Below, piece after piece: positions 1 to 64,000 of a DNA stretch of 64,000 nt. Position numbers and translations under genes: made by a program. Source of the DNA: Herbaspirillum sp. WKF16 (GTDB lineage: Bacteria > Pseudomonadota > Gammaproteobacteria > Burkholderiales > Burkholderiaceae_D); the NCBI RefSeq assembly GCF_028993615.1, contig NZ_CP118632.1, positions 1 through 64,000 on the forward strand, written 5' to 3'. Positions within the stretch are counted from its first letter, which is position 1. Every line of letters begins with the position of its first letter. The notes under the pieces were generated by a model. That model ran no database searches and was not told where the DNA came from. It saw only the letters and a list, made by a program, of their open reading frames with translations.

Positions 1-1431
1 ATGGAAAATTTCTGGCAGACCTGCTCCACTAAACTCGAGCAGGAGCTAACGCCTCAGCAATACAGCGCCTGGATCAAGCCGCTGATCCCGCTCGACTACG
101 AGGACGGGCTGCTGCGCATCGCCGCGCCCAACCGCTTCAAGCTGGACTGGGTCAAGGCCCAGTTCGCCAGCCGCATCACCAACCTCGCCTGCGACTACTG
201 GGAATCCCCGATCGAAGTGCAATTCGTGCTGGATCCGCGTGTGGGCCAGGCCCGCCGCGCCGCAGCGGCGGCCGCGCCCGCCGCCGGCGCCGAGCTCGGT
301 AATGGCCACCCGGCCGGCATCGGCGCCGGCATCTCCGGCCTGGGCCTGCCCAGCGCCCAGCCCTACGACGCCGAACCGGAACCGGTGCGCGCCGTGGCGC
401 CGCGCCAGGAGCAGTCGCGCATCAACTCGGTATTGACCTTCGACAACCTGGTCACCGGCAAGGCCAACCAGCTGGCGCGCGCCGCCGCCACGCAGGTCGC
501 CAACAACCCCGGCACCTCGTACAACCCGCTGTTCCTGTACGGCGGCGTGGGCCTGGGCAAGACCCACATCATCCACGCCATCGGCAACCAGGTGCTTGTG
601 GATAACCCCAACGCCAAGATCCGCTACATCCACGCCGAGCAATACGTGCGCGACGTCGTCACCGCCTACCAGCGCAAGGGTTTCGACGACTTCAAGCGCT
701 ACTACCACTCGCTGGACCTGCTGCTGATCGACGATATCCAGTTCTTCGGCGGCAAGAGCCGTACCCAGGAAGAGTTCTTCTACGCCTTCGAAGCCCTGAT
801 CGCCGCCAAGAAGCAGATCATCATCACCAGTGATACCTACCCCAAGGAAATCAGCGGCATGGACGACCGCCTGATCTCCCGCTTCGACTCCGGCCTGACG
901 GTCGCGATCGAGCCGCCCGAGCTGGAAATGCGCGTGGCCATCCTGATGAAGAAGGCCGCCGCCGAAGACGTGGTGCTGTCCGACGACGTCGCCTTCTTCG
1001 TCGCCAAGCACCTGCGCTCCAACGTGCGCGAGCTGGAAGGCGCGCTGCGCAAGATCCTGGCCTACTCGCGCTTCCACGGCAAGGACATCACCATCGACGT
1101 GGTCAAGGAAGCCCTGAAGGACCTGCTCTCGGTACAGAACCGCCAGATCTCGGTGGAAAACATCCAGAAGACGGTCGCCGACTTCTTCAACATCAAGGTC
1201 GCCGACATGTACTCCAAGAAGCGCCCGGCCAACATCGCCCGCCCGCGCCAGATCGCCATGTACCTGGCCAAGGAGCTGACCCAGAAGAGCCTGCCGGAAA
1301 TCGGCGACCTCTTCGGCGGCCGCGACCACACCACCGTGCTGCACGCGGTGCGCAAGATCGCCGCCGACCGCGCCAAGAGCCCGGAATGCAACCACGAGCT
1401 GCACGTGCTGGAGCAGACGCTCAAGGGTTGA
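1..1431 (+). CDS. dnaA: Chromosomal replication initiator protein DnaA
   Basis: The 476-residue protein is the AAA+ initiator that binds DnaA boxes at oriC and melts the origin. The N-terminal DnaB/DiaA-interaction domain covers about residues 1-65. A low-complexity Ala/Gly/Pro linker follows at about 80-135. The AAA+ core has Walker [10 protein letters not shown] at residue 181 and Walker B LLLIDDIQ at 240. The C-terminal DNA-binding domain has the signature [12 protein letters not shown] at 439. Length is normal for betaproteobacteria. The window starts on the ATG, so the promoter and probably oriC lie upstream and cannot be seen. dnaN and gyrB follow on the same strand. A perfect 9-mer DnaA box (reverse complement TGTGGATAA, 597-605) lies inside the coding region. 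Confidence 0.99.
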
Positions 1432-1456
1432 GCGCTTTCTCCTCCGCCTGATGAAC

Positions 1457-1489
1457 ATGCCGCCCGCGCGAAAGCCGGGCGGCATTTTC
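1457..1489 (+). terminator. Rho-independent terminator after dnaA
   Basis: A perfect 10-bp stem (ATGCCGCCCG at 1457-1466 with CGGGCGGCAT at 1476-1485) and a 9-nt loop are followed by a short TTTTC tail, 26 bases past the dnaA stop. The short U-tract makes it moderate in strength. Confidence 0.75.
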
Positions 1490-1526
1490 ATTGCCCGTTC
1501 AGCCGACGTCGAGGCATGACAAACGC

Positions 1527-1557
1527 CACTGGGTCCCGGCCTGCGCCGGGACGACAG
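1527..1557. repeat. Single REP-like palindrome
   Basis: One copy of the palindromic element family seen throughout this window: the CACTGGGTCCC head, then a GTCCCGG/CCGGGAC hairpin ending in GACGAC. It precedes the tandem array by about 45 bases and is in the orientation of the right-hand member of each array pair. Confidence 0.75.
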
Positions 1558-1600
1558 GTAAGGGAGGACCTCGAACAACCGAGCCCCCAGCACCCACCGT

Positions 1601-2365
1601 CCCGTCGTCCCTGCGAAAGCAGGGACCCAGCGACGTTGATGGATGCGCAAAGAAAGTCACTGGATCCCCGCCTTCGCGGGGACGACGAGTAACGGTGATG
1701 ACGGACAGCGGGAATAACACGCCACGGCGAATGAAGACGGATCAAGGCATCAAGCTGCCGGAGCAGGAGCGGCGAAGAAATAGCCGAAGCCAACCCAGCC
1801 AGCCCACCATCCGCACAATCCACCCCTCCCCGTCGTCCCTGCGAAAGCAGGGACCCAGCGACGTTGATGGATGCGCAAAGAAAGACACTGGATCCCCGCC
1901 TTCGCGGGGACGACGAGTAACGGTGATGACGGATAGCGGGAATAACACGCCGCGGCGAATGAAGACGGATCAAGGCGTCAAGCTGCCGGAGCAGGAGCGG
2001 CGAGGAGATAGCCGAAGCCAACCCAGCCCACCATCCGCACAATCCACCCCCTTCCCGTCGTCCCTGCGAAAGCAGGGACCCAGCGACGTTGGTGGATGCG
2101 CAAAGAAGGTCACTGGGTCCCCGCCTTCGCGGGGACGACGAGTAACGGTGATGACGGATAGCGGCAATAACACGCCGCGGCGAATGAAGACGGATCAAGG
2201 CGTCAAGCCGCCGGAGCAGGAGCGGCGAGGAGATAGCCGAAGCCAACCCAACTCGCCACCCGTACAATCCGCCCCTTCCCGTCGTCCCTGCGAAAGCAGG
2301 GACCCAGCGACGTTGATGGATGCGCAAAGAAAGTCACTGGGTCCCCGCTTTCGCGGGGACGACGG
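1601..2365. repeat. Tandem array of paired REP/BIME-like palindromes, four copies
   Basis: Paired palindromes start at 1601, 1829, 2054 and 2278, a period of 224-228 bases. Each pair has a left hairpin (GTCCCTGC/GCAGGGAC) and a right hairpin (TCCCCGC/GCGGGGA) in opposite orientation. They face each other across a short centre containing GATGGATGCGCAAAGAAAG. The first three copies also carry about 120 bases of conserved non-palindromic sequence; the fourth is only the pair. Between copies there are only scattered substitutions and small indels, which suggests recent tandem duplication. The rest of the 1432-2940 gap holds the dnaA terminator, a C-rich stretch and the dnaN leader; no gene is supported here. 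Confidence 0.88.
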
Positions 2366-2417
2366 ATTAAGGTAACCAACTGCTGGAGGGGTGGAGCAAG
2401 GCAAGCTAATGCGATGA

Positions 2418-2516
2418 CACAGCGGAAGCCACCCCAACCCACACCACCCGCACAATCCACCCCTCACCCCCAACCCACCCCAACCCACCCCACCACCAAA
2501 ACTCCCTCTTTCCTCC
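2418..2516. repeat. C-rich low-complexity stretch
   Basis: The plus strand is dominated by CCCACCCCAACCCACC-type runs with strong purine/pyrimidine asymmetry. It directly follows the tandem palindrome array and precedes the dnaN leader. No coding signal is evident. Confidence 0.6.
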
Positions 2517-2546
2517 CCTCTCGCATGCTAAGGACGGGGCATGATT

Positions 2547-2555
2547 TGGTACAAT
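2547..2555 (+). promoter_or_regulatory. Candidate extended -10 promoter for dnaN
   Basis: The sequence TGG-TACAAT matches an extended -10 element (TGn plus a TATAAT-like hexamer). No convincing -35 was found. It lies about 390 bases upstream of the dnaN start and would give a long leader. Assigned by eye only. Confidence 0.35.
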
Positions 2556-2940
2556 GGAAGGCGATATTTCGCCGGCGGACGACAGGGCCGCCCAGAACGT
2601 AGAAAATCCGCGATCTATCACGGAAACTTCGGGGAAAATCTCTTTAATTTCGAGGAATTAACCCCAAATGTTCCTAAAGTGTTGCCATGGCACCGCATTG
2701 CCAAGGGGGCGTTGAGAAACCAGCAACAACCCCGGGCGATCCACATGCCGGCGTCATCGGAACGGGTTTCAGACCGGCAGTGACCGGACGGGCAAATGCA
2801 GGAGCGTTGCGTATTCAGGCCGGTTCAGGCTGCATGCAGCTGTTTTTCACCCGAGGAGGAACACGCGCGACATTTGCACGACCGGACGCCCCGCCAATGG
2901 CATCCATTAAATGACCACTACTAGCAAGGACAAACAGACT

Positions 2941-4047
2941 ATGCAATTGGTTAAAACCCAACGAGACACGCTCCTGCGTCCTCTGCAGATCGTGAGCGGT
3001 ATTGTCGAGCGTCGGCACACATTGCCGATTCTGGCCAATATCCTCATCCGCAAGGACGGCGAGAAGGTCTCCTTCCTGTCCACCGACATCGAAGTGCAAA
3101 TCACCACGCACGCCGAAGTCGGCTCCGGCAGCGATGTCGTCGCCACCACCGTGGCCGCGCGCAAGCTGCTCGACATCCTGCGCGCCCTGCCCGACTCCGG
3201 CGAAGTCTCGATCTCGCTGTCCAACAAGCGCATGACGGTGCAATCCGGCAAATCGCGCTTCGCGCTGCAGACCCTGGCCGCGGAAGAATTCCCCACCGTC
3301 GCCCAGGCCGAGCAGTACAACGCCCAGGTCACCCTGCCGCAAAAGACCCTGAAGCACCTGTTCAACATGGTCCACTTCTCGATGGCCCAGCAGGACATCC
3401 GTTACTACCTCAACGGCCTGCTGCTGGTGGTCGAAGGCAAGAACGTGATCGCGGTCGCCACCGACGGCCACCGCCTGGCCTTCTGCCAGGTCGAGACCGA
3501 ACAGGACTTCCCGCGCCAGGAAGTCATCATCCCGCGCAAGACCATCATCGAACTGCAACGCCTGCTCGATGAAAGCGACGACGAAGTCAAACTCGAGATC
3601 GCCAACAACCAGGTCAAGCTGACCTTCGCCGACATCGAGCTGATCTCCAAGCTGGTGGAAGGCAAGTTCCCCGACTACACCCGCGTGGTGCCCAAGGGCT
3701 ACAAGAACGGCTTCACCATCGGCCGCGAGCAGCTGCTGCGTTCGCTGCAGCGCGCAGCCATCATGACCAGCGACAAGTTCAAGGGCGTGCGCTGGGTGAT
3801 CGCCCCGGGCAGCCTGAAGATCAGCTCCACCAACGCCGACCAGGAAGAAGCGGTCGAAGAGCTGGAAATCGACTACGGCGGCGACACCGTCGACATCGGC
3901 TTCAACGTCAGCTACCTGCTCGACGTGCTCAATAACCTGAAGAACGACTACGTCAACATCGCCTTGGGCGATTCCAACTCGTCGGCCCTCGTCACCATCC
4001 CGGACAACACCGATTTCAAATACGTTGTCATGCCGATGCGCATCTAA
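2941..4047 (+). CDS. dnaN: DNA polymerase III subunit beta (sliding clamp)
   Basis: The 368-residue ring-forming processivity clamp tethers Pol III to DNA. The N-terminus MQLVKTQRDTLLRPLQIVSG and the C-terminus ending YVVMPMRI are typical, and three clamp domains fit the length. I chose ATG 2941 because AAGGA lies 11-15 bases upstream and homologues begin MQLV. An in-frame ATG at 2911 would add ten residues (MTTTSKDKQT) but has no ribosome-binding site. It lies between dnaA and gyrB, in the conserved order. Confidence 0.97.
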   Translation: MQLVKTQRDTLLRPLQIVSGIVERRHTLPILANILIRKDGEKVSFLSTDIEVQITTHAEVGSGSDVVATTVAARKLLDILRALPDSGEVSISLSNKRMTVQSGKSRFALQTLAAEEFPTVAQAEQYNAQVTLPQKTLKHLFNMVHFSMAQQDIRYYLNGLLLVVEGKNVIAVATDGHRLAFCQVETEQDFPRQEVIIPRKTIIELQRLLDESDDEVKLEIANNQVKLTFADIELISKLVEGKFPDYTRVVPKGYKNGFTIGREQLLRSLQRAAIMTSDKFKGVRWVIAPGSLKISSTNADQEEAVEELEIDYGGDTVDIGFNVSYLLDVLNNLKNDYVNIALGDSNSSALVTIPDNTDFKYVVMPMRI

Positions 4048-4068
4048 GCAATACCGCTTCAAGCGAAC

Positions 4069-4104
4069 GAGGGGCCGTCCGAGACGGCCCCTCAGTCGCT
4101 TTTA
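4069..4104 (+). terminator. Rho-independent terminator after dnaN
   Basis: A perfect 11-bp stem (GAGGGGCCGTC at 4069-4079, GACGGCCCCTC at 4083-4093) with a 3-base loop is followed by a modest CTTTT tract. It lies 22 bases after the dnaN stop and suggests gyrB has its own promoter in 4105-4165. Confidence 0.8.
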
Positions 4105-4164
4105 AGAATTCAGTTTCTCGACGTTCTTTGCCGCTCATTTGCAGTCCCCTAGTCGTACGGCTAG

Positions 4165-6681
<2,517 letters not shown>

Positions 6682-6784
6682 TATTTGTCAGATGCCACAG
6701 AAAGTGATAAATGTGCCAAGTTAGTGAAAATTTCTGGACTCAATTCTTGAAAAATTCCGGCACTTGTGAGTCACAATAAGTAAA

Positions 6785-6814
6785 AAGGGAGCCTTAGCGG
6801 CTCTCTTTTTTTTT
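6785..6814 (+). terminator. Strong Rho-independent terminator after gyrB
   Basis: The stem AAGGGAGCC/GGCTCTCTT has a 5-base TTAGC loop and ends in a run of nine T residues, about 105 bases past the gyrB stop. The remaining 6815-7025 contains no supported gene. It is the left edge of the defence island. Confidence 0.9.
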
Positions 6815-7025
6815 GTCGCTGGATCCGACGTGGTAAATGCTCGACTAATAATGTTGTTGAATTGCGTGCATATAAAGGGCGCTGGGCACTGTGGCCGCCT
6901 TTGGTAGACGGTGGCAGGTGGGGCAAAAATGGAGAGGGCCAAATCCGCGAGAAAATCAACAATGAGATAAATACAAATCCATCAAAGCCAAAAAACCGCC
7001 ATCCTCAAGTTATGCTTTTTCCTAT

Positions 7026-7742
7026 TCAATAACCCCAGTCTTCATGGCGGACAGGAAGTTGATTGAGCTGCTTACGCAGGTGTTGCCAGTTCGGTAGATA
7101 CAAGGTCATCAACGCCATAAAACGCTCGTTGTGCGTTGGCTCCAGCAGGTGAACCAACTCATGCACAACGATGTACTCCATGCATTCTGGTGGCTTCTTG
7201 GCCAAGTCTGTGTTGAGCCGGATGTAACCGGACTCAGGTGTGCAGCTACCCCACTTGGTCTTCATACGCTGCACGAAGACTTTGTTGGCTTTCACTCCCA
7301 GTATGGGTTCCCACTTGTCAAGCAATGCTGGTACCGCATCGCGCACCTGTAGCCGATACCAAGCGTCCAAGACCTCTTCGCATCTGGCCTGGTCGGCATC
7401 AGGGCGTACTTGCAGGTACAGCTTCCGGGGGCTCAGGCTGACAGTAGAGTGGGTATCTGCATGGATGATCTCCAGCAGATACCGCTTGCCCCACAGATAG
7501 TGACTTTCCTTGTTCAAAAATTCGCGAGGTGTCTCGCGCTCCTGGGCCTGCAGCTTACGCTGCTGCGAGCGGATCCAACCCAGCTTCGACACTACGAACA
7601 AGCGAATCGTATCCAGCGGCATGCTCAGCGGCGCTGCCACGCGGACCTTACCGGCCGGCGGCAGCACGCTCAGGTGAACATGCTTGATGGCCTTTCGGGT
7701 AACCTCCGCATGCAACTCGCCTAGATCGAGCACGTCCCGCAT
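7026..7742 (-). CDS. YgjP/SprT-like (DUF45) zinc metallopeptidase
   Basis: The 238-residue protein belongs to the YgjP/DUF45 metallopeptidase group. The zinc site is visible as HELVH at residues 194-198 with a downstream H204 (EPTHNERF). The family-typical KTKWGSC motif lies at 161-167. No signal peptide or membrane segment is present, so it is probably cytoplasmic. Its start lies 3 bases past the hsdR stop, making it the last gene of the type I restriction operon. DUF45 genes are often found beside type I R-M genes, but their role there is not established. Proteolytic control of HsdR is a plausible inference only. It is not a component of classical EcoKI-type systems. Confidence 0.88.
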   Translation of the reverse strand: MRDVLDLGELHAEVTRKAIKHVHLSVLPPAGKVRVAAPLSMPLDTIRLFVVSKLGWIRSQQRKLQAQERETPREFLNKESHYLWGKRYLLEIIHADTHSTVSLSPRKLYLQVRPDADQARCEEVLDAWYRLQVRDAVPALLDKWEPILGVKANKVFVQRMKTKWGSCTPESGYIRLNTDLAKKPPECMEYIVVHELVHLLEPTHNERFMALMTLYLPNWQHLRKQLNQLPVRHEDWGY

Positions 7743-7745
7743 GAA

Positions 7746-10700
7746 TCAGTACTCCTTCTGTGCATAGACGATGGGGAACAGGCGATTCACTTCCTTGATG
7801 TCCAGAAGCACATCGAACATGATCTGCTTGACCATCTGCTCTCTTGCCACCACGCCACGCCAACCGTCGGGCCGTTTAGCCTTGATGGCGACATCCAGCT
7901 TTAATGCCATGTCCAGCGCTACCGCCTTGTCGACATAGAGAGACTCTGGCACCTGTGCGGCATCGGCAGCCACATGATTCTTCAGATTGTTATACAAGGA
8001 AAGCTGGCCTGCCGTTTTCAGTAGCACAGGTGTGTCGTCGGACTTGCCCGCGCTCACCTGCCTAGCCACGTCGGCGATACGAGCTAGGTAGTCCTCATAC
8101 TCGATCGCCCTCTCTTTGCGTAGACGGATGATTTCTTCTAGTAGCGCCGACATCTTGGCGAAGTAGGCCGGGTCTGTCAGCTGCTCCTTCAGGATCTTGC
8201 TACGAACATTGTTCTCGATCGTCTCGGCGATGGACTCCTTGTTACCCTTCATGGCGCCCAGGCGTTCCGCAATCGCATCGGCGATACCGGTCTTGACGAT
8301 CAGGTCCAACAGACCGATGCCGTCAAACGGCGAAATCTTCCTCGGCGCCTGCGCCTCAATGTAGGTGTCAATGAGGTGGCGCATGTCCGCCTCATAGGGT
8401 TTCAGGTCCAACGTCTCACCGGCCGCGTTGCGGATAATCTCACGCAGGTTCAGGTAGTGCTTTTGCAGTGACTTGAGGTTGTCGATCTGCGCCGCCGTGT
8501 AGCCCGCTGCCTCCAACTCGTCTGCCAAATTGGCATAGCACCGTACCAACGCCACCACGGCCCTGTAGAGCGCCACACGGTAAGGCTCGTGCGCTTTGAG
8601 GTCTTCAGCAATCTCGGTATTGCCACAGAAGTAGTGGATATGCTCCAGGTCACCCTTGGGCGGCTCCACCGGTTCGCATAGCTGGGCCAGAACCTCCAAG
8701 GCATCGTCCAGCCGTTCGCGACCGGCTTCCAGCCGGTCTTTGATCAGGATCTCCGGGTCAGCACCACCCGCGCTGTGGTCCAGCTCGGCGGTGTAGACCG
8801 CGACGGCCTTCTCCACCTTCTTGAACAAGTCCTTGTAGTCGACGATGTAGCCGAAGTCCTTGTCCTCGCCGTCCAGCCGGTTGGTGCGGCAAATCGCCTG
8901 GAACAGGCCGTGGTCCTGCATCGACTTGTCGATGTAGAGGTAGGTGCAAGGCGGGGCGTCAAAGCCGGTCAGCAGTTTGTCCACCACGATTAGCAGCTTC
9001 ATCTGCGCGGGCGCCTTGATGAAACGCTCCTTCACCTGCTGCTCGTAGGTCTCGGTCTTGGTCTTGCCGGGTTCGGACACCACGTCCTTTAGCAGCTCGG
9101 TGTAAGTGTTGAAGATGAACTGCTTGTCAGTATCTGTGTTGGCGCCGGTCTCTTCCTTGCTGATGTCCGAGGCCTGCGGGTTGTACGAGGTGACCACCGC
9201 GCAGCGGCCCTTGAACACCGTCTTGCCGAACAGCGCGAAGTACTTGCAGGCTTCGTAGATGCTAGACGCCACCAGGATAGCGTTACCGCGTTCGTTCGAC
9301 AGCCGCGGCTTCACTGCAAAGTCGAACACGATGTCGGCTACCACCCGGTCCATGCGAGCGCGTGAGCTAAGCACGTTCTGCATGGTGCCCCACTGCTTCT
9401 TCAGCTCATCTTTCTGCCAGTCGTTCAAGCCTTTGGTCTTGGCCTCGAACCACTGGTCGATCTGATCGGTGTTGCCCAGCTTCTGGTCGATGTCTCGGGC
9501 CTCATATACCAGGTCCAGTACCACCTTGTCTTCCACGGCCTCAGCGAACTTGTAGGTGTGAATGTAGCCGCCGAACACCTCCATGCTGGTCTGTGCATCA
9601 TTCTTGAGCAGCGGCGTACCGGTAAAGCCGATGAACACTGCATTGGGAATCATGGCCTTCATCAGCCGGTGTAGCTTGCCACCTTGAGTGCGGTGGCACT
9701 CGTCCACGAAGACATAGATCTCGCCCTGCGTCAGGCTGGGCCGCCCGGCCAGTTCGCGAATGAAGGCATCGAAGTCGTCCACGTCGCGACGGCCAAACTT
9801 GTGCACCAGCGAGCACAGCAGGCGCGGGTTGGGCTGGGCCAGTTGGGCCATCAGGTCGCGCCCGCTCTGGCTGCGGTGGATGGTCTCGCCCGCATCCTTG
9901 AACACACGCTCAATCTGCCGATCCAGCTCATCCCGGTCGGTGATGATGGCCACGCGTGCTGCGGGCTTGTTTTCCAAAATCCACCGGGCCAGCAGCACCA
10001 TCAGGATGCTCTTGCCGGCGCCCTGCGTGTGCCAGATGATGCCGCCGCGCCGTTGCTGCACATGCGCCTGCGCGGCCTTGATGCCGAAGTACTGGTGCAC
10101 CCGCGGCAGCTTCTTCACCCCGCCGTCGAACAGCACGAAGTCGTGCATCAGCTCCAGCAAGCGCGGCTTGCTGCACAGCTTGGCCAGGTACTTGTCGAGC
10201 TTGTAGCCCGCGTTGTCCGCCTCATCTTCCTTCCAGGTCAGGAAGTACCGCTCCTGCGTTTCGATGGTGCCGTAACGCAGGCCTTCCGAGTCGTTGCCGG
10301 CCAGAACCAACTGCACCGTGCTGAAGAACCAGTCGTTGAACTCCGGCTGCTGGTTCGACAGGCACTGGCGGATGCCTTCACCCAGGCCCACGCGGCTGTT
10401 CTTCAGCTCCAGCACGCCCACGGCGATGCCGTTGAGGTACAGGACGATGTCGGGCCGGCGCTCGTGGCCGCCCTTGAGCGTCACTTCTTCCGCAATAGCG
10501 AAGTCGTTGCTGGAAGGTTGGTCCCAATTCACCAGGTGAACGGTCTCGCTCACCTCGCCGGCCGCCACCTTCACCGACACGCCATAGCGAAGCAACTGGT
10601 ACACCGCCTGGTTGGCTGCATAGAGCGTGCGCCCGTGCAGCAGGGCCTCGGCGCGCAGCCGGTGGAGGGCCGCACTAATGTGCGCTGGGCTGTAGCCCTG

Positions 10701-10853
10701 GCCTGCCAGGTGAGCCGTCATCAGCTCTTCGTCGATGCAGTGGTTGCCCTCGCGCTCTGACCAGTCACCCAGGTAGCGGTAGCCCAGCTTCTGGGTGAAA
10801 AGCTCGATCACCCGGTCCTGGGTGGCGCGTTCTGGCTTGCTGACGTTGTTCAT
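7746..10853 (-). CDS. hsdR: Type I restriction enzyme, R (endonuclease/translocase) subunit
   Basis: The 1035-residue motor and nuclease subunit cleaves DNA after ATP-driven translocation as HsdR2M2S1. The N-terminal nuclease domain has the PD-(D/E)XK core RRPDIVLYL...VGVLELKNS (D135, E149, K151). The SF2 helicase core shows Walker A TQGAGKS near residue 280, DECHRT, and GFTGTPLL. The C-terminal HsdR helical region follows. A GAGAGGAAA ribosome-binding site precedes the ATG. It is fourth of five in the hsdM-hsdS-nuclease-hsdR-peptidase operon. All catalytic motifs look intact, so it is probably active. Confidence 0.97.
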   Translation of the reverse strand: MNNVSKPERATQDRVIELFTQKLGYRYLGDWSEREGNHCIDEELMTAHLAGQGYSPAHISAALHRLRAEALLHGRTLYAANQAVYQLLRYGVSVKVAAGEVSETVHLVNWDQPSSNDFAIAEEVTLKGGHERRPDIVLYLNGIAVGVLELKNSRVGLGEGIRQCLSNQQPEFNDWFFSTVQLVLAGNDSEGLRYGTIETQERYFLTWKEDEADNAGYKLDKYLAKLCSKPRLLELMHDFVLFDGGVKKLPRVHQYFGIKAAQAHVQQRRGGIIWHTQGAGKSILMVLLARWILENKPAARVAIITDRDELDRQIERVFKDAGETIHRSQSGRDLMAQLAQPNPRLLCSLVHKFGRRDVDDFDAFIRELAGRPSLTQGEIYVFVDECHRTQGGKLHRLMKAMIPNAVFIGFTGTPLLKNDAQTSMEVFGGYIHTYKFAEAVEDKVVLDLVYEARDIDQKLGNTDQIDQWFEAKTKGLNDWQKDELKKQWGTMQNVLSSRARMDRVVADIVFDFAVKPRLSNERGNAILVASSIYEACKYFALFGKTVFKGRCAVVTSYNPQASDISKEETGANTDTDKQFIFNTYTELLKDVVSEPGKTKTETYEQQVKERFIKAPAQMKLLIVVDKLLTGFDAPPCTYLYIDKSMQDHGLFQAICRTNRLDGEDKDFGYIVDYKDLFKKVEKAVAVYTAELDHSAGGADPEILIKDRLEAGRERLDDALEVLAQLCEPVEPPKGDLEHIHYFCGNTEIAEDLKAHEPYRVALYRAVVALVRCYANLADELEAAGYTAAQIDNLKSLQKHYLNLREIIRNAAGETLDLKPYEADMRHLIDTYIEAQAPRKISPFDGIGLLDLIVKTGIADAIAERLGAMKGNKESIAETIENNVRSKILKEQLTDPAYFAKMSALLEEIIRLRKERAIEYEDYLARIADVARQVSAGKSDDTPVLLKTAGQLSLYNNLKNHVAADAAQVPESLYVDKAVALDMALKLDVAIKAKRPDGWRGVVAREQMVKQIMFDVLLDIKEVNRLFPIVYAQKEY

Positions 10854-10889
10854 CTGGTTTCCTCTCTGCGCAGCTCTTGTTGGCTGTCG

Positions 10890-11837
10890 TCAGTGCTTGA
10901 TCAGTTTGAAGCTCACTTGGTAGCGGTAGAAGCTGACGCTAGGCACCATCTGCAAAGCCCAGCGCAGCTTCTGGTCATCATCCAGCGCAATAATCGCGCC
11001 TTCCACGGTCTGATGCGGCTCGGCGATCTGCTCTTTGACGTAGCCCATGTAGCGCAGGATCTGGCCCACCACCACGTCGGACGCGCGGCCGCGCTTGAGT
11101 TCCACCACCAGCAGGCGCTGGCCGTCCTTGCTGACGGCCAGAATGTCGATGGGCCCGGCATCGGTGCCGTACTGCTGACCCACCAGCTCGCCGTCTTCCT
11201 CGTAGATCTTGAAGTGCTGAGCCAGCTCGGTCTGCGCCCAGTTCTTCACCAGGAAGTCCTCCAGGTGCTTCTCCATCGCGAAGGCCACCGGGTCTTCCAC
11301 CACCGGGTCGGTGGCGACGATGTTGGGTGCGGCCTGGCCGGGCAGCGCGGCCAGGAACTGCTCGATCTCTTGGTGGTGCTCGGTGATAGTGCTCACCGTG
11401 CCGATGGAACCGGTGGAGTTGCGCAGCGCCTCGCTCATGGCCGCGCGGGCAATGGTGAGCGGCAGCCATTTCACCGGGCGGCGGTGGGGCAGCACCTGGC
11501 CGGGGGCGTAGTGGTAGCCGCCTTGTACCTCGCCCACGTGGTACTGGCCAGTGCCATCCGGGCACAGCACCACATCGCCGGCACGGATGCCCTTGGCCAC
11601 CGTCCACAGCGCACCGCAGGCCAGGCCCGCCGCGATCTTGCTCTTGTCTGGGTGGCCGGTCAGGAACACCGGGATGAAGGCGGCGTTGAACTGCCGCCAC
11701 TCCTCGGGCAACTGGCCGCTCAGATCCTGCTCGATGCCGAAGTCAGCGCCAATGAAACTGCCCGCCAGGCATTCGGCCGCATGAACGCTCTGGCGGCCTA
11801 GCATCACGCGGTAGTAGCGCTTGGCCGGTCGGTTCAT
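10890..11837 (-). CDS. PUA/EVE-like plus NucS-like (DUF91) PD-(D/E)XK nuclease
   Basis: The 315-residue protein has two recognisable parts. Residues about 70-125 resemble a PUA/EVE-like fold (ALWTVAKGIRAGDVVLCP, then VGEVQGGYHY and HRRPVKW) of the sort that reads modified bases. Residues about 185-315 resemble NucS/DUF91 nucleases, with the core GPIDILAV...LLVVELKRG giving D231, E247 and K249. Its ATG overlaps the hsdS stop by 4 bases (ATGA), so it is translationally coupled between hsdS and hsdR, an unusual position. The reading suggests a nuclease that senses modified DNA and cooperates with, or backs up, the type I enzyme. That function is inference. The fold assignment rests on motifs alone. 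Confidence 0.8.
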   Translation of the reverse strand: MNRPAKRYYRVMLGRQSVHAAECLAGSFIGADFGIEQDLSGQLPEEWRQFNAAFIPVFLTGHPDKSKIAAGLACGALWTVAKGIRAGDVVLCPDGTGQYHVGEVQGGYHYAPGQVLPHRRPVKWLPLTIARAAMSEALRNSTGSIGTVSTITEHHQEIEQFLAALPGQAAPNIVATDPVVEDPVAFAMEKHLEDFLVKNWAQTELAQHFKIYEEDGELVGQQYGTDAGPIDILAVSKDGQRLLVVELKRGRASDVVVGQILRYMGYVKEQIAEPHQTVEGAIIALDDDQKLRWALQMVPSVSFYRYQVSFKLIKH

Positions 11838-13126
11838 ACGGTGGGCTCCACGAGGCGAATGCGGCCGGTCAGCAGTGCTTGGGCCATGGCTTGTTTGAGG
11901 GCGCGGGCTTTGGTGAGGCGGGATTCGATCGCAGCGAGTTCGGTGTCCATGTCGAACAAGACTCTCGCGATTGCGGCTTGCTCTGACGGTTGAGGCAACA
12001 TCACTTCAACTTCGCCGAGGGCGTTGGCGCTGATATGAACCACAGCATCGCCTTGTCCTTTACTTGCTTTCTGGCGTACTACGCTTGGCGTGTTCAGCAG
12101 GTAGCCCAGAAACATCGAGTCAGCGTCTACCGTCGGGCGCAGGATGACGATATCGCCGCCTGCGTATGCGGGACCTTCATCGAGAAATGCCACGCACTTT
12201 CCAATCTCCTCTTTGGTCTCACCAGACCCGGCAAACAGCAGATCACCGTTGCGAAGCAGGGTCGCAGAGGATGCAACGGCTGAAGAAATCCACGAGCTGA
12301 AGCTGCGGACGTGGTCCGAATGGGTGGTGTAGATCTCCCCATATCGCACGCACGGCAAATCGCCGCTCAGCGCTTCTTCGCGCTTGATGCCAGAGCCCTT
12401 CAAGAAGGTGCCCAGTTGGCGCACCTTCACCTCATTCCAGCGTTGCTCGAACCCCGGCAACCGCCGCTTGCCTGTGAGCAGTTCCTGCATGGCACCTTGC
12501 TTGATCTGGCGCTTCTTGGTCAGCAGTTGTTCTATCGAGTCGATGAGGGCGTCCGCGTCGGTGAGTGCGCGGGCTATCGCGCGCTGTTCGGTGTCGGTGC
12601 TAGGAAGCGCAACAGGAAGCAGCTTGAGCGAGGCGGCGTTCACGTTCTTCTGCCCACCGCCGATCTGAGCCTGCTCGAAGTAGCGTTGACCTGCTCTGCC
12701 GTTGATGTATAGGCAGAGGTACTGGGGATCAACGGAACCTGGTCGGGGTCGCGTGATCAGGGTCGTAAAGCTCTGAGCGCCATCGAAACCAGCCGGAACC
12801 AGGCTCGTTGTACCCGGGTAGCCTGTCCTGGCTGTGAGTAGGTCGCCGGCTTTGAGCCGCTTGTTCTTATAGGTCAGCTCGTAGTGCGGATCGACGTACA
12901 GCACGTCCTGGGTGTCCAGCAAGCCAGGTCTGATGTTTTGGTTTCGAAACATCGTCACCCCGGTGCTGCGATAGGCGTGGGTGGCGGCGTTCGCAATCCC
13001 GACCATGATCTTTTCGGCCAGGGAGGTGAGAGGGACAACCGACCAGTCCTTCGGTAGGGCGCCGAATTCAGTTAGTTGAGTGCCGGTATCGGTCAAACGT
13101 CGCGTGCTTGGTTCTCTCACTTCCAT
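11834..13126 (-). CDS. hsdS: Type I restriction enzyme, S (specificity) subunit
   Basis: The 430-residue protein has the standard two-half architecture. The first target-recognition domain begins near residue 20 (LPKDWSVVPL). A conserved helical spacer lies near 185-225 (ITKKRQIKQG-like, LLTKKRQIKQGAMQELLTG). The second domain begins near 228 (RWNEVKVRQL), and a final helical repeat is MAQALLTGRIRL. It sets the bipartite DNA target of both methylation and cleavage. Its ATG lies inside the hsdM 3' end (10-base overlap), and its stop overlaps the following nuclease start. The recognition sequence cannot be read from the protein. Confidence 0.95.
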   Translation of the reverse strand: MEVREPSTRRLTDTGTQLTEFGALPKDWSVVPLTSLAEKIMVGIANAATHAYRSTGVTMFRNQNIRPGLLDTQDVLYVDPHYELTYKNKRLKAGDLLTARTGYPGTTSLVPAGFDGAQSFTTLITRPRPGSVDPQYLCLYINGRAGQRYFEQAQIGGGQKNVNAASLKLLPVALPSTDTEQRAIARALTDADALIDSIEQLLTKKRQIKQGAMQELLTGKRRLPGFEQRWNEVKVRQLGTFLKGSGIKREEALSGDLPCVRYGEIYTTHSDHVRSFSSWISSAVASSATLLRNGDLLFAGSGETKEEIGKCVAFLDEGPAYAGGDIVILRPTVDADSMFLGYLLNTPSVVRQKASKGQGDAVVHISANALGEVEVMLPQPSEQAAIARVLFDMDTELAAIESRLTKARALKQAMAQALLTGRIRLVEPTV

Positions 13127-15543
13127 GCGAACCCCATCTTTGCTAGATGCCCCGCTACCCGCGCCTCCAGGTCGTCCACCTGCTGCGCCAGCTCCGGCAT
13201 CGTCCGCCCATAGCGCTCAGCCAGCTCCTTCACCCGCCCGGTCAGCGCCTGGCTCACGCGGTTCAACTCGCCATGCACGGGCACATCCAGTGCCGCCATC
13301 CACTTATGGTCCACCACCAGCGCCTTCACCTCGTCGGGCGTCAGCGTGGGGTAGCGGGCCAGGGCCTTGGTGTCCAGCTCGGCGTCCAGCGTCTTGATGC
13401 GTTTCTTCAGGCCGCTGGCCTGTTCCGACAGGTCCAGCCACTGCTTCAACACGGCCAGCTCATCAGCTGCCTCCGCATCACGCCCAATCTCCTTGATGCG
13501 CGACTTCACTTCCTTGTCGTTGATCTTGTCGAAGCCGCCGAACACGGCTTCGTCGCCGCTGTGATCTTCTTCCAGCTCGGTCTGCGCGGCCAGCGTGCTT
13601 TCCAGCTCGACGGATAGCCTGTTCAGCTCAGCCTGCTCGGCAGCGAAGTGGTGCTGCACCAGCAGCGCCTTGGGCACCAGGTCGCAGGCCCAACCTTTGT
13701 CCACCGTCTTGCCCGGTGTGCCGTCCTTGTTCTTCTTGGTCTCCAGCACGCGGTAGGGCGTGGCCTTCCAGCCGTCTTCGGCGATCAGGTAGGCGTCGTC
13801 TTGCATGGTCTCGGCCCAGTAGTCCATCAGGTGCTGGTAGACGGCGTAGGGGGCGATCAGCTTTTCGGCGGTCGGCTGGTGTTCGTAGTGGTCCAGCAGG
13901 CCTTCGGCGCCTTTGATCAGGTCCTTCGGGTGGAAGCTGCCCTTGTCCAGCGACTTCAGGTGCTCCGCCGCAGACGCGCGCCACTGGTCGAAGTGCCCGT
14001 TCATGGCGGCAGTGAAAGCCTGGAACTCGGGGTGCTGGTGGATGGTGGGCTTGATGGCGGCGGGCGCCACGGCCAAGTCCAACGATCCCGGCCGCCGAGG
14101 CTTGAACAGCGCGGCCCGCAGCTGCGGGCACACGGCCCAGTAGCGGCTGAGCGCCTGCACATCGGTCTCGGGGATGCCGCCGTTCAGATGGGCATCGATG
14201 TCTTGCTGGTCTTCCGGCGTGCTGCTGTCGATGTAGCGCGGCAGGTTGAGGTTGAAGTCGTTCTTCTCGATCTCGTCCAGCCCCACCATTCGGGCGTAGC
14301 GCGGGTCACTGGCGTCCAGTGTGGTGAAGGTATCGACGATGCGGTGGATGTCGCGCTCGCGCAGCCGGTTCTTGGGGCCGTCTTTCATGAAGCCCTGGGC
14401 GGCGTCGATCATGAAGATGCCCTTGCGGGCCGCCGCGCCGGACTTGTCGATGACCAGGATGCAGGCCGGGATGCCGGTGCCGTAGAACAGGTTGGCCGGC
14501 AGGCCGATGATGGCCTGGATGAGGCCACGCCGCACCAGGCTCTTGCGGATCTCGGCCTCGGCATTGCCGCGGAATAGCACGCCGTGCGGCAGGATGCAGG
14601 CAGCCCGGCCGGTGCTCTTGAGGGAGCGGATGATGTGCAGCAGGTAGGCGTAGTCGCCCTGCTTGTCGGGCGGCGTGCCGAAGCCCTCGAAGCGCTTGTA
14701 CGCATCATCACCCACCAGGCCGTTGCTCCAGCGCTTGTCGGAGAACGGAGGGTTGGCCACCACGTAGTCGAAGGTCTTGAGCTGGTCGCTGTCCAGGAAC
14801 TTTGGGTCGGTCAGCGTGTTGCCCTGCTCGATCACCGCACCGGGGTTGTGATGCAGGATCATGTTCATGCGGGCCAGGCCGCTGGTGACCTCTTCCTTCT
14901 CCTGGCCGTAGACACTGACCGGCGTGGGCGCGGCCTCGGCCACCTTCAGCAGCAGCGAGCCCGATCCGCAGGTTGGGTCGTACACCGTGGTGTTGGGGTT
15001 GGTCTTGGCCTTTGCGATGCCCAGCACCTGGGCCATTACACGGCTCACCTCGGCCGGCGTGTAGAACTGGCCCTTGCTCTTGCCACTCTCGGTGGCGAAG
15101 TGGCGCATTAGGTATTCATAGGCATCGCCGAGGATGTCATCGCCATCGGCGCGATGCTTGGAGAAGTCCAGATCTTTGGATTCGAAGATGCCGATCAGGT
15201 TGGTCAGCTTGTCGACCTTTTCCTTGCCTTGCCCCAACAGGGCATCTTCATTGAAGTCTGCCTTGATGCGCAGACGGTTGGCCTCTTCGAGCGGACGGAT
15301 GATCTTCTTATTTATCTGGTCGCCGATGTCGCTCTTACCCTTCAGCGCCACCATGTCGGCAAAGCTAGCACCCGCTGGTATCTGAATGGGTGCGAAGGGC
15401 TGGTCGGCGTATTTGTCGCTGATGTACTTGATGAACAAAAGTACTAGAACATAATCTTTGTACTGACTTGCATCCATGCCGCCGCGAAGCTCATCGCAGC
15501 TGGCCCAGAGTTTTGAATAAAGGTCGGATTTTTTGATTGGCAT
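13117..15543 (-). CDS. hsdM: Type I restriction enzyme, M (adenine methyltransferase) subunit
   Basis: The 808-residue N6-adenine methyltransferase has an N-terminal HsdM_N helical domain, SAM motif I DPTCGSGSLLLK near residue 190 and catalytic motif NPPF near residue 264. It is longer than EcoKI HsdM. The extra C-terminal 300 residues include charged coiled-coil-like helices (ELNRLSVELESTLAAQTELE). With HsdS it protects the host DNA. It starts 52 bases after the XRE gene stop and overlaps hsdS by 10 bases. Confidence 0.97.
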   Translation of the reverse strand: MPIKKSDLYSKLWASCDELRGGMDASQYKDYVLVLLFIKYISDKYADQPFAPIQIPAGASFADMVALKGKSDIGDQINKKIIRPLEEANRLRIKADFNEDALLGQGKEKVDKLTNLIGIFESKDLDFSKHRADGDDILGDAYEYLMRHFATESGKSKGQFYTPAEVSRVMAQVLGIAKAKTNPNTTVYDPTCGSGSLLLKVAEAAPTPVSVYGQEKEEVTSGLARMNMILHHNPGAVIEQGNTLTDPKFLDSDQLKTFDYVVANPPFSDKRWSNGLVGDDAYKRFEGFGTPPDKQGDYAYLLHIIRSLKSTGRAACILPHGVLFRGNAEAEIRKSLVRRGLIQAIIGLPANLFYGTGIPACILVIDKSGAAARKGIFMIDAAQGFMKDGPKNRLRERDIHRIVDTFTTLDASDPRYARMVGLDEIEKNDFNLNLPRYIDSSTPEDQQDIDAHLNGGIPETDVQALSRYWAVCPQLRAALFKPRRPGSLDLAVAPAAIKPTIHQHPEFQAFTAAMNGHFDQWRASAAEHLKSLDKGSFHPKDLIKGAEGLLDHYEHQPTAEKLIAPYAVYQHLMDYWAETMQDDAYLIAEDGWKATPYRVLETKKNKDGTPGKTVDKGWACDLVPKALLVQHHFAAEQAELNRLSVELESTLAAQTELEEDHSGDEAVFGGFDKINDKEVKSRIKEIGRDAEAADELAVLKQWLDLSEQASGLKKRIKTLDAELDTKALARYPTLTPDEVKALVVDHKWMAALDVPVHGELNRVSQALTGRVKELAERYGRTMPELAQQVDDLEARVAGHLAKMGFAWK

Positions 15544-15595
15544 TGAGAAATTTTTATGATTCGGTATGGACTTTGGCTTAGCCTTTGCTGCGTAT

Positions 15596-15961
15596 CTACG
15601 CTATCGCTTCAAGAGCATCGTAAATTCGCCAAACGTGGCTGAGGCAAGCTTCGACATCCAATTTTTCGTTATTGGCTTTGACCTGTCGCTGGACCTCTAT
15701 AAATGCCTGCCTGAAGCGATTGCGATCGATAGCTGACGGGGCGGATCGCAGCCCCGTCAGCACAAAGCGTATGTCGACACCAATGGCCTCCATAGCCGCC
15801 ATGGTTTCAGCCGCCGGAGAACTACGCCCATTTTCATAGTTGCTCACACTGAGGCGGGAGCCGCCGATGGCATCAGCCAACGCTTGCTGGGACAGGCATA
15901 AGCGCGTGCGTTCTTCCAGGAGCCGGGTGCCAATTTTTTGACGAATTTCGAGGTTTCGCAT
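15596..15961 (-). CDS. XRE-family HTH regulator of the restriction operon
   Basis: The 121-residue protein has an N-terminal XRE helix-turn-helix (LSQQALADAIGGSRLSVSNYENG, about residues 23-45) and a C-terminal helical tail. I chose ATG 15961 (MRNLEIRQK). An upstream in-frame TTG at 16003 falls inside the apparent -35 element and so cannot be the start. It lies directly upstream of hsdM on the same strand and probably acts as a controller-type or autoregulatory protein, by analogy with other XRE genes beside R-M systems. There is no obvious ribosome-binding site, and the transcript would be almost leaderless. Confidence 0.85.
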   Translation of the reverse strand: MRNLEIRQKIGTRLLEERTRLCLSQQALADAIGGSRLSVSNYENGRSSPAAETMAAMEAIGVDIRFVLTGLRSAPSAIDRNRFRQAFIEVQRQVKANNEKLDVEACLSHVWRIYDALEAIA

Positions 15962-15973
15962 GATTAGCGCGCC

Positions 15974-16003
15974 AGCATATTTGTCTATGACATTTACTGT
16001 CAA
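15974..16003 (-). promoter_or_regulatory. Promoter with overlapping palindromic operator for the XRE/hsd operon
   Basis: On the minus strand TTGACA (15998-16003) and TATGCT (15974-15979) are 18 bases apart, close to a sigma-70 consensus. The inverted repeat TGACA-n5-TGTCA (15988-16002) overlaps the -35, a natural place for XRE repression. The predicted transcript start is only about 6 bases before the ATG at 15961. Confidence 0.65.
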
Positions 16004-16105
16004 TATATATATACATACACATACTGCTCATATAGGGTTACCTGTTCGATGACGGAGAACGTGAGAACTATGCCAGGTTAGTGATAAGGCTCTGACGCAG
16101 TAAAT

Positions 16106-16137
16106 GAAAAAAGCCAACCTTGAGGTTGGCTTTTTTT
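16106..16137. terminator. Bidirectional Rho-independent terminator
   Basis: The stem AGCCAACC/GGTTGGCT with a TTGA loop is flanked by an A-run on the left and seven T residues on the right, so it can work in both directions. On the minus strand it would stop transcription from the GHKL gene before the hsd promoter. The rest of 16004-16419 has no supported gene; its first 60 bases are AT-rich with a TATATATA run. Confidence 0.85.
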
Positions 16138-16419
16138 ATCTGCGAGATCAATATCGAAGCTCAGGGTTGAGGTCGGAAAGTGCGATCCGGAATGGCGACC
16201 GGTGACCCTGCTCTCCCAGAGACGTAATCCAATGCAACGAATCGATCAATTGCTCCCCCGATCACTTTTCGAGTGACATTTCACTATTGACGATGACGTA
16301 TAAACCGATGCCGTAGCGATAGCTATGCCATCGCGACTACGGTGGCCGTACCACCGTATGACAGCCGATTTGAGTACCAAAGATGCCGGTGCTGGACCTT
16401 CATCTCGTTGCTTCTCGTA

Positions 16420-18393
16420 TCAATCTCGAGTCGGCGCTGACAATTCGAGACGTGCCTGCGAAGCAGTCAACATGATCTTTGCTGAAAGATCTGCCCCAGA
16501 CACATCCTCGTAACGGGCCGGAATGCGCTCCTTCAAACGGAACAGGCGCTTGTTGGCGGTACGGGTCAACTGATGGTAAGTGGTAGCTTGCACACGACCA
16601 CGCACAACATCATCGTCTTTGATCACTTTTTCGGCTGCAGTCTTAGCGGCGAGCTCGTGACCAACGACGAAAGCTCGCAACATGGGCGTTCCTTCAATTG
16701 CGCCACTTTCGAGAAAGTCCTGAACATAACCATCTGCCTGATTCATTTCGTCGCGACCGATTGCCGATCGCCCTTTTTTTAATTCGATTATGAGCACGTT
16801 CTGGATCCGCGTCAGAGCAGAGTCCGTCGGATCGAAGCCTTCGGTCCCAACGACTGAGCATGTCGAGTCCTTCAATATCACGATGTCCGGGCGCTGCCGA
16901 GCGTTGACGAACGCCTCCGCTGAAAGCTTTTTCCCGAAAATCTTCTCGGCGGCCGTTTTCAGGCTGACGTTGGACGCATATTCACTGCTATCGAATTCAG
17001 GGCCAAACAGCCAGCGAGCCTGCGTCACTAGGGGATGCAGCGTGTGCAATTCGTCGGCGGTTTCATCGTTGGATAGCTTTTCAATCGCTGCAATGACCGC
17101 AAGGCGTTGGTCGATCTCGTCAAGCACAGAGAGCGCATCGCGAACAGTCCACTGGCTAAGCAATCGATCTAGTCCTTCGATGTCTGACTCGTCAAGCTTG
17201 GTAAGTTTCTCGAGCAACGCGGCTCCGCCACGCGACTTCTCCAGGTTGATCAAGGTCTGCACAGCGGCGGTGAGCACGTCCTGAGAGACAGTGGGCGTAG
17301 TCTTCACGAAGTCGCGGGCGAAGCTGGCGACTTCGGCGCGCCCCAGCGGTGAGAGCTCCTTGAAGTCCTCACGGTTCTTGATCAATGCCTCCTCGGAACT
17401 CTCCTCCACCAAATTCGCCGAAATCTGCGAAAAGACCTTCTTGGCGTAACAGCGCGCGGCCTCAAACAAAGCATCAACTTTGGGGCTGCTCTTGAACCTG
17501 CCCCAATCCTGCTCAACCTCGGGCAACCAGCCGTCATTAGCCTTAATCACTATCGAATAGCGTTTGGCAAAGCGTGCGCGGCCATCGATCACCGCTTCGG
17601 TTCCGACCACCCAGCTCGGAATGCCCACAAGACGTCCATTCACCCAGAAGGCAATGCCTTGATAGAGAGTGGATTTAGATGTTCGCGTCGTGTCTACCAC
17701 ATATGCCTCGGCTGACGGGCAGCCGGGAATCTTCAAGTCCTGTCGCTCGATGAGGCCGGTTTGGTCAACGAGAGCAACCGATTTTCCATTGACGCGAACG
17801 ACGAACTGCGGATCGTGAATGAAGCGTGCGGCTAGGATTGCTCGAATCTGCTCGGGATCGGGCAAATGGCGACCGACGATGACGGAAAGCTTCGTGCCAT
17901 GGCCTTTCTTGATCAAGGCCTCCTCTGTCTCGATTTTGAAGGGCGTCTCCTCGCTCTGAGTACCAATCTCGAAACTCGTGCCCTTGTCCTCACGCCACGT
18001 CTCGACCAAATACCGATCAGCGAAGCAGAGCAGTCCATGGCGGCCAACGCCATTGTGGCCGTAGGCTCGGCGACACCATTTCTCACGCTCTGGCGGGAAC
18101 TCAGCCATCGAGCTTTGGTGTTTGATCCGGTCATAAGCAAGCTTCATCCAGCGGCCTTTGAACTGGGCCGCCGTCATGCCATGCCCGTCATCTTCGACAG
18201 TTAGAACTAGTTCATGGGCTGGCGGGATCGTAAGTTCCACGAGAGACGCACCCGCATCCCATGCGTTGGCCACGAGCTCAGTGAGGGCGATCTCTGGGTC
18301 TTGCGCGATGCGTCCAAGCGTGCGGACAAGATAGTTCTCTTCAAACAGCGACCCAGTCGCTGTGTCTACTTTTGACTTGGTCTTCGTTGCCAT
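16420..18393 (-). CDS. GHKL-type ATPase with C-terminal nuclease-like domain
   Basis: This 657-residue protein is not assigned to a named family. The N-terminus is an Hsp90/MutL/MORC-like GHKL ATPase with ELVANAWDAGAS (N43, D46), VEDDGHGM (about 67-73) and GHNGVGRHGL (about 112-121). The middle region is helical. The C-terminal segment has RPDIVILKD (near 503) and VLIIELKKGRSAIG (near 536), a spacing that fits a PD-(D/E)XK-type core. A strong GGGGAGAG ribosome-binding site precedes the ATG. It lies between the type I R-M operon and an SRA/HNH nuclease, so a defence role (ATP-gated nuclease) is inferred. GC content is lower than in the flanking core genes. The nuclease fold is an inference from motifs. 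Confidence 0.75.
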   Translation of the reverse strand: MATKTKSKVDTATGSLFEENYLVRTLGRIAQDPEIALTELVANAWDAGASLVELTIPPAHELVLTVEDDGHGMTAAQFKGRWMKLAYDRIKHQSSMAEFPPEREKWCRRAYGHNGVGRHGLLCFADRYLVETWREDKGTSFEIGTQSEETPFKIETEEALIKKGHGTKLSVIVGRHLPDPEQIRAILAARFIHDPQFVVRVNGKSVALVDQTGLIERQDLKIPGCPSAEAYVVDTTRTSKSTLYQGIAFWVNGRLVGIPSWVVGTEAVIDGRARFAKRYSIVIKANDGWLPEVEQDWGRFKSSPKVDALFEAARCYAKKVFSQISANLVEESSEEALIKNREDFKELSPLGRAEVASFARDFVKTTPTVSQDVLTAAVQTLINLEKSRGGAALLEKLTKLDESDIEGLDRLLSQWTVRDALSVLDEIDQRLAVIAAIEKLSNDETADELHTLHPLVTQARWLFGPEFDSSEYASNVSLKTAAEKIFGKKLSAEAFVNARQRPDIVILKDSTCSVVGTEGFDPTDSALTRIQNVLIIELKKGRSAIGRDEMNQADGYVQDFLESGAIEGTPMLRAFVVGHELAAKTAAEKVIKDDDVVRGRVQATTYHQLTRTANKRLFRLKERIPARYEDVSGADLSAKIMLTASQARLELSAPTRD

Positions 18394-18713
18394 TCGCTCT
18401 CCCCTTTTTCTTTCCTTTTCCGGCCGCGGTCAGATCACGTTGCCCTCGCAGAACAGGCATTACTTAGCGCCATATTTTTTGAATCCGCGCCACGTGGTTG
18501 AAACACCCATATAACCAGAAAATCTGGATCTTGAATTGCCGGCCGTGTCGTCGACATGGAGCTCTTGCTGCCATGATGTCGCTCCTCCTGAGGAAGTTTG
18601 ATAAACGTATCACTTCGTCGCCAGCCTCCGATCTAGCCCAATGGGGTATTTCAAAAATGGGGCGGTTTTCAATGCTGATCAACACTTGATACAAAACAAC
18701 ACCAAAAATTGTG
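18394..18713. other. Intergenic, no gene seen
   Basis: This is a 320-base AT-rich gap between the GHKL gene start and the stop of the small unknown gene, both on the minus strand. It presumably carries the GHKL promoter and the terminator of the upstream pair, but I could identify neither convincingly. Short open frames here have no coding support. Confidence 0.5.
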
Positions 18714-19223
18714 TCAAGAAGATAATCTAAATCTATCGTTTAACACTCGAGGCTGTATTCCGTCTAAGTTAGTAATTGAGCGGGAAAAAGGATGGATTGA
18801 ACAATTGAACTCAAGATGTCCTTCGAGCCATCCTTTCGTACTAGGATCTAGTGCATAAGTTCTTGCACTTTGATTTGCTTGGCCATCTGATATCACTGCA
18901 GAGATATGTACCAATGCAATTTCGCCTGATCGGATTACTTGCTTCTTCAGAATCGATGATTCAATTCCCTGCGAGCCGAAGAAAAATCTAAACACCCCTC
19001 TGTCTAGTTCTATCTCAAATGGTGACAGATTAATTAAATTGAGCCAGATATCACACGAGGCGCATTCACCGAGATTGACTGTCGCTGAATCATGTCTGGG
19101 CTTCAAGTCAATATAGATTAGCCGAGCTAGGCGCTCCTTTGGAAACAACCGCTTTGATATGAACGCCGGCAGCCATTTAATGAACGTCCATACTCCGCCA
19201 ATTGGTATCCCGGGCAATTCCAT
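18714..19223 (-). CDS. Hypothetical protein, possibly membrane-anchored
   Basis: I do not recognise this 169-residue protein. Residues about 8-24 (IGGVWTFIKWLPAFISK) are moderately hydrophobic and could be a membrane or amphipathic anchor. The remainder alternates hydrophobic and polar residues and looks beta-rich. Composition is AT-rich relative to the core genome. It lies 56 bases downstream of the SRA/HNH nuclease on the same strand, so the two are probably co-transcribed. Confidence 0.6.
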   Translation of the reverse strand: MELPGIPIGGVWTFIKWLPAFISKRLFPKERLARLIYIDLKPRHDSATVNLGECASCDIWLNLINLSPFEIELDRGVFRFFFGSQGIESSILKKQVIRSGEIALVHISAVISDGQANQSARTYALDPSTKGWLEGHLEFNCSIHPFSRSITNLDGIQPRVLNDRFRLSS

Positions 19224-19279
19224 GTTCTCTCCTAGTCAATAGTCCTTACTACAGCGTTGAGGTCTGATATTAGGCTTCG

Positions 19280-20428
19280 CTACTCAGATAATTGGGATCT
19301 ACGGGCTTGCGCATGTAATTTATCCCTTAGCTGTGCGTTTACTAAATTACCGTGAAGACCAGAGTGAATTTGTCGGTGGCATGTAGGGCAGATTGCCGCA
19401 ACAGAATCCGGATGATCTAACCCTTGATCAGCAAGCCGCGTCGTATGATGTGTCTCTAAATACGGCTCCCCATTTTTCTTCTTGAATGGAGCAGGTTTCC
19501 CGCAGGCCTCGCAAACACCAGCCGCTCGCGCCAACACATAGCTACGAACAGTTTGGCTTCTGACATACCAAGAAGACTTAGCTTCACTAGTTCTCTTCTG
19601 TCCCACCGGGACATGCGCAGCTTCAATTGCCGCTCGGCGCAATTCATCAAGCGAAAGACTTTGCGGCACCACCGGTGCGTCGTCAGCCCAAGTCTCCTCA
19701 ACGAGCGCTTCAACTGGCACTAGTTCGAAAACGATGGTCTTTCGCATTTTCTTGTTGCCATTTGCATCGGTCGCTTTTTCTAAGCCACTACCTGGACGCG
19801 TGCCAATGCATTCGAACAGACCTTCGTATCTAACACCCTTGCCTTTACCCAGATCCTTAAACAATAAGACGTCTTCACCGTTATCACGATGGTCGGCTAG
19901 CGCCTTATTGCCTTTCGTGAATACCATGTCGCCGACCTGACCTTCTCCGACGTACTCGAAGACGCCATCATGCGTCCAGCAGTCGTTATAGCCGTAAGCT
20001 TCGCCACTCTCTCCAGAGAAGATGAAGACAACAGGAAATTCTCTAGGAGTCCAAATTCCAGATTGAAGCTGGCCGCCGTAGAGTTGGGTCAGTTGGGTGC
20101 GTGTATAGACGTTTCCCTTCACAAGATGAAGTGCCGGATGACGGCGTTCTTCTAACTCTGTGAATCCGAGCTTTGTTAGTACACCAGGGATATCTTTCGC
20201 GTCCGACTCAATTCGGCCTTGAGAAATGCGGGTGCCAAATTCATGGAAGTAGGCAGCGCCAACGATGGCCTGCGCGTCATAGACTGTTGGTCCATGCCGT
20301 AAGTGGTATTTGAGGGATGACGTGTACTTATAGTTTTTGAGGAAAGCATCTTTCCCCAAGGCATCATATTCCCCGAGCGCTTTCAGAACAGCATCTCTGG
20401 AAGCCAATTCCCCAATTCGCTTCTTCAT
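19280..20428 (-). CDS. ScoMcrA-like SRA plus HNH endonuclease
   Basis: The 382-residue protein looks like a modification-dependent (type IV) restriction enzyme. Numbering here is from an upstream TTG at 20455. The central part (about 130-250: FIFSGESGEAYGYNDCW, GEGQVGDMVF, GNKALADHRDNG) resembles the SRA-like domain of ScoMcrA-type proteins. The C-terminus is an HNH nuclease: CEACGK (C315, C318), ETHHT (H336, H337), CPTCHRQIH (C356, C359, H364). The four cysteines probably bind structural zinc. I prefer ATG 20428 over the TTG. By family analogy it would cut DNA carrying 5-methylcytosine or phosphorothioate; which of these is not shown by the sequence. It is followed by an unknown small gene. 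Confidence 0.82.
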   Translation of the reverse strand: MKKRIGELASRDAVLKALGEYDALGKDAFLKNYKYTSSLKYHLRHGPTVYDAQAIVGAAYFHEFGTRISQGRIESDAKDIPGVLTKLGFTELEERRHPALHLVKGNVYTRTQLTQLYGGQLQSGIWTPREFPVVFIFSGESGEAYGYNDCWTHDGVFEYVGEGQVGDMVFTKGNKALADHRDNGEDVLLFKDLGKGKGVRYEGLFECIGTRPGSGLEKATDANGNKKMRKTIVFELVPVEALVEETWADDAPVVPQSLSLDELRRAAIEAAHVPVGQKRTSEAKSSWYVRSQTVRSYVLARAAGVCEACGKPAPFKKKNGEPYLETHHTTRLADQGLDHPDSVAAICPTCHRQIHSGLHGNLVNAQLRDKLHAQARRSQLSE

Positions 20429-20576
20429 TTTTCTCGCTAGGCTGAAATGTTCCAACTTTGGTTAAGTTGAAATATCGAATTTATTCGATTTCCTGTCTAG
20501 CGGAGTGTACCTCGTTATAAATCCGAATGTGCTTCCGAACAAAAAAACTAAGTTATTGAATGAGTTTGCCCAAATG

Positions 20577-20600
20577 AAAAGAGCCTGCTATCGCAGGCTC
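20577..20600 (-). terminator. Terminator after the second XRE gene
   Basis: A perfect 8-bp stem GAGCCTGC/GCAGGCTC with a 4-base loop overlaps the stop codon of the XRE gene and is followed on the minus strand by TTTTC. It separates this regulator from the SRA/HNH gene. Confidence 0.75.
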
Positions 20601-20874
20601 AGCTTTTCAACTTACTGTTCTCAAGCTCAAGTAACTCGGGGTTAAGTAATTTTGGCAGCGCGACCTCAAGGGCATTCGCTAGCGCTTCCATATTGTCTAC
20701 AGAAATATTCCTCGATCCACCCTCCACTTGGCTCAAATAGGTCTGGCTCATTCCCGCTTCAAAAGCTAGTTTCTCCTGCGAAATTTCTTTTAGTCGTCGA
20801 ACTCGTCGAACATTTAATCCAAATGTCTCGCGAGCAGTAGGCAATGTTTTCGTCTTCTTCATCGCCCCAAGCAT
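20599..20874 (-). CDS. XRE-family HTH regulator
   Basis: The 91-residue protein is little more than an XRE helix-turn-helix (ISQEKLAFEAGMSQTYLSQVEGG). It is similar to small orphan repressors and to regulators next to restriction genes. ATG 20862 (MKKTKTL) is an alternative start. It is AT-rich like the nuclease gene downstream but is separated from it by a terminator. It may regulate itself and the nuclease unit, or be the last gene of the island. No target is visible. Confidence 0.8.
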   Translation of the reverse strand: MLGAMKKTKTLPTARETFGLNVRRVRRLKEISQEKLAFEAGMSQTYLSQVEGGSRNISVDNMEALANALEVALPKLLNPELLELENSKLKS

Positions 20875-21049
20875 CGACCGCCAAAAGGCGACGGTCTATT
20901 TATCATATTTAAATCACCATAAACTATAAGTCATATTTATCAAATTATAGCGATTCAGTGTGCAGTTCTCGCATGTTATCTATATGGGTTCTATGCAGCG
21001 CCGTTCTACTCGTCTGGCGCCACCCTGTTTTCTACTGTCGGAGCCCACG

Positions 21050-21883
21050 ATGTCATCCATCTCGACTTCTCCTCAGATCGACCCAACCACCCTCTCCCGC
21101 GCCCGCCGCTGGATCAAAGACGCCGAGAGCATCATCGTCACCGCCGGCGCTGGCATGGGTGTCGATTCCGGCTTGCCGGACTTCCGTGGGGATGAGGGTT
21201 TCTGGAAGGCGTATCCGCCGCTGGCCAGGGCCGGCCTCAGCTTCACCGACATCGCCAATGGAGAGGCCTTCGGCGATGATCCGGAGTTGTCCTGGGGCTT
21301 CTATGGGCATCGGTTGGCGCTGTATCGAGAGACCGAGCCACATGCGGGGTTTACGCTGCTGCGCGAGCTGGGTTGGAGCAAGCAGTATGGGATTTTCTTC
21401 TTCACCAGCAATGTCGACGGGCAGTTCCAGAAGGCGGGGGTGGCCGGCAATCGTATCGTCGAGTGCCATGGCAGCATCCATTCCCTGCAATGCGACAAGG
21501 ATTGTGCGGGCATGATCTGGTCGGCCGATATGCTGGTGCCGGTGGTGGATGCGGAGCATTGCCGGCTGCGCTCGCCGCTGCCGCGGTGCCCGTTGTGCAA
21601 TGCGGTGGCGCGGCCGAATATCCTGATGTTCAATGACTACCGCTGGAACGACAATCGCACCGACGTCCAGTACGAGCGCATGCGCCGCTGGCTGAGCACG
21701 GCCAGGCGGCCGGTGGTGATCGAGATCGGCGCCGGCAAGTCGGTGCCGACCGTGCGGCGCATGGGCGAGAACCTGGGCTTGCCGCTGGTGCGCATCAACC
21801 CGCGCGAGTGGCAGGTGTGCGGGCCGGATCAGATTGGATTGCCTTGTGGGGCGTTGGAGGGGCTGAGGCTGCTGTTGAAGTGA
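21050..21883 (+). CDS. SIR2-family NAD-dependent deacetylase
   Basis: The 277-residue sirtuin-fold protein uses NAD+ to deacylate lysines, or may be a related NAD-consuming enzyme. The NAD-binding motif is GAGMGVDSGLPDFRG, the catalytic histidine lies in CHGSIH, and a Cys tetrad is visible as CDKDC and CPLC. The final Rossmann motif is GAGKSVPTVR. I chose ATG 21050 because GGAG is 7-10 bases upstream; an upstream in-frame ATG at 20960 lacks one. It has core-genome GC and marks the right flank of the AT-rich island. It is single-domain, unlike fused Sir2 defence proteins. Confidence 0.9.
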   Translation: MSSISTSPQIDPTTLSRARRWIKDAESIIVTAGAGMGVDSGLPDFRGDEGFWKAYPPLARAGLSFTDIANGEAFGDDPELSWGFYGHRLALYRETEPHAGFTLLRELGWSKQYGIFFFTSNVDGQFQKAGVAGNRIVECHGSIHSLQCDKDCAGMIWSADMLVPVVDAEHCRLRSPLPRCPLCNAVARPNILMFNDYRWNDNRTDVQYERMRRWLSTARRPVVIEIGAGKSVPTVRRMGENLGLPLVRINPREWQVCGPDQIGLPCGALEGLRLLLK

Positions 21884-22017
21884 GAGCGGCTATCATGGGC
21901 GCTCACGGTCGCCTGCATCCTGCAGGCCAACCTGTTTCGGTTGGCGAGGACGATGGCAGGTACATGTCACGGCGATAGATGCAATTGCAAAAGCGATCAA
22001 CAAGGGGATCAGGGGGA

Positions 22018-23418
22018 ATGAATAAATCCGAGTATCTGTCCGGCGCCGTCGTCGACTTTGTCAACTGGTTGGCTGCGAACCTGGAGAGCAACGAGTTCAG
22101 GCACAGCTGGAATAACCGGCGTAAGCCTCACCAGCGGTGGACATGCGAGAGCGTGTACGACGCCTATCTCCAGTATCAGTGGCCGCATGGTGGTGTGGAC
22201 GAGTTGGGTATCCCCGGCGGTACGGGCTACGCTTCCAATCTTCGGGCGTTGGAGGCCATGCGCGCCGAGCTGATACAGGCGCTGAAAGAGAGCGACAACC
22301 GGCGCACGCGCAATGCCGCGGTGGCCGTCATGCGCTGGGGCGGCGTGGTGCGCGGCAACGTCAGCTGGCTGACCGCCAGGCAAAGCGGCCTGGCGCAGCT
22401 CTTGAAGGAGGTGCGCGCGGCCTTGCATGGCGGCGATGTGACGCGGGAGCCATTGGCTTCGCCTTCGCTGCGCTTCAATGCGGGCATGACCAAGGTGTAT
22501 TCCCTCATCTGCAATGACTTCATCATCTATGACAGTCGCGTCGCGGCGGCATTGGCATGGATGGTGGCGCGGTTCCAGAAAAAGACCGGCGCCGATCCGG
22601 CGAGCCTGGAGGGCCTGCGGTTTGCCTTGCCTGCGCACAAGGAGTCTGCCACGGCCCGCGAGCCCAAGCGGCGCAATCCGAGCAATGAGTTACTGACCTT
22701 TCCTAGGCTCGCTGCCGGCTCCCAATATGCGGCGTGGAACCTGAAGGCCAATTGGTTGCTGAACGCCGTCCTGGATCACCCTGATGCCCGCGAGAGCGGG
22801 TTTGCCAAGCTGGGCGATCGTCGCGCGCAGCTGCGCGCGCTAGAGGCGGCCCTGTTCATGCTCGGCTATGACCTGCCGGAAGGAGAGGCGATGACGCCTG
22901 CTGCGGGCAAGGGCGCAGCCAAGTCGATGTCACCGGAGGACGAGGACTCGACCTGGGAGGAGTGCTTTACCATCGCAAAGGGCAAACGCTTCTTCTACGA
23001 TATCGAGGCAACGCAGCTTGCCACCACCTTGCCCGGCAATGGCACGCCGTACGTGTATCCGGATGAGATCGTCAATCGGACCTTGTCCAACCTGAGGGAG
23101 TTGAATGCGCCGGATGGCGTTTTCGTGCTGGGTAACAGCGCCGACGACGTCGAGAGCAATGAAGAAAAGAATAGCCTGGGTTGCGCCTACACCTTGGCGA
23201 TCAGTTCAGATGCCGCCAGCGCCGGCGTGGCGCCCAGGACCAGTCGCCTCGGTGCGATGCTGGTGGAGCTCGGCGTCTTTGTTCCGCCTGCCGATGGCAA
23301 GAAGCGCGATGGCGATTGGCAACTGAAGGTCGATGCTCCCGGATTGCTGAACGCCGAGGGTGAGTTCGATATCCGCGCTTGCATCAATGCGTGGCTGTCG
23401 GAGCAGGATGGCGAGTGA
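22018..23418 (+). CDS. Hypothetical protein of 466 residues
   Basis: I do not recognise the family with confidence. The N-terminal 280 residues look helical and soluble. They include a well-structured block RFNAGMTKVYSLICNDFIIYD followed by SRVAAALAWMVARF, which faintly recalls helix-hairpin-helix glycosylase folds. The C-terminal 150 residues differ in character (ITIAKGKRFFYDIEATQLA-like, then PYVYPDEIV) and may be a separate domain. No signal peptide or membrane helix is present. The start is supported by AAGGGG about 10 bases upstream. It lies between the sirtuin and hipBA, and the accessory context suggests a defence or stress role, but nothing proves it. Confidence 0.75.
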   Translation: MNKSEYLSGAVVDFVNWLAANLESNEFRHSWNNRRKPHQRWTCESVYDAYLQYQWPHGGVDELGIPGGTGYASNLRALEAMRAELIQALKESDNRRTRNAAVAVMRWGGVVRGNVSWLTARQSGLAQLLKEVRAALHGGDVTREPLASPSLRFNAGMTKVYSLICNDFIIYDSRVAAALAWMVARFQKKTGADPASLEGLRFALPAHKESATAREPKRRNPSNELLTFPRLAAGSQYAAWNLKANWLLNAVLDHPDARESGFAKLGDRRAQLRALEAALFMLGYDLPEGEAMTPAAGKGAAKSMSPEDEDSTWEECFTIAKGKRFFYDIEATQLATTLPGNGTPYVYPDEIVNRTLSNLRELNAPDGVFVLGNSADDVESNEEKNSLGCAYTLAISSDAASAGVAPRTSRLGAMLVELGVFVPPADGKKRDGDWQLKVDAPGLLNAEGEFDIRACINAWLSEQDGE

Positions 23419-23537
23419 TCGGGACGCAGCGCCGGCGAGTTGGATAAGCCAGCTCCGGATACGCCCACATGCACGGCCTGCACTGGATTTACCTCAAAAG
23501 TGCGACTATGATGGTGAACATCGATGATGTATTTATC

Positions 23538-23559
23538 CATCAAAAACACACATTTGATG
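23538..23559 (+). promoter_or_regulatory. Candidate HipB operator
   Basis: The inverted repeat CATCAAA-n8-TTTGATG lies just before the hipB start at 23565, with a further partial copy (GATGATG/CATC) immediately upstream. This is the expected place for an autoregulatory antitoxin operator. Confidence 0.5.
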
Positions 23560-23564
23560 TAAAT

Positions 23565-23870
23565 ATGCGACAAAACAAAGACTTCACATCGCAAGCAGTA
23601 TTGGACGCGCTGGCCAGCCTGGGTGCGCGGATCCGGCGCGCGCGCAAGGCCCGGAAGTTGTCCTTGACGCAGCTGGAGCAGATCACACGCCTTCACCGCA
23701 CGACGCTGGGCAGGCTTGAGCTGGGCGACCCCGGCGTATCCGTCGGGACATTTGCCTCGGTGCTGGAAGCCTTGCAGGAGCTTGCCGAAACCGAGCTCCT
23801 GCTGAGCCGCCCCGAGACGCCGCGGCAGCAGCGCGGGGTTTCCGTGCCCGTGCTCGATCAGGACTTCTGA
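23565..23870 (+). CDS. hipB: HipB-like antitoxin, XRE HTH
   Basis: The 101-residue protein has an XRE helix-turn-helix (LTQLEQITRLHRTTLGRLELG, about residues 33-53). It is directly followed by hipA, whose ATG shares one base with this stop (TGATG). It should neutralise the kinase toxin and repress the operon. I prefer ATG 23565 because further upstream starts (23508, 23469) run through the inverted repeat that looks like its operator. Confidence 0.85.
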   Translation: MRQNKDFTSQAVLDALASLGARIRRARKARKLSLTQLEQITRLHRTTLGRLELGDPGVSVGTFASVLEALQELAETELLLSRPETPRQQRGVSVPVLDQDF

Positions 23871-25207
23871 TGGGGGCGCCCATGCGCCAGATCACCTGCG
23901 CGGTCTTTGATTGTTCCGATCCCGCTGAGCCCCGGCCGATGGCCAGCTTCGGCCTGGACGGCGCCGGCGACGGCGTGCTCGGCTACGGCAAGTATTACAT
24001 CCGGGAGCCGTTCGCGTTCGCCCTGGATCCGGTGCACCTGCCGATGAGCACGCAAATGCAGCCCGTGCGCCGGCGCAGCGACGGTTCGTACGGCGTGCTC
24101 TCCGACGCCGGCCCCAACGCCTGGGGCATGAAACTCACCAGCAGCATCAATCGCCAATACGGGTTGCCGCAACCGGTGACGCCGGTGGATTGGCTGATCA
24201 AGTCGTGGCACTTCGGATCCGGTTGCCTGGGTTTCTCCGAACACTACACCGTCATGCCGGAACAGGGCATCGCCCCGCAGCCGCTGTCGCGACTGGGCGA
24301 GCGGCAGGTCAAGGCGATCGAGGCCCTGGCCGGCGACCCGGATGCGGAGCTGGACGAGGAGGCGGTGCGCTTGTTCTTCCCCGGCGGCAGTCTCGGCGGC
24401 GTGCGGCCCAAGACCGTGGTGATGCATGAAGGGCTGGAGCACATCGCCAAGTTCAGTCGCCCCGATGACAAGTTCGACGTGCCCGCCGCCGAATACGCGA
24501 CCTTGCGGCTGGCGCATGCCGCGGGCGTGAATGTGACGGAGTTTGAACTGGTCGACATCGGCGGCCATTCGGTGCTTCTCGTCGCGCGCTTCGACCGCAC
24601 GCCAGGCGGCGGCCGGATCCACTATCTCAGCGCCAACACCCTGATCGACATCGATGCGGCAGCGTCCGAACAATATCGCTCCGGATATTCCTATGCGGGC
24701 ATCGCGGAGGCGCTGCGTCCGATCGACGACCACGCCCGCGAAGACAGCCACCAGCTGTTCCGCCGCATGGTGCTCAACATCCTGGTCGGCAACATCGACG
24801 ATCACATGCGCAACCACGCCTTGATCAGGCAGGCCGGCGGCCGCTATCGCTTGTCGCCGGCGTTCGACATCGTGCCGCACATCGACGCCTACCATACCCC
24901 GCAATCCATCGGCGTCGGCGCGGACGGCCCCGCCAGCACGATGGCCAACGCCCTCTCGCAATGCCGGCGCTTCCTGCTGCTTGAAAGCGAGGCGCAATCG
25001 ATCATCGATGAGGTGAAGATCCAGGTCGGGCAATGGCGCAATGTGTTTGCCGAAGCCGGCGTCACGAAAAGAGACATGCAGACGCTCAGCACCTGTTTTG
25101 CCAATGCGGATAGCGCCGACCGCGTGCAGGTAGTGGGCGCTGATCTCAGTAGCGCCAAGGCTCCGGCGCCCAAGGGACGACGCAAGGCCGCTAAGCCGCG
25201 CGCCTGA
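23870..25207 (+). CDS. hipA: HipA-like serine/threonine kinase toxin
   Basis: The 445-residue protein is a HipA kinase, a type II toxin whose E. coli relative phosphorylates glutamyl-tRNA synthetase and induces persistence. The Gly-rich loop GGSLGGVRPK contains S174, equivalent in position to the autophosphorylated serine, and K181. The catalytic loop is NIDDHMRNH (D310) and the metal motif is FDIVP (D333). All catalytic residues look intact. ATG 23882 is a possible alternative start. It is coupled to hipB by a one-base overlap. Confidence 0.93.
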   Translation: MGAPMRQITCAVFDCSDPAEPRPMASFGLDGAGDGVLGYGKYYIREPFAFALDPVHLPMSTQMQPVRRRSDGSYGVLSDAGPNAWGMKLTSSINRQYGLPQPVTPVDWLIKSWHFGSGCLGFSEHYTVMPEQGIAPQPLSRLGERQVKAIEALAGDPDAELDEEAVRLFFPGGSLGGVRPKTVVMHEGLEHIAKFSRPDDKFDVPAAEYATLRLAHAAGVNVTEFELVDIGGHSVLLVARFDRTPGGGRIHYLSANTLIDIDAAASEQYRSGYSYAGIAEALRPIDDHAREDSHQLFRRMVLNILVGNIDDHMRNHALIRQAGGRYRLSPAFDIVPHIDAYHTPQSIGVGADGPASTMANALSQCRRFLLLESEAQSIIDEVKIQVGQWRNVFAEAGVTKRDMQTLSTCFANADSADRVQVVGADLSSAKAPAPKGRRKAAKPRA

Positions 25208-25291
25208 AGTGGAACCAGCTTTCGTCTCGGAGAGCTTGCATGGGTAATGGCAGCGCCTTGCTGCGGGTATATCGGGGCGACATGAGGTTCG

Positions 25292-26188
25292 TTACCAGTC
25301 CAGCGACATGCGCGGTATTTTCGCAGCCATCGATGCCTCGCTTTCCCCCTGCTCTTCCGCCACGCGCGCAATTGCGGTGCGCATCAGATCCTGCAACATT
25401 TTTTCCTGCCAACGCATGCCTACGGCCAGCACGTCCTTGGGCAGTGTGCTGAGCTTGACCAACAATGCCCTGCTTCCGGGCGATGCCAGCATGCGGTTCA
25501 GTTCGATCAATTCTGTCGTGGTGAAGTTGCTGTGCAAGCACCGGAGCAAGTTGGCTTGCATGCCGCTCTCATTGGTCAAGGCTTGGCGCATCTTGTTGCG
25601 CAGCTCGGTCTCTACCGCGGCCAGCATGGCATCTCCCAGCGTTGGTATCTGCTGTTTGAAGAACTGCCGGATCGTGACCGGCAGCTTATCGGCAAACGCG
25701 GTTTGCATTTCATCGCTCGGCAGCTGTTGGATAATGGACAAGATCAGCGCCTTGCGCGATTCGCTCAGTGGCGGCGCCTGCCTCTCGTGCCTGTCGTTGA
25801 GTTTGAAGACGAAGCGCTGCTCTGTCGATGTGGCTCGCGCAATATCGCCGCAGATCAGGGGAGGAAAAGTCCTGGCGCCGTTGGCCCGTGCCGCTTCCTG
25901 GTCGAGATCTAAATAACCCGAGGTTCGGGTAATTCCCTGGGATGTGATGCGCCCCTTCTCGTCGATGGCAAACTCGACGGTGACCGCGCCTTCTCGCTGT
26001 TCCATGCGCGCGTACAGAGGATAGTCGAGCGTTGCTGGAGACGTGGAGACGACCTTGCGTTCCCAAGCCGTAATTTCCGCTTCTGTGCAGTCTGCCGGAT
26101 GGCCGGCCAGCGCCGGTTTCATTACGGTTATCAGGATTGCGGCGGCAAAGTGTCGCGACCAGCCCCGCGCCAGATGTGTGTGCTGCAT
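25292..26188 (-). CDS. Secreted TonB-C-like plus DUF2059 protein
   Basis: The 298-residue protein starts with a signal peptide ending near PALAG. Residues about 40-120 resemble a TonB C-terminal domain (YPLYARMEQREGAVTVEFAI, then TRTSGYLDLDQEAARA). The C-terminal 150 residues resemble DUF2059 (LHSNFTTTELIELNRMLASP and KLSTLPKDV). There is no N-terminal TonB membrane helix apart from the signal, so it is probably periplasmic. ATG 26188 has an ideal GGGGGA ribosome-binding site. It is convergent with hipA and divergent from the DUF445 gene. Function is unknown. Confidence 0.75.
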   Translation of the reverse strand: MQHTHLARGWSRHFAAAILITVMKPALAGHPADCTEAEITAWERKVVSTSPATLDYPLYARMEQREGAVTVEFAIDEKGRITSQGITRTSGYLDLDQEAARANGARTFPPLICGDIARATSTEQRFVFKLNDRHERQAPPLSESRKALILSIIQQLPSDEMQTAFADKLPVTIRQFFKQQIPTLGDAMLAAVETELRNKMRQALTNESGMQANLLRCLHSNFTTTELIELNRMLASPGSRALLVKLSTLPKDVLAVGMRWQEKMLQDLMRTAIARVAEEQGESEASMAAKIPRMSLDW

Positions 26189-26309
26189 GGTTCCCCCGAT
26201 TGTTCGAATCACTGTGTAATGTGCTTGCCGGCGACTCCATCGCGGCTGCGTAGCGCGATTGTGGCAAGCAATGCGATCAGCTACCGGGCTGCGGCAGCGT
26301 TATCATCGT

Positions 26310-26336
26310 CATATATCGCCATATGTCGGCATATCG
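26310..26336. promoter_or_regulatory. Three iterated CATATnTCG-like motifs
   Basis: CATATATCG (26310), CATATGTCG (26320) and CATATCG (26330) start every 10 bases, one helical turn apart, about 36 bases upstream of the DUF445 start. The phasing suggests a protein-binding site. The binding factor is unknown. Confidence 0.35.
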
Positions 26337-26371
26337 ATGGAATTGAAACGGCCTTGCGATCTCCAACCCCC

Positions 26372-27631
26372 ATGGACAAACAACAATCCCTGCGCCGCGC
26401 CAAACGATTCGCCCTGCTCTGCCTGCTGGTGGCGGTAGCGGTCTTCATCGCCGCGTCGCTGGCGCCGCGCCTGTGGTGGGTGGATCTGCTGCGGGCCATG
26501 GCCGAGGCGGCGATGGTGGGGGCGCTGGCCGACTGGTTCGCGGTGACGGCGCTGTTTCGCAAGGTGCTGCTGCCGCACACCGCCATCATTCCCCGCAACA
26601 AGGACCGCATCGCCGATAACCTGGCGGTGTTCGTCGAAGAGAAATTCCTGAGCCCGCAGTCGCTGACCGAGCTGGTGCGTCGCCACGACCCGGCGCGGCG
26701 CCTGGCCGGCTGGCTGGCCGCGCCGGAGAATGCGCAGCGCCTGGGCGCCTACATGGCGCAGGCGATGGCCGGCGTGCTGACGCTGACCGACGACCGCAAG
26801 ATCCAGGGCTTCGTGCGCGATGCCTTGCATGCGGCGCTGGGCAAGGTCGACCTCTCCGGCTCGCTGGCCACCATCCTCGATACGCTCACCCGCGACGGCC
26901 GCCACCAGCAGCTGCTGGACCGGGTCATCCAGCAGGTGGTCGAGCTGCTCAACCGCGAGCAGACGCGCGCCTTCATCGCCGAGAGCATGGTCGAGTGGCT
27001 GCGGCGCGAGTATCCGAAGATCGAGAAGGTGTTGCCCTCCAGCTGGATCGGCGAAAAGTCCGCCGAGACCCTGGCCGACATCATCGACAAGCTGCTGACC
27101 GGCGTGGCGGCCGATCCGCAGCATTCACTGCGGCAAGCCTTCGACAGGCAGGTGGCGGGGTTTGTCACGCGGCTGAAGGAGGATGAGGGCCTGCGCGAGC
27201 GCGCCGAGGAGATCAAGCGCGAGCTGCTGGAGGGCGAGGCGGTGAACGCCTATGTGGCGGGCTTGTGGAACAGCCTGCGCGAGTGGCTGCGGCAGGATCT
27301 GGCGCGCGAGGATTCGGTGCTGCATGCCAAGGCTGCGGGCGCCACGCAGTGGGTGGGGCAGGCGCTGCTGGAAGATGCGGAGCTGCGCGCTTCATTGAAC
27401 CGCCACCTGGAGCAGGCGGTGGGCGCGCTGAGTCCGGAGGTGGCGAAGTTCCTCACGCGGCATATCAGCGATACGGTGAAGAATTGGGACGCGGCGGAGC
27501 TGTCGCGGCAGATCGAGCTGAATATCGGGCGGGACCTGCAGTACATCCGGATCAATGGGACGGTGGTGGGCGGGGTGATCGGGGCCTTGTTGTTTGGGGC
27601 TTCGCGGTTGATGCAGTGGCTGGTGGTGTGA
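26372..27631 (+). CDS. DUF445 (YjiN-like) membrane protein
   Basis: The 419-residue protein has an N-terminal transmembrane segment (FALLCLLVAVAVFIAASLA), the DUF445 signature AAMVGALADWFAVTALFR, a long helical region and a C-terminal membrane segment (VVGGVIGALLFGASRLMQWL). This is the layout and length of E. coli YjiN. Function is unknown for the family. I chose ATG 26372 because translation upstream is not family-like. No clear ribosome-binding site is seen. The last codons and stop overlap a tRNA-3'-end-like sequence on the other strand. Confidence 0.9.
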   Translation: MDKQQSLRRAKRFALLCLLVAVAVFIAASLAPRLWWVDLLRAMAEAAMVGALADWFAVTALFRKVLLPHTAIIPRNKDRIADNLAVFVEEKFLSPQSLTELVRRHDPARRLAGWLAAPENAQRLGAYMAQAMAGVLTLTDDRKIQGFVRDALHAALGKVDLSGSLATILDTLTRDGRHQQLLDRVIQQVVELLNREQTRAFIAESMVEWLRREYPKIEKVLPSSWIGEKSAETLADIIDKLLTGVAADPQHSLRQAFDRQVAGFVTRLKEDEGLRERAEEIKRELLEGEAVNAYVAGLWNSLREWLRQDLAREDSVLHAKAAGATQWVGQALLEDAELRASLNRHLEQAVGALSPEVAKFLTRHISDTVKNWDAAELSRQIELNIGRDLQYIRINGTVVGGVIGALLFGASRLMQWLVV

Positions 27632-27669
27632 GGGGGACTCGAACCCCCTCGCCTTCGATGCAACACACC
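27621..27669 (-). other. tRNA 3'-end-like remnant
   Basis: Read on the minus strand it has a T-arm GGGGG-TTCGAGT-CCCCC, a 7-base acceptor 3' strand TCACACC, discriminator A and an encoded CCA. A GGTGTG able to pair with the acceptor lies only 15 bases 5' of the T-stem, so D-arm and anticodon arm are missing. It resembles the 3' end of tRNA-Ser. It covers the DUF445 stop codon (27629-27631) and cannot be a functional tRNA. Confidence 0.5.
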
Positions 27670-27671
27670 AT

Positions 27672-28078
27672 CCGTCGTCCTGACGAAGGTCAGGACCCAG
27701 CGGCTTTCGTTGTGCATCGTCGGTGATCGATGCTTGCTGACGTAGCTGCTCTTCGTTTTCGTGGTGATTTGTTTTGTTATTCCATTTTTCGCTATACACG
27801 CCGAAAGCCGCTGGGTTCCTGCTTTCGCAGGAACGACAAGGAAGAGAGGGCTTGAAGCTTCGAGCGCTTGAGTTGCTCACCTTCCCTTCCACAACCTACC
27901 CGTCGTCCCTGCGAAAGCGGGGACGCAGTGTAGTCCGTCCACCTTTATTCATACGCAACGAAAGCCGCTGGGTCCCTGCCTTCGCAGGGACGACAGGAAA
28001 GAGGGTGCTTGAATCTCCAACCGCTCGAGCCGCCCATCTACCCGTCGTCCCCGCGAAAGCGGGGACCCAGCGACGTTC
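27672..28078. repeat. Cluster of five REP-like palindromes
   Basis: Five copies of the same element family as in the dnaA-dnaN gap, at about 27672, 27802, 27898, 27958 and 28039, in alternating orientation. Each has a GTCGTCC head and a hairpin with GCGAAAGC or CTTTCG at its centre. Several abut CAGCGGCTTTCGTTG. They fill the gap between the convergent DUF445 and autotransporter genes and may act as a transcription end. Confidence 0.85.
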
Positions 28079-28108
28079 AACCGCACATCGCCGCACCCAT
28101 CCCGCCAC

Positions 28109-31100
28109 CTACCACTTCATCCTGAACCCCGCCACCACCGAATGCTGCGTCTGCAAGTCGTTCAGCCCCAGGTTGTAGTCGAGGAACAGCGACGACATGT
28201 TGCCCACCTTGCCGGCGACGCCCGCGCCCAGCACCAGGCCGTCGCGCCGTTGCTGCAGGCCTGCCACCTGGAAGTTCACGCCCGGCGCGCCCTGGAAGGA
28301 GGCGTTGAGGCTGCCGGCGGTGTCCAGCCATTGGTGGCTCCAGAAGGCGCGCAGTTCGGTCTGCAGCGTTTCGTCACGCAAGGGAATGTGCCAACGCGCG
28401 CCCAGCATCGAGACCGCCGAGCGCGAGGTCTGCGCGGCGGCGTTCAGGCCCAGCGCGCCGGCGCCGGTTTCGGCGAAGGCGTCTTGCCGCAGCAGCGTGC
28501 CCTGCATCGACACTAGCGGTTCGATGCTGTAGCCGTCGCGGTCGATGCGGTAGCTGCCTTCCAGGTAGAGACCGAGCTCGTCGCCGTTGTAGTTGCCGGC
28601 GGCGCGCGTGGTGCTGCTGCCGATGACGATGCTGCGTTCGGTGCCGTACTTGTTGCGGCCGTAACCGGCGATGCCCTTGAAGCTCCACGGGCCGTCGACA
28701 TAGCGGCCATATACCGCCACCTGGTGGCCCTTCACTTGGGCGCTGTCGCCGGCAGTGCTGTAGGCCAGGCGGGTGTTGTCGTAGTGGTAGGCGGCGCCCG
28801 CGCTCCAGCGTTCGTCCAGCACGCGGTCTACCCCGACCAGCATGCCGTTGCTGTTGCTGGTGTAGCCGGCGGCGTTGCCGTCGGAGCGCGTGTTGCCGTG
28901 CCCGCCCGAGACTTGCGCCCACATGCCGCCGTCCTCCCGCGGTTGCAGCTGCGCGAAGCCGCCCGTGCCGCTGCTGCTGTCGGTCATGGTGGCGGCGGTG
29001 TAGAGGCGGTCGAAGCGGTCGGCGTCGGCGGCGGCGAACATGAGCGTGCTCATCGCCAGCCCCGTACCGCCGCCGAAGCCGCCGGCGCTGCCGATGTTGC
29101 GGTTGCCCAGGGTTTGCAGCGACTGGCCCATCAGGCCCAGCGTGGAGAGGCCCTGGTAGGCGCGCCCGCCCAGGCTCTCGAAGGCGGCCTTGGCCTGCGG
29201 CGCAGAAAGCGTGTCGATCTGCGCCAGCGCGGCGCGGAAGGCGGCGTTGGTGCCGGGCGCCGTTCCAGCCTGCGTGAGCGCGTTGGCGACGCTGGCCTGG
29301 TTGGGTGTGCCGGCGACCGAGGCGTAGGTGTTGTCGTTGCGCGCCAGCGTGAGCCGTACGCTGTTGCCGGTGTAGCTGACGGTCGGCGCGACGAAGGCGA
29401 AGTCGCTGCTCACGCCGGCGTAAGTGCCGGTCACCGTGCCGCTGGCCGAAAGGATGGTGTAGTCGGTGCTGGCCGCATAGGCGCCGCTGCCGGCCTGGAT
29501 CACCAGGTTGCCGGCCAGGTTGGCGTTGCCGTTGACCTGCAGCTTGCCGCCCGCCCCGCCGGCGCTGGTAGTGACGCGGGTGGTGGAGCCGGCTTGCAGC
29601 GTCAGGTCGCCGCCGATGGTGAGCGTCGATGCGCCGGCCGTGGCGATCGTGCCGCCTGAGGCGACCGTGGTGGCGCCCACGGCGCCGCTGCCGGAGAGCG
29701 TGCCGCCGCTGTTGACCAGCATGGTGCCGCCCAGCACGCCGTTCACGCTTAGCGCGCCGCCGTTGACGCGCGTCGTGCCGGCGAAGCCCGCCGAGCTGCC
29801 GGTGAGCACCGTGTTGCCGGCCAGCTGGTTGATCGCGCCGCTGCCCGAGATCGCGGCGGCCAGTGTGTAGTTGGCCGCGCCGCTGGCATTGTGGTTCAGG
29901 TTCAGCGTGCCGGCGCCGGCGCCGAATGCGATCGAGGCGGTGTTGAGATTGCCCGCCGCCGCAGCCGTGCTGCCGGGGGCCGCGCCGACGTTGAGCGTGC
30001 CGGTCGAGCCGGCGCTGGTGGCGATGTTGATTGCCGAGGCCGTGGCCGTGGCGCCGTCGCTGATGGTCAGCGCGCCGTTGCCGCCGGCCCCTACGTGCAG
30101 CGCGTTGGTGGTGGTCCAGGCCGAGGCGGCGCCGGTCAGCGTCACGCTGCCGTTGCTGTTGGCGTTGTTGGCGATGTAGCTGCGGTTGCCGCTGACCTGG
30201 CCACCGTCGGCAATGCTCAGCGTGCCGTTGCCCAGGCGGCCGATGTTGACGTCGTCGGTGCTGCTCCAGGTGGAGCCGGCCCCGGTCACCGTCATGTTGC
30301 CCGAGGCGCCGTTGAGGTCGCCCAGGATGCCTTGCGCGCCGCTGACCTGGCCGCCGGCCGAGATCACCACCGTGCCGGACGCGCCGTTGTTGTGCCCCAC
30401 GAAGAAGTCGCCCGAGTTGGTCCACACCGAACCGCTGCCGCTGATGTTGGCCTTGCTGACCGAACCGTTTTCGGTGCCGACGTAGCCGCCGGTGCTGGTG
30501 ACGTTGCCGCCGGCCGAGATCGTCAGGTTGCCGTTGCCTTCGTTGCCGATGTAGAGCACGCCCGCATTGAGCCACTTGCTGCCGGCGCCTGTGACCGCGG
30601 CGCTGCCGTTGCTACCGCCCATGTGGCCCACCAGCGCCCCGTTGTCGGAGACCGTGGCCCCGAGGGCGACGTTGAGCGTGCCGCTGCCGCCGCTGGCGTA
30701 GCCGATCGAGAGACGGTCGCTGGAGGTGAAGGTGGCGTTGCTGACCTGGAGCAAGCCCGCCGCGCCGCTGACGTCGCCCAGGTGCACCACGGCCGCGCCG
30801 GCGGTCGCGCCATTGCTGACGATGAGCCGGCCGGTGCCGCCGCTGGCGCCCGCCCCGGCGTCGCCGCCGATGGTGAGGTTGCCGCCGCCGAAGGACGAGC
30901 CGGCGCCGTCGACCCGCACGCTGCTGTTGGAGCTGCCCTGCCGCCCGATGACGGTGTTGGCGCTGCTGACGTTGCCGCCGGCCGTGATGTTGAGCACGGC
31001 GTCGTTGGTGGCGCCCACGATCAGGCTCACGTTGTTGGTCCACTTGCTGCCGGCGCCGCTGACGTTGACCGTGGCGCCATTGCTGCCGGCGGTGCCGATT

Positions 31101-31870
31101 ACGCCGTTGTTGTCCGTCATGGTCGAGGCGCCTGAGATGTTCAGCGTGGCGCTGCCGCCGCTGCCCACCGTGACGCTCCCTGCCGAGATCCATTGCGCGC
31201 CGCCGCCCAGCGTGACGCTGGCGTTGGAACCGGCGCCCTGGGCCAGGACGGCATTGGCGCTCAGGTTGACCGTGCTGCCGCTGACATCGACGGCGCCCCT
31301 GCCGCCCGGATTGCCCACGATCATGCCGACGCCGGCGAAGTCGGAGCCGTTGGTCAGCGTCAGCGTGCCGTTGCCGTTGGTATCGCCGCCGATGTAGGTG
31401 TCGCCGGTGACGTTGGCGCGCGCGCCGTTGTTCAGCGTCAGCTGTCCCTGCCCCTGGTTGCCGACGTACAGCACGCTGGTGCTGGTCAGCGTGGCGCTGC
31501 CGGCGGCGCCGCTGCCGGTGACCGTCACATTGCCGCTGGAGCCGACGCTGTTGCCCAGCAGGATGGATGAGGTGGCGAGCGTGGCCTGGTTGACCTGCAG
31601 CGAGCCGGCGCCGCCGCCGCCCACCACCAGGTTGGCGATGACGGTGTTGGTCGAGAGCACCGGGCTGGTCCCGCCGTAGCCGTCGATGGTGGCGCCCTCG
31701 CTCGAGGTGGGCGCCGCGCCGGTCCATTGCCAGTTGCTGTTGTTGGTCCAGCTGTTGTTCACCGCGCCGGTCCATGAGGCGACCTGGGCCTGCGCCCCGC
31801 CTCCGAGCAACAGCAAGGTCGCCAGCGCGCTGACCGGCAGCGGCCGCGCGGATGCTTTCCAGAATGTCAT
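28109..31870 (-). CDS. Autotransporter with T5SS/PEP-CTERM-type repeats (type Va secretion)
   Basis: This is a 1253-residue secreted adhesin-like protein. A signal peptide ends near AQAQVASW. The passenger consists of about twelve degenerate repeats of roughly 43 residues with the pattern GSGSxWTNxGxLxVG then GxLTISxGGxV, as in T5SS/PEP-CTERM-associated repeats. Autotransporter-associated beta strands (GGTLSGSGAVGATTVASGG) follow. The last 280 residues form the autotransporter barrel, ending GFRMKW with the usual terminal aromatic. I chose ATG 31870 with AGGGGG upstream; a GTG at 31876 overlaps the ribosome-binding site. Probably displayed on the surface. Confidence 0.92.
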   Translation of the reverse strand: MTFWKASARPLPVSALATLLLLGGGAQAQVASWTGAVNNSWTNNSNWQWTGAAPTSSEGATIDGYGGTSPVLSTNTVIANLVVGGGGAGSLQVNQATLATSSILLGNSVGSSGNVTVTGSGAAGSATLTSTSVLYVGNQGQGQLTLNNGARANVTGDTYIGGDTNGNGTLTLTNGSDFAGVGMIVGNPGGRGAVDVSGSTVNLSANAVLAQGAGSNASVTLGGGAQWISAGSVTVGSGGSATLNISGASTMTDNNGVIGTAGSNGATVNVSGAGSKWTNNVSLIVGATNDAVLNITAGGNVSSANTVIGRQGSSNSSVRVDGAGSSFGGGNLTIGGDAGAGASGGTGRLIVSNGATAGAAVVHLGDVSGAAGLLQVSNATFTSSDRLSIGYASGGSGTLNVALGATVSDNGALVGHMGGSNGSAAVTGAGSKWLNAGVLYIGNEGNGNLTISAGGNVTSTGGYVGTENGSVSKANISGSGSVWTNSGDFFVGHNNGASGTVVISAGGQVSGAQGILGDLNGASGNMTVTGAGSTWSSTDDVNIGRLGNGTLSIADGGQVSGNRSYIANNANSNGSVTLTGAASAWTTTNALHVGAGGNGALTISDGATATASAINIATSAGSTGTLNVGAAPGSTAAAAGNLNTASIAFGAGAGTLNLNHNASGAANYTLAAAISGSGAINQLAGNTVLTGSSAGFAGTTRVNGGALSVNGVLGGTMLVNSGGTLSGSGAVGATTVASGGTIATAGASTLTIGGDLTLQAGSTTRVTTSAGGAGGKLQVNGNANLAGNLVIQAGSGAYAASTDYTILSASGTVTGTYAGVSSDFAFVAPTVSYTGNSVRLTLARNDNTYASVAGTPNQASVANALTQAGTAPGTNAAFRAALAQIDTLSAPQAKAAFESLGGRAYQGLSTLGLMGQSLQTLGNRNIGSAGGFGGGTGLAMSTLMFAAADADRFDRLYTAATMTDSSSGTGGFAQLQPREDGGMWAQVSGGHGNTRSDGNAAGYTSNSNGMLVGVDRVLDERWSAGAAYHYDNTRLAYSTAGDSAQVKGHQVAVYGRYVDGPWSFKGIAGYGRNKYGTERSIVIGSSTTRAAGNYNGDELGLYLEGSYRIDRDGYSIEPLVSMQGTLLRQDAFAETGAGALGLNAAAQTSRSAVSMLGARWHIPLRDETLQTELRAFWSHQWLDTAGSLNASFQGAPGVNFQVAGLQQRRDGLVLGAGVAGKVGNMSSLFLDYNLGLNDLQTQHSVVAGFRMKW

Positions 31871-32013
31871 GATCACCCCCTGAGTCGAGGGCCGCGCATG
31901 TTGTTCTGATTTTGTCGTGAAGGAAGTCTTGGCGAGCGCGCGGCCTTTACGTTTGTAAAGGTGGATTCTACAAGTGGCGCACGAGATTTTGTGATTTTTG
32001 TCGCCGCCTGGCT

Positions 32014-32140
32014 GTCGTTCCTGCGACGCGGGAACGACAAGGGAGAGAGGGCTTGACGCTTCAGTCGCTCGAGTCGCTCGAGTTGCTCCCTTTTCCGTCG
32101 TCCCCGCGAAGGCGGGACCCAGCGACGTTCGTCATGCATC
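32014..32140. repeat. Two further REP-like palindromes
   Basis: Elements at 32014-32038 and 32096-32140 belong to the same family; the second ends in CAGCGACGTTCG. Between them are small direct repeats of TCGCTCGAG. They sit between glsA and the autotransporter start. Confidence 0.75.
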
Positions 32141-32168
32141 AACGGCCGCTCGCCGATGCCGGTTCAAT

Positions 32169-33095
32169 TCAAAAAACCGAGAACCCCGACCTCCCCGAAA
32201 ACAACTCCAGCGCCCGGCCGCCCGCCAGCGAATTCCCGTGCACGTCCAGCGCCGGCGACCACACGCACAGCGCCATGCGGCCCGGCACCACCGCCAGGAT
32301 GCCGCCGCCCACGCCGCTCTTGGCCGGCAGGCCGATGCGGAAGGCGAAGTCGCCGGCGGCGTCGTAGGTGCCGCAGGTCAGCATGATGGAGGCCACGCGC
32401 CGGACCTCGCTGGGCGTGAGCAGGTTTTCGCCCACGCCGGGAGCGGTGCCGTAATGCACCAGCAGTTGCGCCGCGCTGACCAGTTCGGCGCAGCTCATCT
32501 CGATCGAGCATTGGCGGAAGTAGGTCTGCAGCACGTCCTCCACCGGCGACTTAAGGTTGCCGAAGCTCTTGATGAAGTTCGCCATGGCCGCGTTGCGAAA
32601 GCCATGCCTGGCCTCCGACTGCGCCACGCGCGGGTTGAAGTTGATGTCTTCCACCCCGCTCACCTGGCGCATGAACTCCAGGATCGCCAGGTGCGGGTTC
32701 ACGTACTGGCTGCACAGGATGTCGGTCACCACCAGCGCGCCGGCGTTGATGAAGGGGTTGCGCGGGATGCCCTGGTCGGTTTCCAGCTGCACCAGCGAGT
32801 TGAACGGAGTACCCGAAGGCTCGCGCCCCACGCGCTGCCACAGCGCGTCGCCCAGCTTGCGGTAGGCCATGATCAGCGTGAAGACCTTGGAGATGCTCTG
32901 GATCGAGAAGCGTTCGTGCGCGTCGCCGGCGGCGTAAGTGCCGCCGTCCGGCAGGTAGAGCGCGATGCCCAGCTTGTTGCGATCGATGTGGCCCAGCTCG
33001 GGGATGTAGTTGGCGACCTTGCCTTGCAGCGTCAGCGGGCGGACTTCCTCCAGCACCTGTTCGAGGATGGGATTGAAATTGAGCGCGGTATCCAT
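32169..33095 (-). CDS. glsA: Glutaminase (GlsA family)
   Basis: The 308-residue serine-type glutaminase hydrolyses L-glutamine to glutamate and ammonia. The active-site SxxK pair is visible as S67 and K70 in FSIQSISKVF. Family blocks FINAGALVVTD and SGVGGGILAV are present. Length matches the family (about 305-310). It is cytoplasmic, with no signal peptide. The chemoreceptor gene lies 79 bases downstream of its start side on the same strand, so they may share transcription. Confidence 0.96.
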   Translation of the reverse strand: MDTALNFNPILEQVLEEVRPLTLQGKVANYIPELGHIDRNKLGIALYLPDGGTYAAGDAHERFSIQSISKVFTLIMAYRKLGDALWQRVGREPSGTPFNSLVQLETDQGIPRNPFINAGALVVTDILCSQYVNPHLAILEFMRQVSGVEDINFNPRVAQSEARHGFRNAAMANFIKSFGNLKSPVEDVLQTYFRQCSIEMSCAELVSAAQLLVHYGTAPGVGENLLTPSEVRRVASIMLTCGTYDAAGDFAFRIGLPAKSGVGGGILAVVPGRMALCVWSPALDVHGNSLAGGRALELFSGRSGFSVF

Positions 33096-33174
33096 GCGTG
33101 GTCGGCGGGTGGTGTGGGTGGCGGAGGCGATATGCGCATCATGCCACCCGCCGCGCCCGCGCGCAGCATCCGTA

Positions 33175-34782
33175 TCAGGCCAGCTGCAGGGCGCGCGGCG
33201 ATGCGATGGTGCGCAGCGCCGGCCCTTCCTGCGGCTGCGGCGAGAGCTTGAACACCGACACCAGCCGCGCCAGTTGCGCCGCCTGGTCCTGCAGCGATTG
33301 CGCGGCGGCCGCGGCCTGCTCCACCAGCGCCGCGTTCTGCTGCGTCACCTGGTCCATCTGCACGATGGCCAGGTTCACCTGTTCGATGCCGCTGCTCTGC
33401 TCTTGGCCCGCGGCGCTGATGTCGCCCACCACGCCGCTCACGCGCTGCACGCTGGAGACCACCTCGTGCATGGTGGCGCCGGCCTGTTCCACCAGCCGGC
33501 TGCCGTTGCCCACGCGCTCGACCGAGTCGGCGATCAGCTCCTTGATCTCCTTGGCGGCGGTGGCGCTGCGCTGGGCCAGCGAGCGCACCTCCGAGGCCAC
33601 CACCGCGAAGCCCCTGCCCTGCTCGCCGGCGCGCGCCGCCTCCACCGCCGCATTGAGCGCCAGGATATTGGTCTGGAAGGCGATGCCGTCGATCACGCCG
33701 ATGATGTCGACGATCTTCTTCGACGATTCGTTGATGGCGCCCATGGTGTCCACCACCTGGCCCACCACCGCGCCGCCGTTGCGCGCCACCGAGGAAGCGG
33801 AGTCGGCCAACTGGTTGGCCTGGGCGGCGTTGTGCGCGTTTTGCTTCACGGTGGAGGTGAGCTGCTCCATCGAGGAGGCGGTCTCTTCGAGCGAGGCGGC
33901 CTGCTGCTCGGTGCGCGAGGAGAGGTCGAGGTTGCCGCGCGCGATCTCGCTGCTGGCCGTGGCGATGGTGTCGGTCGAGGTGCGCACCTGGCCGACGATG
34001 TCCTGCAGGTTGTCGTTCATGGTCTTGAGCGCGCGCAGCAGCTTGCTGGTCTCGTCGCGCCCGCTGTGCTCGATCTCGGAGGTGAGGTCGCCGGCGGCCA
34101 CCGTCTCGGCCACGCGCACCGCGCGGTCCAGCGGCCGGGTGATGCTGCGCGTGATGGTCCAGGCGATCGCCGTCGCCACCAGCAGGCCGGCCGCGGCCAG
34201 GCCGATCAGCAGGTTGCGCGCCTGTGCGTAGTTGTCCTGCACCTCGTCGCCGGCGGCCTTCATCATCTCGTGCTGCTGCTTGATCAAGGCGTCGGCGGCG
34301 TTCATGTAGGCGCTCTGCACCGGCCGCACCTCGCCGATGAGCACGTCGATGGCGCCGTCCTTGGTGCCCTCCTTGACCATCGCCAGCACCTTGTCGCGCT
34401 TGGCCAGGTAGGCGTCCTGCGCCTTGAGCAGCGCCGCCAGCGAAGCGCGGCTGGCGTCGTCGGCGAGCAGCTTGTCGAGCTGGGCGAGATCCTCGCGCGT
34501 GGCGCGGTCGGCGCCGGTGATGCGGTCCGATTCGCTCTTGATCTGCGCCTCGTCCTTGAGCAGCAGGATGTTGCGCACCGAGCGCGCCACCAGGTTCAGC
34601 TGGTCGACGATGTCGCCGGCCACCACCGTCTTCGGATACTTGTCATGGATGACGTCGTTCATCTGCCGGTTCAGCTGCCCCAGCCGGGTCACGCCCGAGG
34701 CCGCCATCACCAGCATCAGCGCCATGAGCAGGCCGAAGCCCAGCCACAGCCGCACGCGGATAGTCACGTTCGAGATATGCAC
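33175..34782 (-). CDS. Methyl-accepting chemotaxis protein
   Basis: The 535-residue chemoreceptor has an N-terminal transmembrane helix (WLGFGLLMALMLVMAASGV) and a helical periplasmic ligand domain of the four-helix-bundle type. A second helix lies near residue 190 (LLIGLAAAGLLVATAIAWTI), then HAMP and a signalling domain with the hairpin block (GFAVVASEVRSLAQRSATAAKEI). No NWETF-like CheR-tethering pentapeptide is seen at the C-terminus. I chose GTG 34782 because GGGGGA lies 8-12 bases upstream and the next residues are MHISNVTIRVRLW-like. Longer reading-frame extension upstream is not supported. Confidence 0.94.
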   Translation of the reverse strand: MHISNVTIRVRLWLGFGLLMALMLVMAASGVTRLGQLNRQMNDVIHDKYPKTVVAGDIVDQLNLVARSVRNILLLKDEAQIKSESDRITGADRATREDLAQLDKLLADDASRASLAALLKAQDAYLAKRDKVLAMVKEGTKDGAIDVLIGEVRPVQSAYMNAADALIKQQHEMMKAAGDEVQDNYAQARNLLIGLAAAGLLVATAIAWTITRSITRPLDRAVRVAETVAAGDLTSEIEHSGRDETSKLLRALKTMNDNLQDIVGQVRTSTDTIATASSEIARGNLDLSSRTEQQAASLEETASSMEQLTSTVKQNAHNAAQANQLADSASSVARNGGAVVGQVVDTMGAINESSKKIVDIIGVIDGIAFQTNILALNAAVEAARAGEQGRGFAVVASEVRSLAQRSATAAKEIKELIADSVERVGNGSRLVEQAGATMHEVVSSVQRVSGVVGDISAAGQEQSSGIEQVNLAIVQMDQVTQQNAALVEQAAAAAQSLQDQAAQLARLVSVFKLSPQPQEGPALRTIASPRALQLA

Positions 34783-35330
34783 GTTGATTCCCCCTGTCGT
34801 CGGGCGACATTGTGTGATTGCAAGACGGATAGGCGCAGCAGCCGGCAATGCGCGTCGCGCGCGGGCGATGGCAATGAAATACGCCGACGCTACTGCAGCA
34901 TAGGCAAGAAATGGCGGCAGCGCCAAGCCGATCCGCGCATCGGCCGCCGCTTCTCCCTGACGCCGGCGTTCGCCGCCGGCCGTTGAGAGCTCTACCATCT
35001 TTTGCCACGTCGCGATGTTGGCGTGATGGCATGTCAATTAGTAAATGTTCTCGCCACCAAGAAAAATATTTCTCAAAAAACGGGAAAGATCGGCGGATAG
35101 ATAAAGTTTCGACATTGCCTTGCGGCAAAACACGTTGTTACACTTTGTTGTCCCGTGATCACCAACAACGAAAAGCCGCGTCCATCGGGGGATGGCCGGC
35201 GCGTGTATCGCACTGGCCTTACCGCATTCTCACCCGGTCTTTTGGCCCGGAAACTGGTGAAAGCAGTATGGGCAGTCGATTCAAAAAGCATGACCATTGT
35301 TAAATTTTCAGGCTCATTTCAGGCTCATAA
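34783..35330. other. Intergenic between divergent genes, no gene seen
   Basis: A 548-base gap between the chemoreceptor and the Imm49-like gene. It is AT-richer from 35030 onwards. A TAAAGTTT at 35102 recalls a sigma-28 -35, but the downstream half matches poorly. No RNA gene or confident promoter was found. Confidence 0.5.
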
Positions 35331-36206
35331 ATGAACAAGCCTGGTAAAGAAACCATTGCACGGCAACTGCACCTCTGCGAGGCCGGTTTGGACAAGACGC
35401 TCGAGAGGATCTATTTTCGTCGGAATGCAGGCTCGCTGTGGTTTGCGATGTCAGATGTGGAGAGGTACGCCTTGGCCAAGGGTTTGTACGGCTTCTATAT
35501 CGACGGCAATGCGGCCGCGCTCAAGCAATGGTTTCACGTCGCCACGAAGGTGCGCCTTGCCAACCGGCGTGATGACTTGATCACCGGAGTTTTTCTGATG
35601 CCAGCTTTGCTCAGCGACAACGAGGATGTCATTCAGGCCGCCGCCAGGGCAACCACCGACAAGCTGCACAAGGAAAGTGTCAATCCTCTCTATCCCGGAT
35701 TCCATGTCCGGATGATCCAGCAAGCCATCCTGGGTGAAGATGACGCTCTTCGCGTCAACATTGCCAAGCTGGCCAAGAATGGAGAGAAGCAATATCGAAA
35801 ACCTGCTGCGGCGGGCACGGATTTCTATTCCCTATTGCTGGCGCAAGACAAGGAGCGCTTGCAGAGCCTGGTTCAGGAACATGCGAATGTGAAAAGCGCT
35901 GACATCCTGTTCGAGGAGTCAATATCCTATCTGGCTACTTTGCAAACCAAGCTTTGCTGGCGCCGAGGCATCGAGCTTGAGATCGACAGCCCCCTGGTGC
36001 CCATGGAACTGATGCCGGTGCGGCCGCTGGGCCGCTACGACGATGTCTATGAATTCGTTAACCCTGAATGGGTTCCGCCGCGCCAGGGAATTCTAGGCAG
36101 GCTGGAGCGGTTGTTCCGGAAGACCACCATCCCGCACTCATACCTGCTCACGCGACCACTCGGCGCCGACTCATCCAACACTGCCGATCCGAAGGATTCT
36201 TCGTAG
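35331..36206 (+). CDS. Imm49-like protein
   Basis: The 291-residue protein resembles the immunity-49 family that neutralises polymorphic toxins, mainly in the late block LATLQTKLCWRRGIELEIDSP followed by LVPMELMP. It is helical and soluble, with no signal peptide. No toxin gene, Rhs, VgrG or contact-dependent inhibition gene is seen nearby, so if the assignment is right it is an orphan immunity gene. The assignment is by memory of the family pattern and is moderate. Confidence 0.55.
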   Translation: MNKPGKETIARQLHLCEAGLDKTLERIYFRRNAGSLWFAMSDVERYALAKGLYGFYIDGNAAALKQWFHVATKVRLANRRDDLITGVFLMPALLSDNEDVIQAAARATTDKLHKESVNPLYPGFHVRMIQQAILGEDDALRVNIAKLAKNGEKQYRKPAAAGTDFYSLLLAQDKERLQSLVQEHANVKSADILFEESISYLATLQTKLCWRRGIELEIDSPLVPMELMPVRPLGRYDDVYEFVNPEWVPPRQGILGRLERLFRKTTIPHSYLLTRPLGADSSNTADPKDSS

Positions 36207-36247
36207 CGACGACTGGGCGCGTTGATGCTGTGGGCAGCTGCCGGTCT

Positions 36248-37219
36248 TCAGTTACGTATTGCGTTCTTTTTCTGAGGCGCCAAGGTCTTGGCGCGGGACA
36301 TGGCAAGCAGCTCCGATGTGGCGCTCTCAAACTTCACTACAAGGAAATCGAGAATAGCGCGCACGCGAGGAGGCATGTATTTCGTCGCATGAAACACCGC
36401 ATACACGCCGAGCTCTTCGATGCCATCTTGAACCAGGAGGGGAACGATCTTCCCGCTTCGGACGTCGTCAACGGCATCCCAAATGGTTTTTCGCGCCAGT
36501 CCTTTGCCGTCCAGCAGCCATTCCCGCGCGAGCGCGCCATCGTTGGTTTCCCAAGCTTGATCCATGGGGATGGCAAATCTTTGATGACGGCCGTTTCTTT
36601 CGAAATACAGCTCGCTCAGGAGGCCGGTCGCTGTCGACAGCACGATGAAGTCATGCTGTGCCAGGTCTTCGATCGTGTGTGGCGTTCCACGCTGCGCCAG
36701 ATAGGCGGGTGCGGCACAGAGCACACGCCAATTCGGCGCCAGCCGGCGAGCCGCAAGTGTGCCTTCATCCGGCCTTCCGAAGCGAATGGCGAGGTCGATG
36801 TCATCCCGCAGTAAATCCGACAACGCATCCGACAAGGTCAGCGCGATCTTCAGCTGGGGATGTTCCCGGCAAAATTCATCCAGCCAAGGCTTGAGCGTGC
36901 GGCGACCAAAATCGGCCGACGCGGAGATCCGGATTTTCCCTCTGATTTCACGCCTGCCGGCCAGAAGCTCAGCCTCTGCCTCGTCGACTGCGTCGAGCGC
37001 CGTCTTGCAATAGCGCAGGTAGACCTGTCCCTCCTCGGTGAGGCGCAGCTTGCGCGTGGAGCGGTCGAAAAGCTTCGCCTGAAGGGCGGCCTCCAGCTTT
37101 TGCAGCCTGGCGCTGGCGGCTGCGGGCGACAGGCCGAGCTTACGCCCCGCAGAGGAGAGGCTGCCAAGTACCACTGCCTCGGAAAACAGGCGCATATCAC
37201 CCAGTCTGTCGGTAGCCAT
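36248..37219 (-). CDS. LysR-family transcriptional regulator
   Basis: The 323-residue protein has an N-terminal winged HTH (SLSSAGRKLGLSPAAASARL, about residues 19-38) and a LysR substrate-binding domain. It is close in style to regulators of the CrgA/DmlR subgroup. It is divergent from an MFS exporter gene with an inverted repeat between them, so it probably controls that gene. Confidence 0.93.
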   Translation of the reverse strand: MATDRLGDMRLFSEAVVLGSLSSAGRKLGLSPAAASARLQKLEAALQAKLFDRSTRKLRLTEEGQVYLRYCKTALDAVDEAEAELLAGRREIRGKIRISASADFGRRTLKPWLDEFCREHPQLKIALTLSDALSDLLRDDIDLAIRFGRPDEGTLAARRLAPNWRVLCAAPAYLAQRGTPHTIEDLAQHDFIVLSTATGLLSELYFERNGRHQRFAIPMDQAWETNDGALAREWLLDGKGLARKTIWDAVDDVRSGKIVPLLVQDGIEELGVYAVFHATKYMPPRVRAILDFLVVKFESATSELLAMSRAKTLAPQKKNAIRN

Positions 37220-37221
37220 TA

Positions 37222-37247
37222 TTCATTTGGATTTGAAGGTAAATGAA
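37222..37247. promoter_or_regulatory. Candidate LysR-type operator
   Basis: The inverted repeat TTCATTT-n12-AAATGAA lies immediately upstream of the LysR start, in the divergent lysR-MFS gap. Arm length and position fit an autoregulatory LysR site. Confidence 0.45.
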
Positions 37248-37324
37248 ATATTAGACCAATTATCAATTCCAGATCGATGGGCCACACTGCGCGCTGTTAC
37301 GACCTAAAGGAAAGGGAATCTCCA

Positions 37325-38539
37325 GTGAGCAATCGATCAAACCCGACGGTGCTTCGCACTTGCGAGGAGGATGGCCAAGGCCTGCCGCTGGCGGCTTTGC
37401 TGGCATTGACGATGGCCAGCTTCATGGCCACCGCAAATGAAAGCGTACCGGCCGGATTGCTGCCGGGCATCGCACATGGCTTAGGAGTCTCAGAGGCGGG
37501 AGCCGGTCAGCTTGTGACGTGCTGCGCATTCGGCTCCGGGCTGGCGGCGATACCGTTGACAGCGCTCACAGTGAGCTGGCCAAGGCGCCGGCTGCTGGTT
37601 GCGGCACTTTCCATTTTCCTGGTCGGCAACGCCATGACGGCGGCGACGGATCATTACCTGGCAGCACTGTTGGCGCGATTCGTGATCGGCCTGGCTACCG
37701 GCGTGACCTGGAGCCTGCTGGCGGGCTATGCCCGCGCGCTCGTCGACCCCGCATACCAGGGACGCGCCATGGCAGTGGCAATGGCAGGTATCCCGCTGGC
37801 CCTTGCGCTGGGCATGCCGCTAGGCAGTTGGCTTGGCGCCGTGGCCGGCTGGCGTAGCGTGTTTTGGTTCCTTGCGGCGACAGCGGCGGTACTGATCGCC
37901 TGGGTCTATGCCGCCGTTCCTGAACGTCTGGACAACCGGGCACTGCGCCGCAAGAGCTTGCCGGGTGTCTTGGCGATGACGGGAGTCCGGTCTGTTCTTG
38001 CGGTATTGGCGCTGTGGATTTTTTCTCACTACCTGATGTACACCTACCTCTCGCCCATGCTTACGTGGCTTGGGTTCGAATCGTTCCTGCAGCAGACGCT
38101 ACTCATATTTGGCCTGAGCGCAGTGGCAGGTAATTGGCTGGTGGGAATGCTGATCGATCGTTGGCTGCGTCGTCTGGTACTCGCCTGCCTTACGGCATTT
38201 GCGCTGACAGCCGCCGGTTTTGCTCTGTCTCCCTCCGATCCCGTCTTGGCCAGCGTCGGCATCGTCGTGTGGGGGCTAAGTTTCGGAGGCGCCCCGACCC
38301 TGCTGCAAACCGCATTGGCCGACCAAGCCGGCGCAGAGGCGGACCTTGCCCAGTCGGTGCTCGTCACGGTCTTCAATCTGGCCTTTGCCGGCAGTGGCGC
38401 CTTGGGCGGTGCACTGCTGGAAGCTCGCGGGGCAGGAATACTTCCCTGCGTTGCGGCCGGCTTGCTGGCAGTTGCCGGATTGGTCGCCTGGCAAGCATCG
38501 CATTCCGGTTTGAAGGCAGGTTCCCGATCCACGAGGTGA
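37325..38539 (+). CDS. MFS transporter, AraJ/YdhP-like
   Basis: The 404-residue permease has about 12 hydrophobic segments and the family start block TMASFMATANESVPAGLLPGI seen in DHA1-type sugar or drug exporters. Substrate is unknown. I chose GTG 37325 because the purine-rich AAAGGAAAGGGA precedes it; ATG 37277 has no ribosome-binding site. It is divergent from a LysR regulator. Confidence 0.9.
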   Translation: MSNRSNPTVLRTCEEDGQGLPLAALLALTMASFMATANESVPAGLLPGIAHGLGVSEAGAGQLVTCCAFGSGLAAIPLTALTVSWPRRRLLVAALSIFLVGNAMTAATDHYLAALLARFVIGLATGVTWSLLAGYARALVDPAYQGRAMAVAMAGIPLALALGMPLGSWLGAVAGWRSVFWFLAATAAVLIAWVYAAVPERLDNRALRRKSLPGVLAMTGVRSVLAVLALWIFSHYLMYTYLSPMLTWLGFESFLQQTLLIFGLSAVAGNWLVGMLIDRWLRRLVLACLTAFALTAAGFALSPSDPVLASVGIVVWGLSFGGAPTLLQTALADQAGAEADLAQSVLVTVFNLAFAGSGALGGALLEARGAGILPCVAAGLLAVAGLVAWQASHSGLKAGSRSTR

Positions 38540-39019
38540 CACGGCAGAAAGCAGGCTTCCTGGCCGGCAGGGACATTTTAAGAATTCATCGGAACACAAA
38601 GGCAGATGGCGGCCGTCGCAATTTTTGAATTTTTCTCTGGCGGTCGCCGCGGCCAGCCCGTTTCGCACCGGCATGACGACCATTTTTTCGCCGCTCATGT
38701 AACTGCTCCGTACGGATGAGTTGCGCAATGACGACACGAGGCGCAATTCGGTTTCAGTGCGGATGGGTTTGAACAATGCGAGTCGGCCTCTTCATTTCTT
38801 CCGCCCTTCCCCGGAGTCGGCGCAGCCTGGCGACGGCGCTCGTGCGCGTTCAATCGCGAATGTCATTCATCGTGAGATTTGTCCATGCCGCGAAAAAGCA
38901 AACGGCAAAAATCACCCGCATGAAGACATGCTAGCATCTCGCGCTGAAAGCTCGGGGAAGGGGGCCTGCGCGGGAGCGTAAGGGGCGGGCGATAGACGTG
39001 AAGAGTCCAGGTAAAACTA
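38540..39019. other. Intergenic, no gene seen
   Basis: A 480-base gap before the second autotransporter. A short reading frame at 38721-38981 has no recognisable product or ribosome-binding site. No terminator or promoter stands out. Confidence 0.5.
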
Positions 39020-41359
39020 ATGAATTGCAGGTTCCGCAGTAGTCAAGTTCAACGTATCCAACGTAGTGCAGCAAGCAAGCAGTACGTCACCATCAACCGT
39101 CACCGCACCGTTCGGCCAATGCGCCGTTTGATGTCGCTGGCCGTTGCCAGCGTCGTACTCGGCGCCATGTCAGGTCATGCCTATGCGTCGCCGGTACTGT
39201 GCGACAGCTCATCGACGACGAGCTGCGAAGTCTCTTCCGGCGGCGCCTATGCCAACGCAGCTGGCAACACGATATCGGCAACGGGCAGCACGGCGCCTGC
39301 CATCCATGTAAGCAACGGCACCACCCTGACCAATGATGGCACCATCACCGGAACCAGTATCGGCTGGGGGGCAGTGGCGATCGGCGCCAATAACTCGGGC
39401 ACCATGTCCGGCTCCTTGCAGAGGCTGGTCAATAACGGGGTGATCATCAGCACGGACAACGCCCCATTTTTTGCGGCTGGCGCCGCCATCGACGTGATCG
39501 GCAACACCAACCCCTCGGGCCTGGTGATCGACAATTACGGCACGATCACCGGCGGCAATCTGGCCATCGCGGGCAACAGCAATACCATCACCCTGAACAT
39601 CATGGGCACGCACTCGGCCATCAACGGCGACGTGTATGCCGACCTCATGACCGTGAACCTCGACTCCGGCGCGACGTTCACCCAGGCCAACGCTTTCCAG
39701 GTCAGAAGTGTCTCCATCGCCAACGGGGCGACGTGGACCATGGGCAACGCCCCGTCTTCGGCATTGTCACTTAACGCCGGCATCAACACCACCCAAGGCG
39801 TGCTCAACAACGGCACCCTCGCGCTGGTGGCCGGCCAGACCGGGACCATCACTGGCAACTACACGCAGACCGCCGCAGGCGTGCTGCGCACCAATGTCGT
39901 CTCCGACAGCGTCTACGGCAAGTTGAACGTCACTGGCACGGCGACATTTGCCGCTGGCACGGGAATTGATGTCAATGTGTCCAATCCGTCGTTCGCCTTC
40001 ACCGCAACCTCATTGTCCGGCGTGATCACGGCAGGCACCTTGGTGCAGAACGGCTTTACGGTGACCGACAACTCGCTGCTGTTCAACTTCACGCCGGTGG
40101 TCAGCGGCAATTCGGTTTCCCTGCAGATCGTCGCGGCTTCCAGTGGCGGCGGTTCCAGCGGCGGCGGCTCCGGCGGTAGCGGGTCCGGCGGAGGTTCCAG
40201 CAGCAGCGGTCCCAATTCGGTGGCGTCGTCGGTCGACCAGCAAGGCGCGAATGCGGCACGGGGTTCGGCCAATGTGCTCGATCAGTTCGTCCATTCATTC
40301 GCCGCCAACGGAACGACCGGCAATGGCGATATGGACAATGTCATCACTGCGCTGGGCCGTCTGTCGACCGCTTCGCAGGTCAGCAACGCCGCCAAGCAGA
40401 CGCTGCCGCTGCTGGCAGGCAATTCGGTGGCAGGTGTGCAGAATACCTTGACGCAAACACAGTCTATTGTGCAGAACCGGCAAAACACCTTGAGCGGCGT
40501 CTCGTCCGGGGAAAGCGTGCTTACCGACAAGGGGGCTTGGATCAAGCCGTTCGGCTCGCACGCGCGACAAGGCAGCTATGACGGCTTGCTCGGTTTTACC
40601 GCTAACAGCTACGGCCTGGTGGCAGGTGCCGACGCGCAAATCAGCGGTGCAGACCGGATCGGCGTGGCCTTGGCATATGGCCATACCAACTTGAACAGCG
40701 GCGACAGCACGGCCCCCAGCGAAGCCGACGTCGACAGCTATCAAGCCATTTTGTACGGCACCCATCGCTTGGATGAAACCACCAACCTGGATTACCAGGT
40801 CGACGGCGGCTATCATCGCACCGGCGGCGAACGCCGCATCAGCTTCGGCGGTCTCAATCGCCAGGCCAATGCAGGCTACAGTGGCTATAGCGGCCATGCC
40901 GGCGTGGGTTTGTCGCGCACGTTCGCGCTGCCCATGGACCGCGCCTACGCCACGCCTCGCCTGAGCCTGGATTACTCGTGGATTCGCGAAGATGGTTATC
41001 AGGAAAGCGGCGCCGGTGCGCTCAATCTGAATGTGGGCAGCCACACCACGCAGGCACTGATCTTCCGTCTGGGTAACCAGTTCGATCAATACGTGGGCGA
41101 TCACCTCAAGCTCTCTGTCTCGCTGGGCGCGGGCTACGACGCCTTAGCCAGGCAGAATCTGATTTCGTCCAATTTCGTCGGCGGCGGCGCCACGTTCTCC
41201 ACTTACGGCGTGCGGCCTAGCCATTGGCTGGTCGACGGTGGTTTGGGTATCTCGGGGCAGTTGAACGGCACCACGACCGTGTCACTGGACTATGCCGTCG
41301 AAGGGCGCCAGCATTACACCGAGCAGACCGTGTCCGCCAAGCTGCGCGTACTATTCTAA
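39020..41359 (+). CDS. Autotransporter with Gly/Ser linker (type Va secretion)
   Basis: The 779-residue protein has a long N-terminal region ending in a signal sequence (LMSLAVASVVLGAMSGHAYA). A beta-helix-like passenger of about 330 residues follows, then a Gly/Ser-rich linker (about residues 374-400) and a C-terminal autotransporter barrel ending AKLRVLF. If translation starts at ATG 39119 the signal peptide would be of normal length; the longer start gives an extended signal peptide. It is unrelated in repeats to the larger autotransporter at 28109. Confidence 0.9.
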   Translation: MNCRFRSSQVQRIQRSAASKQYVTINRHRTVRPMRRLMSLAVASVVLGAMSGHAYASPVLCDSSSTTSCEVSSGGAYANAAGNTISATGSTAPAIHVSNGTTLTNDGTITGTSIGWGAVAIGANNSGTMSGSLQRLVNNGVIISTDNAPFFAAGAAIDVIGNTNPSGLVIDNYGTITGGNLAIAGNSNTITLNIMGTHSAINGDVYADLMTVNLDSGATFTQANAFQVRSVSIANGATWTMGNAPSSALSLNAGINTTQGVLNNGTLALVAGQTGTITGNYTQTAAGVLRTNVVSDSVYGKLNVTGTATFAAGTGIDVNVSNPSFAFTATSLSGVITAGTLVQNGFTVTDNSLLFNFTPVVSGNSVSLQIVAASSGGGSSGGGSGGSGSGGGSSSSGPNSVASSVDQQGANAARGSANVLDQFVHSFAANGTTGNGDMDNVITALGRLSTASQVSNAAKQTLPLLAGNSVAGVQNTLTQTQSIVQNRQNTLSGVSSGESVLTDKGAWIKPFGSHARQGSYDGLLGFTANSYGLVAGADAQISGADRIGVALAYGHTNLNSGDSTAPSEADVDSYQAILYGTHRLDETTNLDYQVDGGYHRTGGERRISFGGLNRQANAGYSGYSGHAGVGLSRTFALPMDRAYATPRLSLDYSWIREDGYQESGAGALNLNVGSHTTQALIFRLGNQFDQYVGDHLKLSVSLGAGYDALARQNLISSNFVGGGATFSTYGVRPSHWLVDGGLGISGQLNGTTTVSLDYAVEGRQHYTEQTVSAKLRVLF

Positions 41360-41441
41360 CGACGCGGCCTGGAGCAAGGCACTTGGATCGGCCGCGTCGC
41401 TGCCGCGCTCACGCTTCTGGACGTCATTGCTCCTGACAGAG

Positions 41442-41470
41442 AAAGCCTGCGGCAATGTCGCAGGCTTTTT
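41442..41470 (+). terminator. Rho-independent terminator after the second autotransporter
   Basis: A 10-bp stem AAAGCCTGCG/CGCAGGCTTT with a 7-base loop merges into a T-run, about 83 bases after the stop and just before the lipoprotein hydrolase. Confidence 0.85.
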
Positions 41471-41487
41471 TACTGATCGAGACCAAG

Positions 41488-42333
41488 ATGACCTGGAAGC
41501 TCTCCTCCCTTCGCAGCAGCACCGTCCTGTGGCTTGCCCTTCTCTCAGGATGCGTTTCGCTGCCCAGCCTTGAACAACGCCGCGTTGCTGCCGATACGCT
41601 TGCGAAGGCACAAGGCTGGCAGGGGCAATCCATTGCCGCGAGCCCCTTTACCTTGATGTCGTATGCGCCCGCGCGTCAATCACCCTCGGCGCATCTGACC
41701 GTCTACATCGAAGGTGACGGCCTGGCGTGGATCAGCAGCGACTTGCCGTCGCTCGACCCTACGCCATTGCACCCGCTGGCCTTGCAGTTGGCCCTCGCCC
41801 AGCCATCGGGAAACGTGGCCTACCTCGGGCGGCCTTGCCAATATGTGGATGGAGAAGCGACCGGGTGCGCGCAGCGGTATTGGACCGAGCAACGCTTTGC
41901 GCCGGAGGTCATTGATGCGACCGAGCTTGCGCTGGACCGTCTCAAACAACAGTTCCATGCGCGCGATCTGACGCTCGTGGGTTATTCGGGGGGCGCGGCG
42001 GTGGCCCTGTTGAGCGCGGCGCGGCGACGGGATGTCACACAGGTCATCACCGTTGCAGGCAATCTTGATCATCGGGCATGGACGGCGTATCACCGCATTC
42101 GGCCATTGGATGGCTCACTGGATCCGGTGGACGCTATCGATGCGCTCAGGATGGTGCCGCAGGTGCATTTCGCCGGCGAACGTGACCGCGTCATTCCGCC
42201 GGCATTGATTGCGGCTTACGCCTCGCGTTTTGCCGGGGGAACGTCGGTCACGGTAATCCGGCAGCCGGGTTTCGATCACCAGTGTTGCTGGGCGCAAGCC
42301 TGGCCAACTTTGTGGCGACAGCTTGTGCGATGA
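41488..42333 (+). CDS. Alpha/beta-hydrolase lipoprotein
   Basis: The 281-residue protein has a lipoprotein signal peptide with lipobox LLSGC and an alpha/beta-hydrolase fold. The nucleophile elbow is GYSGGAA (serine), the acid is probably in GERDRVIP, and the histidine is in PGFDHQCCW. It is probably a membrane-anchored esterase or hydrolase of unknown substrate. ATG 41488 fits the signal peptide; an upstream ATG at 41455 lies inside the preceding terminator. Confidence 0.85.
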   Translation: MTWKLSSLRSSTVLWLALLSGCVSLPSLEQRRVAADTLAKAQGWQGQSIAASPFTLMSYAPARQSPSAHLTVYIEGDGLAWISSDLPSLDPTPLHPLALQLALAQPSGNVAYLGRPCQYVDGEATGCAQRYWTEQRFAPEVIDATELALDRLKQQFHARDLTLVGYSGGAAVALLSAARRRDVTQVITVAGNLDHRAWTAYHRIRPLDGSLDPVDAIDALRMVPQVHFAGERDRVIPPALIAAYASRFAGGTSVTVIRQPGFDHQCCWAQAWPTLWRQLVR

Positions 42334-42481
42334 ATTTAAGCCGGGTCGATAGCAGACGACATGAATCTCCGCGCAAAAAAACATAAGCCCTGCGCGCAAG
42401 TCATGGTGACCTCATCCATCATCCTCCCGGCAGTCGCACAGCCGTCGATTTGACGTTCCTGGCCTTCGGTGCGAAAATCTT

Positions 42482-42500
42482 AATGAGAATAATTACCAAT
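42482..42500 (+). promoter_or_regulatory. Fur box upstream of the FecI-like sigma gene
   Basis: The 19-base AT-rich sequence beginning AATGAGAATAATTA matches the core TGAGAATnATT of Fur sites. It lies 63 bases before the sigma gene and predicts iron repression of the cluster. Confidence 0.7.
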
Positions 42501-42562
42501 TAAGATGTTCGCCCGGCCAACTGGGCGCCTACACAACGCCTTCTCCATCGGGACTCCACAAA

Positions 42563-43084
42563 GTGACCGATTCAACCAGTGCGCTCTCCGAGCTCTATCG
42601 TTACCATCACCGGTGGCTGCAGGGATTGCTGCAGCGCAAGTTAGGCAATGCCTTCGATGCCGCCGACCTGGCGCACGACGCCTTTCTGCGGCTCTTGCTG
42701 AAACCACGCGCTTTCGACAGTTCCGAAGGCGCACGCGCGTACCTGAGCACTGTGGCCAAAGGCCTATGTGTGGATTTGTGGCGCCGTCGCCAGGTGGAGG
42801 ACGCCTGGTTGCAGGCGAGCGAGGCGATCGGGTATCGGCTGGAAATCTCTGAAGAGGAGAGGCTTGAGATCGTCGAGGCGCTGTATCAGGTCGACGCCGT
42901 ACTGGGCCGACTGAGCGAGAAGGCGGCGCATGCCTTCATCCTGGTCCAGATCCATGGCATGACGTACAAGGAGGTTGCGCGGGAGATCGGCGTTTCCGAC
43001 CGCATGGTCAAGAAATACATGGCCAAAGCCATCCTGGAATTCGCCCTGCTGGAGATGAAGCAGGCGGCGGCTCTACCGCAATGA
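42563..43084 (+). CDS. FecI-like ECF sigma factor
   Basis: The 173-residue ECF sigma factor has region 2 (DAADLAHDAFLRLL, AYLSTVAKGLCVDLWRRR) and region 4 (MTYKEVAREIGVSDRMVKKYM). It should direct transcription of the downstream TonB-dependent receptor when the FecR-like partner signals. The start is GTG 42563. The next gene overlaps its stop (ATGA). A Fur box lies upstream. Confidence 0.94.
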   Translation: MTDSTSALSELYRYHHRWLQGLLQRKLGNAFDAADLAHDAFLRLLLKPRAFDSSEGARAYLSTVAKGLCVDLWRRRQVEDAWLQASEAIGYRLEISEEERLEIVEALYQVDAVLGRLSEKAAHAFILVQIHGMTYKEVAREIGVSDRMVKKYMAKAILEFALLEMKQAAALPQ

Positions 43085-44049
43085 ATGCACCCGACCCTCA
43101 ATTCGCCAGCCTGCAGCAGGCGGCCGAATGGTATTCCGTGCTGCATTCAGGCTCGACCACCGCGCAGGAGCGCTTGCGCTGGCAGGCCTGGCTGGCCGAG
43201 CGTGAAGAGCACCGGCAAGCCTGGGCCCATGTCGAAAACGCCAGCCGCCGTTTTGCCAACCTCACCGGTGAACAGCATCGTGAGGTTGCCGGCGTGGCCT
43301 TGCGCAACAGCCAGTCCGAATGGCGCCGCAAGCGCCGCGCCTTGACCCGCTTGCTGGTCCTCGGCGCGACGGGCGGCGCGATCTGGAGATTCACGTCGGT
43401 CCCGCAAGCCATGCAGGCGCTGCGCGCCGACTATCGCACCGGCGTCGGCGAGATCAGGAAAATCGAACTGCCCGATGGCACCCAGGCCTGGCTCAACACC
43501 GCAACCGCCATCAACCTCGACTACAACCCCGCTACCCGGACCGTGCATCTCTTGGCAGGCGAAGCCTTGTTCGAGACCGCCAAGGATGCGAAACGTCCAT
43601 TCGTCGTGGCGACCGCGCAAGGGCGCATGCGCGCGCTGGGCACTCGCTTCACGGTACGGTGCTTCGAGGAACGCACCTTGCTGTGCGTGTACGAAGGCGC
43701 CGTTGAAATCAGGACGGACGCTGACGGTTCCGTCCATACCGTGCATGCGGGGCACCAGGCGGAGTTCACGCATGCCGCGATCGGCCCCTTGCAAGCGGCC
43801 GACCGGATGCATGAAGCCTGGTCCAGCGGCGTATTGCTGGCCGATGACGTTCCGCTGGGGGAGTTCGTCACCGAACTGGCGCGCTACGGCCGACTGCATC
43901 TGGGCGTGGCGCCGGAGGCGGCGGGCCTGCGCGTCATGGGGGCCTATCCCGCCGACGATGTCGACAAGTCCATTGACTTGCTGGCCGACGCGCTCTCGCT
44001 CAGGGTGCGGCGCATCCTGCCCTGGTGGATCACCCTGGAGCCACGCTGA
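43081..44049 (+). CDS. FecR-like anti-sigma/signal transducer
   Basis: The 322-residue protein has a cytoplasmic N-terminal FecR domain (LRWQAWLAEREEHRQAWAHV) and a short hydrophobic segment near residue 90 (LTRLLVLGATGGAIW). A periplasmic FecR domain (KIELPDGTQAWLNTATAI, GEALFETAKDAKRPFVV) follows. It relays receptor occupancy to the sigma factor, with whose gene it overlaps by 4 bases. Confidence 0.94.
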   Translation: MNAPDPQFASLQQAAEWYSVLHSGSTTAQERLRWQAWLAEREEHRQAWAHVENASRRFANLTGEQHREVAGVALRNSQSEWRRKRRALTRLLVLGATGGAIWRFTSVPQAMQALRADYRTGVGEIRKIELPDGTQAWLNTATAINLDYNPATRTVHLLAGEALFETAKDAKRPFVVATAQGRMRALGTRFTVRCFEERTLLCVYEGAVEIRTDADGSVHTVHAGHQAEFTHAAIGPLQAADRMHEAWSSGVLLADDVPLGEFVTELARYGRLHLGVAPEAAGLRVMGAYPADDVDKSIDLLADALSLRVRRILPWWITLEPR

Positions 44050-44147
44050 CGGCACGGATTTTATTTTTGGCGGCGGTTCCCCTTTTGCCGCGCTGGAGCG
44101 ATTCGTAAGGAAGGAGCTTCCAGATCACATCCAGACCAGGGGAAAAC

Positions 44148-46595
44148 ATGCCATCTCGCAAGACCATCGGCCGGGGCCGAACACGATCCATCAGCGGCAT
44201 CCGGTTGCGCCGTCTGAGCCTGGCCGCGCGGCTCTTCTGCGCCGGCCTGCCGTTGACGGCCTCCGTGGCGATGCCCGCCGCAGCGCAGGAAAGCGCGGTA
44301 CGCGCCTACGACATCCCTGCCGGCCCCTTGACCCCCGCCCTCAACAGCTTCGCCCAGCAATCCGGTACGTTCCTGGCCGGCGATGCGTTGTTGACGGATG
44401 GCAAGCGCACCAAGGGACTGCGCGGCAACTACGGGGTGCGGGAAGCGCTTGGGCTGTTGCTGGAGGGGAGCGGGCTGGGCGCGGCGCAACGCGCCGGTGG
44501 CGGCTACGTGCTGCGCGCCCAGCCGGCGGGCGCCGCCACGGCCGATATCCTTCCGACCGTGGAGGTGAATGCCGCTAGCGAGGCCCCCGTGGCTCCGGTC
44601 TATGCCGGTGGCCAGGTCGCACGTAGGTCCAGTCTCGGACTGTTGGGCCAGCGCGATTTCATGGACACGCCCTTCAACGTCACCAGCATCACCGCCGATA
44701 CCATCCAGAACCAGCAGGCGCGCACCATCGGCGACGTGGTCAAGAACGATCCCTCCGTGCGCACTATCTGGCCGGACGTCAGTTACATCAGCCAATTCAC
44801 GATCCGGGGCTTTCCCACGCAGACGCAGGACATGGCGGTCAACGGCCTCTACGGCATCGTGCCGCCGCAAATGACCGGGGGGCTCGAAGCTGTCGAGCGC
44901 GTCGAGATCCTCAAGGGCCCGAGCGCCTTGCTCAATGGCATGGCGCCAACCGGCGGCGTGGGAGGCAATATCAACCTGGTCACCAAGCGCGCGACAGACA
45001 AGCCGATTACCCAGTTCACCGCGAGTTATTATTCGGACGCCCAGTTCGGCGCCCACATCGACCTGGGCCGGCGATTCGGCGAAGACAACAGCTGGGGAAT
45101 CCGCTTCAATGGCGCCTATCGCGATGGCCGCACCGGGGTGAACGACCAGTCGCAGCGCGCCTCCTCGGCCACGGTCGGCATCGACTACCGCAACGACAGG
45201 CTGCGCGTCTCGGCCGACCTCGGTTACCACGAGATGCGCACCGATGCGCCAACCCGCATCGTCTACACCGACAACGCCAATTTCCGGATACCGGCGGCGC
45301 CGGACAATAAGCTGAGCCTGGGACAGCCCTGGTACTTCGCCAAGTCGAACGACACCTTCGGGATGATCCAGGGTGAATTCGACCTCGTGCCGGACCTCAC
45401 CGTCTACGCCGCCGCAGGCGCCCGGAACAACGAATTCCTCGGGCTGTACAACTTTGTCTACCTGCAGAATGCAAGCGGCGCTTTCCGCGCCAACCAGTAT
45501 TTCCAGCCCACTTTTTCCAATACCAAGACGGCCACGGCCGGCCTGAAGGGAAAGTTCGACACCGGACCGATCAGGCATGAATTCAACCTCAGTGCGACGA
45601 CCTTGCATACCGATTCCGGCGTGCTTGCGCCGGTGATCTCCACCTATAACTCCAATCTCTATAATCCCGGCAGTATTGCCCCGCAAAGCCTCGCACCGTA
45701 CGCCAGCTCGGCGCCCAAGACCTCCGAGTCCGATCTCGACAGCCTGGCCATCGCCGACACGCTGGGCTTGCTGGACCAGCGGCTGCTGCTCACGCTGGGG
45801 GCGCGCAACCAGAACGTGAAGGTGCGCAACCTGAGTGCCGTGACCGGCGCGCAGACTTCGCTGTACGACCGGAGCAAGGTCACGCCCGCCGTCGGCCTGG
45901 TCTTCAAGCTGGCCCCTTCGCTCAGCCTCTATGGCAACTACATCGAAGGCTTGAGCCAGGGACCGACGGCCACCGCCGGTACCGTCAACAGCGGCGAAGT
46001 GTTTGCGCCCATCGTCGCAAAACAGTATGAAGGCGGCGTCAAATACGACGGCGGCAAGCTGGCTGCCACGGTGGGACTGTTCCAGATCGAGCAGCCCAGC
46101 GGCATCGTCAATCCGGCCACCAATGTGTACGGGGTCGATGGCGAACAGCGCAACCAGGGACTGGAAATCAATGTCTTCGGCGAACCCGGGGCCGGCGTGC
46201 GGGTGCTGGGTGGCGTGACCTTCATCCGCGGGCTGATGACCAAGACTGCCGGCGGCCTCAACGACGGCAAGAAGGCCGTCGGCGTGCCGACCACCCAGGC
46301 CAATCTGGGCGGCGAGTGGGATGTCCCTTTCGCGCCGGGATTCACGTTGACGGGACGTATCATCTACACCTCCTCGCAGTACTACAACGTGGCCAACACG
46401 CAAAGCATCCCGTCGTGGACGCGCCTCGACGCCGGCGCGCGCTACAGCACCACGATCTCGGGCAAGCCGGTGGTCATCCGCGCCGGCATCGAGAATCTGC
46501 TGGACAAGAACTACTGGGCCGCCGCGTCAAGTTCCTTTGGCCTGGCGCGCGGGGCGCCGCGTACGCTGATCATCTCGACCACCTTCGACTTCTGA
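44148..46595 (+). CDS. TonB-dependent siderophore receptor with STN domain
   Basis: The 815-residue outer-membrane transducer has a signal peptide (ending near PAAAQESA) and an STN signalling domain (about 50-115: YDIPAGPLTPALNSFAQQSG). A plug (TIGDVVKNDPSVR) follows, then a beta-barrel ending with the terminal Phe of TTFDF. The STN domain contacts the FecR-like protein, as in FecA/FpvA. Its ligand is probably a ferric siderophore, identity unknown. AGGGGA precedes the ATG. Confidence 0.95.
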   Translation: MPSRKTIGRGRTRSISGIRLRRLSLAARLFCAGLPLTASVAMPAAAQESAVRAYDIPAGPLTPALNSFAQQSGTFLAGDALLTDGKRTKGLRGNYGVREALGLLLEGSGLGAAQRAGGGYVLRAQPAGAATADILPTVEVNAASEAPVAPVYAGGQVARRSSLGLLGQRDFMDTPFNVTSITADTIQNQQARTIGDVVKNDPSVRTIWPDVSYISQFTIRGFPTQTQDMAVNGLYGIVPPQMTGGLEAVERVEILKGPSALLNGMAPTGGVGGNINLVTKRATDKPITQFTASYYSDAQFGAHIDLGRRFGEDNSWGIRFNGAYRDGRTGVNDQSQRASSATVGIDYRNDRLRVSADLGYHEMRTDAPTRIVYTDNANFRIPAAPDNKLSLGQPWYFAKSNDTFGMIQGEFDLVPDLTVYAAAGARNNEFLGLYNFVYLQNASGAFRANQYFQPTFSNTKTATAGLKGKFDTGPIRHEFNLSATTLHTDSGVLAPVISTYNSNLYNPGSIAPQSLAPYASSAPKTSESDLDSLAIADTLGLLDQRLLLTLGARNQNVKVRNLSAVTGAQTSLYDRSKVTPAVGLVFKLAPSLSLYGNYIEGLSQGPTATAGTVNSGEVFAPIVAKQYEGGVKYDGGKLAATVGLFQIEQPSGIVNPATNVYGVDGEQRNQGLEINVFGEPGAGVRVLGGVTFIRGLMTKTAGGLNDGKKAVGVPTTQANLGGEWDVPFAPGFTLTGRIIYTSSQYYNVANTQSIPSWTRLDAGARYSTTISGKPVVIRAGIENLLDKNYWAAASSSFGLARGAPRTLIISTTFDF

Positions 46596-46602
46596 GCCGG
46601 TC

Positions 46603-47712
46603 ATGATCGTATGGGGTCCCGGGCTGCCGGCATGGCGATGGCTGCATCGCTGGAGCAGCCTGGCGTGCACGATTTTCCTGCTGCTGTCGTGCCTGAGCGG
46701 CCTGCCGCTGATTTTCGCCGACGAAATCGAAGCCGCAATGGGGCGTCCTCCCGCCTTATCCGGGCCGGCGTTGGCCGTGGCGGCTGGAAACCTCGACGCG
46801 ATGGCGGCGGCGGCAACCCGGCGCTACCCCGGCGAGCGTGCGCGCTTCATTTTCTTTGATCGTGACGAAGGGCGAATCAAGGTGGTGATGGGGCCGCAAG
46901 ACAGTCCGGACCGAAGTCGCGACCATCCGCTGGTCTTTGACCGCGCGAGTGGGGAATTGGTCGATGAGCCGCCGGCGCTGGCAAGGCGCCGTTGGGAATT
47001 CATGCCTTTCGTGACGCGCCTGCATACCGAGCTGCTGTCCGGGTTCGCGGGGGAGATGGCGCTGGCTGCCGTGGGATTGCTGGCGGTGATGGCGGTCCTG
47101 TCGGGTGTGGTCCTGTATGGGCCTTACATGAAGGGCCTGACTTTCGGCGCCTTGCGTCGCGGCCGCCGCCGGGCATGGTGGCTGGACGCACACAACCTGA
47201 CAGGCATCGCGACGACGACCTGGCTGCTTGCCATCGCCGCAACCGGCGTCATCAATGAGTTCGCCAAGCCGCTGGCGGCAGTCTGGCGCGCAGGCGAAAT
47301 GTCCAGGCTCGCCTCGCCCGGCGGCCCGCCCTTGTCCCTCGAGGCGTTGTCCTCAATCCAGGCCGCCTATGGCGCGGCGGCCGCGGCGCTACCCGACAAC
47401 AACATCACCAGCATCATCCTTCCCAGCAAAAGCTTCAACAATCCCGCGCACTACCTGGTCTGGACCAATGGCAATACGCCGCTCACCCATCGTCTGTTCT
47501 CGGCGGTGCTGGTTGACGCGCGCAGCAACAAAGCCGTGGTCGTCGCCGAGATGCCCGCCTACCTGAGAGCGCTCCAGCTGGCTCGCCCGCTACACTTTGG
47601 CGACTATGGCGGTCTTCCGCTCAAGTTAATCTGGGGCGCTTTCGATGTGCTCTCTATTTTCTTGCTGTCGAGCGGATTGTATTTGTGGGTGAGGCGGTTG
47701 GTGAGGAAGTGA
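46603..47712 (+). CDS. PepSY-associated TM helix protein
   Basis: The 369-residue inner-membrane protein has four hydrophobic segments and conserved histidines (LHRWSS, RLHTEL, DAHNLTG) typical of PepSY_TM proteins next to siderophore receptors. These are thought to be ferric-siderophore reductases. It starts 7 bases after the receptor stop, so it is co-transcribed with it. Confidence 0.9.
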   Translation: MIVWGPGLPAWRWLHRWSSLACTIFLLLSCLSGLPLIFADEIEAAMGRPPALSGPALAVAAGNLDAMAAAATRRYPGERARFIFFDRDEGRIKVVMGPQDSPDRSRDHPLVFDRASGELVDEPPALARRRWEFMPFVTRLHTELLSGFAGEMALAAVGLLAVMAVLSGVVLYGPYMKGLTFGALRRGRRRAWWLDAHNLTGIATTTWLLAIAATGVINEFAKPLAAVWRAGEMSRLASPGGPPLSLEALSSIQAAYGAAAAALPDNNITSIILPSKSFNNPAHYLVWTNGNTPLTHRLFSAVLVDARSNKAVVVAEMPAYLRALQLARPLHFGDYGGLPLKLIWGAFDVLSIFLLSSGLYLWVRRLVRK

Positions 47713-47909
47713 TTCGGCGGTCGGTTGTCGGCTGTCGGCCGTTGGCCGATTGCAGTCCGGACGCGGTCGTCTTCATGAAAGGCGCATCCACCCGCTCAGG
47801 GCAAGTGTCACGAAGCCGCCGTATTTTGGAACATGGCGATCATGTCCGCCTTCTTGTCCGGCTGCTTATCCGGAGCACCGTCTTTCCATTCACTTCCCGC
47901 TTCTGATCG

Positions 47910-48422
47910 TCACACTCCGGGTTCGTCGCACAGAGACCGCTTCATGCCGTGATGCGTCGCCTGGAAACCCAGGCTTTCATAGAACCGTCTTGCATCGGCA
48001 CGACGATTGTCGGTCGTCAGCTGAGCGACAAAGCAGCCTTCTGCCTTGCCAATGTCGAACGCCTGTTGAAATAGCTGCTTGCCATAGCCTTGGCCGCGCA
48101 CATTGCCTTTCACCCTGACGCCTTCAATTTGCGCCCTCGAGCGTCCCTGATGCGTCAGGCCATGGATGATGGTGAGTTGCAGCATCCCGACGATTTCGTC
48201 TCCGTTCAGGCCCAATAGAATCCGGTTTCCGGGCTGCCCGCTCATGCGGGCAAACGCTTCTTCATATTGGCCCAAGGAGTGCGCATCGTCCGCTTCGCGC
48301 TGGCGGCCAAGGTCGTCATCCCTGAGCAGGGCGATCAATACGGGGATATCGTCCCTGGTCGCAAAGCGGAAACTGATCGGCTGGCCGGCGTGGGTTTTTG
48401 ATTCCATTTTTCTGTCGCTCAT
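47910..48422 (-). CDS. GNAT-family N-acetyltransferase
   Basis: The 170-residue protein has the acetyl-CoA motif VKGNVRGQGYGKQLF and the GNAT beta-bulge region (VGMLQLTIIHGL). Substrate is unknown. It lies 52 bases downstream of the MocR gene's stop on the same strand, so co-transcription is possible. The first half looks intact. Confidence 0.9.
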   Translation of the reverse strand: MSDRKMESKTHAGQPISFRFATRDDIPVLIALLRDDDLGRQREADDAHSLGQYEEAFARMSGQPGNRILLGLNGDEIVGMLQLTIIHGLTHQGRSRAQIEGVRVKGNVRGQGYGKQLFQQAFDIGKAEGCFVAQLTTDNRRADARRFYESLGFQATHHGMKRSLCDEPGV

Positions 48423-48474
48423 CTGTTATTTAGCAAAGTCCCGGGGGGCCGAGAGAGGATAAGGTCTTTTCAAG

Positions 48475-49905
48475 TTATCCGCCCAGGGCCTGTCTTAGCC
48501 TGGTGGCCAGCTCCATGGCGTCCTTCTCGGTGACGACATTGGCAAAGCCCAGCAAAAACCCCTTCCGGGGTTTGCCCCGCATGTACCAGCGCGATAAGGG
48601 ATGCAACGCCAGTCCGGCCGCATGTGCGCGTTCGGCCAGCATCACGTCGTCTTCATGGCGCGCCAGCTGCAACAGCATGTGCAGCCCGCCCGGTTGAAGT
48701 TCTATTCTTACGCGGTCGCCCAGCATCGCGCTGAATATGCGTTCGGTGAGCATGCGCCGCTCCGCGTACAGCAGGCGCATCTTTTTCAGGTGCCGCGAAA
48801 AATGTCCGCCAGCGATGAAGTCCGCCACGGCTGCCTGATACAGATACGGGCAGCCGGCGTTGATACTGTAGGCGCTCGCCCGGAAGGCGGCGGCAATGCT
48901 CAGCGGCGCCACCACGTAGGCCAGCCGCAGGCCGGGAAACATCGATTTGCTGAAGGTTCCGCTATAGATCACGCGGTCGTTGCGATCCAGGCTCTTCAAC
49001 GCCGGCAGCGGCCGGCCCTGGTAGCGGAATTCGCTGTCGTAGTCGTCTTCAATGACCCAACTGCCCATCTTGCCGGCCCAGTCCAGCAAGGCCATCCGGC
49101 GTTCCAGCGACAAGGTGACGCCGAGCGGGCTCTGATGCGCGGGCGTGACCATTGCAAACCTGGCGGAGGGCGCCGCCGTTAAGCCGCGCTCCACGACCAT
49201 TCCCTGCTCATCCACCGGCACCGGCACCAGTTTCAGGCCTGTATTTTGCAGGAACAACCGCGCCAGGATGTAGCCGGGGTTTTCCAGCCAGAACTCGTCG
49301 CCCGGGCGAGCCAGGCTGCTCAGAATCAGCTCCAGGCTGTTGCGCAGGCCCGAGGTCACGAACACCTGCTCCGGCAGGCAACTCACGCCGCGCGATATCC
49401 CGAGATAAGCGGCGATCTTCTCGCGCAGCCGTTCGTCCCCGGTGGGATCGGGAAACCCCAGGCGTGCCGGTTCGCTGGTGCGAAGCCGATGACCGACGAG
49501 CCGGTTCCAGGTTTTGCGCGGAAACGCATCCAGCGCCGGCAGTCCCATCAACAGGGGCTTGCGCTCCCGCCCTTCGTAGTCGACGGAGGCCGCATGTATT
49601 GCCCCGTTGTTTGCCCTTCGTGGAGCAACGTCGGGCGCCGGCGGCAGGGCCGGCGACACCACGGTGCCGGCCGCCCCCCGTGAGAGCAGATATCCTTCGT
49701 CGATCAGGATGCGATAAGCCAGGTCCACCGTCCCGCAAGAAACCTTCAACTCGGCGGCCAGCGCCCGGATCGACGGCACACGGTCGTTGGAGTGCAGATG
49801 TCGCTGCTCGATCGCGGTCTTGAAGCGACGGCAGATCTGCTGGTATACCGGCAGCGCCAGCGTGCGGTCGACCTGTAAATCCAGGCCCTGGCGAGGTCTT
49901 TTCAT
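48475..49905 (-). CDS. MocR/PdxR-type GntR regulator with aminotransferase domain
   Basis: The 476-residue protein fuses a GntR winged helix (about residues 14-80: PVYQQICRRFKTAIEQ, VPSIRALAAELKVSCGTV) to a class I aminotransferase-like domain with the PLP-lysine block SGTFSKSMFPGLRLAYV. Such proteins sense PLP or amino compounds. It is divergent from an AhpD-like gene with an inverted repeat between them, so it probably controls that gene and sugE. Confidence 0.94.
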   Translation of the reverse strand: MKRPRQGLDLQVDRTLALPVYQQICRRFKTAIEQRHLHSNDRVPSIRALAAELKVSCGTVDLAYRILIDEGYLLSRGAAGTVVSPALPPAPDVAPRRANNGAIHAASVDYEGRERKPLLMGLPALDAFPRKTWNRLVGHRLRTSEPARLGFPDPTGDERLREKIAAYLGISRGVSCLPEQVFVTSGLRNSLELILSSLARPGDEFWLENPGYILARLFLQNTGLKLVPVPVDEQGMVVERGLTAAPSARFAMVTPAHQSPLGVTLSLERRMALLDWAGKMGSWVIEDDYDSEFRYQGRPLPALKSLDRNDRVIYSGTFSKSMFPGLRLAYVVAPLSIAAAFRASAYSINAGCPYLYQAAVADFIAGGHFSRHLKKMRLLYAERRMLTERIFSAMLGDRVRIELQPGGLHMLLQLARHEDDVMLAERAHAAGLALHPLSRWYMRGKPRKGFLLGFANVVTEKDAMELATRLRQALGG

Positions 49906-49926
49906 GTACTGCTCCTTTTTGCATTT

Positions 49927-49950
49927 CTTGTATCTTCTTGCATGTACAAG
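49927..49950. promoter_or_regulatory. Candidate MocR operator
   Basis: CTTGTA-n12-TACAAG forms an inverted repeat in the divergent gap, 22 bases from the MocR start and about 70 from the AhpD-like start. A CTTCTTGCATG direct-repeat-like segment lies in the centre. Confidence 0.45.
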
Positions 49951-50018
49951 ATGTTCGCATACTACCGGTCAAGGAATCCTCATTCCTTCTTTGTAATCGA
50001 CCCATATAGGAGCATCAC

Positions 50019-50453
50019 ATGCAAGCACGCCTCGACTTTCTCGCCGACAAAGGCACCATCAACGCCCTCATGGGGGTGGAAAACCAGGTCGCCAAGGGTT
50101 CGCTGGATGGCCTGCTCAAGGAGCTGGTTCGCCTGCGCGCCTCTCAGATCAACGGCTGCGCATTTTGCCTCGACATGCATTCGAGCGACGCTCGCAAGGC
50201 CGGCGAGTCGGAACGCCGCCTCAACACCGTCTCCGCTTGGCGCGAGACGCCGTTTTTCACCGAGCGCGAGCGCGCGGCGCTGGAATGGACGGAGGCGCTG
50301 ACCCTCGTTTCCAACGATCGCGTGCCCGACGCTGTATGGGAGTCGGTGCGCCCCTACTTCAATGACGCCGAATTGGTCGAACTGACCCTGGTGATCACCG
50401 CCATCAACAGCTGGAATCGCTTCTCCATTGCTTTCCGGAAGATGCCCAGCTGA
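50019..50453 (+). CDS. AhpD/carboxymuconolactone decarboxylase-like protein
   Basis: The 144-residue protein has the alkylhydroperoxidase-like active motif CAFCLDMHSSDARK (C47, C50, H54), suggesting peroxide reduction or redox relay. AGGAG lies at good spacing before the ATG. It is divergent from the MocR regulator and upstream of sugE. Confidence 0.93.
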   Translation: MQARLDFLADKGTINALMGVENQVAKGSLDGLLKELVRLRASQINGCAFCLDMHSSDARKAGESERRLNTVSAWRETPFFTERERAALEWTEALTLVSNDRVPDAVWESVRPYFNDAELVELTLVITAINSWNRFSIAFRKMPS

Positions 50454-50532
50454 TCCGGGCGCGGCTGCGGGCAGGGGCAAGGATGCCGCTGCCCGATTTT
50501 CCTTTGTGATTCATTGAATGGAGTTGCGCGCC

Positions 50533-50847
50533 ATGACTTGGCTAATGCTCGGCATCGCCGGGATTCTTGAGATTGTTTTCGCCCTCAGCATGAAATGGTC
50601 GGAGGGATTCACCCGCCTGTGGCCGGCCGCGCTGACCGTGGCCAGTGGCTTGTCCAGCCTTTTCCTGCTTTCATACACGCTGCGTACCCTGCCGGTGGGT
50701 ACGGCTTACGCAGTATGGACCGGTATCGGCGCGGCCGGCACGGCGATCTTCGGGATGGTGGTGATGGGCGATTCGGCGGCCCCGATGAGGCTGGCTTGTC
50801 TGGGATTGATTCTGGCGGGGGTAATCGGGCTTAAGGCAATGGGATAA
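50533..50847 (+). CDS. sugE: SMR-family exporter, SugE/Gdx-like
   Basis: The 104-residue four-helix exporter carries the essential Glu in GILEIVFALSMKWSEGFTR and the SugE-type LPVGTAYAVWTGIGAAGTA. SugE proteins are now known as guanidinium exporters (Gdx). I chose ATG 50533 with GGAG 10-13 bases upstream. The spacing suggests co-regulation with the AhpD-like gene. Confidence 0.88.
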   Translation: MTWLMLGIAGILEIVFALSMKWSEGFTRLWPAALTVASGLSSLFLLSYTLRTLPVGTAYAVWTGIGAAGTAIFGMVVMGDSAAPMRLACLGLILAGVIGLKAMG

Positions 50848-50880
50848 CGCGGCGGGAGCAGCGCTCTCCCCGCGCCATCC

Positions 50881-51519
50881 TCAGTCGCCCAGCTCGATCA
50901 CCGACGCCAGCGCAATCCCGGCCGGCGCTTCATACATCGCAGCAACCCACGCATGACGCGCATCGCCGGCGCGGGCGTTGAGGGTGTCGGTGACGAAGTT
51001 GATCGAGGCGCGGTCGAGGCTGGCGAAGGGATCGTCCAGCAGGGTCAGCGTGGCGTTGGCGGCGAACGCTGCGGCCAGGTAGACCTTGCGCTTGCTACCG
51101 GTGGAGAGCATGAAGAGCTTTTTCTCCAGGTGCGGCGCCAGCGAGAGGCCGTCCACCAGCGCCGGCAGGCGGCTGTCGTCGAAGGCGGGGAAGCGCTCGC
51201 GCAGCTTGCCGAACAACTCCGGCGGCGTCAGCTGCTCGTAGGCCTCGGTGCGCGGGTCGATGTAGAACACGCGACGGCGGTAGGCTTCGCTGTCTTCATC
51301 CAGGCGGATGCCGTCCAGTTCCAGCACGCCGTCCCTGGCCGGCATCAGTCCCGCCAGCAGTTGCAGCAGCGTGGTCTTGCCGCGGCCGTCGCCACCGCGC
51401 ACCAACGTCACGCCGGCGGGAATGGCGGCCGAGAAATCGGTGAACAGTGCCAGGCCGGGATAGGCGAAGTTGAGGCGGGAGACTTGCAGCAAGGCGGAGG
51501 ATGCGGCGACGGCGCTCAT
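50881..51519 (-). CDS. ABC transporter ATP-binding protein with atypical motifs
   Basis: The 212-residue ATPase has Walker A GGDGRGKTT (42-50), a signature LSTGSKRK (138-145) in place of LSGGQ, and Walker B LTLLDDPFASLD. In the last, the usual catalytic Glu is Asp (D163). No clear Q-loop glutamine is visible. I chose ATG 51519 because homology begins there. It overlaps the start-side small membrane gene by 4 bases. No conventional permease is in the neighbourhood. Confidence 0.85.
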   Translation of the reverse strand: MSAVAASSALLQVSRLNFAYPGLALFTDFSAAIPAGVTLVRGGDGRGKTTLLQLLAGLMPARDGVLELDGIRLDEDSEAYRRRVFYIDPRTEAYEQLTPPELFGKLRERFPAFDDSRLPALVDGLSLAPHLEKKLFMLSTGSKRKVYLAAAFAANATLTLLDDPFASLDRASINFVTDTLNARAGDARHAWVAAMYEAPAGIALASVIELGD

Positions 51520-51755
51520 CGGCGGTGCTGGCGCGCCGCGGCCAGCTTCTCGCGGCGGGCGTCGACCAGCATGGCGATGGCGAAGGCCAGCGGCGGATAG
51601 AGCAGGATCACGGCGGCCCAGTCGTGATCCGACAGGGCCATCAGGCCGGCGATGCAAAGGTCGAGCGCCATCAGGAACATCAGGGGCCAGCCCACCGGGG
51701 CGCCCAGGAAAGTCTTAGGTCTCTTGTTCTTGAAATACAGTGCCATGCCATTCAC
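51516..51755 (-). CDS. Small two-helix membrane protein
   Basis: The 79-residue protein has two predicted membrane segments (WPLMFLMALDLCIAGLMAL and AVILLYPPLAFAIAMLV) and a basic C-terminus. Its stop overlaps the ABC ATPase start (ATGA), so they are translated together. It is not a recognised permease and may be a membrane anchor for the ATPase. M at 51746 is an alternative start. Confidence 0.7.
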   Translation of the reverse strand: MNGMALYFKNKRPKTFLGAPVGWPLMFLMALDLCIAGLMALSDHDWAAVILLYPPLAFAIAMLVDARREKLAAARQHRR

Positions 51756-52084
51756 CGTCGTTGTTCGCGGGCTGGATGCTTGCCGGCGGCCGCGCGCCGG
51801 TGGGCGCGATGACTGCCTGGCAACATTGCCGCGATGGGTTGTCTCCTGTGACGATTATAGAAGATGTAGCCGCGCGCGGCGACGGTGACGGCGCATGTTC
51901 CTCCACGGAAAATCAGAAACCAAACCGGGCTGCCGGGATCACACAGGCAGGAAGCTCTGCGCTTCCCGCCGAATCATCCTCGGCCGCGCGTGCACTTGCG
52001 GCGCGCTGATGCGAACAACAAACAAGAACAGCGTACCGGTTTTCCCTGCGCGGCCTGCCACGTGAACTCATGCAATGGAGCAAC
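51756..52084. other. Divergent intergenic before wecB
   Basis: A 329-base gap between the small membrane gene and wecB. It presumably carries two divergent promoters. No terminator, repeat or RNA was identified. Confidence 0.5.
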
Positions 52085-53236
52085 ATGGACAAGGCCACTC
52101 CCGTGAAGGTGCTGTCGATTTTCGGCACGCGTCCCGAAGCCATCAAGATGGCGCCGCTGGTCAAGGCGCTCAATGCCGAGCCGATGATCGACTCCGTCGT
52201 CTGCGCCACCGGCCAGCATCGCCAGATGTTGAACCAGGTGCTGGAGCTGTTCGACATCAAGGCCGACCGCAACCTCGACGTCATGGTGCCGGACCAGACC
52301 CTGAACGGACTCTCCTCGAAGCTCTTCGCCGAGATCGACAAGCTGCTGGCCGAGACCATGCCCGACCGCGTGCTGGTGCACGGCGACACCACCACCGCCA
52401 TGGTGGCCGCGCTGGCGGCTTTCCATCGCCGCATCCCCGTGGGTCACGTCGAAGCCGGCCTGCGCACGCACGACCTGAACCAGCCCTGGCCGGAAGAGAT
52501 GAACCGCCGCACCATCGACGTGGTGAGCGACCTGATGTTCGCGCCCACCGCGCAGTCGCGCCGCAACCTGGAGGCCGAGAACCTGCAGGGCCGCGTGCTG
52601 GTGACCGGCAATACCGTGATCGACGCGCTGCAGATGTCGGTCGCGCGCATCGAGTCCGACGCCGCGCTGCGCGCGCAGCTCGACGCCAGCCTGCCGCCGC
52701 TGGACCCGCGCCGCAAGCTGCTGCTGGTGACCGGCCACCGGCGCGAGAATTTCGGCGCGGGCTTTGCCCAGATCTGCAGCGCGCTGGGCCGGCTGGCGCG
52801 GCGTGACGACCTGCAGATCGTCTATCCGGTACACCTCAACCCCAACGTGCGCGAGCCGGTGATGCGCGAGCTGTCGGGCCTGCAGCACCTGCACCTGATC
52901 GAGCCGCTGGACTACTTCCAGTTCGTGCGGCTGATGCAGCAGGCGCACGTGATCCTGACCGACTCCGGCGGCGTGCAGGAGGAAGCGCCGGCGCTGGGCA
53001 AGCCGGTGCTGGTGATGCGCGACGTCACCGAGCGCCCCGAGGCGGTGGCCGCCGGCACCGTGCAGCTGGTGGGCACCGACGTCGGCCGCATCGTCGATAC
53101 CGTGGCGACGCTGCAGACCGAAAAGCACCTGTGGAAGAGCTTTGCGCGCAAGCACAATCCCTACGGCGACGGCCGCGCCTGCGGCCGCATCGTCGACGCC
53201 ATCCTCGGCCGCGAGGTGCAAGCCTTCGTGGCCTGA
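52085..53236 (+). CDS. wecB: UDP-N-acetylglucosamine 2-epimerase (non-hydrolysing)
   Basis: The 383-residue enzyme interconverts UDP-GlcNAc and UDP-ManNAc. Diagnostic blocks are FGTRPEAIKMAP, HVEAGLRTHDL, PWPEEMNRR and LTDSGGVQEEAP. I chose ATG 52085 (MDKATPVK) because GGAG lies 6-9 bases upstream. It is upstream of the BcsB-like/nfr genes and would supply ManNAc precursor to the glycan they assemble. Confidence 0.95.
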   Translation: MDKATPVKVLSIFGTRPEAIKMAPLVKALNAEPMIDSVVCATGQHRQMLNQVLELFDIKADRNLDVMVPDQTLNGLSSKLFAEIDKLLAETMPDRVLVHGDTTTAMVAALAAFHRRIPVGHVEAGLRTHDLNQPWPEEMNRRTIDVVSDLMFAPTAQSRRNLEAENLQGRVLVTGNTVIDALQMSVARIESDAALRAQLDASLPPLDPRRKLLLVTGHRRENFGAGFAQICSALGRLARRDDLQIVYPVHLNPNVREPVMRELSGLQHLHLIEPLDYFQFVRLMQQAHVILTDSGGVQEEAPALGKPVLVMRDVTERPEAVAAGTVQLVGTDVGRIVDTVATLQTEKHLWKSFARKHNPYGDGRACGRIVDAILGREVQAFVA

Positions 53237-53797
53237 CTCATCCATTCGCAGCGGGTGAGCGAAGCGGGCGCGGCACGCGCCGCGCATGTGAGACTTCATA
53301 AAATTTTCCGACAAAAGCCGGTTGCGCTTTCCTACAGCCTAAAACATTTTGAAACATCTTTTCGGTCGCGGCGAGGCGTCCCGGGCGGGCGTCGCCGGGG
53401 CCCGCATGCTCGCGACCGTCGCCGTTCCGCGCTCCGTCCTCCGCTTGCGGCAGACACCCTTGATGCGCCTGTCCCGGCCACCTGCGACGAGCATCGATCT
53501 GCCTTTTTATTAAGCAGTGTCGAGGCGCCTCGCTCGTGTCGCGAAAGAGGAAAAACGCCGCATGCCGATCCCGCAGCAGCTCCAGGAAAAATAAAAACCA
53601 CCGCGGAAGTTGCAACCAAATGTAGAGCTGCCACGTCGTAAATCCACGCAACCGAGCAGTAACAAGAAGCTAGGGCCTGGCGCGGTAACCAGACCCAGAC
53701 AACAACCAGCCGCATCCCGTCGCGCGCCATCGCCGCCGAGGGGATCAGCCCGGAGAGCAGCACGGCGGGCTGAGGCACCATCTTGCGACAGGAATTT
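53237..53797. other. Long leader before the BcsB-like gene, no gene seen
   Basis: The 561-base gap separates wecB from the BcsB-like gene. Two AT-richer patches (about 53290-53360 and 53585-53650) break a GC-rich background. No c-di-GMP riboswitch consensus, terminator with U-tract or coding region was recognised. It probably contains a promoter for the downstream four genes. Confidence 0.5.
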
Positions 53798-56080
53798 ATG
53801 ACCGCCCGCCATCCGTCCCACGCTCATCCATTGCCTCAACGCCGCATCTTCCGGCGCGCCCTGCGCACCGCCCTCCTGCTTCCCACCGCCGCCGCGCTGA
53901 TCGCGCCGGCGTGGGCCCATGCCGCCTCCGGCGCCGCCGAGGCCTTCCGCAAGCTGGCCGACGACACCTGGATCCAGCGTCGCGAGACGCTCTCCACGCT
54001 GGGCTTCACCACGCCGCTGGTGCTGGCCTCCAACGACAGCAGCCGCGAGATCTACCTGCCGGTGCCGGCCAGCGTGCCGCTGTCGGACGCCATGCTGAAG
54101 ATGGACGCCAGGTACCTGCGCGCCGACGGCGGCCGGACCACCATGGTGCTGGCGGTGGACACCTTCCCCGCCGCCGCGCGCGCCATGACCGCCGACCAGG
54201 GCGACGCCGGCCTGGCGCTGGGCATCGACGGCGCGCCGCGCGCCAACGGCTTCGTGCGCCTGTCGGTGAACTGGACCACGATGCTCTCCGGCCAGACGCT
54301 GTGCTCCGACCCGCGCACGCCGGGCAACGTGCTGCGCGTGGCGCCGACCTCCGCCTTCAGCTACCGCTACGACAGCCGCGCCATCGGCGACCTGCGCACC
54401 GCCTGGGGCGCGCTGCCGGCGGTGACCTCCATCATGGTCGCCGGCAAGCGCCTCGACCCGCAGTCCTACGACACCGCCTGGCGTATCGGCGTGGCGCTGG
54501 AGCGCGCCGGCAAGCACAGCACCGTGACCGCGCTGCCGCAGGTGGGCGACAAGGTCGACCTGTCGCGCCTGGCGGTGCCCGAGGGCCTGCGCGCCATCCC
54601 AGCCTTTGCCGCGCTGGCCGGCAGCGGCGAGCACGCGCTGAAGGACCAGGCCGAGATCGGCGCGCTGATGGCGATCGGCCAGAACGGCGTCGACGCCCAA
54701 CTGCGCGGCGACATCCTGGTCGGCGACCAGAAGCTGCTGGCCGGCATCGACGCTGCCATGGCCGCGCTGCAACAGCAGATCCAGTCGGCCGCGCCCGACG
54801 CCGCCGCGCCCTTCGCCGAGTGGCGTCGCCGGGTGCAGCCGCAGTCGTCCGGCCTGGATGGCCAGGAGCTGCGCCTGGCCTCGGCCTTCGGCCATCCGGT
54901 GATCCTGGCCGGCGCGCAGGCCGGGCAAGCCTTCGCCACCATGTTCGACAGTTATTGGCGCAACATCAGCGGCGCGCCCAACCTGATCGCGCGCACCGCG
55001 CACAAGCCGGCCACCGGCGAGGATTTCATCCTGCTCAAGAACCTGGGCGGCGCGCCCGGCAGTTTCGATGTGATGAGCCGCGCCGACTGGACCGCCTCCT
55101 TCGACATCGCCGAAGTCGCCAGCGACGGCCGCTTGCCCTCCGAGCTGGTGCTCGACGTCTCGGCCGCGCCCGGCGCCGGGCGCACACCGCCGGTGGCCTC
55201 GGTGTTTTTGAACGACGTGCTGCTGGGCGCCAGGAGCCTGCAGGCCAACGGCCAGCGCGAGCGCATCAGCGCGCGCATCCCGCCGGGCGCGCTGGCGGCG
55301 CAGAACCAGCTGCGCGTGGCCTTCGTGCGCCAACCCTCCAGCGACAATTGCCGCGAGACCCCGCAGGCCTTCCCGGTGGCGGTGCTGGCCTCGAGCCACG
55401 TCAAGCTGGCGCGCGCCAAGGATGAAGCCAATTTCACCGGCATGGTCCGCCGCTTCGCCGCCGGCGCCGAGCTGCTGGTGCCGAAGTCCTACCTCGACGA
55501 CGTTCCCGCCAGCCTGCAGCGTGTGATCATGGTCGCCGCCAGCACCGGCCTGCCGCCCGGCAAGGCCCGGCTGACGGTGGTCGACGACGGTCGCGATGCC
55601 GCGCCGGCCGGCGACTTCCTGGCCTTCGACCTGCCCTTCAAGGACAGTCGCGGCATGGTCCAGGTCAAGGGCAACACGCTGGTGATGAACGATAGCTCGG
55701 CCAAGCCCATGCTGGACGTGAGCGGCTTCGACCGGCTCGGCATCCTGGAGGTGGCCCAGGCCGGCGGCCAGCAGGGCGTGGTGTGGCGCAGCGTGGGCGA
55801 GAACAAGCCCGTGCCCGCCAAGCCCTTCTCGCTGTCCTCGGGCAACGTGGCGGCGGTAGCCGCCACCGGCCTGCTCTCCGAGATCGACACCAACTACAGC
55901 AGCGGCCGCGACTACGTGCAGGACGCGCCGTCGATCACCGTTCCCGACATCCTGTGGTGGGTGGTGCCGCTGTCCATCATCGCGCTCTTCATCCTGCTGC
56001 TGGTGCTGGCCAGCCGCGCGCGCCGCCGCCGCATCGCCGAGCAGGAAGCGGCGAAGCAGAACCAGCGCGAGCGGCCATAA
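53798..56080 (+). CDS. Cellulose-synthase regulatory-subunit (BcsB)-like protein
   Basis: The 760-residue periplasmic protein has a signal peptide (LRTALLLPTAAALIAPAWAHA), a long BcsB-like carbohydrate-binding/jelly-roll region and a single C-terminal transmembrane helix (LWWVVPLSIIALFILLLVLA) with a basic tail. BcsB pairs with a membrane glycosyltransferase to guide the polymer through the periplasm; here the partner would be NfrB, 13 bases downstream. I chose ATG 53798 with AGGA upstream; a TTG at 53783 is less likely. Confidence 0.88.
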   Translation: MTARHPSHAHPLPQRRIFRRALRTALLLPTAAALIAPAWAHAASGAAEAFRKLADDTWIQRRETLSTLGFTTPLVLASNDSSREIYLPVPASVPLSDAMLKMDARYLRADGGRTTMVLAVDTFPAAARAMTADQGDAGLALGIDGAPRANGFVRLSVNWTTMLSGQTLCSDPRTPGNVLRVAPTSAFSYRYDSRAIGDLRTAWGALPAVTSIMVAGKRLDPQSYDTAWRIGVALERAGKHSTVTALPQVGDKVDLSRLAVPEGLRAIPAFAALAGSGEHALKDQAEIGALMAIGQNGVDAQLRGDILVGDQKLLAGIDAAMAALQQQIQSAAPDAAAPFAEWRRRVQPQSSGLDGQELRLASAFGHPVILAGAQAGQAFATMFDSYWRNISGAPNLIARTAHKPATGEDFILLKNLGGAPGSFDVMSRADWTASFDIAEVASDGRLPSELVLDVSAAPGAGRTPPVASVFLNDVLLGARSLQANGQRERISARIPPGALAAQNQLRVAFVRQPSSDNCRETPQAFPVAVLASSHVKLARAKDEANFTGMVRRFAAGAELLVPKSYLDDVPASLQRVIMVAASTGLPPGKARLTVVDDGRDAAPAGDFLAFDLPFKDSRGMVQVKGNTLVMNDSSAKPMLDVSGFDRLGILEVAQAGGQQGVVWRSVGENKPVPAKPFSLSSGNVAAVAATGLLSEIDTNYSSGRDYVQDAPSITVPDILWWVVPLSIIALFILLLVLASRARRRRIAEQEAAKQNQRERP

Positions 56081-56093
56081 GGCGGGGAGCGTC

Positions 56094-58262
56094 ATGTTCG
56101 CCACCGCCAACGCCACGGCCCAGCTCAATTTCCTGTTCGCCAATTACTATGCGGCGCTGGAAATCGCGGCGGCCGTGGTGGCCGTCCTGATCCTGGTCTC
56201 CGCGCTCGATGATTTGTTCTTCGACCTCTGGTACTGGGCGCGCCGCCTCTGGCGCAAGTTCACCATCGAGCGTTCGCGCACGCCGCTGACGGTGGAGCAG
56301 CTGCGCGAGCGCGAGGAGCAGCCCATCGCCATCATGGTGCCGGCCTGGCTGGAGGCCGACGTCATCGCCCAGATGATCGAGGACATGGTGGCCGTGCTCG
56401 ACTACCATCGCTACCACGTCTTCGTCGGCACCTATGCGAACGACCGCGCCACCATCGACGAGGTCGAGCGCATGCGGGTGCGTTACAAGCAGCTGCACCG
56501 GGTCGAGGTGCCGCATGCGGGGCCGACCTGCAAGGCCGATTGCCTGAACTGGGTGGTCAAGGCCATCTTCGCCGCCGAGCGGGAGCTGGGGATGAAGTTC
56601 GCCGGCGTGGTCCTGCACGACAGCGAAGACGTGCTGCATCCGCTGGAGCTGAAGTTCTTCAACTACCTGCTGCCGCGCAAGGACATGATCCAGCTGCCGG
56701 TGGCCTCGCTGGAGCGCGAGTGGTTCGAGCTGGTGGCCGGCACCTACATGGACGAGTTCGCCGAGAGCCACGCCAAGGACATGATGGTGCGCGAGAGCGT
56801 GGCCGGCATGGTGCCCTCGGCCGGCGTGGGCACCTGCTTCTCGCGCAAGGCGCTGAAGGGGCTGATGAGCGAGTCCGGCGGCGAACCCTTCAACGTCGCC
56901 AGCCTGACCGAGGACTACGAGGTCGGCACCAAGCTTTCGCAGATGGGCATGCAGACCATCTTCGCGCGCTTCCCGGTGAAGTTCACGGTGCGCCGCAAGC
57001 CGTGGTTCTTCGGCGACCCCGAGCGCGTCGCCGAGAGCACGCTGGAGATGCCGCTGGCGGTGCGCGAATATTTCCCCGACACCTTCCGCCAGGCCTATCG
57101 CCAGAAGGCGCGCTGGGTCATCGGCATCGGCCTGCAAAGCTGGGAGCAGATGGGCTGGAAGGGATCGCTGGCGGCGCGCTACCTGCTGCTGCACGACCGC
57201 AAGGGCGTCATCACCGCCTTCATCAGCATGCTGGGCTACGTGCTGGCGCTGCAGTTCATCCTGTTCTCGGCGGCCACCACCTTCAACCTGTGGGATGTGT
57301 TCTACCCGCCGCTGCTGGCCGGCGACGGCTGGTGGCGCACCGTGCTGCTCTTGAACGCGCTGGCCATGCTCAACCGCGCCGCGCACCGCTTCTATTTCAC
57401 CGCCGAGCTCTACGGCTGGCGCCACGGCCTGATGGCGCTGCCGCGCATGGTGGTGTCGAACTTCGTCAACTTCATGGCGGTGGCGCGCGCCTGGCGCCTG
57501 TTCCTGTTGTACCTGTTCGCCGGCCGCGCGCTGGCCTGGGACAAGACCATGCACGACTTCCCCACCGAGGGCATCGCCGCCCGCCCGCGCCTGCGCCTGG
57601 GCGACCTGCTCAAGACCTGGCAGGCGGTGGACGAAGCCACGCTCAGCCGCGCGCTGGAGGAGCAGCGCCGCACCCACCTGCCGCTGGGCACGGTGATGGT
57701 CAGCAACGGCTGGCTGGACGAGGAAACCCTGGCCGAGGCGCTGGCCTACCAGGAGCGCCTGCCGCGCGTGAACCTCACGCGCGAGATGGTGGAGCAGCAC
57801 GCCGGCGAGCTGCCGCATGAAGTGAGCGCCCGCTTGCGCGCGCTCTACATCGGCCGGGGCGCGGACGGCCGTCCCGACGCCGGCCTGGCGCGCGTGGCGG
57901 TGGCCAGCGCGCTGAGCGATGAAGGCCGCGCCGAACTGGAGATCGCCCTGGGCCGCGCGCCCTTCGCCATGGTGGCGCGCGAGTCCGAGATCGCTGCCGG
58001 CCTGCGCCTCCTGCGCGGCCAGCGCAACGCCTTCGACCGCGACCAGACCGAAGCCCGCGTGCCGCTGCTGGGCGATCTCCTGATCGCCAGCGGCCTGCTC
58101 TCGCGCGAGACCTTCGACGCCGCCATGCGCCGCTACCGACCCGAGCGCCACGGCCGCATCGGCGACTACCTGGTCAACGAGTCGGTGATCTCGCGCGCCG
58201 CTATCGAGCAAGCCGTTGGCCGCCAGCGCGAGCTGCTGGCCCAGGGCGGGGCATCCGCATGA
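56094..58262 (+). CDS. nfrB: NfrB-like membrane glycosyltransferase with MshEN domain
   Basis: The 722-residue inner-membrane protein is a family-2 glycosyltransferase. It has an N-terminal helix (about 20-40), catalytic HDSED (D176, D179), TED (272-274) and QKARW (Q337, R340, W341), and further membrane helices at about 375-480. The C-terminal 220 residues carry MshEN-type motifs: RLGDLL (501-506), then ALEEQ, LPLGTVM, ALAYQ and RIGDYL, the kind that bind c-di-GMP. This is the E. coli NfrB layout (phage N4 adsorption). It probably polymerises a ManNAc-containing glycan. GGGGAG precedes the ATG. Confidence 0.93.
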   Translation: MFATANATAQLNFLFANYYAALEIAAAVVAVLILVSALDDLFFDLWYWARRLWRKFTIERSRTPLTVEQLREREEQPIAIMVPAWLEADVIAQMIEDMVAVLDYHRYHVFVGTYANDRATIDEVERMRVRYKQLHRVEVPHAGPTCKADCLNWVVKAIFAAERELGMKFAGVVLHDSEDVLHPLELKFFNYLLPRKDMIQLPVASLEREWFELVAGTYMDEFAESHAKDMMVRESVAGMVPSAGVGTCFSRKALKGLMSESGGEPFNVASLTEDYEVGTKLSQMGMQTIFARFPVKFTVRRKPWFFGDPERVAESTLEMPLAVREYFPDTFRQAYRQKARWVIGIGLQSWEQMGWKGSLAARYLLLHDRKGVITAFISMLGYVLALQFILFSAATTFNLWDVFYPPLLAGDGWWRTVLLLNALAMLNRAAHRFYFTAELYGWRHGLMALPRMVVSNFVNFMAVARAWRLFLLYLFAGRALAWDKTMHDFPTEGIAARPRLRLGDLLKTWQAVDEATLSRALEEQRRTHLPLGTVMVSNGWLDEETLAEALAYQERLPRVNLTREMVEQHAGELPHEVSARLRALYIGRGADGRPDAGLARVAVASALSDEGRAELEIALGRAPFAMVARESEIAAGLRLLRGQRNAFDRDQTEARVPLLGDLLIASGLLSRETFDAAMRRYRPERHGRIGDYLVNESVISRAAIEQAVGRQRELLAQGGASA

Positions 58263-58302
58263 GGCCCGCGTCGGGAAACCATGAGAACAAGAACATGACA
58301 AC

Positions 58303-60864
58303 ATGAGAACAACACGACCGCCCTTCTCTTCGACCTCGCTGCTGGCCCTGCTGCTGGCCTCGGCCTGCGCCGCGCAGGCGCAGACGCAGGTGATCCCGCT
58401 GCCCTTGTCCGGGCCCGCCTACCAGCTGGCGCAGGAGGCCTACCGCGCCGCCTCGCGCGGCGACTACCGCCGCGCGCAGGCCCAGCTGCATGAGGCGATC
58501 CGCTTGCGTCCGGATGCGATGGCGCTGCGCCGCCAGCTGCGCGAGACGCGCGAGCTGGAACGCAACGGCGCCGCCCTGCGCAGCGCCGTGCGCGACGCCG
58601 GTTACAACGATGCCGGCGCCGCCTATCGCGCCTATGACGCCAAGCGTTACGAGCAGGCCATCGCGCTGGCGCGCCGCGCCGTGGAGAAGTCGCCGCGCAA
58701 CAACGCCTACTGGCTGCTGCTGGGCAATGCGCTGATCGAAACGCATGCCTATGGCGATGCCGAGGCGGCGCTGGCGCAAGGCGTCGATGCCACCCGCTCC
58801 GGCGACGCCGGGCCGCTGCGCCGTCGCCAGGTCGAGTTGCGCCGCGAGATGGCGGCCATGCAGGCCGCCGCCGTGTTCCGCGCGCAGCGGGACGGCGACC
58901 CCGTTGCAGAACTTGCCGCCGCGCGGCGCGCGGTGGACTATGCGCCGCAAGAGATGCCGTACCGCCTGATGCTGGCCATCGCCCTGCTGCGCAACGAGCG
59001 CCTGCAGGAGGCCGAGGCCGCCGCCGACGAAGCCCGCGCGCGCGACGAATGGCAAGCCGGCCCGCTGCTGCTGCGCGCCTATGCGCGCCTGCGCCTGGGC
59101 CACGCCGAGGCGGCGCGGCAAGACTTCCTGCGCGCGCGCGAGCTGGCGCGCCCCGATGAACAATTGAACGTACGCCTCCTGCAGGCCGACGCCGAACTTG
59201 CCCTGCGCCATCCGCAAGCCGCGCTCGATGCGTTGGCCGATAGCGACGAATTCGTCGGCGCCGAACCGGCGCGCGCGGCGCAGCTGCGGCAGACGCGCCG
59301 GCAGGCGCAGCAAGACCTGGCGCGCTATCGTCGCGCCGCCTTGGCGGCGGCCGACGCCGCGCCATTGTCGGCGCGCGACTTCCCGATCCCTGCGCTGGAC
59401 TGCAACCCGTCCGGCGGCGACAGCGCCAACGCTTGCCGCGTCGTGCCCGGTTCGCTGCCGCGCGACGCCGGCTACGACCGCGCCTTGCTGGCCTACCAGG
59501 CCATGGAGCGCAAGGACTATGCCGTTGCCGCCGACAACGCCGGCCAGGCCGTCGCGCTCTCGCCGGTCAACATGGACTATCGCCTGCTGCAACTGGGCGC
59601 GCTGGAATCCGCGCAGCGCCTGCAAGAGGCCGAGCAGGCCGCGACCGACGCCCTGCGGCAAGGCGCATCGCAGGACGGCAGCCTGCTGGCCCGGCGCGGC
59701 GCCCTGCGCGAGCGCCTGGGCAAGGTCGCCGGCGCGCGCCAGGATTACGCCGACGCGCTGGTGCAAGGCGGCCTGCCGCTGGAGACCGAGATCGACCTGC
59801 TGGCGCGCACCGGTCGCCAGGGCGAGGCGCGCGAGAAATTCATCGCCGGGCGCGACGCCGGCGCGCTCGACGAGCTGGACGACCTGCAGATGGCCTATCT
59901 CGCCGCGCGCGCCGGCGAGAACGGCGTGGCGCAACAATCCTTCATCCGCGCCGATGCCGCCGGCCAGCTGCCCGACAGCGCGCTGGAAGACGCCGGCTAC
60001 ACGGCGCTCCACAACCGCGACGATCGCGGCGCGCTCGACTGGTTCGCCCGCAGCGTCGACGCCGCCGACGAGGGCCGCATCGACAAGGGCGCGCAGCAGC
60101 GTTTCGACACCCGCCGCGCGATTTCCACCATCGACCGCGAGTTCGGCCTCACCGCTTCGCTCTCGCGCAGCGGCGGCGGCCCCAGCGCCGGCAACGGCGG
60201 CCGCCCCGGCGCCTCCAGCCGCGACAGCACCTGGCAGGCCGGCGCCGAGGCGTACTGGCGCCCGTTCGGCTACATGGACGGCCGCACCGTGGAAGTCTTC
60301 GGCCGCGTGTTCCAGACGCTGGACGACAAGTCCGGCGGCCCCACCGGCGCGCCCACCGCGCAGGCCACCGTGGGCGCGCGCTGGAAGCCCTTCGCCAGCC
60401 AGAACATCGTGGTCTCGCTGGGGCGGCTGGTGCCGCTGGGTTCGCAATCCTCGGCCGACTGGCTGGCGCAGCTGGCGTACTCCGACGGCATCGGCACCGA
60501 CCTGCGGGTCGACCGGCCGGCGTGGTGGACTGCGCAGTGGTACGCCGAAGCCGGGCGCTATTTCAGGAATCCGCAGACCTACGGCCTGGCGTCGGCGCAG
60601 GCCGGCCGCAGCTTCCGCCTCGATGAGCTCAGCCCGAACCTGGTGCTGTTCCCGCACCTCACCGTCAACGGCGACTACAACTCGCTCAACGGCAACAAGA
60701 CCGCGTTCGGCGCCGGGCCCGGCGTGAACCTGCGCTACTGGTTCCGGGCCGACCGCACCCACGCGCCGCGCTCCTATCTCGACGTGTCGCTGCAGTACCG
60801 CGTGAAGATCGGCGGCGACGACCGCGCCAAGGGATTCTTCTTCACCACGACGCTGTCCTATTGA
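58303..60864 (+). CDS. nfrA: NfrA-like outer-membrane glycan exporter with TPRs
   Basis: The 853-residue protein has a signal peptide (LLALLLASACAAQAQ), a long TPR-like helical region and a C-terminal NfrA-type beta-barrel domain (about 620-853). The barrel region includes WRPFGYMDGRTVEVFGR and GRLVPLGSQSS, and ends FFFTTTLSY. E. coli NfrA is the outer-membrane receptor of phage N4 and the probable export pore of the same glycan. It lies 40 bases after nfrB. The ribosome-binding site is weak; the leader contains repeated ATGAGAACAA-like sequence. Confidence 0.92.
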   Translation: MRTTRPPFSSTSLLALLLASACAAQAQTQVIPLPLSGPAYQLAQEAYRAASRGDYRRAQAQLHEAIRLRPDAMALRRQLRETRELERNGAALRSAVRDAGYNDAGAAYRAYDAKRYEQAIALARRAVEKSPRNNAYWLLLGNALIETHAYGDAEAALAQGVDATRSGDAGPLRRRQVELRREMAAMQAAAVFRAQRDGDPVAELAAARRAVDYAPQEMPYRLMLAIALLRNERLQEAEAAADEARARDEWQAGPLLLRAYARLRLGHAEAARQDFLRARELARPDEQLNVRLLQADAELALRHPQAALDALADSDEFVGAEPARAAQLRQTRRQAQQDLARYRRAALAAADAAPLSARDFPIPALDCNPSGGDSANACRVVPGSLPRDAGYDRALLAYQAMERKDYAVAADNAGQAVALSPVNMDYRLLQLGALESAQRLQEAEQAATDALRQGASQDGSLLARRGALRERLGKVAGARQDYADALVQGGLPLETEIDLLARTGRQGEAREKFIAGRDAGALDELDDLQMAYLAARAGENGVAQQSFIRADAAGQLPDSALEDAGYTALHNRDDRGALDWFARSVDAADEGRIDKGAQQRFDTRRAISTIDREFGLTASLSRSGGGPSAGNGGRPGASSRDSTWQAGAEAYWRPFGYMDGRTVEVFGRVFQTLDDKSGGPTGAPTAQATVGARWKPFASQNIVVSLGRLVPLGSQSSADWLAQLAYSDGIGTDLRVDRPAWWTAQWYAEAGRYFRNPQTYGLASAQAGRSFRLDELSPNLVLFPHLTVNGDYNSLNGNKTAFGAGPGVNLRYWFRADRTHAPRSYLDVSLQYRVKIGGDDRAKGFFFTTTLSY

Positions 60865-60892
60865 TCCCGCAGGTTCCTTCCGGAGGCCGGGT

Positions 60893-61762
60893 TTGGATGT
60901 CATCTTTCAACGTCTGCGCAGCGCCGCGCTGGCCGTGATCACGGCCTCGCTGCTGGCCGCCTGCGCCGGCTGCCATCCCTTCGGCGACGCCGATCGGGCG
61001 CCGGTGCGGGTGGATGGCGTGGTATGGCAGCCCGACAATGCCACCGCGCAGCCGCAGGGCAAATGGCAGCAGCTGGGCGCGCGTGAATTGCTGGTGCAGT
61101 GGAGCGCGGTGGACGGCGTCGCCTTCGTCCCAGGCAGCAAGATGCCGCCCGCGCCGCGCATGCCCGACTGGGAGCGCATCGCGCGCGAGCCGTGGGCGCG
61201 CGAGGTGATCCTCGGGCTGGCCGGCCGCTTCGACGAAAAGGCCGCCCGCGCCGGCATCGAACAACTGGTGGAAGAGTCGGCCGAGCTGGCCAGGCTGCCT
61301 ACGCCGCTGCATGTGACGGGCTGGTATTTCCCGGTGGAGATCGACCCCACCTGGGCCGACGCGCCGCGCCTGGGCGCGTTGCTGGCCAGGCTGCCGCGGC
61401 CGCTCTGGATCACCGTCTACGACAGCGCCAACCTCGGTCCCGACGCGCTGGCCGACGGCCTGGCGAAGTGGTTGCCGCCGGATGTGGGCGTGTTCTTCCA
61501 GGACGGCGTCGGCGTCTACGCGCGCGAGCCGCGCATCGCCCTGCATTACGCCGACGTGCTCTCCCAGCGCCTGGGCCGCGCGCGCGTGCGCATCATCGCC
61601 GAGGCCTTCCGGCCCATGCCCGGCGGCGGCTTTCGCAGCGCCACCGCCGACGAGATCCGGCCGCAGGTGAATACCTATCGCGGCTACCGCGTCTCCATCT
61701 TCGACGGGCCGCACTATTTGCCGGATGGCCTGGTGGAGGCGCTGGCGCGGCGCAAGGATTGA
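60893..61762 (+). CDS. YbcH-like lipoprotein of the nfr cluster
   Basis: The 289-residue protein starts at TTG 60893, supported by a perfect GGAGG six bases upstream. It has a lipobox LLAAC with C24. The mature part looks like a TIM-barrel glycoside-hydrolase-like domain (WYFPVEIDPTWADA, VTGWYFPVE, FFQDGVGVY). By position it corresponds to E. coli YbcH, encoded with nfrAB. A role in trimming or editing the glycan is inferred. It ends 4 bases before the convergent HxlR stop. Confidence 0.8.
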   Translation: MDVIFQRLRSAALAVITASLLAACAGCHPFGDADRAPVRVDGVVWQPDNATAQPQGKWQQLGARELLVQWSAVDGVAFVPGSKMPPAPRMPDWERIAREPWAREVILGLAGRFDEKAARAGIEQLVEESAELARLPTPLHVTGWYFPVEIDPTWADAPRLGALLARLPRPLWITVYDSANLGPDALADGLAKWLPPDVGVFFQDGVGVYAREPRIALHYADVLSQRLGRARVRIIAEAFRPMPGGGFRSATADEIRPQVNTYRGYRVSIFDGPHYLPDGLVEALARRKD

Positions 61763-61766
61763 CGGC

Positions 61767-62099
61767 TCAGGCGTCCTGGGCGGTAGCGCGCTGCTTGAGC
61801 CACATCCCGAAATCCTGGAAGGCATCGACCAGCGGCCGCAGGCGGCGGCCGTCTTCGGTCAGCGCGTATTCCACGCGCGGCGGCACTTCGGGGTAGACCG
61901 TGCGGCTGATCATTCCGCTTTGTTCGAGCGCGCGCAGGTCCAGCGTCAGCATGCGCTGCGAGATGGTGGGCAGATGGCGGCGCAGTTCGTTGAAGCGCTT
62001 GGGCCCGTCCAGCAGGAACCACACCAGCAAGAGGCGCCAGCGCCCGCCCAGCAGGCGCATGGCTTCTTCCACGGGGCAACCCGACACGTTGTCTTTCAC
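61767..62099 (-). CDS. HxlR-family transcriptional regulator
   Basis: The 110-residue winged-helix protein shows the HxlR blocks CPVEEAMRLLGGRWRLLLVWFL and RFNELRRHLPTISQRMLTLDL. I chose GTG 62099 with GGAG 6-9 bases upstream; a TTG at 62117 lies against the operator-like palindrome. It is divergent from a glutathione-S-transferase gene, which it probably represses. The N-terminal Cys (in GCPVEE) could be redox-sensing. Confidence 0.93.
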   Translation of the reverse strand: MKDNVSGCPVEEAMRLLGGRWRLLLVWFLLDGPKRFNELRRHLPTISQRMLTLDLRALEQSGMISRTVYPEVPPRVEYALTEDGRRLRPLVDAFQDFGMWLKQRATAQDA

Positions 62100-62118
62100 T
62101 TCGCTCTCCGGTAACAAA

Positions 62119-62137
62119 TTTGTGCCTCGGGCACAAA
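62119..62137. promoter_or_regulatory. HxlR operator palindrome
   Basis: A perfect palindrome TTTGTGCC-TCG-GGCACAAA lies in the divergent hxlR-gst gap, 20 bases from the HxlR start. Arm symmetry and position strongly suggest the regulator's site. Confidence 0.7.
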
Positions 62138-62206
62138 ATTCTGCGTTCTTGCGCGCTTGCCTGGCGGTCGACAGAATACCGGCTTTTCCCCCGACGAGAG
62201 CGCCGC

Positions 62207-62821
62207 ATGACTTCTTCCCTCACGCTGTACTACGCCCCGCATACCTGTTCGCTGTCGCCGCACATCGTGCTGCGCGAGCTCGGCCTGCCCTTCACGCTGG
62301 TGAAGGTCGACAACAAGAGCAAGCGCACCGAGCACGGCGCGGATTTCCTCGCGATCAATCCCAAGGGCTATGTCGCCGCGCTGCAGCTGGCCGACGGCCG
62401 CGTGCTGACCGAGGGGCCGGCGATCCTGCAATGCCTGGCCGATCTGCGGCCCGAAGCAGGGCTGGCGCCACCGGCCGGCAGCTGGGAGCGGCTGCGCCTG
62501 CAGGAGATGCTGAGCTTCATCACCAGCGAGCTGCATGGCGGCATCGCCCAGCTGTTCAACGCGGCCTTCGATGAGAGCGTGAAGGCGGTGTTCCGCGAGC
62601 GCCTGTTCAAGCGCATCGCCTATGTGGAGCAGGTATTGCAGGCGCAGCCCTGGCTGCTGGGCGAGGCCTTCGGCGTGGCCGATGCCTACCTGTTCACGGT
62701 GCTGGGCTGGCTGCGCTTCTTCGATATCGGGCTGCGGCAATGGCCGGCCGTGGCGCGGCATACGGATGCGGTGGCGCAGCGCCCATCGGTACAGGCCGCG
62801 CTGGCGGCGGAAGCGCAATAA
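62207..62821 (+). CDS. Glutathione S-transferase
   Basis: The 204-residue protein has an N-terminal thioredoxin-like domain with LYYAPHTCSLSPHIVLREL and the conserved EGPAILQ glutathione-binding block, and an all-helical C-terminal domain. It resembles E. coli GstA and beta-class enzymes, with the cysteine at position 13. It probably conjugates or reduces electrophiles, and is divergent from its likely HxlR repressor. ATG 62207 fits the family start. Confidence 0.93.
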   Translation: MTSSLTLYYAPHTCSLSPHIVLRELGLPFTLVKVDNKSKRTEHGADFLAINPKGYVAALQLADGRVLTEGPAILQCLADLRPEAGLAPPAGSWERLRLQEMLSFITSELHGGIAQLFNAAFDESVKAVFRERLFKRIAYVEQVLQAQPWLLGEAFGVADAYLFTVLGWLRFFDIGLRQWPAVARHTDAVAQRPSVQAALAAEAQ

Positions 62822-62854
62822 AAAAATGCCGCCCGGCTGGCGCCGGACGGCATT
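62822..62854 (-). terminator. Terminator hairpin after gst, U-tract on the minus strand
   Basis: A 13-bp stem with one mismatch (AATGCCGCCCGGC/GCCGGACGGCATT, loop TGGC) directly follows the gst stop. The A-run at 62820-62826 gives a U-tract only for leftward transcription, so it best terminates the minus-strand gene to the right. It may also stall gst. The rest of 62855-63194 holds no supported gene. Confidence 0.65.
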
Positions 62855-63194
62855 GAAGCAAACCTCGCTCGTGCGCGGCCAGACCGTGGCCGCCACGCCG
62901 GCGCATCCACTGCGTCGGCGCGGAGAAAAAACAGCTTCTCATCTCCTTGACCCCTGAGTGCGTGAAACGGCTCAGTTTGGGTATTTGCAGCAGCCCGCCG
63001 CGCAATAGCGGTGGGAGCCGGGGTGAGCGTGCCGTGATCAGATCCTGCCTTCGCCGAGATAAGCCTTTGGTTCAGGCCGGTCTTGCTGAGCCAAATGAAA
63101 AGTTCTTTTAAAACAGACGTTTAGAGAGGATTTTCATTTTTTTGGGGTGTGGATTTGGCTCGACAATGCGAGATAGGCGCCGTTTTGCGCCAAA

Positions 63195-64000
63195 TCAGGT
63201 GACGCGATACCGGGTTCCATTTCGTATGCCTTCTCGCGCCAGGTTGCCGTTTTCGACCAATTGATCCAGCGCTCTGCGCACGCGCGAGCGAGGGATTTCC
63301 GCACCGATTCGTTGGTGAATGTCGCCGATCTTGGTATTTGGATATCGTGCGACATCTTCCACAATCAATGCCAATAGCCTGTGGGGTTCTATGCGTTTGA
63401 GAGTGGTCCCCGACGGGAAGTCCAGATTACGCAATAACTCGGGATCAACGAAGTAGCGTGTGGCTTGCGTCCGTCCGGCGCTGCGGATCAGTTGCCACTC
63501 GAGTGGCCGTTTGATCCAGAGTTGAACCGCGTCGATGGTAGGTAATTCCAGTGCCCGGCACATCTCGCGGCCGCTCAAAGCCTCATGCTGGGCCAGCAGG
63601 CCGAGTACGATCCGCTCACGTTGCGTAAGTTGATAGGCCTGATCGGCTTTGGCGATGAAATCGATGACCTGGGGTTGGATGATTCGCCTACCCACGGCGA
63701 CGCATACGCGTTCGTGCGTCTCCGTCAGATCCGGGACCGGGCGTCCTTGCGACAGCAGGACTTCGTACATCTTGCCGAAGCCGCTGCCCTCTCTTTCCAT
63801 CAATTTAAGATCATGGAAAAGTCGTGCAAGGTGATCGTTGCGCCGTACGGTCATATGCAACACGTTTTGCGGCGTGACGCCTAACGGAAGCGGCCCGGGG
63901 TTGACGACTTCAAGCCTGTCCGGATGCAGGTTCAGAAAGATGTCTCCGCGTTGCGTATAGGGGCGATGCACGAGCGCATTGACCAGAAGTTCGCGTACTA
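63195..64000 (-). CDS. Schlafen AlbA_2-type ATP-binding/regulatory protein, C-terminal part
   Basis: The gene runs off the right edge of the window, so only its C-terminal about 268 residues are seen. The block RELLVNALVHRPYTQRGD, reading in from the edge, and NPGPLPLGVTPQNVLH with EREGSGFGKMYE are typical of the ATP-binding half of AlbA_2/RecG-like putative transcription regulators. The final 130 residues contain two winged-helix-like segments (TQRERIVLGLLAQHEAL; IGDIHQRIGAEIPRSRVRRAL). Its 5' end, and hence start and full domain content, is unknown. Confidence 0.8.
   Translation of the reverse strand, partial: VRELLVNALVHRPYTQRGDIFLNLHPDRLEVVNPGPLPLGVTPQNVLHMTVRRNDHLARLFHDLKLMEREGSGFGKMYEVLLSQGRPVPDLTETHERVCVAVGRRIIQPQVIDFIAKADQAYQLTQRERIVLGLLAQHEALSGREMCRALELPTIDAVQLWIKRPLEWQLIRSAGRTQATRYFVDPELLRNLDFPSGTTLKRIEPHRLLALIVEDVARYPNTKIGDIHQRIGAEIPRSRVRRALDQLVENGNLAREGIRNGTRYRVT

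Follow-up and report, generated by a model that had tools for sequence, protein, structure and literature searches.

Introduction

The E. coli genetics behind the pathway model for the NGR exopolysaccharide has been presented in two reports (PMC8669472, PMC8669469). One of them mentions a cluster in Achromobacter xylosoxidans, where nfrA, nfrB and wecB are found together with a BcsB homologue and with homologues of O-acetyltransferases (Sellner 2021, PMC8669472). The other describes a linked WecB where the genome encodes no other one, as well as acetylation genes in some loci (Junkermeier 2021, PMC8669469). It has recently been reported for the PGR locus of Acinetobacter that pgrD, encoding a BcsB homologue, is required for adsorption of the phage StAb3, and that a point mutant of pgrF, encoding a WecB homologue, is resistant to StAb3 and regains susceptibility upon complementation (2025, PMC12507263). 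The gene combination has been known since 2021, and the evidence that it acts in phage adsorption came from Acinetobacter in 2025.

Here we describe a locus of this kind in Herbaspirillum sp. WKF16, whose genome consists of one contig of 4,986,464 bases. The window, by which we mean the whole stretch of DNA analysed, comprises 64,000 nucleotides. We conclude with considerable confidence that the locus belongs to the NGR/PGR family of exopolysaccharide operons activated by c-di-GMP, and it is very likely a well-conserved copy of a known kind of operon, not a new assembly. Among the papers listed, judged by title and the first part of the abstract, none dealt with this locus in Herbaspirillum or with a split of NfrB lineages. 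Four findings are added here: BcsB accompanies a single NfrB lineage almost throughout, the locus is scattered across Herbaspirillum and probably mobile, wecB can be encoded away from the locus, and the YbcH-like protein has conserved acidic residues.

Gene content and layout of the locus

Five open reading frames, all on the plus strand, were confirmed at 52085-61762 among the ORFs of the window:

52085..53236, + strand: wecB, non-hydrolysing UDP-GlcNAc 2-epimerase (TIGR00236, 465.7 bits against a cut-off of 210.15; PF02350, 391.6 bits)
53237..53797, no strand: intergenic stretch that separates wecB from the bcsB-like gene, of similar length in L133 and L135, both close relatives
53798..56080, + strand: BcsB-like periplasmic subunit (PF03170, 30 bits)
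56094..58262, + strand: NfrB-like processive GT2 synthase (NF012033, PRK15489, 1036.9 bits against a cut-off of 537; MshEN c-di-GMP domain, NF053729, 85.6 bits)
58303..60864, + strand: NfrA-like outer-membrane exporter with TPR repeats (PF13283, NfrA_C, 187 bits; TPR_19, 27.9 bits)
60893..61762, + strand: YbcH-like, probable lipoprotein, DUF4434-type, TTG start (NF007404, 32.2 bits)

Frames and family matches agree with the initial annotation, which had seen five co-directional genes here (wecB, bcsB-like, nfrB-like, nfrA and ybcH-like). They also bear out its view that the whole pathway lies in one place, insofar as the gene content expected of an NGR-type, ManNAc-dependent and c-di-GMP-responsive system is present. 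By their coordinates, bcsB and nfrB are separated by 13 bases, nfrB and nfrA by 40, and nfrA and ybcH by 28. From wecB to the bcsB-like gene there is a gap of 561 bases, many other loci being tighter at this point, and it may hold an internal promoter or leader; no Rfam family reached its gathering score within 48000-64000, this gap included. A diguanylate cyclase linked to the operon was not detected, as none of the 44 GGDEF matches of the genome lies inside the window, and acetylation genes (O-acetyltransferase, AlgF/AlgX-like, MBOAT) were not found in the window.

The NfrB-like protein carries the DxD, TED and QxxRW motifs of the GT2 synthase of NGR/PGR operons (HDSED from residue 175, TED at 272-274, QKARW from 337), followed by the MshEN c-di-GMP domain, which starts at about residue 499. 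A profile built from seven sequences matched the MshEN domains of PilF (6f8l) and MshE (5htl) in the PDB. Against NF008411, the model named NfrB and of the E. coli type, the protein scored 622.2 bits, below the curated cut-off of 1170; E. coli was the only positive of this model among 14 controls. The adjoining gene encodes an NfrA-type TPR outer-membrane exporter, as in other operons of the family. The profile searches proposed earlier for NfrB and NfrA thus succeeded with NF012033 and PF13283, while the strict cut-offs of NF008411 (NfrB) and NF007404 (YbcH) were not reached.

WecB, linked or unlinked, was present in all nine genus carriers examined; the fragmented genome of the tenth carrier, G430, was left out of this and of the locus comparison. 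The genome of the window holds two further WecB-family genes above the cut-off (323.3 and 229.8 bits). Hence, UDP-ManNAc may also come from genes other than the linked wecB. These two genes (L168:8091-9206 and L168:15026-16288) lie about 6 kb apart near 478 and 485 kb, possibly within another polysaccharide cluster.

The YbcH-like protein

With NF007404, the YbcH-like protein remained far below the curated cut-off of 344 and does not count as an equivalog. The match to DUF4434 was also below threshold (15.7 bits, cut-off 30), and 30 of the 36 members of alignment A4 matched this family at E 0.01 or better, the protein of the window being an exception. The relationship to YbcH rests mainly on an alignment of 16 hand-picked sequences, five from window-type loci, nine from E. 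coli-type loci and two unplaced, where four acidic residues (E149, D151, D204 and E237 in window numbering) are invariant in all 16 and are thereby shared with the YbcH of E. coli-type nfr loci. This points to a distant homologue of YbcH, and the conserved acidic residues suggest a glycosidase-type active site in a protein that probably has a glycosidase fold. The N-terminus contains LLAAC with the cysteine at position 24, which we take to be a lipobox motif; the protein is probably a lipoprotein.

The BcsB-like subunit

BcsB proteins fold into two carbohydrate-binding/flavodoxin-like repeats. The candidate of the window passed the gathering cut-off of PF03170 (21 bits), yet its match spans only 72 residues, and NCBIfam gave no match. 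The assignment is therefore weak, as it depends on a short and highly divergent match. Within alignment A3, 42 of the 44 members, the window included, matched PF03170 at E 0.01 or better, and all 44 have a C-terminal hydrophobic segment, which in the protein of the window is a membrane anchor at residues 718-736. The N-terminus resembles a signal peptide by eye, with the start taken at the ATG at 53798. Compared with solved structures by sequence, the 44-sequence profile found no solved BcsB.

The same genome encodes a canonical BcsB at C1:1180963 (265.5 bits), adjoining a GT2/PilZ-like frame, and the BcsB-like profile matched this protein with E 4.2e-6 over 125 columns. Since a genome-wide search with PF03170 missed the window's own bcsB-like gene, the negatives of that search were set aside and the A3 profile was used instead. 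When the BcsB-like protein alone served as query against the class, 7 of 369 genomes matched, namely the own genome, G702 with a strong match, and five with weak partial matches at 52-88 bits.

Conservation of the neighbourhood

Scanning named genomes with the NfrB alignment gave at least 578 relatives, the best 80 of which were retained; these are the most window-like loci and therefore favour the window's lineage. Among these best 80 of at least 578 loci, bcsB was found in 76, wecB in 68, nfrA in 74, ybcH in 61, and all five genes in 54. When only the 65 fully flanked loci of this set are counted, the numbers are 63, 58, 62 and 54, with all five genes in 49. The conservation of bcsB and wecB beside nfrAB, named as a check by the initial annotation, is confirmed for this set, which includes Pseudomonas, Stenotrophomonas, Burkholderiales and Rhizobiales. 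AlgF- or AlgX-like genes occur in 25 and an MBOAT gene in 12 of these best 80 of at least 578 loci.

Two Collimonas loci (L072 and L073, the latter with less than 4 kb of sequence upstream of nfrB) have an NfrB of the window lineage with wecB, nfrA and ybcH and without bcsB at the locus. It follows that bcsB is dispensable and that its loss occurs. In two loci from Ramlibacter MAGs, all four neighbours are absent from the stretch that is available.

Several loci deviate in the state of their genes. For Marinicella sp. W31 (L089), nfrB and ybcH are whole, but each of wecB, bcsB and nfrA is broken into three pieces that lie in different frames, which may reflect assembly errors or decay. In Stenotrophomonas geniculata (L098) and in G702 (L198), two overlapping frames make up the bcsB-like gene, which lies next to wecB, nfrB and nfrA. 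The NfrB frames of L145, L146 and L147, of the window lineage, have about 570-580 residues, end soon after the first MshEN motif and are without the last part of the C-terminal region. Distant NfrB relatives of about 460-530 residues (L202-L211) end before the MshEN region of the model; they belong to one other family of the phylum, and eight of nine from this family have none of the four neighbours in the fetched stretch.

BcsB follows one lineage of NfrB

A strong NfrB match was present in 16 of 399 genomes of the order, and the window type is rare, with eight of the 399, the own genome included. Seven of these eight have bcsB adjoining nfrB; the contig of the remaining one breaks off within nfrB. 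The other eight NfrB genomes, seven of which fall in the E. coli-type clade with G355 unplaced, have no bcsB at the locus and have wecB there in every case. The model scores of the relatives scanned agree with this division: three window-type relatives scored 952-1160 bits with NF012033, and two of the six other-type relatives scanned were above the cut-off of NF008411. At the level of the phylum, NfrB was matched in 24 of 398 genomes; bcsB adjoins nfrB in six of the 24, and those six are of the window type.

The BcsB profile was run on 30 of the 35 distinct order and phylum genomes with an NfrB match. It matched nine of the ten window-type genomes, the tenth being the cut contig, and two of the 20 others, an orphan in G291 and a weaker match in G1074 on a contig apart from nfrB. 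The orphan, a window-type BcsB-like gene at L167:8001-10250 (G291:C1:2621015-2623126, 833 bits), adjoins secA without a neighbouring nfrB, and an E. coli-type nfr locus lies elsewhere in that genome.

Moreover, we found the same pattern in a tree of 60 rows. The window lineage comprises 46 rows, 42 of them with bcsB (support 100/100), and the other 14 rows, the E. coli type included, are without bcsB at the locus; the branch between the two has a length of 1.30 and a support of 100/100. On this tree bcsB needs four changes, against a mean of 15.7 after shuffling. The rows were partly chosen: 29 of 80 named loci were picked by hand, four loci without bcsB were included deliberately, and of 72 rows, 12 that were long, uncertain or cut were removed, all of them lacking bcsB. 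The term E. coli type here means likeness to NF008411, as E. coli's own NfrB is no row of the tree.

Judged from these sequences, BcsB is in near-complete association with one NfrB lineage, where its presence is the usual state. The statement that an E. coli-like pathway had acquired BcsB at this locus is misleading, as bcsB tracks a whole lineage of NfrB. A gain in the own genome alone was rejected on three grounds: the 76 loci with bcsB among the best 80 of at least 578, the relatives of the order, and the tree.

The association may also be read as a sign that the lineage with BcsB represents another kind of two-subunit synthase, one whose polymer differs (it could, for example, be mixed or lack ManNAc) and which resembles the E. 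coli system only superficially. The long and fully supported branch, the score of the window's NfrB-like protein under the NfrB equivalog cut-off and the tracking of the lineage by BcsB all fit this reading. However, wecB is linked in both NfrB lineages, the YbcH-like protein retains the same invariant acidic residues, and a ManNAc glycan has been proposed in the published account of the Acinetobacter work (PMC12507263). On balance, we regard a different polymer as unlikely, though worth keeping in mind beside membership in the NGR/PGR family.

Distribution and history in Herbaspirillum

The bcsB-like gene is patchy in the genus, occurring in 10 of 34 genomes. When 25 genus genomes were searched for both genes, six had NfrB and the BcsB-like protein together and the other 19 had neither, and the two genes are adjacent in all eight relatives fetched. 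Six of these eight have wecB at the locus. The other two, G007 and G021, carry an unlinked WecB with 58% and 56% identity to that of the window (509.5 and 518.9 bits); the contig of G021 ends inside nfrA, before any ybcH. G001 and G014 represent a different sub-lineage with acetylation genes.

The cluster has a GC content of 0.704, against 0.615 in the rest of the window, and its GC3 is 0.897-0.943, against 0.632-0.874 in 15 hand-picked genes of the window. The same ABC-transporter gene adjoins the cluster in five of nine genomes, the window included, and lies elsewhere in the genome in the other four. Around this gene, within 12-14 kb, neither the cluster nor the window's downstream genes were found in any of eight non-carriers, fetched out of the 18 that possess it. 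The rare and patchy occurrence, the high GC content and the species-variable placement make horizontal spread probable, which is the simplest reading of these sequences.

Patchiness in the genus and the absence of wecB from the locus in two relatives would also be expected of a locus that is decaying and silent. We consider this highly improbable, given that the five frames are intact, that the catalytic and c-di-GMP motifs are retained, and that the glycosyltransferase alignment is well conserved. Another reading, that the BcsB-like protein works with the genome's regular cellulose synthase and has its place here by accident, could draw on the canonical BcsB beside its GT2/PilZ-like frame and on the orphan of G291, and it was rejected as hardly credible on the co-occurrence of NfrB and BcsB-like protein in the genus and their adjacency in the fetched relatives.

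Proposed pathway

Gene content, motifs, conservation and lineage all place the locus among the c-di-GMP-activated NGR/PGR operons. On the model of the E. coli and Acinetobacter work, from which substrate, activation, export and phage use are carried over, WecB would supply UDP-ManNAc. The BcsB-like subunit, with its C-terminal helix as anchor, may pair with the synthase and guide the chain across the periplasm. Export through the outer membrane would be the task of NfrA, and the YbcH-like lipoprotein might bind or trim the chain. The product may differ from known glycans and act as a point of phage entry, as the initial annotation suggested.

A wider picture can be drawn tentatively, and we would not yet lean on it. 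It would comprise at least two NfrB lineages, one free of BcsB and one usually paired with a divergent BcsB, some members with alginate-type acetylation. The paired form would move between bacteria as a cassette and provide phages with a glycan receptor in different classes of proteobacteria; a YbcH-type glycosidase would adjust the length of its chains.

Comparison with known systems

In the BcsA-BcsB cellulose synthase, a GT2 synthase works with a periplasmic, C-terminally anchored partner. The synthase of the window differs in being apparently under MshEN rather than PilZ control, and its BcsB-like partner is highly divergent.

The PGR locus of Acinetobacter baumannii (pgrA-pgrG) resembles the window, going by its published description and not by sequence, in having NfrB-, BcsB- and WecB-like genes and an outer-membrane porin gene in one locus (PMC12507263). 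PgrE, said there to resemble the C-terminus of PgaB, is a plausible counterpart of the YbcH-like protein. PGR also has PgrA, described as diguanylate-cyclase-like without a GGDEF motif; the window has no GGDEF match. The BcsB-containing form of NGR/PGR occurs in Burkholderiales, Pseudomonas, Stenotrophomonas and Rhizobiales, and the phage-receptor findings from Acinetobacter may therefore apply across many genera.

The Achromobacter xylosoxidans cluster, as outlined in PMC8669472, shares the same four gene types and comes from a betaproteobacterium, as does the window's genus; it differs from the window by its O-acetyltransferase homologues. The E. coli NGR genes nfrBA-ybcH, as presented in PMC8669469, share an NfrB with an MshEN domain, NfrA, YbcH and the dependence on WecB. 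They differ by an NfrB of the NF008411 type, by an operon described without bcsB, and by the position of wecB in the ECA operon. The split between the NfrB lineages offers a testable explanation of how E. coli can do without BcsB.
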